This document shows, in pieces, positions 1 to 64,000 of a DNA stretch of 64,000 nt. A model generated the notes under the pieces. The model was not told where the DNA came from, made no database searches, and worked only from the letters and a program-made list of their open reading frames with translations. Source of the stretch: Thiotrichales bacterium 19S9-11 (lineage in GTDB: Bacteria; Pseudomonadota; Gammaproteobacteria; Francisellales; Francisellaceae); the NCBI GenBank assembly GCA_021713395.1, contig JAKJJT010000003.1:124001-188000 (forward strand). The letters run 5' to 3'. Position numbers and translations under genes: made by a program. Numbering within the stretch: position 1 is the stretch's first letter; every line of letters begins with the position of its first letter.

Positions 1-379
1 CAATAATACCTGATTGCTTTAAATAACCCTGATAATCAAATCCACCTGGATTTCTAATAACAGCTGGTTTAGTTAATTTCATTCTAAGTTCTAGTTTCAA
101 ACCAGGCTGTAAAATAATGTGTTTCGGTAGGTGATACCATGTAAGTCTAATTTTTCCTATTTCTGTTTTAAATATAAATTGATACGATTTTTGTTTCTTT
201 TTAGGTATACCACTAACAACACCGACTAGAGTAACTGATTTTTTATAAAATGACTGGGGTAACGATTTATTTACCTGGTATAAAAAATAAAGGCCATGTA
301 TAAAACATAAAAATAATAATAAAAGAACAAATATAACTAGCTTTTTAGATTTAAGAAAAACTATTAAATCCATATTCAT
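1..379 (-). CDS. comEC: ComEC/Rec2 DNA-uptake channel, N-terminal part (cut by window edge)
   Basis: Partial gene: the first 126 codons are present and the rest lies beyond base 1. ComEC is the inner-membrane channel that carries single-stranded DNA into the cytoplasm during natural transformation. The start is hydrophobic (a membrane segment around residues 13-32), followed by a soluble stretch matching the DUF4131 region seen at ComEC N-termini, including the characteristic 'NPGGFDYQGYL' followed by 'SGI'. The ATG at 379 has AGGA about ten bases upstream. It is divergent from rlmKL. The family call rests on the short N-terminal signature; the competence domain itself cannot be seen. Confidence 0.8.
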   Translation of the reverse strand, partial: MNMDLIVFLKSKKLVIFVLLLLFLCFIHGLYFLYQVNKSLPQSFYKKSVTLVGVVSGIPKKKQKSYQFIFKTEIGKIRLTWYHLPKHIILQPGLKLELRMKLTKPAVIRNPGGFDYQGYLKQSGII

Positions 380-522
380 CAAAAATCATCCTATTAATAT
401 AAAAAAATCATGCAAATTTTAAATGCAGTATATCGAAAAGAAATGATTAAATAACTAGCTGTTATAGGTATTAACCGTTAAGATAAATGCCAAACAAATT
501 GATATAATTTAAAAATAGATTT

Positions 523-2700
523 ATGACTGATCATACATTTTTTGCAACCACTGCTCGAGGCATAGAGCCACTACTTTTAGATGAGTTAAAATCACTTGGT
601 GCAAACAACCTAAAAGAGACCGTTCTTGGCATAACCTTTAACGCTCCTGTAAAAGTTGCTTATAAAGTATGCTTATATTCAAGACTTGCGCATCAGGTTT
701 TACTAAAGCTAACAGAAACTACAATTAATGATCAAGAAACTCTATATCAAGCAGTTAAGCAAGTCAACTGGTTAGAACACATACCAAAAGATGGCTCTTT
801 TCGAATTGATGTAACAGGTAAACACCATACATTAAATAATACACAGTTTATTGCTCAAAAAGCTAAAGATGCAATCTGTGATCAGTTTAGGCAAAAAACA
901 GGAACACGCCCTAATGTAGAACTTAAAAAGCCAGATGTTGTTATTCATCTTCACATCGCTAAAGGAAACTTAACCGTTAATTTATCACTTTCTGGTGACA
1001 GCTTACATCAAAGAGGTTATCGACTAGATAGTGGAGAGGCACCATTAAAAGAGACGTTAGCTGCCGCTTTACTTATCCGCGCTAACTGGCCAAAACAAAT
1101 ATTAACTGATAATGCCTGCTTAATTGACCCTATGTGTGGCTCTGGAACTTTATTAATTGAAGCTGCAATGATTGCCTATGAAATAGCACCGGGTATTAGC
1201 CGTACATATTATGGTTTTTCTGGTTGGCTTAAGCATGACCAAGCACTTTGGCAAACACTGGTAAAAGAAGCAACTGAGCAAAAAGATAAAAATTTAAGCA
1301 CCCCTTATACCGAAATTAAAGGTTTTGATATTGATTCAAAACAAATTCAAATTTGTCAAAATAATATTAAACGTGCTGGACTTAATAAAATTATTGATAT
1401 TAAGTGTCAATCAATTGATCAATTAAAGCCAACTCAAATAAATCACCTGTCAGGTCTTATTATCTCTAACCCTCCTTATGGTGAGCGACTACTTGAGCAT
1501 CATGAAATAAAAAAGCTACTGACTAGCTTTGGTGAATTATTAAGAGAGGATTTTATTGATTGGAACTTAAGTTTGTTTAGTGCAAATTTAGACAGTATTA
1601 AAGCCATTGGTATTCGCTCTTATAAAAAATATAAACTCTATAACGCACGCATAGAGGCTTATTTGCTTAATTTTAAAATTAAACCTGAGTCTTTTATGCA
1701 AAGTGAAAAACCACTTGAAAAGTTAATCAGAAAAGCAGAGTCTCATTATACAAATCCATCTGATAATCTTTCAGTATTTATTAATCGCCTTAAAAAAAAT
1801 ACAAAACATTTAACTCGATGGGCAAAAAGAAATCAAATTAATGCTTATCGCTTATATGATCAAGATATACCAGAGTATGCTTTTGCAATTGACATTTATG
1901 ATAAATATATTCATCTACAAGAATACCAAGCACCTAAAACAATAGATCCATTAAAAGCAAAGCGCCGCTTTTATGAAGTCATTGGTGCGATAAAACATCT
2001 ATTAGATATACCTTATGAAAATATTTATATTAAACAACGTCAGCAGCAAAAAGGGCTTAATCAATACGAGCGTATAGAAAAAAAAGATGACTTTAAAATT
2101 ATTAAAGAAGATAAAGCAAAATTTTATATTAATTTAACTGATTATTTAGATACTGGCCTTTTTATTGATCATCGCTTAATGCGCCTAGAAGTTGCTAAAA
2201 GTGCTGCTAAGAAAACGCTACTTAATTTATTTGCCTATACCTGTAGTGCAAGTGTTTTAGCGTCACTTTATGGCGCTAAGAAAACCACTAATGTTGATTT
2301 ATCTAATACTTATTTAAACTGGGGAAAAAATAATTTTCAACTAAATCAAATTAGCCTAAGTCAACATGAATTTATTCAAGCAGATTGCTTAAAATGGCTA
2401 AAAGATTCAAAAGAAACCTATGATTTAATTTTCCTTGACCCACCAACGTTTTCAAATTCAAAACGGATGGCTGATACATTAGATATTCAAAGAGACCATC
2501 ATGACTTAATTACCCTTGCAATAAAACATTTAAAACCTAAAGGCAAACTCTATTTTTCAAATAATTATCGAAGATTTAAACTAGATCCTAAACTTAAACA
2601 GTTATTTGAGTGTAAAGATATTAGTCATTTATGTCTATCTGAAGATTTTAAAAGAAGGCCCAATATTCACCATTGTTTCATAATTGAGCATAAAGTTTAA
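523..2700 (+). CDS. rlmL: Bifunctional 23S rRNA methyltransferase RlmKL
   Basis: Fusion enzyme of 725 aa (E. coli RlmKL is about 700) that makes m2G2445 (RlmL half) and m7G2069 (RlmK half) in 23S rRNA. The N-terminal THUMP region (about residues 50-160) is followed by a methyltransferase domain with 'DPMCGSGTLLIEAA' and the catalytic 'NPPYGER' (about residue 317). The second Rossmann methyltransferase domain carries 'LFAYTCSASV' and 'LDPPTFSNSKRM' near residue 650. Both halves look intact. It stands alone on the plus strand, convergent with gloA (5 bases between stop codons). Confidence 0.96.
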   Translation: MTDHTFFATTARGIEPLLLDELKSLGANNLKETVLGITFNAPVKVAYKVCLYSRLAHQVLLKLTETTINDQETLYQAVKQVNWLEHIPKDGSFRIDVTGKHHTLNNTQFIAQKAKDAICDQFRQKTGTRPNVELKKPDVVIHLHIAKGNLTVNLSLSGDSLHQRGYRLDSGEAPLKETLAAALLIRANWPKQILTDNACLIDPMCGSGTLLIEAAMIAYEIAPGISRTYYGFSGWLKHDQALWQTLVKEATEQKDKNLSTPYTEIKGFDIDSKQIQICQNNIKRAGLNKIIDIKCQSIDQLKPTQINHLSGLIISNPPYGERLLEHHEIKKLLTSFGELLREDFIDWNLSLFSANLDSIKAIGIRSYKKYKLYNARIEAYLLNFKIKPESFMQSEKPLEKLIRKAESHYTNPSDNLSVFINRLKKNTKHLTRWAKRNQINAYRLYDQDIPEYAFAIDIYDKYIHLQEYQAPKTIDPLKAKRRFYEVIGAIKHLLDIPYENIYIKQRQQQKGLNQYERIEKKDDFKIIKEDKAKFYINLTDYLDTGLFIDHRLMRLEVAKSAAKKTLLNLFAYTCSASVLASLYGAKKTTNVDLSNTYLNWGKNNFQLNQISLSQHEFIQADCLKWLKDSKETYDLIFLDPPTFSNSKRMADTLDIQRDHHDLITLAIKHLKPKGKLYFSNNYRRFKLDPKLKQLFECKDISHLCLSEDFKRRPNIHHCFIIEHKV

Positions 2701-2705
2701 CGCTT

Positions 2706-3110
2706 TTATAAATCAATTGAACGATCTTTTTTAGTGATTAATTCAATCTGATAGCCATTAGGATCTTTTACAAAAGCAATGACACTACTACCACCTTTGA
2801 CAGGCCCTGCTTCTCTTGTAACAACACCACCTTGCTGTTTAATATTTTCACAACTTTGATAGACATCATCAACTTCAATACATAAGTGACCAAATGCATT
2901 ACCATGATCATAGCTTGATGTATCCCAATTATAAGTTAATTCAATTGCAGTGACCGCATTAAAATCATCGCCATAGCCTAAAAAAGCTAAAGTATAACGA
3001 TAGGCTTCATTATCCATTTTCTTAAATAACTTCATACCAAAAATATTTTGATAAAAATTAATTGATTCTTCTAAATCATTCACTCGAATCATCACATGTG
3101 CTAAACGCAT
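2706..3110 (-). CDS. gloA: Lactoylglutathione lyase (glyoxalase I)
   Basis: A 134-aa VOC-fold metalloenzyme that turns the hemithioacetal of methylglyoxal and glutathione into S-lactoylglutathione, the first step of methylglyoxal detoxification. Seen: two beta-alpha-beta-beta-beta modules. Likely metal ligands are His5 ('RLAHVMIRV'), Glu57 ('AIELTYN'), His75 ('AFGHLCIEV') and Glu123 ('GYQIELI'). Length is typical of short bacterial GloA. GAGG lies upstream of the ATG. The next gene on this strand is the YqfO-type protein upstream (12 bases away), so the two are probably cotranscribed. Confidence 0.95.
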   Translation of the reverse strand: MRLAHVMIRVNDLEESINFYQNIFGMKLFKKMDNEAYRYTLAFLGYGDDFNAVTAIELTYNWDTSSYDHGNAFGHLCIEVDDVYQSCENIKQQGGVVTREAGPVKGGSSVIAFVKDPNGYQIELITKKDRSIDL

Positions 3111-3122
3111 AATATTACCTCA

Positions 3123-3437
3123 TTAATAGTTTTCTAATTTAATCACACCATAAGCTGGTACTTCATAAGGGTGTGATACTTTTAAAGCTTTTTTTAGTTC
3201 TTTTAAGCTCGACTCATTTTCACAAATAAACTCTAACTTATATTCATCAACATAGGAGATAGATGATACTTCACCAATAAACGGATTACTACTTTCATTT
3301 GGTAAAAACTGCCCTTGACCTTTAGTCTGCCAACAACAATGAGAGTAACTACCTATTTTCCCTAAACCAATTGCAAACATAGTTGTTTTTACTTCATCAA
3401 TATGCGATTCAGGTACATAGATATAAACGTGATACAT
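3123..3437 (-). CDS. Stand-alone YqfO/NIF3-insertion-type domain protein
   Basis: A 104-aa protein matching the small CutA-like domain inserted in some NIF3/DUF34 proteins (YqfO type) but here free-standing. Signature pieces seen are 'YIYVPESHIDEVKTTMFAIGLGKIGSYSHC', given here only as the motif VPxxH followed by GxGKIGxYSHC, then 'GQFLP', and the C-terminal 'SHPYEVPAYGVIKL'. In NIF3 proteins with this insert it is thought to take part in oligomer or ligand contacts; the biochemical role of the free domain is unknown. A Nif3/YbgI protein without the insert is encoded at 23417-24187. AGGA precedes the ATG. Confidence 0.8.
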   Translation of the reverse strand: MYHVYIYVPESHIDEVKTTMFAIGLGKIGSYSHCCWQTKGQGQFLPNESSNPFIGEVSSISYVDEYKLEFICENESSLKELKKALKVSHPYEVPAYGVIKLENY

Positions 3438-3476
3438 TTAAGTGTCCTATTATAAAACTTTAATAGCAATTATATA

Positions 3477-3887
3477 TTAGTTTTGAACGCCTGGGCTATT
3501 CTGTTCTACCTCGTAACTTGCTGAAGTCTCTAAAAAAGGATTTTCAACTTGAAGCGTTGGTGCATAGTCTTTAGAAATAAGATATACCCCTGCTTTCCCT
3601 AATAGTTTTAATTTAAGAAGTAATTTTTTCACTTCTGCTAAATGATATTTATCAATATTTTGATGTGACTCTGTTAAATGAGACTGGATACTTTCTGCTA
3701 TCTTATATAGTTGAATTATACCCTGGTTATTTATTTGACCTTGCATGTATATTGAACTTATGAATTCATTAGCAAGTGTAATATTCATCTTATATAGGCC
3801 TAACGCTATATTAACAAACTCTTTATCTTCTGCTTTTATATCTTGAAGTGCTTTTGATATCATATAAACACAATATTGCATATCCAC
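3477..3887 (-). CDS. Hypothetical small helical protein
   Basis: I do not recognise this 136-aa protein. It is predicted mostly helical up to about residue 110, with alternating hydrophobic and charged residues, and ends in an acidic, disordered-looking tail ('ENPFLETSASYEVEQN'). No signal peptide or clear membrane segment is seen. The start is probably the GTG at 3887, which has AGAG nine bases upstream; an ATG two codons later (3881) is the alternative. It lies 11 bases after the DUF2141 gene and is probably cotranscribed with it. Confidence 0.6.
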   Translation of the reverse strand: MDMQYCVYMISKALQDIKAEDKEFVNIALGLYKMNITLANEFISSIYMQGQINNQGIIQLYKIAESIQSHLTESHQNIDKYHLAEVKKLLLKLKLLGKAGVYLISKDYAPTLQVENPFLETSASYEVEQNSPGVQN

Positions 3888-3898
3888 AACTATAAACT

Positions 3899-4321
3899 CT
3901 ATTCAACTGTAATACTAATTACTTTTACTTCATTTTCATCTAATTGAATTGCTGCTTGACTAAACTTAGGTGGACCATAACTACCTCTTGCATGATTACT
4001 AAAGCCATATTCTTCTTCAGGGATACCAAAAAAGCTTTCATCAAACTCACTATTACTATTTAAGTCATGAACAACAACAACCGCATATTCACCTTTTGGC
4101 ATACCCTTAAAGCTTGTACTTGCTGTAAGATTACTAATTGCCACTTTTTTACTTCGAAACTGATGTTCTTGATCAGGAAAACCCTCTTTAGAGTTATAAA
4201 TAGCTATTAGTGCGTTACCTTTATTATTATCAAATCCTTTCGCATTAACAGTTAGTTCCGCTGCGCTTAAATATAGAGGTAATAGCATTAGACTAATAAC
4301 AAAAAAAACTGGTTTAATCAT
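3899..4321 (-). CDS. Exported DUF2141-family protein
   Basis: A 140-aa secreted protein of the DUF2141 family, of unknown function. A classical signal peptide (MIKPVFFVISLMLLPLYLSAA, cut near residue 21) is followed by a beta-rich domain with the family's 'ALIAIYNSKEGFP', 'KGEYAVVVVHDLNSN' and 'YGFSNHARG' stretches. An upstream in-frame ATG at 4360 would add 13 residues before the signal peptide but lacks a ribosome site. The ATG at 4321 has AGGT about seven bases upstream and gives a proper signal sequence, so I chose it. Probably periplasmic. Confidence 0.85.
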   Translation of the reverse strand: MIKPVFFVISLMLLPLYLSAAELTVNAKGFDNNKGNALIAIYNSKEGFPDQEHQFRSKKVAISNLTASTSFKGMPKGEYAVVVVHDLNSNSEFDESFFGIPEEEYGFSNHARGSYGPPKFSQAAIQLDENEVKVISITVE

Positions 4322-4399
4322 ATAAATACCTATCAATGAATTTTTTAATTTAATCATCAATAATTATATATCAATTAAGCCTTTTATAAAAGAAGCAAG

Positions 4400-6238
4400 T
4401 TACTCAACCGTGACAGATTTCGCCAAGTTTCTTGGTTGATCGACATCTGTACCTCTTTGGCAGGCCACATGATATGATAATAGCTGTAATGGTATTGTCA
4501 TTACAATCGGCGCAATAAGCGGGTCAATACTTGGTAAACTAATCATGTGTGCATTATCTAGTTTTAATTCTTCTTTTACCTTATGATCTACAAATACAAA
4601 TAACTCCCCACCTCTTGCTTGTACTTCCATCAAGTTAGATTGAAGTTTCTCTAATAGGCTGTCATTAGGGGCAACTGCAATAACTGGCATATCTTTATCA
4701 ACTAAAGCTAAAGGTCCATGCTTTAATTCACCCGCAGGATAGGCTTCTGCATGAATATAAGAGATTTCTTTAAGTTTTAGTGCACCTTCCATTGCAACTG
4801 GATATTGCATACCACGCCCTAAAAACAACGCGTGTTGTTTATCAATAAAGTGTGTTGCTAATTGATCAATTTGTTGATCCAAACTCAATGCATTTTTAAC
4901 TTCAACTGGTAGATGTTGTAAGCATTGAACAATATGGGCTTCATCTTTAGATGAAAGGCCATGAAACTTTGCAACAGCACAGGTTAAAAGTAATAAAGAC
5001 GCCATCTGTGTTGTTAAAGCTTTGGTTGAAGCCACACCAATCTCAACACCTGCTTGTGTCATAAAGACAAGATCGCTTTCTCTTACTAAAGAACTACTAG
5101 GCACATTACAAATAGCTAGATAACCTAAATAATCTAGCTTCTTTGCCTGGCGCAATGCTGCCATCGTATCTGCTGTTTCTCCTGATTGTGAAATTGTTAC
5201 AAATAAACATTTCTCCGGTACAACAGCTTTTCGATAACGAATTTCACTAGCAATTTCAACATCACAAGATATATTTGCAATTGATTCAATCCAGTAACGT
5301 GCAACAAGTCCCGCAATATAGCTTGAACCACAAGCAACAATTCGAATATGCTTAGCTTGTTTAAATAACTTGTCTGCTCCAACACCAAAACGCTCAACAA
5401 TTGCTTTATTATCAGAACTAAAACAATTTCCTAATGTTCTAGCAATGGCATCTGGCTGCTCAAACATCTCTTTTTGCATAAAGTGCTTATAGCCTTCTTT
5501 GGAAACACCTTCATCCTCTTGAGAAACAGCCTCTGTTTGAACTGTTTTTTCTTTGCCATTGCTTGCATAAAGCTTAACATTCTCTTTAGAGATAATTGCA
5601 ATATCTCCCTCATCCATATAAGCAAAATTACGCGTTACTGGTAATAAAGAGTAAGTATCTGATGCAATAAAATTCTCACCAATCCCTAAGCCAATAACCA
5701 TCGGAGAGCCTGAACGAATTGCAATTAATGTATCTGGAAAATGAGCATTAATAATAACTGCTCCATAAGCACCATCTAACTCTTTGGTTAAAGCCAAAGC
5801 AACCTCTTTAGGATCTGCCTTATCATGCCATAAGTTTTTTACCAAATGAGCTATGACTTCACTATCTGTCTCAGACGCAAAGTGAATCCCTTTATCAACT
5901 AACTGTGCTTTTAGTGCGTGATGGTTTTCAATAATTCCATTATGAACAATTGCAATATGTTCTGATTGGTGCGGGTGTGCATTTTCTAAAGTTACTCCAC
6001 CATGTGTTGCCCAACGCGTATGCGCAATACCAGTTGAACCTTTTAGCATATTATTTTGTTTAACTTTTTTAGTTAAAGCTTTAACTTTACCAACTTCTCT
6101 TATACGGTTAAGTTTATTTTTTTCATCAATCACTGTAACGCCAGCTGAATCATAACCTCGGTACTCTAAACGCTCTAGGCCTTTTAACAAGATTGGCACG
6201 ACATTTCTTTCAGCAACTGCACCAACAATTCCACACAT
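4400..6238 (-). CDS. glmS: Glutamine--fructose-6-phosphate aminotransferase
   Basis: Makes glucosamine-6-phosphate from fructose-6-phosphate and glutamine, the entry to UDP-GlcNAc for peptidoglycan and LPS. 612 aa from the ATG at 6238; E. coli GlmS is 609. This start puts the nucleophile Cys directly after Met ('MCGIVGAV') and has AAGGGAG upstream; a longer reading from 6295 would bury Cys1 and is wrong. Ntn-type glutaminase domain in the first ~240 residues ('GIAHTRWATHG'), then two SIS sugar-isomerase domains and the C-terminal 'DQPRNLAKSVTVE'. It follows glmU by 25 bases, so glmUS is an operon. Confidence 0.98.
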   Translation of the reverse strand: MCGIVGAVAERNVVPILLKGLERLEYRGYDSAGVTVIDEKNKLNRIREVGKVKALTKKVKQNNMLKGSTGIAHTRWATHGGVTLENAHPHQSEHIAIVHNGIIENHHALKAQLVDKGIHFASETDSEVIAHLVKNLWHDKADPKEVALALTKELDGAYGAVIINAHFPDTLIAIRSGSPMVIGLGIGENFIASDTYSLLPVTRNFAYMDEGDIAIISKENVKLYASNGKEKTVQTEAVSQEDEGVSKEGYKHFMQKEMFEQPDAIARTLGNCFSSDNKAIVERFGVGADKLFKQAKHIRIVACGSSYIAGLVARYWIESIANISCDVEIASEIRYRKAVVPEKCLFVTISQSGETADTMAALRQAKKLDYLGYLAICNVPSSSLVRESDLVFMTQAGVEIGVASTKALTTQMASLLLLTCAVAKFHGLSSKDEAHIVQCLQHLPVEVKNALSLDQQIDQLATHFIDKQHALFLGRGMQYPVAMEGALKLKEISYIHAEAYPAGELKHGPLALVDKDMPVIAVAPNDSLLEKLQSNLMEVQARGGELFVFVDHKVKEELKLDNAHMISLPSIDPLIAPIVMTIPLQLLSYHVACQRGTDVDQPRNLAKSVTVE

Positions 6239-6263
6239 ATTTTTTTGCTCCCTTAAGCCAAAG

Positions 6264-7631
6264 CTATTTATTTTTTTTAGGTCTTTTCCAGGCATCTAGA
6301 GTAATTTGACGACTAGATCGATTCAAAGTTAACTTGCCCTCTGGCGTATTTTTTGTAATTGTTGATCCTGAGCCTATAAAAGAACCTTTACCCAGCTTAA
6401 CTGGTGCAACAAGTTGACTATCTGAACCAACAAAGACATCATCTTCAATAATTGTTTGATGTTTATTTGCACCATCATAATTACAGGTAATTACACCTGC
6501 ACCAATGTTAACACGATCACCAACTTTTGTATCACCAATATAACTTAAGTGATTTATTTTTGAATCATTACCAATAGTTGACTTTTTAATCTCAACAAAG
6601 TTGCCGACTTTAGCACCCTGACTTAGATAAGTATCTGGCCTTATCCTTGCAAATGGTCCAATCTCTACTTCTGAATCTACCTTTACACCCTCAAGCATTG
6701 AGTTTGGTTTAATCACTACATTATCAGCAATTATGACATCTTTTAAGATACAGTTCGCACCAATTTGACAGTTTTTTCCAATCTTTACATTACCTTCTAA
6801 GATAACATTAACATCAATCACCGTATCTTGACCAACTTTTATATCACCTCGAATATCAATACGCTTAGGATCAAGTAATGTCACCCCCTCTTGCATTAAT
6901 TTTTTCGCTTGATAAGATTGCCAATCTCTTTCTAATTTTGCTAGCTCCAATCGAGAGTTAACACCTGTTATCTCAAATTTATATTCTGGTCTTACTGTAT
7001 TAACTTCTACTTGATCAGCAATTGCCATTTCAACAATATCTGTTAAATAATATTCTTTTTGCGCATTTTGATTATTTAATTTGGGTAGCCATTTATTTAA
7101 ATAACTACCTTTCAGATAATAAATACCTGCGTTAATTTCTTTAATCTTTTTTTGATCATCTGTTGCATCTTTTTCTTCTACAATTTTTATCACATCATTG
7201 TTTGAGTCACGAATAACACGCCCAAAACCTGTTGGATTGTCCATATCAAATGTAAGCATACCTAATTGCTTTTCTGAAGTTGTCTCAATTAGTTTTGATA
7301 ATGTGTTTGCTGAAATTAAAGGGACGTCACCAGATAAAATTAATATCATATCATTATTTTTTATATGAGGAAGCGCGCTTTTAACCGCATCACCAGTACC
7401 CTGCATATTGATTTGCTCAATCCAAGTTACATGATCAGATGCAAGTTCTGACTTTAATTGTTCACCCAAATGACCATAGATCACACCAATACTGTTTATT
7501 TGAATTAATTTAAGCGTATTTAATACATGCTTAATTAATGGCTTTTTTGCAAGTAACTGTAACACCTTAGGCTTTGATGATTGCATACGCTTACCTAAGC
7601 CGGCTGCTAAAATTAAAACCGATAGTTCCAT
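6264..7631 (-). CDS. glmU: Bifunctional GlcN-1-P acetyltransferase / UDP-GlcNAc pyrophosphorylase
   Basis: Catalyses the last two steps to UDP-GlcNAc: acetylation of GlcN-1-P, then uridylyl transfer. 455 aa, the same size as E. coli GlmU (456). The N-terminal nucleotidyltransferase domain shows 'LAAGLGKRMQSSKPKVLQ' and 'LSGDVPLIS'. From about residue 250 a left-handed beta-helix of hexapeptide repeats follows, with 'CNYDGANKHQTIIEDDVFVGSDSQ' (core NYDGxxKHxT) marking the acetyltransferase site. It heads the glmUS operon, which is divergent from the ROK kinase. Confidence 0.98.
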   Translation of the reverse strand: MELSVLILAAGLGKRMQSSKPKVLQLLAKKPLIKHVLNTLKLIQINSIGVIYGHLGEQLKSELASDHVTWIEQINMQGTGDAVKSALPHIKNNDMILILSGDVPLISANTLSKLIETTSEKQLGMLTFDMDNPTGFGRVIRDSNNDVIKIVEEKDATDDQKKIKEINAGIYYLKGSYLNKWLPKLNNQNAQKEYYLTDIVEMAIADQVEVNTVRPEYKFEITGVNSRLELAKLERDWQSYQAKKLMQEGVTLLDPKRIDIRGDIKVGQDTVIDVNVILEGNVKIGKNCQIGANCILKDVIIADNVVIKPNSMLEGVKVDSEVEIGPFARIRPDTYLSQGAKVGNFVEIKKSTIGNDSKINHLSYIGDTKVGDRVNIGAGVITCNYDGANKHQTIIEDDVFVGSDSQLVAPVKLGKGSFIGSGSTITKNTPEGKLTLNRSSRQITLDAWKRPKKNK

Positions 7632-7743
7632 TAAGATCCCTTAAACTTCAAATCTAATTGCTTATATTCTACCGAGATCCTTATAAAAGGGAAGTCTACA
7701 CTCTTTTTGATAGATGCATTTGCTAATATCTCAAGGTATACTT

Positions 7744-7755
7744 ACTAATATTAGT
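7744..7755. promoter_or_regulatory. Perfect 12-base palindrome upstream of the sugar kinase
   Basis: ACTAATATTAGT reads the same on both strands and lies 30 bases before the ROK kinase start, in the 153-base divergent region with glmU. Its size and place suit an operator for a dimeric regulator. AT-rich DNA yields such palindromes by chance, so this is only a candidate. Confidence 0.25.
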
Positions 7756-7784
7756 TATCGGTTAAATAATGGTGTAGATTAAAC

Positions 7785-8690
7785 ATGGCATATATGGCGG
7801 CAATTGAAGCTGGTGGTACTAAGTTTATTTGTGCAATTGGTAACTCTGAGGGGAAAATTTTTAAAAAAACGCGAATTGAAACAAGCACACCTGATAAAAC
7901 GCTACCTCAAGTCATTGATTTTTTTAAGTCCAATCAAGCTAACTACCCTTTATCTGCAATTGGATGTGGCTCATTTGGTCCACTAAATCCTAATCAAGCC
8001 TCTAAAAACTATGGCTATATTACAAACACCCCAAAATTAGCATGGCAAAACTTTAATATTGTCAAAGCATTGAAAGATAGCCTTAATCTCCCCATTGGGT
8101 TTGATACTGATGTTAATGCTGCTTTATTAGGTGAATATTACTGGGGCAGTGCCCGAGGATTAACTGATTTTATTTATTTAACTGTTGGCACTGGCATTGG
8201 CGGTGGCATTATGGCAAATGGAAAATTACTTCATGGTATTATGCATGCTGAGCTTGGTCATATTTTTATTCCACAAATTAAGTCAGATAAAACATTTGAA
8301 GGTATTTGCCCTTATCATAAAAACTGCCTTGAGGGACTAGCTAGTGGCACAGCGATAAAAGCGCGTTTTAAGGTTGATTCTGCACTTGAACTAAAAAAAG
8401 ATCATCTCGCTTGGGAGTACGAAGCGGAGTATCTTGCTGTTGCGTTAACTAACTTTATTCTAACCTTATCACCACAACGTATTATCTTAGGTGGAGGCGT
8501 TATGAAACAAAGTCACTTATTTCCAATGATTCGCCAAAAAGTAAAAGATAAGCTACATAATTATATAATAAATGAGTCAATTGAAAACATTGATCAAGCC
8601 ATTGTTCCTGTCAGTTTAGGCGATAATACTGGTGTGATGGGTGCAATTGCATTAGCTCGCATGGCTCACCTAGAACATGAATTAAATTAA
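7785..8690 (+). CDS. ROK-family sugar kinase, probably fructokinase
   Basis: A 301-aa cytoplasmic sugar kinase. Seen: the N-terminal ATP phosphate loop 'AIEAGGTKFICAIG', a second phosphate motif 'TVGTGIGGGIM', the ROK His/Cys zinc site ('AELGHIF' then 'CPYHKNCLEGLASG') and a C-terminal 'ILGGGVM'. The 'MAxxEAGGTKF' start and the spacing of the zinc site resemble GmuE/ScrK-type ROK fructokinases, which phosphorylate fructose and sometimes mannose. The next gene (14 bases on) is a mannose-6-phosphate isomerase, so this pair probably feeds hexose into fructose-6-phosphate, the substrate of the adjacent GlmS. Exact sugar preference cannot be read from the sequence. Confidence 0.85.
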   Translation: MAYMAAIEAGGTKFICAIGNSEGKIFKKTRIETSTPDKTLPQVIDFFKSNQANYPLSAIGCGSFGPLNPNQASKNYGYITNTPKLAWQNFNIVKALKDSLNLPIGFDTDVNAALLGEYYWGSARGLTDFIYLTVGTGIGGGIMANGKLLHGIMHAELGHIFIPQIKSDKTFEGICPYHKNCLEGLASGTAIKARFKVDSALELKKDHLAWEYEAEYLAVALTNFILTLSPQRIILGGGVMKQSHLFPMIRQKVKDKLHNYIINESIENIDQAIVPVSLGDNTGVMGAIALARMAHLEHELN

Positions 8691-8704
8691 GCGTAAGGAT
8701 TAAT

Positions 8705-9064
8705 ATGAGTGATATAAATGAAATTGGTAAAACCTACAACCGCCCTTGGGGTAGTTATAAAACACTTGAACTTGCTAATGGTTATCAAGTAAAAGTAATT
8801 ACGGTTAATCCTGGCGGCACCTTATCACTACAAAAGCATTTTAAACGTGCTGAGCATTGGGTTGTCGTTAAAGGTTCACCTACTTTTACAATTGGTGAAG
8901 AGAAACAAACCTATCAGGTCGGTGACCATGTTTATATTGAAAAAGAGCAAGTGCATCGTATGGAAAATACAACTGATAGCATATGTGAAATTATTGAAGT
9001 TCAAATTGGAAGCTATCTAGGTGAAGATGATATTGTGCGCTTAGAGGATGTTTATAATCGTTAA
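8705..9064 (+). CDS. Cupin mannose-6-phosphate isomerase (type II domain only)
   Basis: A 119-aa single-domain cupin matching the C-terminal isomerase half of type II phosphomannose isomerase/GDP-mannose pyrophosphorylase, without the pyrophosphorylase half. Diagnostic pieces: 'RPWGSYKTLE', 'LSLQKHFKRAEHWVVVKG' with metal-binding His residues, 'VGDHVYIEKEQVHRMEN' and 'IIEVQIGSYLGEDDIVRLED'. It would interconvert mannose-6-phosphate and fructose-6-phosphate. Directly downstream of the ROK kinase, presumably one operon. Its stop overlaps the stop of the convergent flavoprotein gene by four bases. Confidence 0.9.
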   Translation: MSDINEIGKTYNRPWGSYKTLELANGYQVKVITVNPGGTLSLQKHFKRAEHWVVVKGSPTFTIGEEKQTYQVGDHVYIEKEQVHRMENTTDSICEIIEVQIGSYLGEDDIVRLEDVYNR

Positions 9065-10761
9065 ATTTTAATTAACGAGTCCGTATAAGCATTAGAGAAT
9101 ATGCCATTTGGATCTAGCACTTTTTGATATTCTGAAAAGACTTTTAGGCGCTCTTGGCGTCGACTATTTAAGTTTTTAATAAAGTCAGGATTAAATGGTG
9201 CAACACCCACAACTGACTTATCAGTTTCTGCTAATACTGGATTATAAAAACCATAAAGCTTTCCATGATGAGGAAAGCCACCCAACTTAACCCATTCGCG
9301 CTCAATGTTTGCAAAAAAATCTAATAAGTTTTGAGGGTAATTCGTTGCATCTCCCTTTTTTGTTGATGCTAAAATTTCAATTGAAACAAATAGTTGATTT
9401 GGATCATCTGAATAAGCACCTGCTAATAATGCATCACTACCTCTAACAAAACGAAATTCTGGCGGAATTGCCAATATAAAATCATCTGTTTGCCTAATAC
9501 GATCATTAATTGCTTCTAAAGCTTTCCATAAAATATCTAAACCATGATCTTTATTGTTAGGCAATGGAATAAAATAAGACATAAAAGTTACTCTTGTTGC
9601 AGTTTTAACCCATATTGCATCATTATTTTCAATTGCATTACCCATTTGCTCATGTGTATTTGTCATAAGTTTATTCAAAGTCCACTCGCCTAAAGATTTT
9701 GATTTACTATTTTGAATACTTTGACCTGTATTTTGGACAAATGACTCTTCAACTGGGTTTAATAATTGTGCGCCCCATTGTTTATTTAAAGCAATATCAC
9801 AAGCAGATGTTGTTTCTACTGGCATTGGATTATTTAAAATTGGATTTTCTGGATTTTGATCAACCTTCCAGCGTAACAATAAGTAATTATAATAAACTGA
9901 GTATGGGTTATAGAATGATTCAATACTGTGATAATTATCAGAAAAGAGTAATTGCTTATAGGTTTCTATAAACGCTTCTTTTGAATTAATTGTGTGGTAT
10001 GCCTGAGATGGTATTAATGTATTTTTAAAAGGACGAGGTTCTACTTTAAATGTAATAGATGTAATGACTCCTAATGTTCCCCATGAAGCACGATGAAATT
10101 TTAAAGGATGATGACCATTAAATGATGGTGAATTTAAATCATAGGTAATCTTTTTCCCATTTGCACCCATTACTGTATAGGCAACAACTGTGTTTGCTAA
10201 GATTGAACTATCAATTGTTGCACCATGAGTATCAACAGCAGCTAAACCACCCACACTAAAAAAACCACCGGCTGTAACTGTTTTAAGCATAAAGTTATGT
10301 GCTGTTAAATAGGCATCTAGCTCATCTTCTGTAACACCTGCATTTACCGTCACTGTTTGATTTTCAGCATCTAAAGTAATATGCTCGTTTTCACTTAACC
10401 CTAAGTCTTTATAACAAGCCATATCAACGATCCATTGATGACCATGCTGAGTATTAATATCTGAGTTATTTAGATTACTATTAACTATTAAAGGCGTTGC
10501 AGAGTGTCGTTGCCCTGAAACTCGAATTTTAACATCTCCTAATCTTAAAGCTGCTTGATTGATAATTGATTTTAATTCTGCTTCTGTTGTTGGTAGAAAA
10601 TAATACTGACCATCTTCTGCTGTTGGCTTAAAACTCAAATTACCACTCCAATTTCGCCAAGTTGATACCTTTTCAATTGGCGCCTGTACTTGGCTTAAAC
10701 TATCAATTTGAATATTTTGTGGTACTGCGACTAGATCTAAATGACTATGATCAATTGCCAT
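9061..10761 (-). CDS. FAD-linked oxidase resembling type II cholesterol oxidase
   Basis: A 566-aa flavoprotein of the vanillyl-alcohol-oxidase (PCMH) superfamily. The FAD-binding half (to about residue 240) contains 'RVSGQRHSATP', where His86 sits where related enzymes link FAD covalently, and 'GGFFSVGGLAAVDTHGATI'. The C-terminal half resembles the substrate-binding domain of Brevibacterium-type cholesterol oxidases, including 'HHGKLYGFYNP'. The substrate is unproven; other alcohols or lactones are possible. No signal peptide is seen, unlike many secreted cholesterol oxidases. Single gene, convergent with the isomerase. Confidence 0.75.
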   Translation of the reverse strand: MAIDHSHLDLVAVPQNIQIDSLSQVQAPIEKVSTWRNWSGNLSFKPTAEDGQYYFLPTTEAELKSIINQAALRLGDVKIRVSGQRHSATPLIVNSNLNNSDINTQHGHQWIVDMACYKDLGLSENEHITLDAENQTVTVNAGVTEDELDAYLTAHNFMLKTVTAGGFFSVGGLAAVDTHGATIDSSILANTVVAYTVMGANGKKITYDLNSPSFNGHHPLKFHRASWGTLGVITSITFKVEPRPFKNTLIPSQAYHTINSKEAFIETYKQLLFSDNYHSIESFYNPYSVYYNYLLLRWKVDQNPENPILNNPMPVETTSACDIALNKQWGAQLLNPVEESFVQNTGQSIQNSKSKSLGEWTLNKLMTNTHEQMGNAIENNDAIWVKTATRVTFMSYFIPLPNNKDHGLDILWKALEAINDRIRQTDDFILAIPPEFRFVRGSDALLAGAYSDDPNQLFVSIEILASTKKGDATNYPQNLLDFFANIEREWVKLGGFPHHGKLYGFYNPVLAETDKSVVGVAPFNPDFIKNLNSRRQERLKVFSEYQKVLDPNGIFSNAYTDSLIKI

Positions 10762-10841
10762 GATATCTCACCCTATTTAACTTCCTGTTTTATAGCGCGA
10801 TTATCCTAGCATAGTTTATATCCAAGTAAAATAAGGTGACA

Positions 10842-11291
10842 TTACGCTTTTAGTGACTCTACTCCTAAATTAGCCAATTCGTCAGCAATTTCATTGCCTT
10901 GATTACCTGAATGACCTTTAACCCAGTGCCATGTCACTTTATGTTTTGCTAATAACTCATCAAGCTCAACCCAAAGTTCTTTATTTTTAACTGGTTTTTT
11001 TTGAGAGGTTCGCCAGTTATTTTTCTTCCAGTTATCAATCCATTCTAAAATACCATTTTTAACATATTTTGAATCAGTATATAGATCAACTAGTGCTGAA
11101 CGTTTTAAGCACTTTAAAGCTTCAATTGCAGCAGTTAATTCCATTTGATTATTGGTCGTATTTTCTTTACCACCATAAATTTTTTTAGTCTTACTTTTAT
11201 ATTGAAGCATTGCACCCCAACCGCCAGGACCTGGATTACCTTTACAAGCGCCATCGGTATAGATACTCACACTTGGTTGTTTAAATATCAT
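10842..11291 (-). CDS. rnhA: Ribonuclease HI
   Basis: Cleaves the RNA strand of RNA-DNA hybrids (R-loops, primers). 149 aa, typical of bacterial RNase HI (155 in E. coli). All four acidic catalytic residues are visible: Asp in '[16 protein letters not shown]', Glu in 'NQMELTA', Asp in 'LYTDSKYV' and Asp in 'GNEIADELA', with the helper His in 'WVKGHSG'. It follows the methyltransferase gene by 12 bases, as rnhA neighbours yafS in E. coli. Confidence 0.97.
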
Positions 11292-11303
11292 TGATAAAAC
11301 CTT

Positions 11304-11990
11304 TTACTTATCTTTATATTGATTGATTGTTGCTGCGGGCACACCATACTTTCTTTTGCTAGTGACTCGCACTCGCTCTGTCTGTGCAAATGGGGTTAAT
11401 GGCATAACCTCCTTTTTATAAAGCATTACCCAACCTTCTATAAAATATGGCAAAATACCACTTAAAACTTTTTTGATCGGATGAACTGGTGCTAATGCTT
11501 GTGCAGTGACATAAGAAAAACCTCGAATTTTTAGCTCATCAGATAAATGACTTAATGAATGCTTATAATAATGATAAGGCTTATCATGTAGCCTATTACC
11601 TTCATCCTGATACAGTGACTTAATATATTCTCTAGAGCTAGAGTAACTTGGATTACCATGTATAATAATTAAACGTCCACTATCTTTTAAGCTAAAATAT
11701 GCTTCGGTTAATACTTTCCCAATTGGTTTAAACATCGGTAACACATGATATAAAACGATTATGTCAAATGTCTTTTCTTTAAACGGCATATATTCTGGTG
11801 AAAATATACTCTCGGGTGTATGTTCTTCTGAGAAAAATATCCCCCCCGTATACTTAAACGGTGTTTTTGCTTTTTTTAATAACATCTCATTATAACTACC
11901 AACTAAAAGAATTAAATCATTTTGAGATGTATCTTCTAAGTAACGATCAAGAATTAAACACTCATTATGCTTTAGTTGATTAAAGTCCAC
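11304..11990 (-). CDS. SAM-dependent methyltransferase, YafS-like
   Basis: A 228-aa class I methyltransferase-fold protein. The core lies around residues 25-130: 'LILLVGSYNEM' as a degenerate SAM-binding loop, 'KTFDIIVLYHVLPMF' as the motif after strand 4 and 'LKDSGRLIIIHGNP'. The glycine loop is weak, as in E. coli YafS. The substrate is unknown. The link to rnhA supports the YafS comparison; in other bacteria gloB is also next to it, but gloB is absent here. Confidence 0.75.
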   Translation of the reverse strand: MDFNQLKHNECLILDRYLEDTSQNDLILLVGSYNEMLLKKAKTPFKYTGGIFFSEEHTPESIFSPEYMPFKEKTFDIIVLYHVLPMFKPIGKVLTEAYFSLKDSGRLIIIHGNPSYSSSREYIKSLYQDEGNRLHDKPYHYYKHSLSHLSDELKIRGFSYVTAQALAPVHPIKKVLSGILPYFIEGWVMLYKKEVMPLTPFAQTERVRVTSKRKYGVPAATINQYKDK

Positions 11991-12077
11991 ACAAACTCCA
12001 TAACCTAGCTCTTTGCCTTAAGTATATTAATATTTTAGTCCAAATCTCAATCAAGTTAATTGCAAGTTAAGCATTTT

Positions 12078-13352
12078 TCATTTAGTTAGCTGATCTAAAC
12101 GCTCAAAATAATCAGGGCATGTCTTAGAGACACAGTGACTATCAGTGATTTCAACACCATTAACTTTTAAGCCAACTAAACTTAAAGACATCGCAATTCG
12201 ATGATCATTACAGCCAGAGACAATACCTCGGTGAAGCGCTATAGGGAAGATAGTAATACTATCTTCTGTTGTTTCAACTTTAGCACCAAGCTTTCTTAGT
12301 TCAGATGAGATTGCATCAATACGATCAGACTCTTGTAAGCGTGTATGCGAAATGCCACTAATATGCGTTTTACTATCAGCAAAAGAGGCTATTACAGCTA
12401 ATGTCATAAACGTATCTGAAAAGGTTGCCATATTAACTTCAATTCCTTTTAGTTTTTCAGGCCCAATAACTGTTATGCTATTTTGATGATAAATAACATC
12501 ACAACCCATTTTTTCTAATACTTTAAAAAATTGTAAGTCACCTTGTAAGCTATCTTTGTTAATATGATTAATCGTTACCTCACCATGACTTATTGCTGCA
12601 ACCGCTGCAAAATAAGATGCCGTCGAGACATCCGGCTCAATCACATAATCACAACCAACATAATTTTGATTCGCTTTTATTTGATAGTGACCATTATCAA
12701 TACGATTAACATCCACACCAAAACTTTTCATCATTGCTGTTGTCATATCAACATAGTTCAATTTTTTCTTAGCTTCTGTTATTAATGTCATATCATTTTT
12801 TGCTAGAGGTGAAGCCATTAATAAACCTGATAAAAACTGACTGCTTTGATGACTAGCAATTTGAATATTACCACCAATCATTTGATTTGCATTTAATGTT
12901 AATGGCATTTGCCCAGTTTCTTTTTCAAACTGAAACTGTGCTCCCTGTGTCATTAAAGCTTCAATGAGTTTTGTGATAGGTCGCTCTGACATACGTTTTG
13001 AAGCATAGAAATAATAAGATGCATCTTTCATTGCAGCACAAACTGGTAATAAAAATCGTGTTACTGTGCCTGCATCATGACAGTTAATGGATGCTTTTTG
13101 ATTCGGAAATACACCTGAGCAACCAGAAACAACAACTGTTTGGTTAGCTCTATCAACTTTAAGATCAATACCCAAAGCATCTAATGCATTTAGACAAGCA
13201 TTAGTATCATCACTAAATAACATATTAGATAATACTGATTGACCATCAGCTAGTGCTGCTAAAATTAAGGCTCGGTTTGTTATACTTTTAGAGCCAGACA
13301 GTGAAATAGTTGTTTTAACTGGACTTGTGATTGGTTTTATTATTTGATTCAT
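12078..13352 (-). CDS. aroA: 3-phosphoshikimate 1-carboxyvinyltransferase (EPSP synthase)
   Basis: Sixth step of the shikimate pathway: joins shikimate-3-phosphate and phosphoenolpyruvate to EPSP. 424 aa (E. coli 427). Both halves of the inside-out alpha/beta barrel are present, with 'LSGSKSITNRALILAAL', 'NCHDAGTVTRFLLP', 'RMSERPI' and 'NDHRIAMSLSL'. The 'DAGTVTRF' loop matches the class I (glyphosate-sensitive) signature region. It lies 31 bases after the phosphodiester glycosidase-like gene in the same direction. Confidence 0.97.
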   Translation of the reverse strand: MNQIIKPITSPVKTTISLSGSKSITNRALILAALADGQSVLSNMLFSDDTNACLNALDALGIDLKVDRANQTVVVSGCSGVFPNQKASINCHDAGTVTRFLLPVCAAMKDASYYFYASKRMSERPITKLIEALMTQGAQFQFEKETGQMPLTLNANQMIGGNIQIASHQSSQFLSGLLMASPLAKNDMTLITEAKKKLNYVDMTTAMMKSFGVDVNRIDNGHYQIKANQNYVGCDYVIEPDVSTASYFAAVAAISHGEVTINHINKDSLQGDLQFFKVLEKMGCDVIYHQNSITVIGPEKLKGIEVNMATFSDTFMTLAVIASFADSKTHISGISHTRLQESDRIDAISSELRKLGAKVETTEDSITIFPIALHRGIVSGCNDHRIAMSLSLVGLKVNGVEITDSHCVSKTCPDYFERLDQLTK

Positions 13353-13383
13353 TGTATTGTGCTACATATGCCTTTATAAAAAA

Positions 13384-14166
13384 TTAATCATTAAAAAATA
13401 ATAGTGCCATTTTAACTGGTAAGTTTTCTGAACGAATAATCGGATACCAACTGAAGTTAACCACAAATGATGAGGCAATACCTCCATCTAAATTAGTCGC
13501 TGCATTAATTTTTCGATTTAACATTAAAGCAACTTTTTTTAGAAGCTCTGATACTTCAGATAACGTAACTGGCGAGAAATAAACTAGTCCCGTATCACCA
13601 TTTTGGAATAGAACAAGTATGCTTCTTTTCCTTAATTTAGTCCCTGAAACTTCTTTTGCCTTATTGTGATAGTAAAGTAAAGGGCCCGCTTGAAATGCGC
13701 TGTACAATGGTAGATTTACATGAAAGTCTGCTTTTGATAAAATCTCAAGCTTTCCTTGTTGGTTAATCATTACAACAGCCGAGAGCAGTTGATTAGAAAC
13801 AAATTTTGAGTAGTGTTTACCATCAATAACTAGCAAGCCATTCGGTAAAAAGTTCTCTCGATAGAAGCCACCATTAATCGCAGCTAACGCACCTCTTTCA
13901 TAACTAAAGGTTGCCAATGACTGTGCATCATGCCAATTCTGACTAAATAAATCTGCCCGATAATGGGATTTATCTAAAATAATCAAATCAATAACAACTG
14001 GAAATTCTTTTAATTTATGTGCAACGATATGCTCATAAATTCCGCCGTCATTGGCTAAAAATCTTTGTTGTTCAACTGATAAACTCCAGCTATAAGTAAT
14101 ATTGATAAAAGCTAAGTTTATAACAATAAAATAAAATAATTGCCGAAAGCGATATCGATATATCAT
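13384..14166 (-). CDS. Exported phosphodiester glycosidase-family protein (DUF2233/NAGPA)
   Basis: A 260-aa protein with an N-terminal signal sequence or anchor (hydrophobic residues 11-26) and a NAGPA/DUF2233 domain. The family signatures are 'AAINGGFYRENFLPNGLLVIDG', 'AFQAGPLL' and 'AATNLDGGIASSF'. Family members remove GlcNAc-phosphodiester caps or act on envelope glycans in the periplasm; no specific substrate can be inferred. Its ATG overlaps the purC stop by one base (TAATG), so it is translationally coupled to purC. Confidence 0.82.
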   Translation of the reverse strand: MIYRYRFRQLFYFIVINLAFINITYSWSLSVEQQRFLANDGGIYEHIVAHKLKEFPVVIDLIILDKSHYRADLFSQNWHDAQSLATFSYERGALAAINGGFYRENFLPNGLLVIDGKHYSKFVSNQLLSAVVMINQQGKLEILSKADFHVNLPLYSAFQAGPLLYYHNKAKEVSGTKLRKRSILVLFQNGDTGLVYFSPVTLSEVSELLKKVALMLNRKINAATNLDGGIASSFVVNFSWYPIIRSENLPVKMALLFFND

Positions 14167-14876
14167 TAGATCTCAATACCCAGCCTTTCTGCTACTTCTT
14201 TATACGTCTCAATTACATCACCTAAATCTTGACGAAAACGGTCTTTATCCATAATTTTGGCACTTTGCTTGTCCCATAGACGACAACCATCTGGTGTAAA
14301 CTCATCCCCCAATAAAAGCTCACCATTAAAGCGTCCAAATTCTAATTTATAATCAATAAGATCAATTCCTGCTTGACTAAATAAATCTTTTAAAATGTCA
14401 TTCACCTTAAAAGTTAATATTTTCATTTGCTCAATTTCATCTTTGGTTGCCAGATCCATCATTAAAATATGTGACTCATTAATCATTGGATCGCCCAAAG
14501 CATCATCTTTATAGAAAAATTCAAACACTGGCTTTTCAAAACGTAAGCCATTATTTAAGCCTAAACGTTTGGTAATGCTACCTGCAGCGACATTTCTCAC
14601 CACGCATTCAACTGGAATCATCTCTAAAGATTTAACCACTGATTCATTATCTGACACTTGTTTGACAAAATGAGTTTTAACGCCGTTTTTCTCTAACTCA
14701 GTCATGATAAATGCATTAAAAGTATTATTCACTTTTCCTTTATCTGATAATGATGCGCACTTAACCCCATTAAAAGCTGTTGCATCATCTCGATAATGCA
14801 TAATATAACAATCATCCTGATCAGTTTGATAAATATTTTTAGCCTTACCTTGATATAATAATGCTTTCTTTTGCAT
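14166..14876 (-). CDS. purC: SAICAR synthetase
   Basis: Purine biosynthesis step 8: ATP-dependent joining of aspartate to CAIR. 236 aa from the ATG at 14876, close to the 237 of E. coli. An ATG three codons upstream (14885) has its AAGG only three bases away, whereas the inner ATG has AAGGT at nine bases, so I prefer the inner one. Seen: 'LYQGKAKNIY', 'PVECVVRNVAAGSITKRLG', 'LIDYKLEFG' and 'DEFTPDGCRLWD'. It sits downstream of a bamC-like gene, as purC does in E. coli. Confidence 0.97.
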   Translation of the reverse strand: MQKKALLYQGKAKNIYQTDQDDCYIMHYRDDATAFNGVKCASLSDKGKVNNTFNAFIMTELEKNGVKTHFVKQVSDNESVVKSLEMIPVECVVRNVAAGSITKRLGLNNGLRFEKPVFEFFYKDDALGDPMINESHILMMDLATKDEIEQMKILTFKVNDILKDLFSQAGIDLIDYKLEFGRFNGELLLGDEFTPDGCRLWDKQSAKIMDKDRFRQDLGDVIETYKEVAERLGIEI

Positions 14877-14900
14877 GTCTTTCATACCTTGAGTTTTTAT

Positions 14901-16292
14901 TTATAAATTATTTTGTAATGTAATTAATAGCGCCTGTGTTTCTGATAAAGACATTAAATTGCCTTGTTTATCAAAAACCTCAACATAAGCTTCATTCATC
15001 TTTGCATTTGTTAAAGATTTAGCAGATAGCCAATCAACTAATGCTTGATTATTGTCTTCATCCATAGCACGGACATAAATTAAATACTGATAGCCGTGTT
15101 CTTTTTGATCAAGTGTAATAAAGAAGAAGCCATTATCTTGGTTTTTTCTAACAATAAAGTATTTCGAACGTTTAATTGAGCGTTCAATATCCTGATAAGC
15201 TTTTGATTGTGGCATTGGCACAACTAAGTATGCTTTCTTTTGAGACTGATCAATCAAAAGCTGACTACTGACTGATAATAGACTAACATGCTCTGTAATA
15301 AATGTTTCTTTTGCTTGTTTATCAATTGTTGCTTTAACTGAATTTAATTGATCTTTTGAAATGCTTAATTGATGCTCTGGCTCTAATATAAAAATTGTAT
15401 CTGCTGATAGTGCACTTGCTTGATTGACGAGTTTAAATGTTTGCTCTTCTACGGTTTGTTTTTTATCTTTAGTCGTTATTGTAACTGGTATCGTTAACTC
15501 TTTCTTATCTGAGTTAAAGTTGTATTTACTCTTAGTTAAAACAGCATTTAAGTACGTTTCTGCATTTGGCATTAGTGCTTTAACTTCAAATAATAGCTGA
15601 TGATTATCTTTAACTGATATTAGCAATGGATATTGCACTTGTATATTATAATCTCCACCTTGATAAAGCGCCTGAATACGACTATTTAGCTGCGTTAGCA
15701 TGCCATAGACTTCATCATCAGCAACTAAATTTTTATTTTTATCAAAAATCGATAAACGAGACTTCTTATCCGTTAATGTTAAATAAATCCAATAGATTTT
15801 CTGATTATTACTCGATTGGATTTTAAATGAGTGTCCCGTTTGACTCTGCTTTATTACTTGAATATCTGGAATACTTGTTAATTCTTTTGCAATTAGCGCA
15901 TAAGACTCATTTAAGGGCGCATTAATAACAAGTAGACCATATTTATTTTTCACAAAGGTCAAATTAGAGTCTGCTGCATGGCCTTTTAATGCTGTTAATA
16001 ATGCAATTGGATAGTCTTGCGTATATCCTGGTGGCACTAAATTATCTGGCATCGCCTTAGCTACCTGATATTTATCTTGGCCACTTGGTAACTTTAACGC
16101 AGGATTAATGGTATTTGTTTTTTCATATTGATCTGGTACTTTAACACCTTCTGTTTGATAAACAGGTTCTCTTAAATAATCACTTTCACGATCTCGAAAA
16201 AAGCTACAGCTTGAAACTGAAACAACGATACCTCCAATAATAACACCCTTAATTAATGGTATCAGTTGGATTTTATCAGTCTTATCAACCAT
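14901..16292 (-). CDS. bamC: Outer-membrane assembly lipoprotein, BamC/NlpB-like
   Basis: A 463-aa predicted lipoprotein. Residues 12-28 are hydrophobic and end in the lipobox VSSC (Cys29). Then comes an unstructured stretch with 'PSGQDKYQV' and 'MPDNLVPPGY', like the loose N-terminus of BamC that contacts BamD, followed by repeated alpha/beta domains. It is longer than E. coli BamC (344 aa). The call relies on lipoprotein form, weak similarity and its position 15-25 bases upstream of purC, the E. coli arrangement. It would act in the BAM machine at the periplasmic face of the outer membrane. Confidence 0.65.
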   Translation of the reverse strand: MVDKTDKIQLIPLIKGVIIGGIVVSVSSCSFFRDRESDYLREPVYQTEGVKVPDQYEKTNTINPALKLPSGQDKYQVAKAMPDNLVPPGYTQDYPIALLTALKGHAADSNLTFVKNKYGLLVINAPLNESYALIAKELTSIPDIQVIKQSQTGHSFKIQSSNNQKIYWIYLTLTDKKSRLSIFDKNKNLVADDEVYGMLTQLNSRIQALYQGGDYNIQVQYPLLISVKDNHQLLFEVKALMPNAETYLNAVLTKSKYNFNSDKKELTIPVTITTKDKKQTVEEQTFKLVNQASALSADTIFILEPEHQLSISKDQLNSVKATIDKQAKETFITEHVSLLSVSSQLLIDQSQKKAYLVVPMPQSKAYQDIERSIKRSKYFIVRKNQDNGFFFITLDQKEHGYQYLIYVRAMDEDNNQALVDWLSAKSLTNAKMNEAYVEVFDKQGNLMSLSETQALLITLQNNL

Positions 16293-16374
16293 GAGTCATT
16301 CACTCTCTTTATTTCTAAATTAGTATTGCGCAAATCATTATACTACAATTTTGCTTAAGAATTGATAAAGAAAT

Positions 16375-17760
16375 CTAGCACTGCGGCAACTTAACTGAAA
16401 TTGCAAGCCCTGCAAGTGATGTCTCTTTATATCTTGAAGACATATCTAGACCCGTTTCTTTCATTGATTTAATCACATCATCAAGATGTACTCGATGTTC
16501 TCCTGTTTCTAATAACGCAAGTTTTGCTGCTGAAATTGCTTGTGATGCTCCCATGGCATTTCTTTCAATACAAGGAATTTGAACCAAGCCACCAATTGGA
16601 TCACAAGTAAGACCCAAATTATGCTCCATCCCCATCTCTGCTGCATTTTCAACCTGTTCAATATAACCACCTAATATTGCACACAAACCACCTGCCGCCA
16701 TTGACGTTGCAACACCAACTTCACCTTGACAGCCGACTTCTGCTGCTGAAATAGAAGCACCTTTTTTAAATAAAATACCAATGGCTGCTGCCGTTAATAA
16801 ATAATTAATAATGCAATCTTCTTTGTCTTTGTCATTATCAAAGCTTGTTGATGCTAAATGATAATATAATACTGCTGGAATAATGCCTGCTGCGCCATTT
16901 GTTGGTGCAGTAACCACTTTACTACCTGCTGCATTTTCTTCATTAACAGCAATTGCATAAGCATTTAGCCAATTTAAATCTGTTAATTGTGTTTTAGTTT
17001 CTGTTAATTTTTGATAAAGTTTTGCCGCCCTTCTTGTCACTCGCAAAGCCCCCGGCAATATACCATTTGTTGTTAAACCTCGCTTAATTGAATCAGCCAT
17101 TACCTGCCAAATTTCTAACAACTTAACTCTAATTTCATCTTCACTAAATTCAATTTTTTCATTTGCCATCATCATCTGAGCAATTGATAAGTTATTTTTT
17201 TTTGCGCAAGCTAACAACTCCTTAGCATTTTCAAAAGGGTAAGGTCTATGATCAACCTTATTTTGACTTTCACTATGAATTAATGGTTGTGTTATTTCTT
17301 CTTGGCTTAATACAAAACCACCACCAATTGAGAAGTAAGTACCTTCTGCAATTTTATTGTTGCTATCATATGATGTAAACTTAACTCCATTAGCATGCTC
17401 AGGCATTGCTTGATCATAATGAAAAATCAAATCACTTGCTTCATTAAAATCAATTTCTTTCTTATTTAATAATGAAATCTTTTTAGAGTCACGAATTTGT
17501 TGAATTTTATTATTAACAGATGAGGCGTCAATCTCTTCTGGTGTCTCACCTAGAAGACCAAGCAAAACGGCAACATCAGTACAATGCCCTTTTCCAGTTA
17601 AAGCAAGCGACCCATATAAGTCAATAACAACTCGATTAGTTAACTGAATTTTATCTTCATAAGTATCTAAAAAACGCTTAGCTGCTCTCATCGGACCAAT
17701 GGTATGTGAACTAGAAGGCCCTATTCCAATTGAATACATATCAAATACACTAATACTCAC
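16375..17760 (-). CDS. sdaA: L-serine ammonia-lyase, iron-sulfur type
   Basis: Deaminates L-serine to pyruvate and ammonia using a [4Fe-4S] cluster. 461 aa, fused beta and alpha domains as in E. coli SdaA. Cluster cysteines are seen in 'EVGCQGEVG', 'LTCDPIGG' and 'VQIPCIERN'. The protein ends in Cys461 ('KLPQC'), matching the C-terminal cysteine that in the Legionella enzyme folds into the active site as the fourth ligand and is displaced by serine. N-terminal '[14 protein letters not shown]' is typical. A single-gene unit. Confidence 0.97.
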
Positions 17761-17885
17761 TTTCTTATAACTCCTTTTTAATGCCCAAAGTGACTAAACG
17801 AATAAGCTTGAGCAATTTTTTACCTATTTTATCAATTTTCAATTAGAATGTAGACTACTTGTTTTACAGCGGAATTACTATTTGT

Positions 17886-18740
17886 ATGTTCAAAGAAAAA
17901 TTATTTATTAGCTTACAGTATCTATTACCACAGCATTTGCTCTCACGGATCATTGGCAAACTAGCTAGTTCAAAATCAAAAAAACTAAAAAATTTCTTAA
18001 TAAAACTTTTTATAAAACAATATAGTATAAATACAAAAGCAGCACTTAGTGATAATTTAGATGATTATAATTCCTTTAATGATTTTTTTATTCGAAAATT
18101 AAAACCAAACTTAAGGCCTATCGCATCGCAACAGGATCAAATCATATCACCTGCTGATGGCAATATCAGCCAATATGGTGAAATAAGCCAAGGACAATTA
18201 ATTCAAGCAAAAGGTAAGTTATTTGATATTATGAGTCTACTTGGAGGTGAGACAGACTATCATCATAAATTTAAACAAGGCGCATTTATTACTGTTTATT
18301 TATCCCCTAGAGATTATCACCGCGTTCATATGCCTTATGATGGGAAGTTAGTCGCAATGACTTATGTTCCTGGCAAGTTATTTTCAGTTAATCAAACAAC
18401 AGCAGAATACGTGCCAAACTTATTTAGTCGCAATGAACGCGTTGTCTGTTTTTTTGAAACTTCACTTGGCATTATGCCTGTTATTTTTGTTGGTGCTTTT
18501 TTTGTAGCAAGCATTTATCTTAACTGGCATGGATTTGTCACCCCCAATCGATTGGGAAAAACACAGCACTGGGACTATAAAGATCAAGATATCAGTTTTA
18601 AAAAAGGGGATGAGTTGGGTTATTTTCAATTTGGTTCAACAGTAATTACGTGCTTTAAGGCCAATCAAGTTAACTTTTCTAATACACTAACCAATGGTGG
18701 TAGCATTCAAATGGGGCAGGTCATAGCAGAAACTAAGTAG
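17886..18740 (+). CDS. psd: Phosphatidylserine decarboxylase proenzyme
   Basis: Makes phosphatidylethanolamine at the inner membrane. 284 aa. I chose the ATG at 17886 because 'MFKEKLFISLQYLLPQ' aligns with the start of E. coli Psd; an upstream TTG at 17859 would add nine residues. The ribosome site is poor either way. The self-cleavage site is 'FGST' near the C-terminus ('YFQFGSTVI', LGST in E. coli), where Ser becomes the pyruvoyl group. 'SPADGNISQYG' and 'YLSPRDYHRVHMP' (with catalytic Asp and His residues) are present. Convergent with ubiX. Confidence 0.95.
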   Translation: MFKEKLFISLQYLLPQHLLSRIIGKLASSKSKKLKNFLIKLFIKQYSINTKAALSDNLDDYNSFNDFFIRKLKPNLRPIASQQDQIISPADGNISQYGEISQGQLIQAKGKLFDIMSLLGGETDYHHKFKQGAFITVYLSPRDYHRVHMPYDGKLVAMTYVPGKLFSVNQTTAEYVPNLFSRNERVVCFFETSLGIMPVIFVGAFFVASIYLNWHGFVTPNRLGKTQHWDYKDQDISFKKGDELGYFQFGSTVITCFKANQVNFSNTLTNGGSIQMGQVIAETK

Positions 18741-18751
18741 ACTGTTAATGG

Positions 18752-19342
18752 CTAATCTTTTGACCAACGCTTCACAATATCCAAATCTATATCAAATAGA
18801 TCAAGTACACGTCCAAGACTATGATTAACCAAATCATCAATTGATTGTGGCTTTTGATAAAAGGCAGGAATTGGCGGCGCAATGATTGCACCAATTTCTG
18901 TGACTTGTTTCATATTATTAATATGACCTAAATGAAATGGTGTTTCTCTAACCATTAAAACTAAACGTTTTCTTTCTTTTAATATTACATCAGCAGCACG
19001 TGTTAATAAATTGGTTGTCACGCCATTAGCAATCTCAGCCAATGATTTCATAGAGCAAGGCGCAATAATCATGCCTTCTGTTTGATATGAGCCACTTGAG
19101 ATACATGCTGCAATATCATCAATTGAGTAATACATATCTGCTAAATTTTTAATATCAGCTGAACTTAAATTACTTTCATACTTTCTAACTTGCTCTGCTG
19201 CTTTGGTAATAATAAGATGAGTTTCAAACTCGGTCTTTTTTAGTAATTCTAATAAGCGAACACCATAGATAATACCTGAAGCACCACTAATACCAACAAT
19301 GATTCGCTTTCTAGGTTGTCTTCTTTCTAAAACCCCTACCAT
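18752..19342 (-). CDS. ubiX: Flavin prenyltransferase UbiX
   Basis: Makes prenylated FMN, the cofactor of the ubiquinone decarboxylase UbiD. 196 aa. Seen: the FMN-binding start 'VGISGASGIIYGVRLLE', 'GMIIAPCSMKSLAEIANG', 'LLTRAADVILKERKRLVLMVRETP' (core RAADVxLKERRxLVLxxRETP) and 'APPIPAFY'. All expected motifs are intact. No ubiD is in the window, so the partner lies elsewhere. Confidence 0.97.
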   Translation of the reverse strand: MVGVLERRQPRKRIIVGISGASGIIYGVRLLELLKKTEFETHLIITKAAEQVRKYESNLSSADIKNLADMYYSIDDIAACISSGSYQTEGMIIAPCSMKSLAEIANGVTTNLLTRAADVILKERKRLVLMVRETPFHLGHINNMKQVTEIGAIIAPPIPAFYQKPQSIDDLVNHSLGRVLDLFDIDLDIVKRWSKD

Positions 19343-19507
19343 ATGACTCTCTAATTTACGTTATTTTTTATTCGTTATAATCATCAAAATATAAAATTTT
19401 AACGTATTATAACTTAATTTAGATCAATTTAAGTCATTTCAATTTGATTTTTTTTATATATACTAAACAAATTAATTTCTTAAGCATGCACTATTTAAGG
19501 AAATCAG

Positions 19508-20185
19508 ATGCTAGATTGTGTCACTTCTAGTTACGGAAACCAGCATACTTATACGGTTATTTGGTTACATGGTTTAGGTGCTGATGGGCATGATTTTGAA
19601 TCAGTTGTTCCTGAACTAAACTTACCACAAAATGCAAATATCAAGTTTATTTTTCCACATGCGCCAATACGTCCAATTACAATTAATGGTGGCTTTGAAA
19701 TGCGTGGTTGGTATGATATTAAAGATATGGCATCATTAGAGAACAACATTGATATTGACGGAATCACTTCTTCCATTAAAGCAATCACTCAACTCATTGA
19801 GCTACAAATTGAAAAAGGCATCCCAGCAGAAAATATTATCTTAGCTGGTTTCTCACAAGGTGGTGCAATTGCAACTTATGCTTTTTTAAGTTCCTCTAAA
19901 AAACTTGGTGGGTTAATTTCTTTATCAAGTTACTTACCAGGATGGTCTTATTTTAAATCTCAAATCAATGTTTCTAATCATAGCCCAATTACCATTGCAC
20001 ATGGCACCTATGATCCGATTGTACCTTTTAAAGCAGGTGAGCATCTTTATAAAACCCTAAAAGCACTCAATTTAAATCCTGAATTTCATAGCTACCCTAT
20101 GGAGCACAGTCTTTGTTTTGAAGAAGTCCAAATGATTTCAGACTTTCTAAAAAATACGCTTAACCTTAATATGAAAACGAGTTAA
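19508..20185 (+). CDS. Carboxylesterase / lysophospholipase-type alpha/beta hydrolase
   Basis: A 225-aa cytoplasmic serine hydrolase of the carboxylesterase/acyl-protein-thioesterase family, like Francisella FTT258. Seen: the oxyanion-region 'IWLHGLGADGHDFESVVPEL', 'FPHAPIRPITINGG', nucleophile Ser in 'GFSQGGA' (about residue 117), Asp in 'HGTYDPIVP' and His in 'MEHSLCFEE'. It acts on short acyl esters or thioesters; the natural substrate is unknown. AAGGA precedes the ATG. hemC starts two bases after its stop, so the two are cotranscribed. Confidence 0.9.
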   Translation: MLDCVTSSYGNQHTYTVIWLHGLGADGHDFESVVPELNLPQNANIKFIFPHAPIRPITINGGFEMRGWYDIKDMASLENNIDIDGITSSIKAITQLIELQIEKGIPAENIILAGFSQGGAIATYAFLSSSKKLGGLISLSSYLPGWSYFKSQINVSNHSPITIAHGTYDPIVPFKAGEHLYKTLKALNLNPEFHSYPMEHSLCFEEVQMISDFLKNTLNLNMKTS

Positions 20186-20187
20186 TC

Positions 20188-21105
20188 ATGCAAACCAATA
20201 TGATTCGTATTGCAACTAGAAAGAGTCCACTTGCACTTTGGCAAGCAGAATATGTTAAATCTATGCTAACCGAAAAAGACCCTAACCTTAATGTCGAACT
20301 CATACTATTAACAACTGAGGGTGATAAGCGCTTAGAAACGCCTTTAAGTGATATTGGTGGCAAAGGTCTTTTTATGAAAGAGTTAGAAGTTGCTATTAAA
20401 AATAATCTAGCAGATATAGCAGTACACTCCCTTAAAGACGTGCCATATGAATTGCCTGATGGCTTTTCACTAGGTGCTTTTTGTCAAAGACAATCACCTT
20501 TTGATGCCTTTGTTTCAAACGAATATAGCTCAATTGAGAGTTTAAAAAAAGGCGCTATTGTTGGTACAGCAAGCTTAAGACGTCAAGCACAGCTTTTAAA
20601 TATAAGACCTGATTTAAACATCAAGTCTGTTCGTGGTAATATTAATACTCGTCTTAAAAAGTTAGATGATGGTGAATATGATGCTTTAATCTTAGCATCA
20701 GCAGGATTACTACGCTTAGGACTTGATAATCGAATTACACAGATAATCCCTGATCATCAAATGCTGCCTGCAGCCGGTCAAGGTGTTGTCACTGTTGAAT
20801 ACTTAACTGAAAATAAAGCAATTGCTCAACGCTTAGCTAAAGTCAATCATAGACAAACAGAAGCAATCGTATTAGCAGAAAGATCAGCAAATCAATACCT
20901 AAAGGGCAGTTGCCATACCCCAATTGGACTTTTTGCTACCGAAGAAGATCAAGAACATTTACTATTAAGAGCAATTATTTTAAGTGCTGATGGTAAAGAA
21001 GTGATTAAAGCAGAGTCCCTAGGCCATGACCCAGTTCAACTTGGAAAGCATGTTGCAGAATCTTTATTAAAACAAGGGGCGAAAAAATTATTAAACTTGG
21101 CCTAA
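20188..21105 (+). CDS. hemC: Hydroxymethylbilane synthase (porphobilinogen deaminase)
   Basis: Heme biosynthesis: condenses four porphobilinogen units into hydroxymethylbilane. About 305 aa. Seen: 'IRIATRKSPLALWQAE', 'AVHSLKDVP', 'GTASLRRQAQLL', 'RGNINTRLKKLD' and the dipyrromethane-cofactor Cys in 'GSCHTPIGLFA'. Translation may begin at 20188 or at the ATG four codons later (20200); the first is nearest the upstream gene. It is the second gene of a two-gene unit with the esterase; hemD is not adjacent. Confidence 0.97.
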   Translation: MQTNMIRIATRKSPLALWQAEYVKSMLTEKDPNLNVELILLTTEGDKRLETPLSDIGGKGLFMKELEVAIKNNLADIAVHSLKDVPYELPDGFSLGAFCQRQSPFDAFVSNEYSSIESLKKGAIVGTASLRRQAQLLNIRPDLNIKSVRGNINTRLKKLDDGEYDALILASAGLLRLGLDNRITQIIPDHQMLPAAGQGVVTVEYLTENKAIAQRLAKVNHRQTEAIVLAERSANQYLKGSCHTPIGLFATEEDQEHLLLRAIILSADGKEVIKAESLGHDPVQLGKHVAESLLKQGAKKLLNLA

Positions 21106-21146
21106 TTGGTCTAATATAGTTTTATGTCTGGTTAGGAACTCTAAAC

Positions 21147-22040
21147 ATGTTTAAACTGCCACCGCTAAAGTCTCTTATCATTTTTGATGCCGTTGCTAGA
21201 AAGCTTCACTTTGCCAAAGCAGCCAAAGAGCTCAGTGTCACTCCCAGTGCTATTAGCCAACAAATCAAGATTCTAGAAAACTATTTAGGTTGTTATCTAG
21301 TTAAGCGTGATAATAAATCCGTTAATTTAACACCCCAAGGTAGAAAATTTTATAAAAGCGTCCATGAGGCTTTACAACTAATTTCTTCTGCAACTGAAAC
21401 AATCAAGCCAACGGAATCTAATGTTGTCTACCTTGAAGTTGCAACAACGCTTGCCATGCAATGGCTCATTCCAAATATTCCAAAACTTCAACTGGAGCAT
21501 CCTGAAATTGAGCTTATCTTAGCAACCAATTTAAATATACAAAGCAATCAGAATCAAATGATTCCTGATATATCAATTATTCTTGAAAAATACGATAAAG
21601 ATAGCTCAAACTACTTTTTATGGACAGATAACTTAGTTTTAATTGCATCAAGTAGAATTCAAGAGCAATCAATCGAAGATGTGATTAGAAACAATACCGC
21701 CATTAGCGTTGCTCACCCAACAAGAGTCAGTGATTGGCAAATTTTCTGTGAGCATTATCAAATACGAGCACCTAAAAATACCTTAGTTTTACCCAACACC
21801 ATTCAAGCAATAGAAGCTGTTAAAAATAATGCAGGTATTCTTGTTACTCATTACCCATTAGTCTATCAAGAGATTGAGAAAGGAGTGATTAAAGTGATTA
21901 GTCATAGCGTTGAAACTGGTAATGCCTTTTATCTTCGCTATACACCACAAAGGATTCCTTCAAGCAATGCACGAAATGTCAGAGATTGGTTATTAAAACT
22001 TGTCAAACACTCTAAGTTTTTGACCAAAAAAATCTACTAA
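21147..22040 (+). CDS. LysR-family transcriptional regulator, GcvA-like
   Basis: A 297-aa regulator with an N-terminal winged helix ('LIIFDAVARKLHFAKAAKELSVTPSAISQQIKILE' region, residues 9-43) and a periplasmic-binding-like effector domain ('VVYLEVATTLAMQWLIPNIPKLQLEHP'). The start 'LPPLKSLIIFDAVAR' resembles the GcvA/AmpR branch. Target and ligand unknown. The 40-odd bases before it and the porin gene about 100 bases after it give no clear operator; the adjacent porin is a possible target. Confidence 0.9.
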   Translation: MFKLPPLKSLIIFDAVARKLHFAKAAKELSVTPSAISQQIKILENYLGCYLVKRDNKSVNLTPQGRKFYKSVHEALQLISSATETIKPTESNVVYLEVATTLAMQWLIPNIPKLQLEHPEIELILATNLNIQSNQNQMIPDISIILEKYDKDSSNYFLWTDNLVLIASSRIQEQSIEDVIRNNTAISVAHPTRVSDWQIFCEHYQIRAPKNTLVLPNTIQAIEAVKNNAGILVTHYPLVYQEIEKGVIKVISHSVETGNAFYLRYTPQRIPSSNARNVRDWLLKLVKHSKFLTKKIY

Positions 22041-22144
22041 AAAAAACTAACTTGTCTTTTTTTTAAAAAATTACTTGGTCATAATATGTTTTTCTAGTGA
22101 AAATAGAATCGATTCTTAATAGCATCTATGGAGAGACTAAAATC

Positions 22145-23398
22145 GTGCTGAAAAAATTATTATTTATTATCACAATAAGCAGCTTACCTTTTACTTATGC
22201 TGTCGCTGAAAACACTTCAATTCAAAAAGAAAAAGAACAACAATCACTTATAGAACTACAGCAGGAAATTGATTTATTAAAGCACGATATAACAAATAAT
22301 GATGGCTATTTAAGGCATGTTATTTATGATGCTAATAGTGTTGATCATATTTATTTAGAAGGCCTATCTTCATCAACTCGAGCATTAAGCCTACTACAAG
22401 CCCGTGACCGGTTTGACAATAATACTTTGGTATTAGGCGGCGAAATAGAGTTTGACTCACAAGTCTGGTATGGCGATGAATTTAGAGCAAATGAGAACCA
22501 ATCAACAGCTGATTTAAGTAATGGTTCCGGCATTTTTCTAACAACTGTAAATATTGATTTTTTATATAATATTGGTCAATGGTTACAGGTTTATATTGAA
22601 GTCTTAGGTAGCCAAGATGGCTCAAATGTTGATGTTAGTGGAGAAAGTGCATCTGTTACTATTGGTAATCTAGATAAAACACCGTTTTTTGCAACGGTTG
22701 GAAAGAATCGCCCCATGTATGGTACTCTGCCTGGCGCACCTTGGGCTTCCTCAATTGAGCAAGGATTATTTAGACCAGGCTATATTAATAATATAACGCT
22801 TGGCTATAATAAAGACAACTTAACTGCAAACTTCACTTATATTAATGCATCAGCAAACCACGATACATTTATTGCTGATACCTTTTATACCTACCCTATA
22901 TCTAAAACACAATTAAAGCTAGGTGGTAATCTTGGTTATGTGAATGATATTAATGGTACAGGTATGGGCATTGCAAGCACACCAAATAATGATAAAACAA
23001 GAACCCCTGCTATTAATGTTGAAGGACAAATCAATTGGAAAACTTGGACATTTTACTCTGGTTGGGCTTCTACCATGCGTGAAAACAAAGCATTAGATAG
23101 CAATGGGCTATCTGGTGTATGGTACCTACAAGGAGCTTATGAGCCAATACTTTTTGGTAAACCAACGTTATTCTCTATCTCTTATGCGCAAAGCTATAAT
23201 ATGAGCAACGTCTACTTCCCTTCTGCGGCTAATGCCGGCAACTCAGTTTCTATTATTGGCCCTAAACGACAAATTTATGCATTTATCTCTAGAACTATTA
23301 TTGATGCTTTTATTTTAAGTATTGAATATGCATGGATTAAAACATTTAATAACCAAGAAAATAATACCATCACACTTGATACAACCATCTATTTCTAA
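22145..23398 (+). CDS. Outer-membrane beta-barrel protein, LbtU/DUF3573 (siderophore-porin) family
   Basis: A 417-aa exported protein. Start chosen at the GTG at 22145, which has GGAGAG nine bases upstream and opens a classical signal peptide ('LKKLLFIITISSLPFTYAVA'); the upstream GTG at 22097 is unsupported. A short helical stretch ('LIELQQEIDLLKHDI') precedes a beta-rich barrel ending in an aromatic residue ('TLDTTIYF'), as outer-membrane proteins do. The 'VDHIYLEGLSSSTRALSLLQ' and 'LGGEIEFDSQVWYGD' segments match the family of Legionella LbtU and Francisella FslE/FupA, used for siderophore or iron uptake. No Fur site was recognised. Confidence 0.78.
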   Translation: MLKKLLFIITISSLPFTYAVAENTSIQKEKEQQSLIELQQEIDLLKHDITNNDGYLRHVIYDANSVDHIYLEGLSSSTRALSLLQARDRFDNNTLVLGGEIEFDSQVWYGDEFRANENQSTADLSNGSGIFLTTVNIDFLYNIGQWLQVYIEVLGSQDGSNVDVSGESASVTIGNLDKTPFFATVGKNRPMYGTLPGAPWASSIEQGLFRPGYINNITLGYNKDNLTANFTYINASANHDTFIADTFYTYPISKTQLKLGGNLGYVNDINGTGMGIASTPNNDKTRTPAINVEGQINWKTWTFYSGWASTMRENKALDSNGLSGVWYLQGAYEPILFGKPTLFSISYAQSYNMSNVYFPSAANAGNSVSIIGPKRQIYAFISRTIIDAFILSIEYAWIKTFNNQENNTITLDTTIYF

Positions 23399-23416
23399 AA
23401 AGAGGCTTTATTGACT

Positions 23417-24187
23417 ATGTCTATTAATCAGAACGAGCTAAAAAAATACTTAGAAACACTACTAGAACCTAATATTTTCCATGACTACTGTCCAAATGGA
23501 CTACAAGTTGAACATGCAAAAAAAGAGATTAAAACACTTATAAGCGGTGTTACTGCTAGTGAAAGTTTAATTGATGAAGCAATTAAGCTAAATGCTGATG
23601 CAATCATTGTCCATCATGGACTTTTTTTTAAAGGTGAACCTGAAACGATTACAAGCTGGAAATATAAACGAATCAGTAAACTTATTGAAAACAAAATCGC
23701 ACTATTTGCTTATCACTTACCACTAGATGCACATCTTACCTATGGTAATAATATACAGCTTGCTCAAAAACTAAACTTAGAAGTTTCTGGTACATTTGAT
23801 ACAAATATGACACCTTCTATTGGGTTAACTGCAAGACTTAATAAGCCATTAACAATTGATGAACTTAGTCATCAAATTGAAATAAGTTTAAATCGCAAAC
23901 CATTAGCTATTCGCTCTGCTTTAGCTAAAGATAAAATTAAAAATATTGGTATCTGCACTGGGGCTGCACAAGATTTCATTACAAATGCAGCCAATGCTAA
24001 TCTTGATGCATTCATTAGTGGAGAAGTCTCAGAAAGAACGACTTATCTAGCTCAAGAGTTAGGCATTCACTATATTAGTGCTGGCCATCATGCAACTGAA
24101 CGTTATGGCGTATGTGCCTTGGCTAGTCATTTAGAAGAATACTTTAACTTAAAACATCATTTTATCGATATAGACAATCCTGCATGA
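23417..24187 (+). CDS. Nif3-like dinuclear metal-centre protein (YbgI type)
   Basis: A 256-aa protein of the DUF34/NIF3 family, which forms hexameric rings with a two-metal site; proposed roles include GTP cyclohydrolase-like or metal-insertase activity, unsettled. Metal ligands: His-His in 'AIIVHHGLFF', Asp/His in 'FAYHLPLDAHLTYGNN', and 'SAGHHATERYG' with a late His-x-x-Glu. It lacks the YqfO-type insertion domain. Start: ATG at 23417 with AGAGG eleven bases upstream; TTG at 23411 is the alternative. Confidence 0.92.
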   Translation: MSINQNELKKYLETLLEPNIFHDYCPNGLQVEHAKKEIKTLISGVTASESLIDEAIKLNADAIIVHHGLFFKGEPETITSWKYKRISKLIENKIALFAYHLPLDAHLTYGNNIQLAQKLNLEVSGTFDTNMTPSIGLTARLNKPLTIDELSHQIEISLNRKPLAIRSALAKDKIKNIGICTGAAQDFITNAANANLDAFISGEVSERTTYLAQELGIHYISAGHHATERYGVCALASHLEEYFNLKHHFIDIDNPA

Positions 24188-24279
24188 CTCTTTTGCACAA
24201 AAACTATAGCTATGATACACTCAGTTTAACTAATTGCTTTATCTTCATATAAAGCAACTAAATGAAGGAGTTCTTTATC

Positions 24280-24801
24280 GTGGGCGTTACGACTAATGGA
24301 AAAAAAATGAAACCTGATCAACGCGTAATTAAAAAATATCCTAATCGCAGACTTTATGACACTGCAATTTCTAGTTATATCACCTTAGATGATGTTCGCA
24401 CACTAGTACTTGAGTGTGAAGAATTTTCAATTATTGATAGTAAAAGCAAAGAGGATATTACCCGCACAGTCTTAATGCAAATTATTAATGAGCAAGAAGA
24501 GTCAAGTGAAAAGCCAATGTTTACAAATGACTTCTTACAGCAAATAATTCGTTCATATGGCAATAGCATGCAAGATATGTTAATGAACTATTTTGATGAA
24601 TCTGTTGAAATTTTTCTTACCCACCAAAAAAATATCCAAGATAATGTTAGCTCAATTATTAATGCCACAAATCCATTAACTAAAGATACCGATGACAATT
24701 TAAATCCTATGAATTATGTCCAAAGCCTAGCGCAAAAAAACCTCGATTTATGGCAAAAATCTTGGCAAAACCTACATAAAGGTAAAAATGAAAAGCGATA
24801 A
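24280..24801 (+). CDS. phaR: Polyhydroxyalkanoate synthesis repressor PhaR
   Basis: A 173-aa regulator that in other bacteria binds both DNA and PHA granules and represses phasin genes. The DNA-binding domain 'RVIKKYPNRRLYDTAISSYITLDDV' region (core IKKYPNRRLYDT) is followed by the accumulation-regulator repeat 'FLQQIIRSYGNSMQDMLMNYFDESVEIF'. Start chosen at GTG 24280, with AAGGAG nine bases upstream; the ATG at 24262 overlaps that ribosome site. No PHA synthase or phasin gene lies in this window. Confidence 0.9.
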   Translation: MGVTTNGKKMKPDQRVIKKYPNRRLYDTAISSYITLDDVRTLVLECEEFSIIDSKSKEDITRTVLMQIINEQEESSEKPMFTNDFLQQIIRSYGNSMQDMLMNYFDESVEIFLTHQKNIQDNVSSIINATNPLTKDTDDNLNPMNYVQSLAQKNLDLWQKSWQNLHKGKNEKR

Positions 24802-24809
24802 ACTTACCC

Positions 24810-25202
24810 CTAAATCTTAGCCTTCCTAGCTAAGTAACAAAACTTACGGGTATCTTGCAACTGATCTTTTAATAAAAAAACAAAAAATTTTTTCCTTCTA
24901 CCTACTACTTGAAAATGAAGTACTAAATAAAATCGGCTAATGACACTACTTGGTAACAAACCAACCAAATAATGCCCATTTTTATTATAAATAACCCAGT
25001 CAGCATCTTTAACGTTTAATTTAGTTACTCGCTGCTTGGCTTGTAAAAACAAAACCAAACTACAGATACTTAATATTAAGCAACAAATGATTAATTTTAT
25101 TTGTAAGCTTATATGTAATAAAAATACCGTTACCAGTGATATAATAATTAAAAAAGACTGTATGATTAGCATTGTTCGTGAAGCATATAATTTTATATAC
25201 AT
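24810..25202 (-). CDS. Small membrane protein, YgfX/CptA-like
   Basis: A 130-aa protein with two close membrane segments (about residues 11-30 and 34-53) and a short cytoplasmic beta-rich tail ending in 'FFVFLLKDQLQDTRKFCYLARKAK'. This layout, and the tail resembling 'D-x-x-R-x-LR-x-L', match E. coli YgfX (CptA), which affects cell shape and is paired with SdhE. SdhE is not next to it. The similarity is weak and by eye. It ends 8 bases from the end of phaR and follows the LysE-type gene by 37 bases. Confidence 0.45.
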   Translation of the reverse strand: MYIKLYASRTMLIIQSFLIIISLVTVFLLHISLQIKLIICCLILSICSLVLFLQAKQRVTKLNVKDADWVIYNKNGHYLVGLLPSSVISRFYLVLHFQVVGRRKKFFVFLLKDQLQDTRKFCYLARKAKI

Positions 25203-25239
25203 AAATCAATTTAAAAAAATCCATTTTAAGTATTTCAGA

Positions 25240-25866
25240 TCATACTAAGATTTCAAGTATTAATGCAATACCTAATAGGATTAAAACAACACCTGTAAAT
25301 TTAACAATTTTAGATGTATAACGATCAAGTTTTGCTTTTAATTTTCGATAAGAAACAATATAAGTTAAAATACTAAACCATAAAAATACAATGATAAATA
25401 ATTCTATTAAAATAGCAAAGCCAAACATTAGGCCAAACTTTTGATAAGGTACTAATGTAAACATGGCAATAAAAAATAAAATTGCTTTTGGATTTAATAG
25501 GTTTGTTAAAAAACCTTCCCAATAAAGGCTAAGCTTTGAATATGATCTATGTTGGCTTGTATTATAATCTGCTGAAATTGGCTTTGCTTCTTTTTTAAAA
25601 GCATTTATGCCTAAATAAATTAAATAACTTCCACCAATAATAGCAACTGCATTAAAAATCCAAACAGATGCACTAATTAAAGCTGCTAACCCCAGTAAAC
25701 AATAACCAACATGAATTAGAATAGCAGATGCAATACCTAAGGCAGTATAAATACCACCCTGACGATCATATAATAATGTATTTTTCATCACAACAGCAAA
25801 GTCAGGGCCTGGCCCCATCGCTGCTAATAAATTAAGTAAACCAAGCGTAATTAATATATCAATCAA
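25240..25866 (-). CDS. LysE/RhtB-family amino-acid exporter
   Basis: A 208-aa inner-membrane protein with about six hydrophobic segments. The N-terminal 'AAMGPGPDFAVVMKNTLLYDRQGGIYTALGIA' region carries the family motif GPGPxxxxV, and 'NLLNPKAILFF' is the second conserved loop. Exports amino acids such as threonine, homoserine or lysine; the substrate cannot be told. It follows the MFS pump by 17 bases, so both are likely cotranscribed. Confidence 0.92.
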   Translation of the reverse strand: MIDILITLGLLNLLAAMGPGPDFAVVMKNTLLYDRQGGIYTALGIASAILIHVGYCLLGLAALISASVWIFNAVAIIGGSYLIYLGINAFKKEAKPISADYNTSQHRSYSKLSLYWEGFLTNLLNPKAILFFIAMFTLVPYQKFGLMFGFAILIELFIIVFLWFSILTYIVSYRKLKAKLDRYTSKIVKFTGVVLILLGIALILEILV

Positions 25867-25883
25867 ACTATTAACCTCTTTAT

Positions 25884-27092
25884 CTAATCTTCCAACTTAT
25901 AACGTAACTTCCAACTGTAAGTAATCAACAAGGATAAAACTAAAACCGCATAGATAATAATAATCTCAATTACCTTATCTGCATTAATAAAACTTTCTAG
26001 AAAAGCAACAGCGCTTGTAATTAGAACATTAATCAAATACATAACCGCAGCAGCCGTTCCTGATATATGACGAAATAGCGCCATCCCCTTACCCATTGAC
26101 AATGGAAAAATAAAACCACAAATAAAAAACATCAAGCCTGTTGTCAGTAGTAATAATAAAAAGCTATTAGGATAAATCACTGAAAGCATCAATAACATCA
26201 GCATCAAAAGAGCACTACCATAAGTAATATAATAATATAATGTTGAGACTTTAAAATATCTTAATAAATAACGACAAAGAAATGTTGCTGGTAGAAAAAT
26301 AGCTCCCATAATCAGTGCAACACGCCCAAAATAAGCAGCTGAATAGTGAAATACATCTTGAATTAAAAATGGACCTAACGTTTGAAATGTAATAATAAGC
26401 GCATAAACAACTCCCATGGCAATAACCAGCGCCATGAAAACACCATCACTTAAAACTTCTATTAAACTTTTTTTCATCTGCCTTAAGCCCAATGGCTGTT
26501 TTTGAGTAATTGTTTCTGGCACTGTGATAAAAATCACAATTAAAAACATAACAGCAATTAGGGTAAAAAAAATAAAGTTTGCTTGCCAATTAAAGTAAAA
26601 CTGTAAATAACCACCAATCACTGGGCCAATGACAGGGCCAAAACCCCACATAGCACCCATTACTGGGCCTAGTTTAATTAAACGTTCTGGTGGCAATGAG
26701 TCAGAAAATATAGCTCTAATTAAAACTGCCACAGCACCAACAGAAAGGCCTTGAGCAAAGCGAGAAAAAAGTAACACCAAAATCTCAGGCCAAACAATGG
26801 GAAAAAGACTAAAAACAGCAAACAAAAATAATGACACTCTAAGCAATGTTTTACGCCCTAGAGCATCCGTTAATAAACCAATAAAAAAATTCCCTAATGC
26901 ATAACCTAACAAATATAATGAAATAACACCCTTAACCAAACCCTCTGATAAATTTAAATTTTTTGCTATATGTGGCAATGAAGGTGCAATCAAGTCAACA
27001 GCCATGCCAACAACCGGCATAAAAAGCAATAACACGATAAATATAAGTTGAGAATTAGAGTTTTTCATTACTTGTTTATTGTCTATTGGCAT
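25884..27092 (-). CDS. Bcr/CflA-family multidrug efflux MFS transporter
   Basis: A 402-aa inner-membrane drug:proton antiporter with twelve predicted helices. The first helix carries the Bcr/CflA signature 'AVDLIAPSLPHIAKNLNLSEG', and the loop after helix 2 carries MFS motif A ('GLLTDALGRKTLLR'). 'GPVIGPVIGGYL' marks the antiporter motif C in helix 5. The ATG at 27092 has AAAGGA eight bases upstream. It lies behind the terminator that ends the ribosomal block and heads a unit with the LysE exporter. Confidence 0.9.
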   Translation of the reverse strand: MPIDNKQVMKNSNSQLIFIVLLLFMPVVGMAVDLIAPSLPHIAKNLNLSEGLVKGVISLYLLGYALGNFFIGLLTDALGRKTLLRVSLFLFAVFSLFPIVWPEILVLLFSRFAQGLSVGAVAVLIRAIFSDSLPPERLIKLGPVMGAMWGFGPVIGPVIGGYLQFYFNWQANFIFFTLIAVMFLIVIFITVPETITQKQPLGLRQMKKSLIEVLSDGVFMALVIAMGVVYALIITFQTLGPFLIQDVFHYSAAYFGRVALIMGAIFLPATFLCRYLLRYFKVSTLYYYITYGSALLMLMLLMLSVIYPNSFLLLLLTTGLMFFICGFIFPLSMGKGMALFRHISGTAAAVMYLINVLITSAVAFLESFINADKVIEIIIIYAVLVLSLLITYSWKLRYKLED

Positions 27093-27116
27093 TTAAAAAG
27101 TCCTTTAATTAAATAC

Positions 27117-27151
27117 AAAAAAACCAATTATCAAACAGATAACTGGCTTTT
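27117..27151 (-). terminator. Rho-independent terminator after rplQ
   Basis: On the minus strand a nine-base stem (CCAGTTATC pairing with GATAATTGG, one G-T pair) closes a five-base loop and runs straight into seven Ts. It lies about 40 bases past the rplQ stop and 25 bases before the MFS start, marking the end of the ribosomal/alpha transcription unit. Confidence 0.85.
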
Positions 27152-27189
27152 AAATAATTTATTAATTTTTATATCTAAAAGATTAAAAG

Positions 27190-27627
27190 TTAATCTTCAT
27201 CAAACTCTTCAAGTTCAACTGGACGATCAACTAATTCAATATAAGCCATTGGTGCAGCATCACCAAAACGATGACCACACTTTAAGACTCTTGTATATCC
27301 ACCTTGGCGCTCAATATAGCGAGGGCCTAAAGTTTCAAATAATTGCTTAACCGCTTCTTTATTGCGAATACGTGAAAAAGCTAGGCGACGAAGAGCAACA
27401 ATTTGCTCATTACGCTTTGCTTCTGAAAGTGATTCATCTTTACGAATGATTGCCTCACGCTTTGCTAAAGTAATCAATGGCTCAATAATGCCACGTAATT
27501 CTTTGGCTTTTGTAACCGTTGTTTTTATCATTTCATGTTTAATTAAAGATGCCGTCATATTACGAAACATCGCTCTGCGATGGCTGGAACTACGTCCAAA
27601 TGTACGGCTTTTTCTCTGATGACGCAT
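27190..27627 (-). CDS. rplQ: 50S ribosomal protein L17
   Basis: Large-subunit protein near the exit-tunnel region. 145 aa; the conserved core '[20 protein letters not shown]' and '[21 protein letters not shown]' are present, followed by a C-terminal acidic tail ('ELEEFDED') longer than in E. coli (127 aa). Last gene of the alpha operon, just after rpoA, as usual in proteobacteria. Confidence 0.98.
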
Positions 27628-27662
27628 TGGTAATATTCCTTCTTGTTAAAATTATTAAATAC

Positions 27663-28643
27663 TTATTTACCCATTAACTCTTCAGGTGGCCAATTATCAA
27701 GGCGCATACCTAACGATAAACCGCGCTCTGATAAAATACTCTTAATTTCAGTCAACGATTTACGACCTAAATTAGGAATTTTTAATAAATCAGACTCAGT
27801 ATATTGTACTAAATCACCTAAAAATCTAACATTTTCTGCTTTCAAACAGTTTGCTGAACGCACAGTCAGTTCTAAATCGTCTACCGGTCTTAATAAAACT
27901 GGATCAACATCTGGCACTTCATGTTGTTGTGCATGCCCTACTGGTGCTTTCAAATCAACAAAGACTGAAACTTGTTCATACAAGTAAGTCATTGCAAGTT
28001 CAACTGCATCACTCGGATTAATTGTACCATTTGTTTGTAGCATTAAGTTCAATAATTCACTCTGCTCATCAATTTTTTCAACATTAAATGAGCATTGTCT
28101 CATTGGGTTGAAACTTGCTTCTAAAGTCATCACTCCAATTGGTCTAACTTCATTTTCAAGCAAATCAAAGTCTTGATTAACACTATATCCTCGACGGCGT
28201 TGTAATATACGCAATGTCATTGCAAACTCACGCTCCGATGTCACATGAGCAATAACAAAATCTGGATTAATGATTTCAGCTTTACCTGATGCATCAATAT
28301 CTCCAGCAGTAATTGTACAAGGGCCTTTCTTATTAATTGTTAAATAAACTTCATCATAATCAGGCGCAAGGCGAATTGCTAATTGCTTTAAATTAAGCAA
28401 AATTTCAACCACATCTTCTTGTACACCATCTAACGTAGAATACTCATGCAAAACACCTTCAATTTGAGCCTCAACAACAGCAGCTCCTGGAATTGAAGAT
28501 AGTAATATTCTGCGCAAAGAATTACCAAGCACATGACCAAATCCAGTTGCGATCGGTGATAAAGCCACACGATACCGATTGCTACCTATCAGCTCTGCTT
28601 TACCAAGTTCTGGCTTATAAAGCTCTGTAGGACACTCTGACAT
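27663..28643 (-). CDS. rpoA: RNA polymerase alpha subunit
   Basis: 326 aa. The N-terminal dimerisation and assembly domain includes '[22 protein letters not shown]', the linker begins near residue 235, and the C-terminal DNA/activator-binding domain has '[22 protein letters not shown]' and '[16 protein letters not shown]'. Francisella species carry two different alpha genes; this is the one within the ribosomal cluster, and whether a second exists cannot be seen here. Between rpsD and rplQ as expected. Confidence 0.98.
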
Positions 28644-28676
28644 GGATTGACCTCTTATATTTTGTTAATTAATAGG

Positions 28677-29297
28677 TTACTTCGAATACAATTCGATAAT
28701 TAGTTGTTCGTTAATTTCAGAAGACAATTCTGAGCGATCTGGCTCAGTTTTAAATGTACCTTCTAATTTACTCTCGTCAATTTCTATCCAAGAGACAGGT
28801 GCACGTTGCTTAGAAAGTTCTAAAGCATTCTGAATTCTCAATTGTTTCTTAGATTTCTCACGTATTGCAACAACATCACCTTCTTTCACTTGATAAGATG
28901 GTATATTGCATGACTGTCCATTAACTAAAATAGAACGGTGAGAAACTAACTGCCTTGATTCTGCGCGTGTTGCACCAAAACCTAAACGATAAACAACATT
29001 ATCTAAACGGCATTCTAAAAGCTTCATTAGGTTTTCACCCGTATTGCCTTTACGACGAGCTGCCTCTGTATAGTAACGTCTAAATTGATTTTCTAAAACG
29101 CCATAAATACGACGAACTTTTTGTTTTTCACGCAACTGCAAACCGTAGTCAGACAAACGAGCACGTCTAGCACCATGCTGACCTGGAGCTGTATTTGCTT
29201 TACACTTCGCTTCAAATGGTTTAACGCCACTTTTTAAAAATAAATCTGTACCTTCACGACGTGAAAGTTTACATTTTGGTCCTAAATATCTTGCCAT
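28677..29297 (-). CDS. rpsD: 30S ribosomal protein S4
   Basis: 206 aa, the same as E. coli. Nucleates 16S rRNA folding and in E. coli represses the alpha operon. Seen: '[20 protein letters not shown]' and the S4 RNA-binding domain '[24 protein letters not shown]' region with 'SILVNGQ'. No zinc-binding cysteine cluster. Between rpsK and rpoA. Confidence 0.98.
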
Positions 29298-29315
29298 TAG
29301 TCTAATACCTCACTG

Positions 29316-29711
29316 TTAAACACGACGCTTCTTAGGCGCTCTACAACCATTGTGCGGCAGAGGCGTTACATCGGTAATACTTGTTATTTTAAAGCCTTTA
29401 GCATTTAGTGCTCTAACAGCTGATTCACGACCAGGTCCAGGACCCTTAATAAATACATCTATATTTTTTACACCAAAATCTTGCGCTTGGGTTGCAGCCT
29501 TTTCAGCAGCAATCTGAGCTGCAAAAGGCGTACTCTTTCTTGAATTGCGAAAACCACTGCCACCAGCTGTTGCCCAAGAAATCGCATTACCTTGACGATC
29601 AGTAATCGTAATAATGGTGTTATTAAATGAAGCTTGTATATGCGCCATAGCATCAACTACGGTACGCTTCACCTTCTTACGCGAAGAAGTATTTTTTGCT
29701 ACTTTTGCCAT
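29316..29711 (-). CDS. rpsK: 30S ribosomal protein S11
   Basis: 131 aa; forms part of the platform of the small subunit near the mRNA path. Conserved '[20 protein letters not shown]', '[18 protein letters not shown]' and the C-terminal '[18 protein letters not shown]' are intact. Between rpsM and rpsD. Confidence 0.98.
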
Positions 29712-29743
29712 AATACTAAATAATCCTATCTCGTTATTATTGT

Positions 29744-30100
29744 TTACGCTCTAATTGGCTTACGAGGCCCTTTGCGCGTACGTGCATTTGTCTTCGTACG
29801 CTGTCCTCGGACAGGCAAGTTTCTACGATGACGACGGCCACGATAAGTACCTAAGTCCATTAAACGCTTAATGTTCATAGACACTTCACGACGTAGATCA
29901 CCTTCTACCGTATAAGATGCAACTTCACCACGTAAAGCTTCTAGCTGCTCTTCTGATAGTTCTTTAATCTTTACTCGCGGATCAATTTTCACTGATTCAC
30001 ATATTTTGATCGCTCTTGGACGACCAATACCATATATTGCAGTTAACGCAATATCAGTATGCTTATGATCTGGGACATTAACGCCTGCTATACGGGCCAT
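29744..30100 (-). CDS. rpsM: 30S ribosomal protein S13
   Basis: 118 aa; head protein contacting tRNA and the large subunit. Seen: '[20 protein letters not shown]', the helix-hairpin 'IYGIGRPRA' and the basic tail '[20 protein letters not shown]'. AGGAG precedes the ATG. Separated by 97 bases from rpmJ, enough for a promoter and leader. Confidence 0.98.
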
Positions 30101-30143
30101 TCACAAATCTCCTAAAGTTTTTTAGTTAAAATTATTACCCATT

Positions 30144-30171
30144 CTTATAAGGATCACTCAAGATATAACAA
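30144..30171 (-). promoter_or_regulatory. Possible promoter of the alpha operon (before rpsM)
   Basis: On the minus strand TTGTTA, a 16-base spacer and TATAAG lie in the 97-base gap between rpmJ and rpsM, about 45-70 bases before the rpsM start. In E. coli an alpha promoter lies between the spc and alpha operons. The match is modest and the region AT-rich, so confidence is low. Confidence 0.3.
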
Positions 30172-30197
30172 ACTGATTAAAAAATCAAGATTATTAA

Positions 30198-30311
30198 TTA
30201 ACCTTGCCTTTGCTTATGTCTTGGGTCACTACAGATCACACGTACAACACCATTACGGCGAATTGTTCGGCAATGTCTGCACATTTTTTTTACAGATGCT
30301 CTTACTTTCAT
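30198..30311 (-). CDS. rpmJ: 50S ribosomal protein L36
   Basis: A 37-aa protein easily missed because of its size: [20 protein letters not shown] then [17 protein letters not shown]. It is the zinc-ribbon (C+) form, with Cys11, Cys14, Cys27 and His32 as ligands. It lies directly behind secY (13 bases), the standard end of the spc operon. Confidence 0.97.
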
Positions 30312-30324
30312 TATTTTATCCTCT

Positions 30325-31647
30325 TTATCTGCCAAAACTAGTTAAGTTAGCTTTTTTCAATAGTGAATCATATTTAGTTGACATCATATGTGACTGAACT
30401 TGTGCAATAAAGTCCATAATCACAACAACGACAATTAAAAGTGACGTTCCACCAAAATAAAACGGCACATTCCAAAACTGCATTAAGATCAGTGGTAACA
30501 AACAAACAGCCGTTATATAAACTGACCCAACCAGAGTCAAGCGGCTCATTGTAGCATCAATATACTTCGCTGTCTGCTCCCCAGGACGAATTCCTGGTAT
30601 AAATGCACCAGATTTTTTTAAATTATCTGCTGTTTCTTTCGGATTAAATACCAATGCCGTATAAAAGAAACAAAAGAAAATAATGGCAACCGAAAACACG
30701 ACCAAGTATAAGGGCTGTCCTGGCGCTAATGCTAAGCCAACCTTTCCTAACCATGTTAAACCTTCTGTACTACTTCCAAACCACTGACCGATTGTTGCTG
30801 GAAATAGCAAAATAGAAGATGCAAAAATTGGTGGTATTACACCTGCCATATTAATTTTTAATGGTAAGTGACTTGTTTGCGGTGCGTACATTTTTCGGCC
30901 TTGCTGGCGCTTAGCATAATTAACGGTAATGCGCCGCTGCGCACGCTCCATATAAACAACAAAACTTGTTACAGCTAAAACAAGAATAACAATAAATAAC
31001 AACACAACCAATGAAAGATCACCACGCTGCGTCTGCTCCAGCGTATGAACAATCGCTGTCGGCAAGCCTGCAACGATACCTGCAAAAATAAGCATTGAGA
31101 TACCGTTACCAACGCCTCTTTCTGTCATTTGCTCACCAACCCACATCAAAAACATACTACCTGTTGTCAACGTTACGACTGCTGAGAGATAATACATAAA
31201 AGGTGAAATACCAGCTAAAACCAAACCTTGTGAGGCCATAAACTTAGCAATACCAAATGATTGGAACAGCGCCAAAGCAAATGTTGCATAACGTGTATAC
31301 TGTGTAATTTTACGCCTGCCTGCTTCACCTTCTTTTCTTAACTCTTCAAGCGTTGGGTTAACCTGAGACAACAACTGGAAGATGATTGATGCTGATATAT
31401 AAGGCATCACACCTAACGCAAAGATAGTGAATCGAGATAAAGCACCACCTGAAAACATATTAAACATACCCAAAATAGTGCTATCTTGAGCATTAAAAAA
31501 TTGTTGTAACCCACTAGGATCGATACCTGGAACTGGTATATAAGATCCTAAGCGAAATACAATAACTCCCAGCAATACAAACAGAAGGCGGTGCTTCAAC
31601 TCAGTCAAACCACCGCCTTTATTCATCATCTTTTTATGTTTAGACAT
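30325..31647 (-). CDS. secY: Protein translocase subunit SecY
   Basis: 440 aa with ten predicted membrane helices; the protein-conducting channel of the Sec system. Seen: '[15 protein letters not shown]' in helix 1, the plug region after '[22 protein letters not shown]', and cytoplasmic loops with '[15 protein letters not shown]' and '[13 protein letters not shown]'. In the spc operon after rplO. Confidence 0.98.
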
Positions 31648-31655
31648 GTTAAGCC

Positions 31656-32087
31656 TTATTCTACTTTTCCACCAGCAGCCTCAATTTGTTCCTTCGCGCC
31701 TTTTGTGCAGTGTAAGCCAATAAAGTTAAACATCTTCGTTAACTCTCCACTTGCAATAATACGTGCACGAAGCATATCCTTACGAACAAGGCCTGCCTGC
31801 TTTAAAATATCAAGATCAATAACATCACCTTCTATCTTGTTTAACTCAGATAGTCTAATTTCTGCAGTCGTTGTTGATACTCTTGATTTAAAACCAAATT
31901 TTGGTAAACGTCTTTGAATTGGCATTTGCCCACCTTCAAAGCCAACCTTATGATAACCACCAGAGCGTGCTTTTTGACCTTTATGACCACGCCCAGAAGT
32001 TTTACCTAATCCTGAACCAATTCCACGGCCAACACGTTTAGCTCGAGTCTTTGAACCAGGAGCAGGTGCGATAGTATTTAAATGCAT
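31656..32087 (-). CDS. rplO: 50S ribosomal protein L15
   Basis: 143 aa. Glycine- and arginine-rich N-terminal extension ('[21 protein letters not shown]') and the C-terminal L15 domain ('[22 protein letters not shown]') are both present. One base gap to rpmD upstream in the transcript, secY follows. Confidence 0.98.
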
Positions 32088-32089
32088 GA

Positions 32090-32272
32090 CTACTCCTTAA
32101 CCTCTACCATATAACCAATTTGATTAATCATGCCACGGTTTTCAGGCGTATCAAGCACTTCTACCGTTTGATTAATTTTTTTAAGCCCCAAGCCTTTTGC
32201 TGTTGCCAAATGCTTTTGCAATCGCCCAATAAGACTACGCTTTAATGTTACTTTAATTGTTTTCTCAGCCAT
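32090..32272 (-). CDS. rpmD: 50S ribosomal protein L30
   Basis: 60 aa, typical of bacterial L30. '[20 protein letters not shown]' and '[20 protein letters not shown]' match the family. Lies 5 bases behind rpsE and directly before rplO in the spc operon. Confidence 0.97.
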
Positions 32273-32277
32273 CTGTG

Positions 32278-32781
32278 CTACTCCTGAATTTCTTCTATGG
32301 TTTTACCACGTTTTTCAGCAATCTCTTCAGGAGAGTTCATGTCTTTAAGACCTTTTACAGTTGCCTGAACAACATTTACTGGATTCGTTGAGCCATAAGC
32401 CTTTGCCAAAACGTTATGCACACCAATCACTTCAAATACTGCACGCATTGCACCACCTGCAATAATACCCGTACCTTTAGATGCTGGTTGCATATAAACC
32501 TTAGATGCACCGTGCTTTGCTTTAATCGGATACCATAATGTATCACCATTTAAGCCAATTTCAATCATATTTCGACGTGCGTTTTCCATTGCTTTTTGGA
32601 TAGCGACAGGCACTTCACGAGACTTACCACGGCCGATACCAATTTTACCTTTACCATCACCAACAACAGTCAAAGCAGCAAAACTAAAAATACGTCCACC
32701 TTTAACTGTCTTAGCATGACGGTTGACGGTTACTAATTTCTCAATCAATCCGTCAGTTTTTTGTGCTGTTGTATTGTTCAT
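32278..32781 (-). CDS. rpsE: 30S ribosomal protein S5
   Basis: 167 aa; small-subunit protein involved in translational accuracy and mRNA unwinding. The double-stranded-RNA-binding-like N-domain has '[20 protein letters not shown]', and '[27 protein letters not shown]' marks the C-domain. Residue loop 'KTVKGG' is unaltered compared with spectinomycin-sensitive proteins. Confidence 0.98.
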
Positions 32782-32800
32782 ATTCGCCTAAACCTTATTT

Positions 32801-33157
32801 TTAAAATTTCAAACCATGTTTTCTTGCACTATCGGCAAGCGCTTTAACACGGCCATGATATTTAAAACCAGAGCGGTCAAAAGCGACTTCTGTGATGCCT
32901 TTTTCAACTGCACGCTTAGCAATATGTTCACCAACGATAGCTGAAGCATTCACATTGCCTGTGTAATCACAAGCAGAGCGTATATCTTTTTCTAACGTTG
33001 ATGCTGCCGCAACAACAGTTGTGCCATCACCTGAAATAATTTGTGCATACGTATGACGCGGTGTACGATGAACACACAAACGCACTTGTTCTAATTCTCT
33101 CATTTTAATACGTACACGTTTTGCGCGACGTAAACGAGCTTGCTTCTTCTTATCCAT
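32801..33157 (-). CDS. rplR: 50S ribosomal protein L18
   Basis: 118 aa; binds 5S rRNA. Basic N-terminus ('[20 protein letters not shown]') and conserved '[16 protein letters not shown]' and '[21 protein letters not shown]' are intact. Between rplF and rpsE. Confidence 0.98.
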
Positions 33158-33168
33158 CGTTAACTCAC

Positions 33169-33702
33169 TTATTTTTTCTTAGCTTCTTTGGTAACAATTC
33201 TTTCATCTGCATAGCGAACACCTTTGCCTTTGTATGGCTCTGGTGGTCGATAGCCTCTGATATTAGCAGCAACTTCGCCCAATAATTGTTTATCTGCACT
33301 TTTCAAAACAATTTCAGTTTGAGACGGCGTTTCAACTGTTACTCCTTCAGGCAGTGAGTGACTAACTGGATGTGAAAAACCCAATGTCAAATTAATCATT
33401 TTACCTTGTGCCTTTGCGCGATATCCGACACCAACTAATTGTAACTTCTTCTCAAAGCCTTGGCTTACACCAATGACCATGTTGTTTAGAAGTGCGCGCG
33501 CAGTGCCTGATTGAGTTTTAGCTTCTTTACTGCTATCCACTGCTTCAACCTGGATCTGATTGTCACTTTCAACGATACGAACCAATGGGTTAAAGGTACG
33601 TGACAAAACACCTTGTGCGCCTTTTACGGTAATATCGTTCTCTTTTATTTCAACAGTTGTCCCTGTTGGAATAGAAACCGGTCTTCTAGCGATTCTAGAC
33701 AT
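33169..33702 (-). CDS. rplF: 50S ribosomal protein L6
   Basis: 177 aa, as in E. coli. The start is the ATG at 33702 ('[14 protein letters not shown]'), with GGGAG ten bases upstream; the open frame extends 11 codons further into rpsH but without support. The C-terminal '[19 protein letters not shown]' is the L6 signature. The gene begins 17 bases after the rpsH stop. Confidence 0.98.
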
Positions 33703-33719
33703 TTTAATTAATCTCCCAA

Positions 33720-34112
33720 TTATGCTACATAGCAAATAACTTCGCCACCTAAGCCTAAACGACGAGCTTCTCTATCACTCATGACGCCTTTAGATGTTGA
33801 AACAACTGCCACACCTAATCCGCCATAGACTTTTGGCAGCTCATTTGCTGCCTTGTAGATACGAAGACCTGGACGGCTAACTCTCTTTAACAGCTCAATC
33901 ACAGGCTCACCATGATGATATTTTAATGTAATTGAAATACTGCCATGGCCTTCTTCATTTAATTCTGCATCACGAATAAAACCTTCAGACTTCAACAAAC
34001 CAGCTAATGCCATTTTATGTTTAGAAGCAGGAACTGAAACTTTTTTCTTACCAGCAGCCTGCGCATTATTAATACGCGTTAACATATCTGCTACAGGGTC
34101 TTGCATACTCAT
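33720..34112 (-). CDS. rpsH: 30S ribosomal protein S8
   Basis: 130 aa; central-domain 16S rRNA binder and, in E. coli, the translational repressor of the spc operon through a site near rplE. Seen: '[20 protein letters not shown]' and '[27 protein letters not shown]' (core STSxGxMxDxxARxxxxGGE). Between rpsN and rplF. Confidence 0.98.
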
Positions 34113-34132
34113 AATATAATTCCTCTTTAACG

Positions 34133-34438
34133 TTACCAGCTTGCCTTTTTAAGGCCTGGAATATCACCAACCATTGCATGTTCGCGAAACTTATTGCGGC
34201 CTAAATCAACCTTACGATAAACCCCATGAGGCCTACCTGTTAACCCACAACGACGCTGAACTCGACTAGCTGATGAATTACGTGACATTTTTTGCAGTTT
34301 AACCTGCGCTTCCCATTTCTCTTCATCTGAAGCATTTGGGCTTTTAATAATTGCTCTTAACTCACTACGCTTTTGACCATAACGAGCCACTAGGCGTATT
34401 TTTTTCTTTTCACGTTCTATCATAGACGCTTTTGCCAT
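34133..34438 (-). CDS. rpsN: 30S ribosomal protein S14 (zinc-independent form)
   Basis: 101 aa, the long C-minus type without the CxxC zinc ribbon, as in E. coli. '[20 protein letters not shown]' and the C-terminal '[20 protein letters not shown]' and 'IPGLKKASW' are diagnostic. Between rplE and rpsH. Confidence 0.98.
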
Positions 34439-34452
34439 TACAAGTTCTCCTA

Positions 34453-34992
34453 TTATGATTTCAGCGGGAAGTTAAATGCTTCAAGCAGTGCACGACCCTC
34501 TTCATCAGTTGTTGCTGATGTTGTAATCGTAATATCCAAACCGCGTATTGTATCAATTTTATCATAATCAATTTCAGGAAAAGCAATCTGCTCATGCATA
34601 CCCATGCTATAATTACCACTTCCATCAAATGACTTATTATTTAATCCACGAAAATCTCGAATACGTGGAATTGCAACAGCAATTAGGCGATCAAGAAACT
34701 CATACATACGTTCACCACGTAATGTTACTTTACATCCAATCGGCCAACCGTCACGAATTTTAAAGCCTGCAATTGATTTACGTGACTTAGTAACAATTGG
34801 CTTTTGACCGGCAATCGCTTGTAAATCTCTTACTGCATGCTCCATCACTTTCTTATCACGTGTTGCTTCACCAACACCCATATTCAAAGTAATCTTTTTC
34901 ACTTTCGGCACTTGCATTACATTCGCATAGCCAAACTTATCTTTTAAAGCCGGCACAATCTCTTGACGATACTTATCTTTTAATCTAATCAT
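34453..34992 (-). CDS. rplE: 50S ribosomal protein L5
   Basis: 179 aa, as in E. coli; central protuberance protein carrying 5S rRNA. '[20 protein letters not shown]', '[22 protein letters not shown]' and '[20 protein letters not shown]' match the family. Between rplX and rpsN. Confidence 0.98.
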
Positions 34993-35002
34993 TGCAATGC
35001 CC

Positions 35003-35323
35003 TTAAATATCTACCAGTTCGCCATTAGACTTAAAAAAGCGAACTTTTTTACCATCATCTAATGTTTTAAAGCCCACACGATCTGCTTTCTGTGTCTGCG
35101 GATTTAATAAGGCAACATTTGAAACATGGATTGAAGCTTCTTTTTCAACAATACCACCTTCAATATTACGTTGTGGGTTTGGTTTAGTATGCTTTTTAAC
35201 TAAATTAACACCTTCAACAACAACGCGGTTTTCTTTTAACAACATGCGTAAAACTGTACCACGAGCACCTTTATTTTTCCCTGCAATCACAATTACTTGA
35301 TCACCAGATTTAATCTTACTCAT
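35003..35323 (-). CDS. rplX: 50S ribosomal protein L24
   Basis: 106 aa; early assembly protein. The KOW motif '[20 protein letters not shown]' and '[18 protein letters not shown]' are clear. Between rplN and rplE; rplE follows after 10 bases. Confidence 0.98.
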
Positions 35324-35342
35324 TTTTCCTATTCCTCCACTC

Positions 35343-35711
35343 TTAGAGCACTTCAGGAGCCAATGAGACGATCTTCATAAATTGCTCTGTACGTAGCTCA
35401 CGTGTTACAGGGCCAAAAATACGAGTACCAATTGGCTGTAAATTTGTATTTAACAATACGGCTGCATTACTATCAAAACGTATTACCGAACCATCACGAC
35501 GACGCACACCTTTTCTAGTTCTCACCACAACGGCATCATATACATCGCCTTTTTTTGCACGACCACGAGGGATCGCTTCTTTGACGGACACTTTAATCAC
35601 ATCACCAATCGATGCATAACGACGATGTGATCCGCCAAGTACCTTAATGCACTCTACTCTACGAGCTCCGCTGTTATCAGCAACTGTAAGCTCTGTTTGC
35701 ATCTGAATCAT
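35343..35711 (-). CDS. rplN: 50S ribosomal protein L14
   Basis: 122 aa. '[27 protein letters not shown]' region and C-terminal '[18 protein letters not shown]' are the family signatures. It follows rpsQ after 92 bases, a larger gap than others in this operon and the E. coli border between the S10 and spc operons; a spc promoter may lie there, though I see no convincing -35/-10 pair. Confidence 0.98.
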
Positions 35712-35803
35712 TGTTTAAATCTCCAAAAAAACAAAAAACTTTACTATATTAAAACGCAACGACGCGTTATTATACCAGGACTCAAAAAAAACACAAATGC
35801 ATT

Positions 35804-36061
35804 TTATTTAGCACGTTCAACGATATCAACCAATCGCCATTTTTTTGTTTTAGAGTATGGTTTTGTTTCTGTTATTGTTACTGTATCACCCTTATTTGCT
35901 GAATTTTCTTCATCATGCACATGATACTTTGTTGATTTTTTTACAAACTTACCATACACCGGGTGCTTCACTCGACGCTCAACAAGCACAGTGACTGTTT
36001 TATCCATTGCATCACTGACAACTTGCCCCATTTGCGTTCTAATTTTTGTTATAGCGTTCAT
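35804..36061 (-). CDS. rpsQ: 30S ribosomal protein S17
   Basis: 85 aa; 5' domain 16S rRNA binder. OB-fold with '[29 protein letters not shown]' (core MDKTxxVxVxR..HPxYxK) and '[21 protein letters not shown]'. Last gene of the classical S10 group, after rpmC. Confidence 0.98.
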
Positions 36062-36075
36062 AACTATTTACCTAC

Positions 36076-36270
36076 CTAGACTGTTTCTTTTTCAGTTATT
36101 AATGTATTAACACGAGCCACGTTACGACGAACTTGCGTTAATAAATGTTTTTTAGTCAATTGGCCGGTCCCTTTTTGCATACGCAAATTGAACTGCTCTT
36201 GCAAAAGCTCAAGCTTATAAGCTCGTAGCTCTTGAATTGTTTTTTCTTTTAATTCACTTACTTTCATCAC
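36076..36270 (-). CDS. rpmC: 50S ribosomal protein L29
   Basis: 64 aa helical hairpin at the exit tunnel. '[26 protein letters not shown]' region and '[16 protein letters not shown]' are typical. Its start overlaps the rplP stop by four bases, so translation is coupled. Confidence 0.97.
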
Positions 36271-36680
36271 ATCACCGTTTTATTTACAAAGGTTGTAGAA
36301 ACCGGTAGTTTAGCAGCTGCCAGTCTAAATGCTTCTCTTGCAATCTCTTCACTAACACCTTCTAATTCATAAAGAACTCTGCCTGGTTGAATTTGAGCAA
36401 CCCAATACTCAACAGATCCTTTACCACTACCCATACGAACACCCAACGGCTTATTAGTTATCGGCTTATCTGGAAAAATTCTAATCCAAATTTTACCACC
36501 ACGACGGATGTAACGATTAATTGCACGACGCGCTGCTTCGATTTGACGAGAAGTAATTCGACCTCTTGTTGTTGCTTTAAGACCAAAACTACCGAAGCTA
36601 ACTTTCTCGCCTCGAGTAGCCATCCCGCGGTTACGCAGCTTCATCTGCTTGCGAAATTTTGTACGCTTTGGTTGTAACAT
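36267..36680 (-). CDS. rplP: 50S ribosomal protein L16
   Basis: 137 aa; contacts A-site tRNA and is needed for late assembly. '[19 protein letters not shown]', '[19 protein letters not shown]' and '[20 protein letters not shown]' match. Its start overlaps the rpsC stop by one base. Confidence 0.98.
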
Positions 36681-37384
36681 TAGTTAGCTCCTCTTCTACG
36701 TCTTTTAGGCGCTGCTTGCTTTTCTGCCTGCTCTTTTTTCTGTGCTTGACGCTCACTTGGCAATACTTCACCTTTAAAGATCCAAACTTTAACACCAATA
36801 ATACCATAAGTTGTTAAAGCTTCTGATGTTGAATAATCAATATCAGCTCTAAATGTATGCAATGGCACACGACCTTCACGCGCCCACTCTGAACGAGCAA
36901 TTTCTGCACCACCTAAACGACCACTGACACTAACTTTAACACCCTCTGCACCGGCTTTCATAGCAGATTGAACCGCACGCTTCATTGCACGTCTAAACAT
37001 AACTCGTTTTTCAAGCTGTTGAGCAATACCATCAGCAACAAGTTGAGCATCTAGTTCAGGTTTTTTAATTTCTTCAATATTTACTTGAACCGGAACACCC
37101 ATCATTTTATTAAGGTCTGCACGTAATACTTCTACATCTTCACCTTTTTTACCGATAACAATTCCAGGGCGAGCAGTAAATAAGGTAACCTTAGCATTTT
37201 GAGCTGGTCTTTCAATTTGCACCTTTGATAAGGCTGCATGCTTTAATTTTTTATGCAAATATTCACGCACTTCAATATCTTGATGTAATTTTTGTGCATA
37301 ATCCTTACCATCTGCATACCAAACTGAACGCCAATCTTTAATATACCCTAAACGAATCCCAGTTGGATGTACTTTCTGACCCAT
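36680..37384 (-). CDS. rpsC: 30S ribosomal protein S3
   Basis: 234 aa; lines the mRNA entry and helps helicase activity. '[20 protein letters not shown]', the KH domain with '[17 protein letters not shown]', and '[20 protein letters not shown]' are present. The tail is basic ('[10 protein letters not shown]'). Between rplV and rplP. Confidence 0.98.
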
Positions 37385-37387
37385 AAT

Positions 37388-37729
37388 TTACGCCCCTTCT
37401 CTTTCTTTGACTTTCACTGTAATGTGAGAAGTTCTTTTAAGAATTTGATTGCCGCGACCTTTTGCACGAGCACGATAGCGCTTCATTGTTGGCCCTTCAT
37501 CCACATAAACTGAGGATACGTACAATTCATCAATATCAAGTCCATCATTATGTTCAGCATTTGCAATCGCTGAAACCAACACACCCTTAATCAATTGGGC
37601 TGCTTTTTTCGGACTAAATGTTAACAAATTCATCGCTTTATCAACCGGCATACCGCGAACTTGATCTGCAACGAGGCGACATTTCTGCGCAGAAATACGC
37701 GCATATCTTAATTGAGCTGGTATTTCCAT
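37388..37729 (-). CDS. rplV: 50S ribosomal protein L22
   Basis: 113 aa; its long hairpin lines the peptide tunnel. '[21 protein letters not shown]' and the hairpin '[25 protein letters not shown]' (core PxxKRxRxRAKGRxxxIxKRxxHI) are intact, with no sign of macrolide-resistance changes in length. Confidence 0.98.
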
Positions 37730-37734
37730 TTCAT

Positions 37735-38010
37735 CTACCTCTTCGATTTCTTATCAGCTGCATGCCCACGATAAGTACGTGTAACAGCAAACTCACCAAG
37801 CTTATGACCAATCATGTTTTCAGAAACAAAAACTGGCACATGCTGCTTACCATTATGAACAGCAATTGTTAAACCAATCATATCAGGAACAATCATCGAA
37901 CGACGAGACCAGGTTTTAATTGGCTTTTTGCTGCTTTCTTCTTGTGCTTTAAGCACTTTTTCTAACAAACTATGGTCTATAAATGGACCTTTTTTTAACG
38001 AACGTGGCAC
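37735..38010 (-). CDS. rpsS: 30S ribosomal protein S19
   Basis: 91 aa; small-subunit head, contacts S13. '[19 protein letters not shown]', '[23 protein letters not shown]' and '[18 protein letters not shown]' are conserved. Between rplB and rplV. Confidence 0.98.
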
Positions 38011-38028
38011 AACTTAATACCTCTTTAG

Positions 38029-38859
38029 TTACTTACGACGTTGACGACGCTGCATAATCAGCTTATCTGTACGTTTATTATGGCGTGTTTTATAACCTTT
38101 TGTTGGCATACCCCAAGGCGTGACAGGATGACGTCCACCTGAAGTTTTACCTTCACCACCACCATGCGGATGATCAACAGGGTTCATAGCAACACCACGA
38201 ACAGTTGGGCGAACGCCCCTCCAACGCTTAGCACCTGCCTTACCCAGTGACCTTAGACTATGTTCAGAGTTAGAAACTTCGCCAATAACTGCACGACAAG
38301 TTACTAATACTTTACGTGTTTCACCTGAACGCAATCTAATAATTGCATAGGTTGAGTCTTTGCCAACCAATTGAGCTGATGTTCCAGCGCTACGCACGAT
38401 TTGCGCACCTTTACCTGGCTTAAGCTCAATACAGTGAATAACTGTACCAACCGGAATATTTCTAATTGGCAAGCAATTACCAGCTTTAATTGGCGCATTA
38501 GCACCTGATACAATTTTATCTCCAGACTTCAAACCTTTAGGCGCAATCACATAACTACGCTCACCGTCTGCATACACAACCAAAGCTAGGTGTGCACTAC
38601 GATTTGGATCATACTCCAAACGCTCAACCTTACCAACAACATCATCTTTGTTGCGTTTAAAATCAACAATTCGGTAATGCTGCTTATGTCCGCCACCGTG
38701 ATGACGAACTGTTATACGGCCACGATTATTGCGACCTGCTGTTTTTGACTTTTTAGCCAACAAACCACGAAACGGCTTTCCTTTATGAAGCTCAGTGTTT
38801 TTCACCTGAACAACAAAGCGACGTCCGGCAGATGTTGGTTTTGCTTTTACAATTGCCAT
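38029..38859 (-). CDS. rplB: 50S ribosomal protein L2
   Basis: 276 aa; needed for peptidyl transfer and subunit joining. Start at ATG 38859 ('[19 protein letters not shown]'), with GAGG nine bases upstream; an in-frame extension to 38874 is unsupported. The conserved His lies in '[20 protein letters not shown]'. Confidence 0.98.
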
Positions 38860-38877
38860 AATCTCAAACCTCACCTA

Positions 38878-39174
38878 TTATTCAGCATTCATAAAGTTAA
38901 TATCAAAGCCTTCTTGCAATGTAACGTAGGCTTTTTTCCAATCTTTAGTTCGACCAGTAATACGGCCAAAGCGACGAGGCTTACCTTTAACATTAACTGT
39001 TTTTACACCGTCAACTTTAACTTCAAACAACTGCTCTACTGCTTTCTTAATCTCAAGCTTATTTGCATTCGTTGACACCTTAAAGACAATCTTACGGCCT
39101 TCGTCAGCACTCTCAAATGCTTTATCTGATACGTGAGGACCAAGAATTACTTGATATAGTCTTTCCTGATTCAT
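38878..39174 (-). CDS. rplW: 50S ribosomal protein L23
   Basis: 98 aa; tunnel-exit protein that docks trigger factor and SRP. '[19 protein letters not shown]' and '[37 protein letters not shown]' (core EIKxAVExxFxVxVxxVxTxNxxGKxxR) are typical. Its start overlaps the rplD stop by four bases. Confidence 0.97.
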
Positions 39175-39794
39175 GACAATTGCTCCTGTACTTCTTTAAT
39201 CGCCGCTTCAGTGAAAACGACCTGTTTAAAGACAATCAGACTAGCAGGATCAATCATTACCGCATCACAGACAGCAACATTTTTTAAGTTGCGTGATGCC
39301 AGATATAAATTTTCACTTAACTGACCGTCACCGACGACAATTAACACATCATTTAAATTTGCTTTTTTAAGTTTTTCAGCTAGTAGCTTAGTCTTAGGCG
39401 CTTCAACATCAAACGCATCAACAATACTTAAACGGTCCTGACGAACAAGCTCAGACAAAATAGAGCGAATTGCTCCGCGATACATTTTTCTGTTAACTTT
39501 TTGATCATAGCTTCTAGGCTTAGCTGCAAAAGTTACGCCACCAGAGCGCCAAATAGGACTTCTAATTGTACCTGCTCGAGCACGACCCGTACCTTTTTGT
39601 TTCCAAGGCTTTTTACCACCACCTCTAACTTCAGAGCGTGTTTTTTGAGCCTTTGAACCTTGACGTGCACCAGCCATGTAAGAAACAACAACTTGATGAA
39701 CCAATGCTTCATTATATTCTTTAGCAAATACCGCTTCTGAAACAGTCAATGGAGACTCTGAACCGGTGTCTAATGCTTTAATTTGCAATTCCAC
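39171..39794 (-). CDS. rplD: 50S ribosomal protein L4
   Basis: 207 aa; tunnel constriction protein, and in E. coli the autogenous repressor of the S10 operon. The tunnel loop '[21 protein letters not shown]' and '[23 protein letters not shown]' are present. Because a hairpin-containing leader lies before rplC here, L4-type feedback could still exist. Confidence 0.98.
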
Positions 39795-39807
39795 GTTCTA
39801 TTACTCC

Positions 39808-40458
39808 CTACTTCACTGCTTTAACGGCAGGTTGAATAATAACATCAGCGTTCTCATGACCTGGAACACCACCTTTAACTAAAATAACACCCATCTCAGC
39901 ATCAACACGAACAACTTCAAGATTCTGAACTGTGCGTCTTACATTGCCCATTTGGCCTGCCATTTTTTTATTCTTAAATGTACGACCCGGCGTTTGGTTT
40001 TGACCTGTAGAGCCGTGCGCACGGTGTGCTAATGAATTACCATGAGTTGCATCTTGCATACTAAAGTTATGACGTTTAACTGGGCCTTGAAAACCCTTAC
40101 CTTTAGTGATACCAATTACATCAACGATTTGACCCGCTTCAAACAAAGTTGCATCATATTTATGACCAACTGCAACTTCAGCAAATTGCTCTTCAGCCAG
40201 ATCAACTGAGAACTCCCAAAGACCACGACCAGGCTCAACTTTTGCTTTAGCAAAGTGACCTGATACAGCCTTCGTCACACGAGAACGTTTTTTAGTCCCC
40301 GTAGTTACCTGTATAGCAGAATAACCATCTGTTTCAGCTGTCTTAATTTGCGTAACGATGTTCGGCTCAACCTGTATTACACTTACTGGTGTTGTTTCAC
40401 CGTCTTCATCGAAAACACGCGTCATGCCGCATTTGCGACCTACTAGACCTAATGTCAT
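39808..40458 (-). CDS. rplC: 50S ribosomal protein L3
   Basis: 216 aa; reaches into the peptidyl-transferase centre. '[26 protein letters not shown]' region and '[32 protein letters not shown]' (core KGKGFxGxxKRxxFxxxxxTHGNSxxHRxxGS) are diagnostic. Unlike the usual arrangement, it is separated from rpsJ by 112 bases holding hairpins and a possible promoter. AAGGA precedes the ATG. Confidence 0.98.
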
Positions 40459-40493
40459 AGCTGTTTTCCTTAAATTTTTTATTATTTAATGCT

Positions 40494-40515
40494 CATCGAT
40501 TACGATTGATCGATG
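40494..40515 (-). promoter_or_regulatory. Hairpin in the leader of rplC
   Basis: CATCGAT and ATCGATG form a perfect seven-base stem around an eight-base loop, about 36 bases before the rplC start. It would lie in the 5' leader of any transcript begun at the possible promoter upstream. It could be a ribosomal-protein binding site; this is inferred from position only. Confidence 0.4.
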
Positions 40516-40519
40516 CGAC

Positions 40520-40548
40520 ATTTAACACTATAAACAAAAAATAGTCAA
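40520..40548 (-). promoter_or_regulatory. Possible promoter between rpsJ and rplC
   Basis: On the minus strand TTGACT, a 17-base spacer and TTAAAT. The -35 element is strong, the -10 moderate. It overlaps the downstream arm and U-tract of the terminator-like hairpin behind rpsJ, so ending one unit and beginning the next would occur at the same place. Confidence 0.4.
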
Positions 40549-40562
40549 GCTCATTTGAGCTT
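40536..40562 (-). terminator. Terminator-like hairpin directly after rpsJ
   Basis: AAGCTCA and TGAGCTT form a seven-base stem with a two-base loop (or six with a four-base loop), followed by GACTA and six Ts on the minus strand. It begins eight bases past the rpsJ stop. The five bases between stem and U-tract weaken it; it may act as an attenuator rather than a full stop. Confidence 0.5.
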
Positions 40563-40570
40563 AGCTATCA

Positions 40571-40891
40571 TTAGCTAACGCTAATTTGAACATCAACACC
40601 AGCAGCCAAGTCCAGCTTCATTAAAGCATCAACGGTTTTATCTGTTGGATCTACGATATCTAATAAGCGTTTATGTGTTCTAATTTCATACTGATCACGC
40701 GCATCTTTATTAACATGCGGAGAGATCAATACTGTAAAGCGTTCTTTACGAGTTGGCAATGGAATAGGCCCCTTAACATGAGCTCCTGTCCTCTTTGCTG
40801 TCTCAACAATCTCTTTCGTTGAAGCATCAATCAAACTATGATCAAATGACTTCAGGCGTATTCTAATTTTTTGATTATTTAACTTCGCCAT
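40571..40891 (-). CDS. rpsJ: 30S ribosomal protein S10
   Basis: 106 aa (also the antitermination factor NusE). '[29 protein letters not shown]' region and '[32 protein letters not shown]' (core LPTxxxxxTVLxSPHVxKxxRxQFExRxHKR) are intact. It lies only 12 bases behind fusA, thus is attached to the str operon, with tuf absent between them. Confidence 0.98.
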
Positions 40892-40903
40892 ATCTTATCA
40901 ACC

Positions 40904-43000
40904 TTATGCGTTTCTTTTCTTAATAACATCTTGTGCAATATTATCAGGCACTTCAGAGTACTTTTCAAATTCCATTGATGATGAAGCACGACCTTGGCTT
41001 AATGAACGCAAATGCGTTACATAACCAAACATTTCTGCTAGTGGAACTTCAGCGCGAACAACTTTACCTGCTGGCGAGTCATCCATACCTTGAATAATAC
41101 CTCGACGACGGTTTAAGTCGCCAATAACATCACCCATATAGTCTTCAGGTGTTACTACTTCAACTTTCATCACTGGCTCTAATAATACTGGCGATGCTTT
41201 TAACGCACCGGACTTAAAGCCCATTGACCCTGCAATCTTAAATGCCATTTCTGATGAATCAACGTCATGGTATGAACCATCATATAACGTTACTTGAACA
41301 TCAATAACAGGATAGCCTGCAACCACACCATTTTGCATTTGCTCTTGAATACCTTTATCAACTGCTGGAATATATTCTTTTGGAACAACACCACCAACAA
41401 TTTTATTGATAAACTCATAGCCTTCACCAAGCTTACGTGGCTCAATTTTAAGCCATACATGACCATACTGTCCACGACCACCAGATTGGCGCACAAACTT
41501 ACCTTCTTCCTCAACTGAAGAGCGAATTGTTTCACGATAAGCTACTTGCGGATTACCCACATTTGCTTCAACATTAAACTCACGCTTCATACGGTCAACA
41601 AGAATTTCCAAATGAAGCTCACCCATGCCTGAAATAATCGTTTGACCTGACTCTTCATCTGTTTGCACTCTAAACGATGGATCTTCTGCTGCTAGACGAC
41701 CTAGCGCCAAAGACATTTTCTCTTGGTCTGGCTTACTCTTTGGCTCAACAGCAACCGAGATAACTGGCTCAGGGAATTCCATACGCTCTAATGTTATATG
41801 ATTATTTAAATCACATAACGTATCACCTGTTGTGACTTGTTTAAGGCCAATACACGCTGCGATATCACCCGCACGCACTTCTTTAATTTCTTCACGAGAT
41901 TTTGCATGCATTTGAACCAAACGACCAATTCTTTCTTTTTTACCCTTAACTGGGTTATAAACTGAGTCGCCAGAGCTTAAGACACCCGAGTAAACTCGAA
42001 CAAATGTTAAATTTCCAACAAATGGATCATTGGCGATTTTAAACGCTAGCGCAGAGAAAGGCTCTTCATCAGAGGAAGAACGCGATGCTTCTTCGCCATT
42101 TTCTAATTCACCTTTAATTGCTGGCACTTCATCAGGTGCTGGCAAATACTCAACAACTGCATCTAATACCGCTTGAACACCTTTATTCTTAAATGCACTA
42201 CCACAATAAGCTAGTACAATTTCATTTGCTAATACCTGTTGACGTAAGCCTTGCTTAATTTCTTCTTCACTAAGCTCACCTTCTTCTAAGTATTTTTCCA
42301 TTAACTCTTCATTTGCTTCAGCAGCACTTTCAAGCATCTGCTCACGAAGCTCTTCTGCTCTTGGCAGTAAATTTTCTGGAATATCTTGAAGATCATAGGT
42401 CAAACCTTGGTCACTTTCATTCCAAAGAATTGCTTTCATACGCATTAAATCAATAACGCCTTTAAACTCATCTTCAGCACCAATATTTAACTGCATTGGT
42501 ACAACACGAGCCTTTAAACGCTCATGGATTTGATCAACAACTCGCTCAAAATCAGCACCTGCTCTATCCATCTTATTAACAAAGACAATACGCGGCACTT
42601 GGTACTTATTTGCTTGTCGCCAAACCGTTTCACTTTGAGGCTCAACACCAGATGAACCACAAAAAACAACGACAGCACCATCTAATACACGAAGCGAACG
42701 CTCAACTTCAATGGTAAAATCAACGTGTCCCGGGGTGTCAATAATATTAATACGATGCTCATCAAATTGACGATCCATTCCTTTCCAGAAGACTGTTGTT
42801 GCAGCAGATGTGATTGTAATTCCACGCTCTTGCTCTTGCTCCATCCAGTCCATCACAGCAGCACCTTCATGAACTTCACCAATCTTATGGGTGACGCCTG
42901 TATAGAATAAAACTCGCTCAGTTGTTGTGGTTTTACCCGCATCCACGTGAGCACAAATACCGATATTACGATATTTACGAATTGGCGTTTTACGTGCCAT
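40904..43000 (-). CDS. fusA: Translation elongation factor G
   Basis: 698 aa GTPase that drives translocation and, with RRF, ribosome recycling. G1 '[19 protein letters not shown]', G3 'DTPGHVDFT', G4 'NKMDRAGAD' and the domain IV tip '[11 protein letters not shown]' are all present. Third gene of the str operon. In many gammaproteobacteria tuf follows; here rpsJ does. Confidence 0.98.
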
Positions 43001-43032
43001 GGTTAATTCCTCTTAACTTTATTAAACCACTA

Positions 43033-43527
<495 letters not shown>

Positions 43528-43533
43528 TTAAAC

Positions 43534-43908
43534 TTAGGACTTAGGACGCTTAGTTCCATACTTAGAACGACCATTCTTACGATCATTAACCCCTGATGTA
43601 TCTAAACTACCACGAACGGTATGATAACGAACACCTGGCAAGTCCTTAACACGACCACCTCTAATTAATACAACAGAGTGCTCTTGAAGGTTATGTCCTT
43701 CACCACCAATATAACTACTAACTTCAAAACCACTAGTTAAACGAACACGCGCAACTTTTCTTAAGGCTGAGTTTGGTTTTTTAGGGGTTGTGGTATAAAC
43801 ACGAGTACAAACACCACGTCTTTGAGGGCATGCTTTTAATGCAGGCACTTTTGACTTTGCTGTTTTTTGCTGGCGCGGTTTGCGCACTAGCTGATTGATT
43901 GTTGCCAT
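43534..43908 (-). CDS. rpsL: 30S ribosomal protein S12
   Basis: 124 aa; decoding-centre protein. '[20 protein letters not shown]' and '[17 protein letters not shown]' show the wild-type lysines (E. coli K42/K87 positions), so no streptomycin-resistance change is visible at these two classic sites. First gene of the str operon, behind a good promoter. Confidence 0.98.
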
Positions 43909-43999
43909 TTACGACTCCACTTTTGTTTACTATTATTCAACATCTTTATAAATCGTTTTATCTACTAATTTCAAAACACAACTTACAAAATGACGCCGA

Positions 44000-44029
44000 A
44001 TTATACACGATATTAATATCAAAGATCAA
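44000..44029 (-). promoter_or_regulatory. Sigma70-type promoter of the str operon (rpsL)
   Basis: On the minus strand TTGATC, an 18-base spacer and a perfect TATAAT lie about 90-120 bases before the rpsL start. It is followed by a GGCG-containing stretch and an AT-rich leader. The only consensus-quality promoter I find in the window. Confidence 0.75.
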
Positions 44030-44078
44030 GTCTTGTGATAAATAGTTAGAAAAGTTTATTTGAATATGGGTGTTATGC

Positions 44079-46058
44079 CTAATAACGAACTGCTTTTGCC
44101 TGATCGAAGTAAACATACGTTTTACCATCTTGGCTTAACTCTTTAGTGTCCAGCTGAATTGTATAATTTGACAAACCTGGTATCGGTTTTTTATTATCTG
44201 GGTCACTTGCCTTATAAAAGCTTAACCCTATTGCCTCACGCTCAGGATAATAGCTTTGATAAGTCACTTCCTTAGGGCTTGTAACATCATTTCCGCCTAC
44301 TCTTAAGCTTTCATATAAAACCCGCCCATCGGTATTTCGCATCTCAAAACCTAATATATGCGCAACGGTTGGCGCCACATCAACATTACCACTTGGCAAT
44401 GTGTTTGTCATATGCTCTTTAAAACTAGGCCCAACAGCAAGTAATGTATTATGGACATCCGTACGACTAAATGATCCGTGCATACCTCGAGAGCTACCTG
44501 AGCCATTAAACTCAGTTCCACGAAAGCCTTTGATTTTTGCTTGATCATCATAACTACTACCAGCAATAATACTTGGACTTCTTCCATTGTCATTTTCTAG
44601 CTTTACTAAGCTTAATGGTAATGTGCCTGAAACCTTACCATAACGGTCACTAATAAATATTGCACCAAACTCCTCTCGTGACTGTAAAAAGCGCGTTAGT
44701 TTTTCAATTAACGCTTGATTATGACTTGGTACATAAAAATAGGTACTGCCACCATTTGCTGCAACAATAATCGCATCTTTTGGTAATACTTTCGGCACAA
44801 AGTATGCTTTAGTTGTATATTTTTGTGCTTTTCCACAAATATCACCTGTTTGATCAACTCTTGTTGGATAAACTTGCTTCCCATTATATGTTATACCGGA
44901 TAATACAGGATCATATTGACAACCATCACCATCAAAAGCATTAAAACCTACTCGACTTAAAAGTTCTGCCGGGCGAAAATCACCAGAAACTGAAAATCCA
45001 TTAATTGCATCAACATCTCCCACCTTACGATTATTAATTTCTCGTAACGGGAATTCATCCAACGGTCCTGATACATTACTATGGCTATGATCTGAAACAA
45101 TAATCAAATTTGTTTTATTCCAAATATTTTTTTGTTTTAATTTATTTACTAATTGGCCTAGCAACTGGTCTTGTTTAGCTAGCGCATCATAGTATGCTGT
45201 TGAGCCAACACCATAGTTGTGTTCTGTCGTATCCGGGTTTCTTAACCAAATAACACTTAACCTCGGTGCAACATTTGATAACAATTTAGATAAATAAGTC
45301 TCCATTAAATATCGATTCATCTGATCATAAGGTGAAACTTGAGCTGCCTGTGGATCAGATGTAACATCATCCATTAATCTTAATACTTTCTTTTTCTCTG
45401 TTGGGTTTATATTATTAGCCAAAATAAAATTTTGATAACCATAGATAAGATTTTTCGGTAATGGATAGTTTTCATCATTTAATCTTTCTGCAACCATTTC
45501 GGGATAAACATAATTTTCATCAAATATCACACCTTGCTGTTGATAATCTTGAAAAAATGCGGGGCCTGATTTACCTACAGTAACTGTTTTAATCCCCGCC
45601 TTATGTGCAAGCTCAAATAACGTATCAACTTCAACTAAAGGCAAGTCTTTATTTAAGTCTTTTAATACTTGATAGTCTTCTGTAAAAACAGGCTGCTGGA
45701 AGTCAACACGTCTACCAACTGCATTTTCACCCTTAGCACTTGGTTGCCATAAAGTATTACCATAAAAGCCTGTTTTACCAGCAAAGTCACCGGTTGCAAA
45801 AGTTGAGCCATTCATCATTGTAAAAGTTGGATAGCTTGAGTGATTATCGCTAAACCAAACACCTTGTTGTGCAAGCTTGTATAAGTTAGGCGTATCTTTT
45901 TTTGTAATAGAATCAGGCCTTAAGCCATCCCAAACAAAAATAATCACACGTTGATCTTTCTGACTATCTTTTGTGTGTGATACTTGGCTAATGGCTTTGA
46001 TTGGCGCTAATATACCAAGCGCACATCCTAATATCAATAAACGACTAGATAACTTCAC
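44079..46058 (-). CDS. Exported type I phosphodiesterase / nucleotide pyrophosphatase
   Basis: A 659-aa periplasmic or secreted metal-dependent phosphodiesterase of the alkaline-phosphatase superfamily. Signal peptide to about residue 22 ('LLILGCALGILAPIKA'). The metal-binding 'VWDGLRPDSITKKDTPNLYKL' (Asp), catalytic Thr in 'YPTFTMMNGSTFATG' and 'IIVSDHSHSN' (Asp-His) are visible. It probably hydrolyses nucleotides or other phosphodiesters outside the cytoplasm. It lies 93 bases downstream of the nucleoside transporter gene, pointing to nucleotide scavenging. Confidence 0.85.
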   Translation of the reverse strand: MKLSSRLLILGCALGILAPIKAISQVSHTKDSQKDQRVIIFVWDGLRPDSITKKDTPNLYKLAQQGVWFSDNHSSYPTFTMMNGSTFATGDFAGKTGFYGNTLWQPSAKGENAVGRRVDFQQPVFTEDYQVLKDLNKDLPLVEVDTLFELAHKAGIKTVTVGKSGPAFFQDYQQQGVIFDENYVYPEMVAERLNDENYPLPKNLIYGYQNFILANNINPTEKKKVLRLMDDVTSDPQAAQVSPYDQMNRYLMETYLSKLLSNVAPRLSVIWLRNPDTTEHNYGVGSTAYYDALAKQDQLLGQLVNKLKQKNIWNKTNLIIVSDHSHSNVSGPLDEFPLREINNRKVGDVDAINGFSVSGDFRPAELLSRVGFNAFDGDGCQYDPVLSGITYNGKQVYPTRVDQTGDICGKAQKYTTKAYFVPKVLPKDAIIVAANGGSTYFYVPSHNQALIEKLTRFLQSREEFGAIFISDRYGKVSGTLPLSLVKLENDNGRSPSIIAGSSYDDQAKIKGFRGTEFNGSGSSRGMHGSFSRTDVHNTLLAVGPSFKEHMTNTLPSGNVDVAPTVAHILGFEMRNTDGRVLYESLRVGGNDVTSPKEVTYQSYYPEREAIGLSFYKASDPDNKKPIPGLSNYTIQLDTKELSQDGKTYVYFDQAKAVRY

Positions 46059-46151
46059 TACCTTGACTCCTTCAAGTTAACATTCCATTTAAAGCTAGAA
46101 AAAATATAACAAATAATAATTACAATTTTATGACAAACACAGTCTACTTTT

Positions 46152-47351
46152 TTAAATCACAAGCCCTGTGACAAGCGCTGATAAAAAGCTTACCATTGTT
46201 GCACCAAAAACCAAACGCCAACCATGTTTTGCAACAAACTTGGCCTTATCCTTATTTAATGCCTGAATAGCACCGACAATAACGCCAATTGAGCTAAAAT
46301 TTGCAAATGACACTAAAAAGACTGAAATAATTGCGATACTATGCGTTGAGAAATGACTTAGTTGCTCCTTAAGATAAGTCATTGCAACAAACTCATTAGA
46401 GACAAGTTTCGTTGCCATAACACTACCTGCTTTTAGTGACTCTTCTCCTGAGATACCTAAAAGCCAAGCAAATGGATAAAACACATAGCCTAGCAAGTCT
46501 TGAAAACTAATACCAAAAACTGCCAAAAATAACTGATTAATCATCGCAATTAAAGCAATAAAACCAATCATCATTGCGCCGACAATAATCGCAATTTTAA
46601 AACCATCTAAGATATAGTCACTTAACATTTCAAAGAAAGTTTCTTTTTTACTTGTTTGACCTTCCATTACTTCAAAATTAATTTCATCTCGGTGATCATA
46701 AGGATTAAGAATATGTAGAACAATAAAAGTGCTCACCATATTTAAAATAAGCGCTGCAATAATATATTTTGGATTAATTAATTGCATATAGGCACCAACA
46801 ATACCCAAAGAAACTGTCGACATTGCTGTTGCAGCCATTGTATACATTCTTCTTGGTGAAATCTGAGTTAATATATTTTTATAAACAATAAAGTTCTCAC
46901 TTTGACCCAAAACAAGTGAGCTTACTGCATTAAAAGATTCAAGCTTGCCCATGCCATTAACTTTAGATAACAACCAACCAATAAAACGAATAATTAAAGG
47001 CAAAATTCTAAAATACTGTAGAATTCCAATTAAAGCTGAAACTAAAACAATCGGCATTAAAACATTAAAAAAGAAAGTAAAGCTATTTTCTGAGACTGAT
47101 CCAAAAACAAAGTTGGTTCCTTCTTGAGCATAACTCATTAAGTGACCAAAGCCATCAGCAATGATATTAATTAACTCTTGGCCAAGCGCTGAAGCCAATA
47201 AAACATAAGCTAAAATCACTTCTAAAACTAACAACTGTAAGATAAAGCGAAGTTTTTTCCTCACCTCTTTTTTATTCATACTCACCAAATATAATAAAGC
47301 AAAGAAAACAACTAAACCTAGAGAAAAGTGAAATAACTTAGATACGATCAT
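46152..47351 (-). CDS. NupC-family concentrative nucleoside transporter
   Basis: A 399-aa inner-membrane nucleoside:cation symporter. About ten hydrophobic segments. CNT-family motifs are 'VLGQSENFIVYKNIL' and 'MAATAMSTVSLGIVGAYMQLI' in the nucleoside-binding core, and 'EFVAMTYLKEQL' with 'ALVTGLVI' at the end. Together with the downstream phosphodiesterase it would import nucleosides released in the periplasm. An imperfect AGCACTGGTGCT palindrome at about 47380 might be an operator, but is unsupported. Confidence 0.92.
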   Translation of the reverse strand: MIVSKLFHFSLGLVVFFALLYLVSMNKKEVRKKLRFILQLLVLEVILAYVLLASALGQELINIIADGFGHLMSYAQEGTNFVFGSVSENSFTFFFNVLMPIVLVSALIGILQYFRILPLIIRFIGWLLSKVNGMGKLESFNAVSSLVLGQSENFIVYKNILTQISPRRMYTMAATAMSTVSLGIVGAYMQLINPKYIIAALILNMVSTFIVLHILNPYDHRDEINFEVMEGQTSKKETFFEMLSDYILDGFKIAIIVGAMMIGFIALIAMINQLFLAVFGISFQDLLGYVFYPFAWLLGISGEESLKAGSVMATKLVSNEFVAMTYLKEQLSHFSTHSIAIISVFLVSFANFSSIGVIVGAIQALNKDKAKFVAKHGWRLVFGATMVSFLSALVTGLVI

Positions 47352-47542
47352 GACCTGATTTTCCTTTATCTAACAAAGCACCAGTGCTCTATTTTTTCAT
47401 AAAATGAGCAATTTAGATTTGTGACTTAAGTTTCAAAACCCGATAAGCATACTTTTTTTAGATTTATATGTAAATAGATGTAATTTGATTTCTACAATAT
47501 ACCTCTCTTATAAAACTCAATAAGCATTGTTTTGAATTTAGC

Positions 47543-48637
47543 TTAGCTTAAACTCTTCATTAGACTTGGCTCTAGTTCATCTAACCAAGCTAAAATACCA
47601 CCTCTAAGATTATAAATATTAGAAAAACCCAAGCCAAGTAAATATTGGCACGCTCTAGCGCTACGCACACCACTTTTACAATAAATAATTGTTAAAACTG
47701 ACTTATCTAATTCATCTATATGATGCTCTAAATCAGCAAGTGGAATATGTAAGCCACCAATATGATATAATTCTCGCTCATAAAGTTCACGCACATCAAT
47801 TAAACAAAATTCTTTTTTATCATCAAAAAAGTTTTTTAATTGATTTACATTCAATACTTGTAACACTGGTTTAACTTCCTTTTCAGAAAAAGATACTTGC
47901 TGGTGTAAATAACAATCTTGTTTATTAATTTTAAACTGATTAAAGCGCATCGATAATAAATCAATACTTAATAAAGTCCCTGATAAAATATCACCTTTCT
48001 CTAATATGATTTTAATAACTTCTGTTGCTTGTATTGTTCCAGCAATGCCTGGTAAAACACCTAAAACACCACTAACCGCACAGTTAGGTGTTAGTTTTAC
48101 TGGTGGCGGAGCTGGATATAAACACTGATAACAAGGCCCTTCTTTATAATTAAAGACACTAATTTGCGCATCAAACTGATAAATACTTGCTGATACCATT
48201 GGTTTTTTAAGTTGACGCGTGACCGCATTAATTAAATAACGTGCTTGATAATTATCGGTTGCATCAATAATCACATCAAACTGTGAAATAATACCTAATG
48301 CTTTTTTTTCTGTTAGAAATTGATCATAAACTTTGAATTCAACTTGATCATTAAGCCCTTGTAATTGCTTAGCAATAACTTTTGCTTTATTTTTACCAAT
48401 ATCTGCTTCTTTAAATAAGACTTGTCTTTGCAAGTTGCTTATCTCAACTACGTCACCATCAACAATACCAAGTCTACCAATACCTGCAGCTGCTAAATAC
48501 TGTAAAACTGGACAGCCTAAACCACCTGCACCAATACATAGTACCTTTGCCTTTTTTAGTTTCTCTTGTCCTTTGATACCAATAACGGGGAAGTGGCGAT
48601 TATAACGTAAAACTTCTTTTCGATTTAGAAAAGACAC
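47543..48637 (-). CDS. moeB: MoeB/ThiF-type E1 adenylyltransferase with C-terminal rhodanese domain
   Basis: A 364-aa fusion like eukaryotic MOCS3. The N-terminal E1 domain (1-245) carries 'VLCIGAGGLGCPVLQYLAAAGIG' (core GxGGLGxxxxxxLAxAGVG), 'DATDNYQARYLIN' and a catalytic-region 'NCAVSGVLGVLPG'. A zinc CxxC is only partly kept ('CYQCLYP' present, second pair unclear). The rhodanese domain (265-360) has active-site Cys in 'IYCKSGVRSA'. It would adenylate and sulfurate the C-terminal glycine of the adjacent MoaD-like protein. Confidence 0.88.
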   Translation of the reverse strand: MSFLNRKEVLRYNRHFPVIGIKGQEKLKKAKVLCIGAGGLGCPVLQYLAAAGIGRLGIVDGDVVEISNLQRQVLFKEADIGKNKAKVIAKQLQGLNDQVEFKVYDQFLTEKKALGIISQFDVIIDATDNYQARYLINAVTRQLKKPMVSASIYQFDAQISVFNYKEGPCYQCLYPAPPPVKLTPNCAVSGVLGVLPGIAGTIQATEVIKIILEKGDILSGTLLSIDLLSMRFNQFKINKQDCYLHQQVSFSEKEVKPVLQVLNVNQLKNFFDDKKEFCLIDVRELYERELYHIGGLHIPLADLEHHIDELDKSVLTIIYCKSGVRSARACQYLLGLGFSNIYNLRGGILAWLDELEPSLMKSLS

Positions 48638-48639
48638 TC

Positions 48640-48909
48640 TCAGCCTCCAGCCAACGCTGTGACTAATTCTATTTCATCGCTATGATTTAATACTCGGTTT
48701 TTGGTTATTTCTTTAATACTTTCACCATTTAAATAAAGATTTACATAAGGATTAAGCATTTTATTTTCATCTAAAATTATTTGCCTTAACCTTGGATATT
48801 GCTTGCATAGCTCAGATAATAACTCTTCTGAATTTTCAATATCTAAGCTAATCTTTTGTTGATTATCTACAAACCTTGCTAATGATGGATGAATATAAAT
48901 TTCTGGCAT
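48640..48909 (-). CDS. MoaD/ThiS/CysO-like sulfur-carrier protein
   Basis: An 89-aa beta-grasp protein ending in the functional Gly-Gly ('ELVTALAGG'), the site of thiocarboxylation. Conserved 'NPYVNLYLNGESI' is closer to CysO-like carriers than to ThiS. It ends two bases before the MoeB-rhodanese gene, its likely activating enzyme. No moaE, thiG or Mec+ gene is nearby, so the sulfur acceptor (molybdopterin, thiazole, cysteine or tRNA) is open. Confidence 0.85.
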   Translation of the reverse strand: MPEIYIHPSLARFVDNQQKISLDIENSEELLSELCKQYPRLRQIILDENKMLNPYVNLYLNGESIKEITKNRVLNHSDEIELVTALAGG

Positions 48910-48937
48910 TTAAAATATCTTCTTTAAATGTTAAACA

Positions 48938-50125
48938 TTATGCCCCAATTGGAGGATTTGGCAAAATAAAACCATCTTTTTTTATTAGCTGAATACAAGC
49001 ATCAACTGCTTCTTTATCATAACGAATACCAATGCCACTTTCTAATTCATGTATTGTTTCAGAAAGACTTTTTGACGGGCGATATGGGCGATGTGAACTC
49101 ATCGCCTCAAAAACATCAGCAACTGAAATAATTCGAGTAGATAGTGTTATTTTTTCTGCAGTTAAACCATATGGATAGCCAGAGCCATCAAGACGTTCAT
49201 GATGATGTAAAACAGCCCCACTAATCGTCTGATTAAAAGGTACTTGCTGAGCGATTTTATAACCTTCTTCTGGATGTGTTTTGATTATCTCAAATTGAAG
49301 CTTAGTTAACTTTAACGGCGTCGTTAATATCTGAGGTGGGACGCTTGTCTTTCCAATATCATGTATCAACCCACCCAAATAAATATCATTCACTTGCTCT
49401 TTAGAAAGTCTCATTTTCTGAGCAATTGCTTCAGATAATACAGCAACACGATACTGATGGCCTGCTGTATAAGGGTCATGTGCTTCAGCGGTTGTTGCAA
49501 TTGCTTGAACTGCTTTTTTCATTAACTCTTTCATTTCATTTAGTGTTTGCTTTAATCTCTCTGTTTTTCTTTCTACTTCCTTATTAAGTGCTTGCCCATA
49601 CTGCTTAAGTCGATCATTTTTTATAATAATTTTTTCTTTTTGAGCTTTATTTTCTAAAACCATTGCAACAACAATCGCAATATTATTAATTGCAATATCC
49701 AATAAATTTTTACTTGTTTGATTAGTAAATTTTATTGCTAAATAACCATATAATTCATCAACACTTAAAATAGGGTAAAAATCAAACCCATGTTCTTGAA
49801 AAAAAGAAAAATGTTGATCAAATTGTGCTTTTGATAACCTACCATTTTTTAAAATAATATCCCCAAAGATTTTTGAAGTAAGCCCTTCTGTTTCTGTTTC
49901 TGTTTCTGTTTCTGTTTCTGTTTCTGTTTCTGTTTCTGTTTCTGTTTCTGTTTCTGTTTCTGTTTCTGTTTCTGTTATCAGTATTTCAAAGACTTCAATT
50001 CCATTGATTGTACTTAGCAATCTAGATAAATATTGTTTTAATAATTTAGAGTCATTTAAAGTATAAATAACCGTTGTTTCTGTAAAAAGTCTTAATAGTT
50101 CTCCTGTTTGATAATCACTTGTCAT
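48938..50125 (-). CDS. HD-GYP cyclic-di-GMP phosphodiesterase with N-terminal GAF-like domain and Thr-Glu repeat
   Basis: A 395-aa signalling enzyme. Residues 1-165 look GAF-like and are interrupted at 51-80 by fifteen Thr-Glu pairs. A coiled coil follows (about 166-205), then an HD-GYP domain (about 210-390) with metal-binding 'GLIHDIGK' and 'HHHERLDGSGYPYGL'. The motif set is complete, so c-di-GMP hydrolysis is expected. The 'AEAHDPYTAGHQYRV' entry is typical. Its start overlaps the end of the MEDS gene by 11 bases (CATGACAAGTGA), so the two are translationally coupled and probably function together. No GGDEF protein is in the window. Confidence 0.9.
   Translation of the reverse strand: MTSDYQTGELLRLFTETTVIYTLNDSKLLKQYLSRLLSTINGIEVFEILITETETETETETETETETETETETETETETEGLTSKIFGDIILKNGRLSKAQFDQHFSFFQEHGFDFYPILSVDELYGYLAIKFTNQTSKNLLDIAINNIAIVVAMVLENKAQKEKIIIKNDRLKQYGQALNKEVERKTERLKQTLNEMKELMKKAVQAIATTAEAHDPYTAGHQYRVAVLSEAIAQKMRLSKEQVNDIYLGGLIHDIGKTSVPPQILTTPLKLTKLQFEIIKTHPEEGYKIAQQVPFNQTISGAVLHHHERLDGSGYPYGLTAEKITLSTRIISVADVFEAMSSHRPYRPSKSLSETIHELESGIGIRYDKEAVDACIQLIKKDGFILPNPPIGA
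49886..49975 (-). repeat. Perfect hexanucleotide tandem repeat, 15 copies (Thr-Glu codons)
   Basis: Fifteen uninterrupted copies of ACAGAA on the coding strand inside the HD-GYP gene. The unit is a multiple of three, so gain or loss of copies changes protein length by two residues each but never the frame. Such pure tracts are prone to slipped-strand change in copy number. Confidence 0.97.
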
Positions 50126-50753
50126 GTTTATGCCTTTGATGATATGCAGCTAAAAATTCATCGGTTGACGTATAGGCTGGATTTTTTACTACTTGGCCTC
50201 TAATCACCATTAAAGGATGTACTTGTAGAATATCATATATAAAGTCACCATCAAATTTTGTTGCATCATATTGGCACAATGCTGTAATTGGCGTATTATC
50301 AACAACACGATTAACACGAGCTTCATACTCAATTAAATCTTCACAACCAGGGATAGATCTTGTTGCCCACCCCATTTCCCCTGTTATTCGAACACCAGCA
50401 TATCCTTGATCATCAGTTGATGAATGGTAGAAACCAACTAGTTTTTCTAATACATTATTAAATTTAAAGCTTCCATCTGGAAAATAAACATCAGCGGTTT
50501 TAGAAATATCAATTTGTTTTGGATCTGGCATATCAATACCTAACTCTAATAGCCAAGATTCGAGTTCTTTTGGTGATAGTAAGTCAGCAAAGTATGCTAT
50601 TTTTTCATTAATTAATAACCCTGACTCAATATATTTTGACATAAAGCTACGTCGTTCATGCTCATCTTGATAGATAAAACAAATATGCGCACCAGCTGAA
50701 GATTCTATATTTGCAAACCCTAAAGGTATATGTTTTTTCTTATCCTTGCACAT
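50115..50753 (-). CDS. MEDS-domain (DcmR-type sensory) protein
   Basis: A 212-aa cytoplasmic protein made almost entirely of a MEDS domain, a RecA-like fold first noted in methanogen and methylotroph sensors (DcmR). Seen: 'AHICFIYQDEHERRSFMSKYI', 'INEKIAYFADLLSPKELESWL', 'GYAGVRITGEMGWATR' and 'CQYDATKFDGDFIYDILQVHPLMVI'. It probably senses a small hydrophobic or redox signal for the coupled HD-GYP. The start is uncertain: ATG 50753 gives a clean domain edge but a weak ribosome site; GTG 50807 would add 18 residues. Confidence 0.82.
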   Translation of the reverse strand: MCKDKKKHIPLGFANIESSAGAHICFIYQDEHERRSFMSKYIESGLLINEKIAYFADLLSPKELESWLLELGIDMPDPKQIDISKTADVYFPDGSFKFNNVLEKLVGFYHSSTDDQGYAGVRITGEMGWATRSIPGCEDLIEYEARVNRVVDNTPITALCQYDATKFDGDFIYDILQVHPLMVIRGQVVKNPAYTSTDEFLAAYHQRHKHDK

Positions 50754-50863
50754 AAAGATTTTTCTTAATCTATAATAAAATACTTTGTTATAAACTAAGA
50801 ATTGCACAAAAAAGTAAAATTCACAATGAGAGACAGGGCTCGTTAAGAACTATTGCCATTTTT

Positions 50864-52114
50864 TTAAAACCAATAAAAATAGGCAATAATTGTTATTGTT
50901 GTAAAGACAATTACATCTAGGGGAAAACCAACTCTAATAAAATCAAATAAATGATAGTTACCTAAGGTATAAATATAAGTATTCGTTTGATAGCCTACGG
51001 GCGTTGAAAAACTTGCAGAAGCACCAAACATAACAGCAGCAATAAGTGGTGTTGCATCCATACCAAGGCTATAGGCAACTTGAATAGCAATAGGCGTTAC
51101 TAAAATTGCAACAGCATTATTAGTTAAAAACTCTGTCATAAGAGTTGAAATAGCATAAACCAGCATAAATAAAATAATGGGATACTCAATATAACCCAAA
51201 TGTAAAATATGATTAACTATGTATTGAATTACCCCTAATTTCATCATTGCCAAAGAAACTGCTAGCATCCCATAAATTAACAAAATAAGTTTCCACTCAA
51301 CTGCATTTAACGCTTTTTTAATATCAATACATTGCGCCATTAGAACAATGATTGCACCAATAATGGCTAATATGGCAATCGGTATGACATTAAATGTTGC
51401 TGATATGATAAGTGATATAAGTATTAAAACTGTAACTGCTGCTTGAATTTTTCTAAATTTTACTGCATACAATTTTAAATCATCATTATCAATAATTCTT
51501 GAATTTGGCACAAGCTTAACACCAATTAATAATAGATAACCAATACCAAAAATAGCCGCAATAGCACCAGGAATTGTTATCTCAAAAATGTTAAAACTTT
51601 TAAGCCCTAATGAAATGGCAACATCATTAGCAATAATATTAGTTGATGTTCCTATTAAAGTGCACATCCCACCTAAAATCGAAATATAAGATAATGGAAT
51701 TAAATATTTAGCAGGTTTTTTCCTATTTGATCTCGCTATTTTAACAATAACAGGTGCCATCACTAAAACAATAGGCGTATTATTTACAAAAGCTGATAAA
51801 AGAAACACACTAGAAAATGCAACAATCCAAGTAAGGTTTTTATGATATTCATTTAAATTTAAAATCAACTTCCCCAATTGATAAATTAAACCTGTTTCCT
51901 TTAATGCCGAAGTAATAACAAAAAGACAAATAATCGTAATTGGGCCACTATTTAATAGCGTATTTTTAATATTTTCAATGTCTAATATATCAAATAGCAG
52001 TAGTATTAAAATAGCACTAGGCACTGTCAAATAAGGTGAAACATTTCGGTTTATAAACGGTAATAAAACAATTAATAAACTAAACAAAACAATAATAAGT
52101 TGTAATACATACAT
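50864..52114 (-). CDS. SLC13/DASS-family permease
   Basis: A 416-aa inner-membrane protein with about eleven helices. Two repeats carry the substrate/cation hairpin motifs: 'SAFVNNTPIVLVMAPVIV' (SxNNTP type) with 'GTSTNIIANDV', and 'FLTNNAVAILVTPIAI' with the second-half loop. Substrates of this family include dicarboxylates, sulfate and arsenite-like ions; the exact one is not evident. No TrkA-C regulatory domain, so it is a compact member. Confidence 0.85.
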   Translation of the reverse strand: MYVLQLIIVLFSLLIVLLPFINRNVSPYLTVPSAILILLLFDILDIENIKNTLLNSGPITIICLFVITSALKETGLIYQLGKLILNLNEYHKNLTWIVAFSSVFLLSAFVNNTPIVLVMAPVIVKIARSNRKKPAKYLIPLSYISILGGMCTLIGTSTNIIANDVAISLGLKSFNIFEITIPGAIAAIFGIGYLLLIGVKLVPNSRIIDNDDLKLYAVKFRKIQAAVTVLILISLIISATFNVIPIAILAIIGAIIVLMAQCIDIKKALNAVEWKLILLIYGMLAVSLAMMKLGVIQYIVNHILHLGYIEYPIILFMLVYAISTLMTEFLTNNAVAILVTPIAIQVAYSLGMDATPLIAAVMFGASASFSTPVGYQTNTYIYTLGNYHLFDFIRVGFPLDVIVFTTITIIAYFYWF

Positions 52115-52322
52115 GGTTTATCTTTCTTCTTTGTTTTAAGTTAATAAAAGTTATCTATCCTTGTAATTGTTTTCATTATATTTTCTAAGTTCAATCATCT
52201 ATTAATTAACTATAGATCAATAATTCATTTCGTGAATAAAAGCCTGGTAGAAATCTAAGTATTACTGTATGTTTTTAAGTAAAATATTTACTTAAAAATC
52301 ATTAATTTTAGGAGCACTTTTT

Positions 52323-53225
52323 TTGAAAATAGCTATATTATCTGAAAAGAAAAGTCTGTATTCAACTCGTCGATTAAAAGAAGCAATTGAGCAACGCGGA
52401 CATAAAGCTGTTATAATTGACTATTTAAATTGCTACATGGATATTAACTCTAAAAAACCATGTATAAGGCATCAAGGAAAAGTTCTCTATTTTGATGCAA
52501 TTATTCCAAGAATTGGAGCTAAGCGTACTTTTTATGGTACTGCCATTGTTCGTCAGTTTGAAGTAATGGGAACATACTCTATCAATCCATCAATTGCAAT
52601 TACACGCTCCAGAGATAAGCTTAGATCTCATCAAATTTTGGCAATGAAAGGAATTGATATGCCAATTACTGGCTTTGCAAGCTCAGCTGAAGATATTGAT
52701 AATTTAATTAAGTTAGTCAACGGCCCACCATTAATTATTAAACTGATTGAAGGTACTCAAGGTATCGGGGTTGTCTTAGCAGAAACTAAAAAAGCAGCTG
52801 AAAGCGTTATTCAGACATTAATTGGACTTAATGCGAATATCATTGTTCAAGAATTTATAAAAGAGTCTAAAGGTGAAGATATTCGCTGCTTAGTTGTTGG
52901 AGATAAAGTTGTTGCCGCGATGAGAAGAAAAGCTGAAGAAGGTGAGTTTCGTGCGAATTTGCATCGTGGTGGCTCTCATGAAATTATAAAAATCACCAAA
53001 GAAGAACGCCAAATAGCTGTAAAAGCAGCAAAAATCATGGGACTTAAAATGGCAGGTGTTGACTTATTACGTTCCAACAGAGGGCCTTTGGTGCTAGAAA
53101 TTAACTCTTCTCCTGGCCTTGAAGGTATTGAAAGCGCAACTGGCAAAGACATTGCAGGAATTATTGTTGACTATATTCTTAAGCATGGCAAACCAATCGA
53201 CCATAAAAGCCGTTATCAAGGATAA
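52323..53225 (+). CDS. rimK: Ribosomal protein S6--L-glutamate ligase family (RimK)
   Basis: A 300-aa ATP-grasp ligase that adds glutamates to the C-terminus of S6 in E. coli (and makes poly-glutamate). Starts at TTG 52323, with GGAG eight bases upstream. Seen: '[14 protein letters not shown]', '[19 protein letters not shown]' (ATP-binding), '[30 protein letters not shown]' (catalytic core) and '[13 protein letters not shown]' (metal-binding). The next gene starts 4 bases later. Confidence 0.93.
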
Positions 53226-53229
53226 AAAA

Positions 53230-54246
53230 ATGAGTAGTAAATTAGAGATTTATAATCAAACTATTTTACCAAATGAAAAAAAAACTATTATGTTACCGAT
53301 GCCTAGACTTTATGATAGTACACCTTTATCAATGCCCATACATGTAATTAAAGGCAAATATGAAGGCCCAACTTTATGTCTAAGCGCAGCAATACATGGT
53401 GATGAAATAAATGGTATTGAAATTATTCGTAGAATATTAAAAAAAAGTCTATTGAACTCACTAAAAGGCACTTTAATTGCAATACCAATTGTCAATATGT
53501 ACGGTTTTCTATATCAAGACAGATACTTAATGGATAGGCGAGATCTAAATAGATTCTTTCCTGGCTCTGAAAAAGGTTCTCTAGCAGCAAGACTTGCACA
53601 TTTAATTACAACTGAAGTTATCAATAAATCGACACACTGTATTGACTTACACTCAGGGTCATTACATCGAACAAATCTACCACAAGTTAGAATAAATGTA
53701 GATGACCCTATAACAATAGAAATGGCAAAAGCATTTCATGCACCTGTAACCTTAAATACCAAACTATTAGATGGCTCGCTAAGGAAATATACTGACTCTA
53801 AAAAAATTCCAACCTTATTATATGAGGCTGGAGAATCTCTAAGATTTGATGAGTTTTCTATAAAAACAGGTGTTAAAGGCATATTAAATGTAATGCATAT
53901 GTTGGGCATGATTAAAAGAAAAGTAACACTTAAAACTTCAGATAGTAGCATTGCAAAATCTAGTTACTGGATTAGAGCTTCATATAGCGGTATTTTTCAA
54001 CCTAAAAAATTACTAGGGCATAAAGTTAAAAAAGGAGAACTCTTAGCAACCATAGGAAACCCAACAACGATAGAAGAAGAAAAAATCTACTCACCTATTT
54101 CAGGAGTTATTATCGGTAAAAATATTTTACCTACAGTCCATGAAGGCGCTGCATTATTCCATATTGCCTTATTCGAGCATATCGATCTTGCAGCAGAACA
54201 TATTGAGAACTTACAAGAATCATTTGATGAGATGATGAAAGAGTAA
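53230..54246 (+). CDS. Succinylglutamate desuccinylase/aspartoacylase-family protein
   Basis: A 338-aa zinc carboxypeptidase-like hydrolase (AstE/ASPA family). Start at ATG 53230 with AAGGAT six bases upstream; a longer frame reaching back into rimK is unsupported. Zinc ligands are visible in 'AAIHGDEINGIEI' (His, Glu) and 'CIDLHSGS' (His). A C-terminal lipoyl-like domain ('YSPISGVIIGKN') is typical of this subgroup. It is cotranscribed with rimK; in several gammaproteobacteria such pairs occur, and it may deglutamylate or process the RimK product, which is an inference. Confidence 0.85.
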   Translation: MSSKLEIYNQTILPNEKKTIMLPMPRLYDSTPLSMPIHVIKGKYEGPTLCLSAAIHGDEINGIEIIRRILKKSLLNSLKGTLIAIPIVNMYGFLYQDRYLMDRRDLNRFFPGSEKGSLAARLAHLITTEVINKSTHCIDLHSGSLHRTNLPQVRINVDDPITIEMAKAFHAPVTLNTKLLDGSLRKYTDSKKIPTLLYEAGESLRFDEFSIKTGVKGILNVMHMLGMIKRKVTLKTSDSSIAKSSYWIRASYSGIFQPKKLLGHKVKKGELLATIGNPTTIEEEKIYSPISGVIIGKNILPTVHEGAALFHIALFEHIDLAAEHIENLQESFDEMMKE

Positions 54247-54291
54247 CAAACCCATCAAATTTTTATTTTACATTTTTATCTAAACTGATCT

Positions 54292-55482
54292 TCACATCAC
54301 TTCAAAAAGACCAGCAGCGCCCATCCCTGTACCAATACACATCGTAACCATGGCGTATTTTTCATTCATGCGCTTTGCACCGTGAATCGCAGTAGCTGTT
54401 CGAATAGCGCCGGTTGCACCTAATGGATGACCTAAAGCAATAGCACCCCCATTTGGGTTAACTTTACTTTTATCTAAACCTAGTTCATTAATGACCGCTA
54501 ATGATTGTGCTGCAAAAGCTTCATTGAGTTCAATCCAGCCAATATCACTGATTTTAAGACCTGCTTTTTTCAAGACTTGCGGAATTGCTTTAACTGGACC
54601 AATGCCCATCACTTCTGGTGGCACACCAGCAACTTGATAACCAACAAAACGTGCCATTGGCACTAAATTATGTTTTTTTAAAAAAGACTCACTCACTAAC
54701 ACCGCACAACCCGCACCATCAGAGACTTGTGAGCTATTACCCGCTGTGACACTGCCGCTTTTAGCAAAAGCGGGTCTTAATTTAGCTAATACATCTAACG
54801 AAGTATCCGCTCTTGGGCCTTCATCATGGTTAATAGTTACCTTTTTCTCTGTTGTGGTCATAGTCTCTAAATCAGCCCCACGAAAAATCACTTCCATCGG
54901 TGTTGTTTCAGCATCAAAATAGCCCTTTTCAATCGCATTAATCGCACGCTTATGGCTTTCTAGTGCAAATTCATCTTGCATATCACGGGTGATTTTATAT
55001 TTCTCAGCGACAATCTCTGCAGTAATGCCCATACCATAAGCAATACCAACATTTTCATCTTTTTCAAAAAAGGCAGGATTACCTGATAGGCTATTACCAC
55101 CCATCGGCACTGCACTCATACTTTCAATACCACCAGCAATTCCACAATCAATTTGACCAGTAGCAATACGACTAGCTAATAGTGAAATACTCTCAATCCC
55201 TGAGCAACAAAAACGATTAATCGTCATTGCAGGGGTTGTATCTGGTAGCCCTGCCAATAAAGTACCAATTCTTGCAACATTCATCCCTTGAGAGCCTTCA
55301 GGCATCGCACAACCAAAGATTGCTTCTTCAATTAAGCTTGGATCAATTGACGTACCTTTAATTGTTTTATTAATACTATAAGCGAGCAAGTCATCAGCTC
55401 TTGTATGACGATAAGATCCTTTATTGGCTTTGGCTACTGGCAGTCTTTTACTCTCAACAACATAAACTGTTTCATGACTCAT
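54292..55482 (-). CDS. fadA: Acetyl-CoA acyltransferase (3-ketoacyl-CoA thiolase)
   Basis: 396 aa; last step of fatty-acid beta-oxidation, releasing acetyl-CoA. Active-site Cys in 'INRFCCSGIESISLLAS', catalytic His in 'NGGAIALGHPLGATG' and second Cys in 'MVTMCIGTGMGAAGLFE'. 'ELNEAFAAQSLAV' is the conserved NEAFA. It follows the FadB-like gene by 48 bases on the same strand. Confidence 0.96.
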   Translation of the reverse strand: MSHETVYVVESKRLPVAKANKGSYRHTRADDLLAYSINKTIKGTSIDPSLIEEAIFGCAMPEGSQGMNVARIGTLLAGLPDTTPAMTINRFCCSGIESISLLASRIATGQIDCGIAGGIESMSAVPMGGNSLSGNPAFFEKDENVGIAYGMGITAEIVAEKYKITRDMQDEFALESHKRAINAIEKGYFDAETTPMEVIFRGADLETMTTTEKKVTINHDEGPRADTSLDVLAKLRPAFAKSGSVTAGNSSQVSDGAGCAVLVSESFLKKHNLVPMARFVGYQVAGVPPEVMGIGPVKAIPQVLKKAGLKISDIGWIELNEAFAAQSLAVINELGLDKSKVNPNGGAIALGHPLGATGAIRTATAIHGAKRMNEKYAMVTMCIGTGMGAAGLFEVM

Positions 55483-55530
55483 GAATAATCTCCCTAAAAA
55501 TTTTTTAAAATCATTGATAACAACGATGGC

Positions 55531-57957
55531 TTAGTTACGTAATGGCTTACCTTTAGTTAACATATGCTCAATTCGTTGTGCTGTTTTATCTTGTTGAACG
55601 AGATCACAGAAAACTTCTCTTTCTAGTTTTAAGTACCAATCTTCATTCACTAACGTACCTTTATCAACATTATCACCTGTCATGATTCTTGCAATATTTG
55701 ATGCAATATAATAATCATAATCTGAGATAAAATTACCTCTTAGCATATTAACAAGCATCATATCAATCGTTGCTTTTGCATCACGACCAAATGCTTTAAT
55801 CTGAGGTTTTGCTTTCGGCATATAGTTTGATTGCGCTAATGCTTTTGCTTGTATTTTTGCAACATATAATAACTCAGCTGGTTGGAAGATAATGACATCT
55901 TCTTCTCTTAAATAACCCATCTCTTTGGCAAAAGCAGCGGACTTTGCAACTTCGCCCATGGCAATATTTTTATAGTACTGCTGCATTTGTTTTTCTGGAT
56001 CAATCGATTGCTGAGCGCGTAATGCCATTTCTTTACAACCGGCACCTGCTGGCACTAAGCCGACACCCACTTCAACTAGTCCGGTATATGTTTCATAAGC
56101 TGCAACCACTCGATCACAATGAAGCATAAGTTCACAAGCACCACCAAAAACAAAGCCTTGAACAGCTGCAACAACCGGTACTTGTGCATAGCGCATACCA
56201 ATCACTGTATTTTGGAAGTTCTTTAGAATTTCTTCAATGGCTTCAACACCATCTAACATAAATGCCATACCAAATTCTTCTAAATTGGCACCAGCTGAGA
56301 AATTCTTACTATCATTCCAAATAACAATTGATTCAAATTCATCTGCCTCTGCAATTTTAACGGCTTGCTGTAAGCCTTCTAATACGTCAGAACCAATGGC
56401 GCCCATTTTGGTTTTAAAAGTTGCAACAAGAATTCTATCTCCTGTTGTCCAAAGGCGAATGCCCTCATTTTCATAAACAGTCGTACCCCAATCAAATGAC
56501 TCATTGAGAACACTATCAAAGAAGTATTGTTTTTCATAAACATCCAAATAAGCTCTTGGTTGGTAGGTTTTTTCTCGTGCATTATAGGAAAGCCCATGAA
56601 CATCATAAGCACTATCAACTGCATTAACCCAAGCGGGTAATGGTGCATCAATGCTTATTTCACCAGATTTGATATCTGCTTCTATCCATTGAGCAATCTC
56701 TTTCCAGCCTGCTTTTTGCCAAGTCTCAAAGATACCTTCTTTCCAGCCAAAACCCCAGCGCAATGCTAAATCACAGTCACGGGTAGTCTCAGCGATATGC
56801 TCTAACCAATAAGCTGCATAGTGAAAGCAGTCTCTAAAGACTGAGTATAAAAATTTTGCTTCAGGTAGATTAGATGCTTTTAGTTTCTCAAAGCGTGTTT
56901 TTGCATCTTTTTCTTTTAATATTTCTAGTACTTCTTTATTCGCTTTTTTATCCGCTAGGCGATAATCATTAGTTTTAATATCATAAACCCAAATCTCTTT
57001 ACCACGTTTTTCGTAAATTCCACCTTTGGTTTTTGCGCCTAATTTATTGTTTTTGATTAAATTTTCAAACCATTTTGGTGTTTGATAAAAGCTTAACCAT
57101 GGATCCTCTTTTGCAAATAAAGTCATATTATTAGTGACATGATTTAATGTATCAAGACCAACTAAATCAGCTGTTCTAAACGTTGCACTTTTCGGGCGAC
57201 CTAAAGGCTTACCCGTTAGTTCATCAATCACTTCAAAACCAATATCATATTTTTCGGTATAATACATGGCACAAGCAAGAGCAAAGGCACCTAAACGGTT
57301 TGCAATAAAGTTTGGTGTATCTTTTGCTCGTATAACATTTTTACCGAGCTTTGTTGTTAAAAATGTTTCTAATTGATCGAGTATTTTAGGATCTGTCACT
57401 TTATGTGGTATTAATTCAACTAAAGGCAGATAACGCGGTGGGTTAAAAAAATGAATACCACAGAAACTACTTCTTAGACGCTCTGGCATATTATCCGCTA
57501 GGGTATTAATACTTAAGCCTGATGTATTACTTGCAAATAATGCACCTTCTCGTATATGCGTACTAATTTTTTGGTATAAAGCCTCTTTCCACTCTAACTT
57601 TTCAGCAATTGCCTCAATAACTAGATCACACTCAGATAACCAAGCTAAATTTTCATCATAATTTGCTGGCTTTATATAATTAATTGCTTTTGTTGAACCT
57701 AATGGTGCTGGATTGATTTTCTTCAATGCTTTTAATGCTTGATTAATGATCTCATTTTTATCTTTTGCATCTTCTTTTGCCAAATCATATAAAATAACTT
57801 CAATCGATGCATTGGCAAACAATGCAGCAATTTGTGCACCCATGACACCTGCACCTAAAATCGCTACTTTTTTTATCTTTGGACTTAAAGTTTGTGCATT
57901 TAGTTTCATTTTTTCCACATTTAAAATCTCTTCTTCCGTTACTGCTATTTGATTCAT
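55531..57957 (-). CDS. fadB: 3-hydroxyacyl-CoA dehydrogenase / enoyl-CoA hydratase (FadB/FadN-like)
   Basis: An 808-aa bifunctional beta-oxidation enzyme with domain order dehydrogenase first, hydratase second, i.e. like Bacillus FadN and opposite to E. coli FadB. NAD-binding 'VAILGAGVMGAQIAALFANA' (about residue 31), 'NTSGLSI' and 'IHFFNPPRYLPLVELI' mark the dehydrogenase. The hydratase lies near 490-750, with 'NFSAGANLEEF' and 'VFGGACELMLHCDRVVAA'. Followed by fadA. Confidence 0.93.
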   Translation of the reverse strand: MNQIAVTEEEILNVEKMKLNAQTLSPKIKKVAILGAGVMGAQIAALFANASIEVILYDLAKEDAKDKNEIINQALKALKKINPAPLGSTKAINYIKPANYDENLAWLSECDLVIEAIAEKLEWKEALYQKISTHIREGALFASNTSGLSINTLADNMPERLRSSFCGIHFFNPPRYLPLVELIPHKVTDPKILDQLETFLTTKLGKNVIRAKDTPNFIANRLGAFALACAMYYTEKYDIGFEVIDELTGKPLGRPKSATFRTADLVGLDTLNHVTNNMTLFAKEDPWLSFYQTPKWFENLIKNNKLGAKTKGGIYEKRGKEIWVYDIKTNDYRLADKKANKEVLEILKEKDAKTRFEKLKASNLPEAKFLYSVFRDCFHYAAYWLEHIAETTRDCDLALRWGFGWKEGIFETWQKAGWKEIAQWIEADIKSGEISIDAPLPAWVNAVDSAYDVHGLSYNAREKTYQPRAYLDVYEKQYFFDSVLNESFDWGTTVYENEGIRLWTTGDRILVATFKTKMGAIGSDVLEGLQQAVKIAEADEFESIVIWNDSKNFSAGANLEEFGMAFMLDGVEAIEEILKNFQNTVIGMRYAQVPVVAAVQGFVFGGACELMLHCDRVVAAYETYTGLVEVGVGLVPAGAGCKEMALRAQQSIDPEKQMQQYYKNIAMGEVAKSAAFAKEMGYLREEDVIIFQPAELLYVAKIQAKALAQSNYMPKAKPQIKAFGRDAKATIDMMLVNMLRGNFISDYDYYIASNIARIMTGDNVDKGTLVNEDWYLKLEREVFCDLVQQDKTAQRIEHMLTKGKPLRN

Positions 57958-58103
57958 ATCAACTCCTTTTAAGCCTCATCGAGGATATATAAAATATAAC
58001 CCAACACCATAGCATAACCAACCAAACGTTTAAATTATGTTATAGCGCGAGATAAAATAAGATTATTTAAAGATAGATCAAAATGATAAAAATAGATTAG
58101 CTT

Positions 58104-59636
58104 TTAAGCTTCTGGTCGCATATGTGGAAATAAAATCACATCACGAATTGAAGGAGAATCCGTTAAAAACATAACTAAACGATCAATACCAATACCCTCT
58201 CCAGCTGTTGGTGGTAGACCATATTCTAATGCTCTAATATAGTCTTCATCATAACTCATCGCCTCATCATCGCCAGCAGCTTTTGCTTCAACTTGCGCTT
58301 TAAAACGCTCTTTTTGATCTTCTGGGTCATTAAGCTCAGAAAAACCATTGGCAATTTCACGACCTGCAATAAAAAACTCAAAGCGATCGGTGATAAATGG
58401 ATTTTCATCATTACGACGTGCTAGTGGTGAAACTTCAGCCGGGTATTCCGTAATAAAAGTTGGATCCATTAAGTTTGCTTCAACTGTTTTTTCAAAAATT
58501 TCAATTTGGATTTTACCTAAACCATAAGAAGGCTCTATTTTAATACTCAAGTTTTCTGCAACTTTTTTAGCATTATCTATACTATCAATATCAGAGGCAT
58601 TTAAATTTGAATTATACTCTAAGATCGAATCAAATACTGAAATGCGTTTAAACGCTTTAGATAAATCATAGACTCTGCCTTGATAATTTACTTCTGTTGA
58701 ACCTAACACACGTTGTGCTAATTGACGCATTAAGTCTTCGGTTAAATCCATTAAATCCTTATAATCAGCATAAGCTTGATAAAATTCAAGCATGGTAAAT
58801 TCTGGATTATGACGCGTTGATAAGCCCTCATTTCTAAAATTTCTATTAATTTCATAGACACGTTCAAAACCACCGACAACTAAACGTTTTAGATATAACT
58901 CTGGTGCAATTCGTAAAAATAATGGCATATCTAAGGCATTATGGTGTGTTGTAAATGGTTTAGCTGCAGCACCACCGACTAAGGGATGCATCATCGGTGT
59001 TTCAACTTCCATAAAATGCTTATCATTAAAATATTGACGAATAAAATTAGTAATCTCACAACGGCGTTTAAAGGTAAGTCTTGCTTCTTCATTCATCATC
59101 AAATCAACATAACGTTGGCGATAGCGCTGCTCCTGATCTGATAGGCCATGAAACTTATCTGGTAGTGGGCGTAATGCTTTGGTTAATAATCTAATATCTT
59201 CTGCATGAATCGATAGCTCACCTGTATTTGTTTTAAATAAAGTGCCCTTAATTGCTACAATATCACCTAAATCCCAAGATTCTTTAAATGAAGCATAAGT
59301 ACCTTCTGGTAAGTCATTTTTTCTTAAATAGGCTTGAATACGACCAGACATATCCTGAATTGTCACAAAACTTGCTTTACCCATAATACGTCTTAGCATT
59401 AAGCGACCTGAAACTTCAAATACTGGCTTATCTTCAATTGCTTCAAGTTCTGCCTTAGTCATCTGATCATAACGAGACTTAATGCATTGACTAACAATAC
59501 TACGCTTAAAATCATTTGGATAAGCAATACCCAATTGACGTAAGTTATCTAACTTTTCTTTTCTAATTTCAAACTGATCTTTTTCATCTTGTTCTGTTTG
59601 TATAACATTTTCATCTATTATTTTTTCAGATGACAT
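58104..59636 (-). CDS. lysS: Lysyl-tRNA synthetase, class II
   Basis: 510 aa (E. coli 505). Anticodon-binding OB domain ('[21 protein letters not shown]') then the catalytic domain with class II motif 2 '[18 protein letters not shown]' and motif 3 '[16 protein letters not shown]'. Start at ATG 59636, preceded by AAAGAGAG; an open frame back to 59660 is unsupported. It follows prfB by about 30 bases, the E. coli prfB-lysS arrangement. Confidence 0.97.
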
Positions 59637-59667
59637 TTTACTACTTCTCTCTTTAATCAATTATTTT

Positions 59668-60763
59668 TTATAAACCACTTTTTAAACTCGCTTCAATAAA
59701 ACGATCTAAATTACCATCTAATACTGATTGTGTATTGGTATTTTCAACGCCCGTTCTTAAGTCTTTAATCCGTGACTGATCTAAGACATAAGAACGAATT
59801 TGACTGCCCCAACCAATATCACTTTTAGATTCTTCTAACGCAAGCTTATCAGCATTACGTTTAGTCATTTCAAGCTCATAAAGCTTTGACTTTAATTGCT
59901 TCATTGCCTGATCTTTATTTTTATGCTGTGAGCGATCATTTTGGCATTGTACCACAATACCCGTTGGCTCATGCGTAATTCTCACAGCCGAATCTGTTTT
60001 ATTCACATGCTGGCCACCAGCACCTGATGCACGATACGTATCAATTCGTAAATCAGCCGGATTAATATCAATTTCTATATTATCATCAACTTCAGGTGAA
60101 ACAAAGATTGAAGCAAATGAAGTATGTCGTCTATTACCTGAATCAAATGGTGACTTACGTACTAATCGGTGAATACCTGTTTCAGTTCTTAGCCAACCAT
60201 AAGCATAGCTACCACTAAATTTAATCGTCGCACTTTTAATCCCTGCCACATCACCATCAGATACTTCAATAAGTTCCGCTTTAAAGTCATGATCTTCACC
60301 AAAGCGTAAATACATCCGCATGAGCATCTGTGCCCAGTCTTGAGCTTCTGTGCCACCTGAACCTGATTGAATATCTAAAAAGGCATTACAATGATCAGCT
60401 TCTTTTGAAAACATACGGCGAAACTCAAGCGTTGAGATATCAGTTTCTAATACTTTAATATCATCTAAGACCATATTAAATGATTCTTCATCGTTATCAT
60501 CATAAGCTAACTGAAGTAATTCTAATGCATCCGTAACACCTTGTTCTAAGTGTTCAATTGTATTAACCACTAACTCAAGATCAACACGTTCTTTGCCTAA
60601 AGCTTGTGCTTTTTCAGGTTCATTCCAAATACTTGGCTCTTCTAACTCACGAATAACTTCATCAAGACGTTCTTTTTTAACCTCAAAGTCAAAGATACCC
60701 CCGTAACTGCAAGGCCCTCGATTGCATTTCTTCTAATTGTGTTTTTGCTTGATTAATTTCCAT
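59668..60763 (-). CDS. prfB: Peptide chain release factor 2, with programmed +1 frameshift
   Basis: Reads UAA and UGA stops. 364 aa once the frameshift is included (E. coli 365). The start is ATG 60763; codon 25 is an in-frame TGA at 60689-60691, in the context CGGGGGTATCTTTGAC, the E. coli signal of a Shine-Dalgarno-like GGGGG, the slippery CTT and TGA-C. A +1 slip continues into '[16 protein letters not shown]'. The specificity loop '[12 protein letters not shown]' and the GGQ hydrolysis motif '[12 protein letters not shown]' are intact. Autoregulated by RF2 level. First gene of prfB-lysS. Confidence 0.97.
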
Positions 60764-60807
60764 TATAATTTACCTATCTAACTTAAGAATAGACTCAAAT
60801 GAAATGC

Positions 60808-60836
60808 ATTTTAGCACTGAATGCATAAAGAAACAA
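60808..60836 (-). promoter_or_regulatory. Possible prfB promoter
   Basis: On the minus strand TTGTTT, a 17-base spacer and TAAAAT lie 45-75 bases before the prfB start. The -10 matches five of six consensus bases and the spacing is ideal; the -35 is weak. Confidence 0.4.
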
Positions 60837-60904
60837 AGTATTCGATTTTTATTATATAAAAGTAGTAACTTTAAGCGTAAAAAATCTTTTAAAGCTTAAT
60901 ATTC

Positions 60905-61333
60905 CTAGTTGACTAAAGCATCTGCACTTAAATAAAATTGATCTTTTAAGGCTTGAATTTGCTTTAATGTTAATTTCCTTCTACCACTCAGAAATGAAGA
61001 GACATTACCCTGACTACCAAAAATATCCACTAAGTCCTTTTGCTTTAAATTATTCTCCACCATGATATAACGAATGAGTTCAACTGGCGTTATATCATTT
61101 TCTAAAGGCTTTTTATGCTGATCATCATAGGCCTCTAAATTTTCACCAATGATTTCCATCACATCTGCTAATGGGTGGTTTTCATCATCTCTAACCTCAT
61201 CAATTAATTGGTCAAGTAATTTCTCAAGCTTTTCATACTCAAGGTCATTTTTAGGTACTCGTAAAGCATAAGTTGGTAACTTAATTAAATCTTTACTCCA
61301 TTCTAAGCCATCAATCTTTTTTTCTTTTATCAT
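60905..61333 (-). CDS. HigA-type antitoxin / HTH regulator
   Basis: A 142-aa protein. Residues 1-85 are charged and include 'YALRVPKNDLEYEKLEKLLDQLIDEVRDDENHPL', typical (core) of the HigA/COG5499 antitoxin N-terminal part, and 86-142 form a helix-turn-helix ('MVENNLKQKDLVDIFGSQGNVSSFLSGRRKLT'). It overlaps the end of a HigB-like toxin remnant by four bases (ATGA), so was once the second gene of a toxin-antitoxin pair. It should still bind DNA as a repressor; whether it has a cellular toxin to neutralise is unknown. Confidence 0.85.
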   Translation of the reverse strand: MIKEKKIDGLEWSKDLIKLPTYALRVPKNDLEYEKLEKLLDQLIDEVRDDENHPLADVMEIIGENLEAYDDQHKKPLENDITPVELIRYIMVENNLKQKDLVDIFGSQGNVSSFLSGRRKLTLKQIQALKDQFYLSADALVN

Positions 61334-61524
61334 AGTTGGCCTCGTCTAATTTTTTCTTGGTTTCTATCTTGACTATATTGCGCATGAGTTAGAATCTCTC
61401 TTATATAACACTTCACTCGGTTATAATAAATTGATGTAATTAGTCGATAATTATTACCACCAATATTAAATATCGTATAACCTGACACACAGTCCATACT
61501 ATTAAATATCTGACGTAAATTTGA
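61330..61524 (-). pseudogene. Remnant of a HigB-type toxin gene
   Basis: In frame, the fragment reads LRQIFNSMDCVSGYTIFNIG then GNNYRLITSIYYNRVKCYIR and EILTHAQYS, the C-terminal 60% of a HigB (RelE-like mRNA interferase), and ends at the HigA start. Full-length HigB is about 95-105 aa. A stop codon (TAA at 61525-61527) cuts the frame, and no N-terminal toxin sequence is found upstream in any frame. A short product from the ATG at 61497 (55 aa) is possible but unlikely to be active. Noted as degraded. Confidence 0.8.
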
Positions 61525-61734
61525 TTATGAAATTCTAGTTTAATTATCTATATTTTTATTTCAAAAATCCATCATAACAACTTATTAATTTTTATATCAA
61601 AAAGCTTATATTTTACATTGCTAGTAAAAAGTCATATGACAAAAACACAAAGACCTTATTAAAAATTATTACTATTTAATCATTAATTTTTATAGGATAT
61701 TAACGTAATTTTAAAATAAAGGGGTGTGCAAACA

Positions 61735-62844
61735 ATGGCTAGTAAAAATAAAAAGCCGCAAAAAGAAAAGAAAGCAGATACAACAAATCAAAATCTACGT
61801 TTAGCTGAGATTCAAAAACTAGATATGAGCAAATGGACGACTGAAAAAAAAATAGCTTTAATATCTATAGCTGTTGAGCTTGAAATCAACCTAATTGAAA
61901 ATAATGTATATTACTATAATGATAAATATCAAAAACTTCAGGCATTGCTTAAGGAATTAAGTGACAACGTGATAAACACAGATAAATTTAAATCACTTAC
62001 TGATAAGGAAAAAAACTCTTTAAAAAAACCTATCGCCAAACGCATTAAAGAAATTCACACTCTGCTTATAGATCAAAAAAAAGCATACGAAGAAGCACTT
62101 AAAAAAGAGACTAGCCAAAAACGCTATGACAACCTATGCTCTATGGAACAAAATATAATGCCACTGGCACCTGAAATTGCTGAGGCCATTATAAAGACAA
62201 AAAAAGAAATTATGGCTAAGATCGAACTTGGAAAAATAGCAGAAATAGATTGTCCTTATGCCTGTTTATCGAAACTGCAAATCCTAAATAGTAAGCAATA
62301 CGAAGATAAAAACACCACTAATGCTATAAGTCTTGCAATTGAGTCATATAAAAAAATCATTACCAAAAACACTGAAAGTGAAATAAGCAAAGAAGAAAAT
62401 CTGTATAAAAAATGTGATATTTCCTTAAAGGGGCTTAAAGCTACCAGAGGTTATGAGCCTCTATTAAAAACTCTAGCTGTAGTGCTTAACTTAATGTTAT
62501 ACCTAGAGGAATCAAACTCACTTGAAGAAACAAAGGCGTCTGGTTACTCTATAGACCTTTCTTTTATTGATAAATTAAAAATACTACAGCAAATAAAAAG
62601 CGTAGTCGGCGAAACTGAAGAGTTAAAAAAATTAAGACAATGTCTATTAAATAGTAAAAATTATCTTACACCTACTGGTAAAATTGTTACATTTGACTGT
62701 ACATATAAACCTAGCAGGGATACAAGTAATTTAAAAACTATAACTTTACCACCAAGTCTCTTATTAAAAGAAGAAATGGATGGCATTGATCAAGAAGAAG
62801 ATATTGATCAAAAAGAAGATAATAATTTAATGACGCTTGACTAA
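61735..62844 (+). CDS. Hypothetical lysine-rich, coiled-coil-like protein
   Basis: I do not recognise this 369-aa protein. The first 25 residues are lysine-rich and disordered ('KNKKPQKEKKAD'); the middle (30-300) is mostly helical with many Lys/Glu and heptad-like leucines ('LAIESYKKIITKN'); the tail is strongly acidic ('EEDIDQKEDNN'). No signal peptide, membrane segment or known motif. Start: ATG 61735, with AAAGGGG ten bases upstream. Together with the next gene it forms a plus-strand unit of unknown function in an otherwise conserved neighbourhood. Composition is like that of some effectors of intracellular bacteria, which is only a resemblance. Confidence 0.6.
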   Translation: MASKNKKPQKEKKADTTNQNLRLAEIQKLDMSKWTTEKKIALISIAVELEINLIENNVYYYNDKYQKLQALLKELSDNVINTDKFKSLTDKEKNSLKKPIAKRIKEIHTLLIDQKKAYEEALKKETSQKRYDNLCSMEQNIMPLAPEIAEAIIKTKKEIMAKIELGKIAEIDCPYACLSKLQILNSKQYEDKNTTNAISLAIESYKKIITKNTESEISKEENLYKKCDISLKGLKATRGYEPLLKTLAVVLNLMLYLEESNSLEETKASGYSIDLSFIDKLKILQQIKSVVGETEELKKLRQCLLNSKNYLTPTGKIVTFDCTYKPSRDTSNLKTITLPPSLLLKEEMDGIDQEEDIDQKEDNNLMTLD

Positions 62845-62891
62845 ATCCAAAATCTAAACATTAAAAACAATATACACAAGAAATTGAAATA

Positions 62892-63802
62892 ATGCCAAAT
62901 CAAAAAGAAAGCTTTCAAAATTTCAAACAGAAATTAATTAATTCAAATAAAAAAAGGATAGTGATAATTTTGAAGTCATAGGACAACGCTTTCAAATAAG
63001 AACGGCCATAGATGAGTCTGTAACGGCAAAGGATCTTACTGAAAAACTCAGAAAATTAAAAGATCAAAAGCTTGCGCCTGAGATAATTCACTGGATTGAT
63101 GCTACTTTAGAGGAGCTCAGAATACCATCCTATTTAGAAGTAACTCGCCAATCTCTTGATAAAGAAAGCGGGGAAAGCACAATTAACACAGATGAAATAA
63201 AAAGCATGGGGATTGCAAATATGAAAAGAAGAACTACCGTAAGTCATACAACAGAAGAGTCTAGAGTAGATGAGGCATTAAAACAGAAGCAAAAACAACA
63301 ACCAACCATAATATCATCAAAACAACAAGCTTGTCTTGAACGTCTTCAACGTGCTGGTAAGGGGGTAGCAACTCTTATGGAAGCTACAAATTCATATGAA
63401 AAACTTAATACAACGTTAGACCTTAAGAAAAAACAAACAACGGCTTATGGATTCGAACCTAATCCATTTTTGCCAATGTTAATAGAAATGACAGTTTCAG
63501 AAATCATAGAATCAGAAAATAAAAAAGAAAATCTAGAGTGGCCTCGTGAAAGTAAAATAAAACTTTTAAGAGATGCCAAAATGGTTGTTAAAGCAAACCC
63601 AAAATTAGATCAATTAATCACTACTCTAGAAGAGCTTCCAACTACACAGTTCAACCAAACTATCACAAAAATTCAACAACAAAGGAAAAACTCCATTAAA
63701 GTAGTTGAAGGAAAAAAAGAAAGAGATACTAGACAAAAAAGCACAGTTGTCTTTTTTGGCAGAAAAGTCACTTCTACTAATCAACCCAAACCCGAGCATT
63801 AG
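62892..63802 (+). pseudogene. Hypothetical protein interrupted by a one-base frame change at a seven-A tract
   Basis: I do not recognise this protein. An ATG at 62892 opens 'MPNQKESFQNFKQKLINSNKK' and soon stops at 62979-62981 in frame. The frame one base back continues 'KDSDNFEVIGQRFQIRTAID' without break to 63802. The frames join at 62949-62955 (AAAAAAA, followed by GG). One more A, or a -1 slip on A AAA AAG, gives a single 303-aa protein. The downstream part also has its own possible starts (63206, 198 aa). Helical, lysine- and glutamine-rich ('KQKQKQQP'). Whether pseudogene, sequencing error or real slippage is open. Confidence 0.6.
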
Positions 63803-64000
63803 CAAATAGCTTAAACCATGGGGAGTACTGATGGTTTTTCCATACATTTGGCCGCCAAGATAAGTTTATTGTTCTAAAAACTCGCTCTGGGTGTGGCATC
63901 ATAATGGTGTGACGTCCATCAGGTGTTGTAAATGAAGTTACACCTTCTTGTGAACCATTAGGGTTCGCTGGATATTTAGAAGCCACTTTGCCATCATAAT
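63777..64000 (-). CDS. purL: Phosphoribosylformylglycinamidine synthase, C-terminal end (cut by window edge)
   Basis: The last ~73 codons of PurL, which makes FGAM in purine synthesis; the rest lies past base 64000. '[15 protein letters not shown]', '[12 protein letters not shown]' and '[13 protein letters not shown]' match the glutaminase-domain end, with catalytic His and Glu of the glutamine amidotransferase triad in 'PHPER'. Its stop lies inside the end of the convergent unknown gene, overlapping it by 26 bases. Confidence 0.95.

Follow-up and report, generated by a model that had tools for sequence, protein, structure and literature searches.

The window analysed here, a stretch of 64,000 nucleotides from Thiotrichales bacterium 19S9-11, carries a gene for an HD-GYP protein with a pure hexanucleotide array that begins 150 nt inside its open reading frame (Table 1). 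The end of the MEDS-domain gene overlaps the start of the HD-GYP gene by 11 nt, and the ThiS-like and ThiF-rhodanese genes are neighbours on the same strand, for which we claim no functional link. Elsewhere in the window, the alpha-operon ribosome binding site leader (Rfam RF00140) lies at 30068-30185 (-), and an 18-mer is present in two copies, 94% alike, at 62785-62821. The leader is the sole Rfam match at gathering level in the window, and an RNA element at the array is thus unsupported.

Table 1. Genes and repeat at the HD-GYP locus (positions in the window).
Feature	Position	Strand	Basis
(ACAGAA)15, pure hexanucleotide array, translated as (Thr-Glu)15	49886..49975	(-)	Repeat finding and translation
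HD-GYP protein, 395 aa, HD_5 at residues 211-372, array at residues 51-80	48938..50125	(-)	ORF and Pfam
MEDS-domain protein (PF14417), directly upstream of the HD-GYP gene	50115..50807	(-)	ORF and Pfam
ThiS-like gene, downstream of the HD-GYP gene	48640..48909	(-)	ORF and Pfam
ThiF-rhodanese gene, downstream of the HD-GYP gene	47543..48637	(-)	ORF and Pfam

The host protein was assigned by its HD_5 domain (PF13487, E 1.1e-35), N-terminal of which Pfam gave nothing convincing; the array therefore lies outside the catalytic domain, as an earlier note on this DNA had stated. HD-GYP proteins are recognized here by the HD diad, the HHExxDGxGYPxxxxxxxI motif, and further metal ligands, and the host has both HDIGK and HHERLDGSGYPYGLTAEKI. 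It aligns to the HD-GYP part of PmGH (PDB 4mcw) over residues 198-378 (E 6.8e-28). Read from this alignment, in which the numbering of the chain and that of the paper differ by 6, seven of the eight metal-ligand positions of PmGH are kept in the host (H189, H221, D222, H250, H276, H277, and D305), while the eighth, Glu185, is a Tyr. The subfamily with Tyr or Phe at the Glu185 position was predicted to hold two metals (PMC4159591; this and all other papers are cited from parts of their text). Judging from its sequence, the host is probably a two-metal HD-GYP phosphodiesterase. The earlier note had called it a c-di-GMP phosphodiesterase, of which the HD-GYP part holds by PF13487, but c-di-GMP is only a candidate substrate: the best PDB sequence match is 5z7c, a 3'3'-cGAMP phosphodiesterase. 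Because 11 GGDEF matches, two of them within one ORF, were found in this genome, a c-di-GMP network is likely, and the idea of an enzyme without such a network can be dismissed.

Tandem Repeats Finder reported 15.2 copies of period 6 with 100% match at 49886-49976, and the reverse complement of the tabulated interval consists of exactly 15 copies of ACAGAA with zero substitutions, as the earlier note had read it. Its pure tandem units, a multiple of three in length and contained in an ORF, make it an in-frame coding microsatellite. The 6-bp unit reads Thr-Glu and keeps the frame, as also claimed before, and an on/off phase-variable contingency locus is thereby ruled out. In the 27 ORFs of the window, ACA accounts for 47% of the Thr codons and GAA for 66% of the Glu codons, so that the probability of finding all 15 Thr-Glu pairs encoded by ACA GAA is ~2.5e-8, which indicates that the string grew as DNA. 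The same figure counts against selection for the peptide itself, by which an acidic string would bind a partner or space domains and the purity of the DNA would mean only a recent origin; we consider this improbable.

The earlier note had placed the array in the middle of a GAF-like sensory region, a description that found no support in the sequence and profile searches. Pfam gave no GAF match in the host or in the six relatives described below, profiles of the N-terminal region found no GAF structure in the PDB, and the single-sequence AlphaFold model of the host (mean pLDDT 35.7) is too poor for reading a fold. What does resemble the GAF-helix-HD-GYP layout of PmGH is the order of parts, and only this. 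Relatives of the N-terminal region were recognized through the MEDS gene. A MEDS match was absent from the 29 other family genomes but present in 6 of 274 genomes of the class (E up to 0.001) and in 9 of 398 genomes of the phylum (E up to 1e-12), this genome being included in each count. We viewed 13 non-self MEDS loci and checked nine of them for partners (L273-L276 were left out of this count). In six, the MEDS gene is followed by a sensor sharing the N-terminal region; in L272 it is followed by another protein, which was kept out of the alignment, and L287 and L288 are without a sensor partner of this type. The host itself stands directly after a MEDS gene and has the N-terminal region common to these relatives, and it is accordingly treated as a MEDS-linked sensor.

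None of the six MEDS-linked relatives has a Thr-Glu string. The segment at its place varies in length and composition among them, in a register that is set around the array by MAFFT alone, at 17-21% identity of the relatives to the host. The earlier note had proposed asking whether relatives lack the insert, and all six of these distant N-terminal relatives do. Only L271 matches the N-terminal region of the host by BLAST (E 4e-6 over host residues 117-175, after the array; E 2.4e-5 in a second search), and the other five are linked to the host through gene order and their resemblance to L271 (21-39% identity); on these sequence grounds we regard the kinship as distant. A close orthologue of the whole HD-GYP protein was not found among 87 genomes. 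One match in G056 spans host residues 51-206 (E 8.9e-5; a match by sequence only), and the remaining ones fall in the HD-GYP part or in stretches of low complexity or helical character. The match in G002 at host residues 44-83 was rejected as an orthologue because it is a Thr-Gln array, and the N-terminal matches in G130 and G209 were rejected as a receiver plus HD-GYP protein matched through a helical linker and a membrane-like protein (ORFs judged by eye). A scan of the named genome contigs likewise found no relative of the full HD-GYP protein.

A pattern of four ACAGAA copies was found at two places in this genome, of which the window array is the longer. The second array (C28:49317-49394) has 13 copies, is read in the same frame as Thr-Glu, and falls within the acidic tail of a protein of the ProQ family (PF04352, E 3.1e-22), the gene of which stands directly before prfC (identified by reading). 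A ProQ match was obtained in 29 of the 30 family genomes, and the best frame of each was read, some being fragments (second ProQ-like matches in this genome, G001, G002, and G017 were excluded). After the conserved RYVGD, none of the 28 frames other than that of this genome shows a dipeptide repeated five times. When two mismatches were allowed, one further ACAGAA place appeared among the 30 family genomes, in G008; since the reversed control pattern gave three places, in G011 and G018, we take the G008 place as noise. The earlier note had missed both the ProQ array and the genome-wide repeat pattern. The purity of the window array, together with a ProQ array that has no counterpart in 28 family frames, makes ongoing expansion or contraction plausible. 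That two proteins of the same genome contain the Thr-Glu peptide is what selection for the peptide would predict; against this, the relatives read for both the HD-GYP host and ProQ are without a Thr-Glu string.

The draft state of the assembly (29 contigs) and the occurrence of two arrays built of ACAGAA also raise the question of an artefact, in which two loci sharing 78 identical bases would have been given a wrong copy number or wrongly joined. Usual reads are longer than either array. Moreover, both flanks of the window array align to one sensor region in the relatives, and ProQ, up to its array, matches its own relatives. We regard an artefact as very improbable.

About 35% of this genome was sampled for repeats: 712 kb for pure arrays (at least 18 nt and three copies), including the window and L009, and 706 kb for a separate count of runs with at least 15 matched bases, from which L009 was excluded because it had been fetched for its ProQ array. 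Eleven pure arrays were found in the 712 kb (period 5, one; 6, five; 9, three; 12, one; 13, one). There was one (period 6) in 400 kb of G001 and six in 254 kb of G002 (period 6, three; 8, two; 12, one), and one G002 protein that came up as a search hit contains two further hexamer arrays, one Thr-Gln and one Ala-Ser. The controls were 400 kb of other family genera, with three pure arrays (periods 4, 6, and 18), and 713 kb of named gammaproteobacterial loci, with eleven (period 6, one; 7, nine; 13, one); the latter are 80 prfC-centred loci, the best 80 of 587 confirmed places, and are unmatched in composition. Their nine heptamer arrays are located in L090, L094, L100, L109, L114, L119, L128, and L157, and those in L090, L100, and L114 start 78-104 nt past the end of the prfC match.

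In the run count, periods 1-15 gave 17 runs in the 706 kb (the window array included) and none in the chance control, which was one first-order Markov resample of the same 706 kb. Runs rather than loci were counted, and several may share one degenerate region. Their periods were 5 (one), 6 (three), 9 (eight), 12 (four), and 13 (one), so that 15 of the 17 have a period of 6, 9, or 12 (14 of 16 without the window array). No long run of period 1-4 occurred in the 706 kb, and no trinucleotide run with even 12 matched bases occurred in the sampled part of this genome. The named control also had 17 runs, but period 7 accounted for nine of them, and periods 9 and 12 together for only four. Long hexamer arrays numbered one in 400 kb of G001 and one in 400 kb of other family genera. 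Because the named loci are unmatched and the hexamers of G001 equal those of the family control, we claim only the pattern of periods and not an excess of hexamers over the family. In a large survey with other thresholds, trinucleotide repeats outnumbered all others in the genomes of prokaryotes and in their coding regions (PMC12699852). As a separate observation, homopolymers of at least 11 nt were absent from the 706 kb of this genome, compared with 15 in the one Markov resample.

The frames of 16 coding arrays were compared, 14 of the genus and two of other family genera, with two short coding arrays excluded (three hexamers in L168 and three nonamers in L245). Their peptides are TE, TE, KE, S, SE, SSP, EKQQ, Q, TQ, AS, N, N, QP, PT, KD, and KDNKNN. 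Mean hydropathy is -2.42 in the frames used versus 0.16 for random stop-free frames, and none of 100,000 draws was as low, although some arrays share one protein and the 16 are thus not all independent. Hydropathy is negative in 15 of the 16, the Ala-Ser array (+0.5) being the exception; the used frame is the most hydrophilic one in 6 of the 16, and both Thr-Glu arrays rank third of six. The five arrays of period 4, 5, 8, or 13, which come from this genome, G002, and the family control, lie outside frames of >70 aa or only touch their edge. The coding strand of 14 arrays contains 49% A on average versus 34% in the 27 window ORFs, with values below 30% in three of the 14. Predominantly hydrophilic frames would also be expected if the peptide were selected, but the other arrays encode quite unlike peptides (KE, SE, SSP, N, Q, TQ, and AS).

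Some of the array-bearing proteins deserve mention in their own right. L181:2-3589 of this genome encodes a large ankyrin-repeat protein with a duplicated internal block and two arrays, one of hexamers read as Lys-Glu and one of nonamers read as poly-Ser. Poly-Asn is encoded by 21 copies of AACAAT in G002 (L213:15989-17272) and poly-Gln by CAGCAA units in G001 (L198:12940-13155); both homopolymers are thus built from six-base, two-codon units and not from triplets.

We think it rather likely that the window array is a young, slippage-grown, in-frame hexanucleotide microsatellite with a unit too large for mismatch repair; this genome appears to carry several young insertions of in-frame repeats, of which it would be one. 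We infer its youth from its purity and the ProQ parallel rather than from a close orthologue, and its instability from one strain. A mutator origin, with mismatch repair lost, is ruled out by intact genes: mutS and mutL were each found in 6 of 6 genomes tested, with matches over nearly the whole profiles. The MutS protein of E. coli repairs loops of up to about four nucleotides (PMC5427490). Slippage would make loops of one unit, and loops of at least 6 nt may escape MutS; if so, and since the frame is kept only by units divisible by three, a unit must have at least six nucleotides to satisfy both demands. Such a loop-size limit fits the period spectrum. Arrays would then persist where the frame gives a mostly hydrophilic peptide, as the frames observed above do, presumably since loops and tails tolerate such peptides. 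In the host, the Thr-Glu string would lengthen a variable segment of the MEDS-linked sensor region before the HD-GYP phosphodiesterase, and the variation of this segment among the relatives suggests tolerance. Copy changes may alter the sensor segment while the gene stays on, and their effect is probably small.

The array might instead be a tuning knob, along the lines of the earlier note, in which selection keeps the copy number variable and so grades the sensor response and HD-GYP output. The in-frame array does sit in the regulatory half of a signalling enzyme, the 11 GGDEF matches make a c-di-GMP network likely around it, and in G005, of another family genus, a pure Lys-Asp hexamer array stands before the kinase part of an apparent sensor histidine kinase (domains judged by eye). 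Mismatch repair genes of Salmonella are switched by small tandem repeats, including a 6-bp mutL allele (PMC2955026). However, the length of the segment already varies among relatives, arrays also occur in proteins unrelated to the host, some of which lack any known domain, and the coding hexanucleotide repeats of Haemophilus influenzae were constant in length in four genomes, with no tie to phase variation (PMC2651432). We therefore consider tuning possible but unlikely. A broader conjecture extends slippage growth to the genus, which would have a genome-wide supply of in-frame arrays adjusting the length of the hydrophilic loops and tails of regulators, such as the HD-GYP enzyme and ProQ, and of large ankyrin-type proteins, limited by the loop size of its own mismatch repair and yielding graded rather than on/off variation, as a bacterial counterpart of the Borg elements discussed below; we offer it with even less confidence than tuning.

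Taken singly, the array is ordinary and belongs to an already known kind, the in-frame coding repeats. If such arrays are unstable, each one provides a regulatory protein in a natural series of lengths, which would show whether frame-keeping repeats tune bacterial signalling. The period spectrum, taken with the intact state of mutS and mutL, offers a testable footprint of a loop-size limit of mismatch repair combined with frame selection. No title or abstract opening in the literature seen describes such arrays in the family of the host or a floor on unit size in bacteria, which does not prove their absence. Like the host, PmGH has an N-terminal region, a helix, and an HD-GYP part (PMC4159591; PDB 4mcw); it differs in Glu185, which is Tyr in the host, and in its GAF domain, to which no homology was found in the N-terminal region of the host. 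The coding hexamers of H. influenzae also lie within ORFs and keep the frame, but their constant length was established over four genomes, whereas the present array is known from one (PMC2651432). The six-base repeat of Salmonella mutL is likewise short and located in a gene, with copy changes by slipped-strand mispairing; it converts functional and defective alleles into each other, whereas here 15 copies lie in a variable segment (PMC2955026). The closest published parallel is found in the Borg elements, where in-gene repeats have units divisible by three and are near-perfect, recent, and commonly disordered (PMC9879509); our arrays were judged by hydropathy alone. Borg repeats are A-rich (48.4% A versus 38.4%; PMC9879509), as are the 14 arrays here on average (49% versus 34%). 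Borgs are archaeal extrachromosomal elements (PMC9879509), whereas the present arrays belong to a bacterial genome: a Borg-type carrier is ruled out by the 220-kb contig and the 2.05-Mb assembly with mutS, mutL, and the alpha-operon leader in the window.
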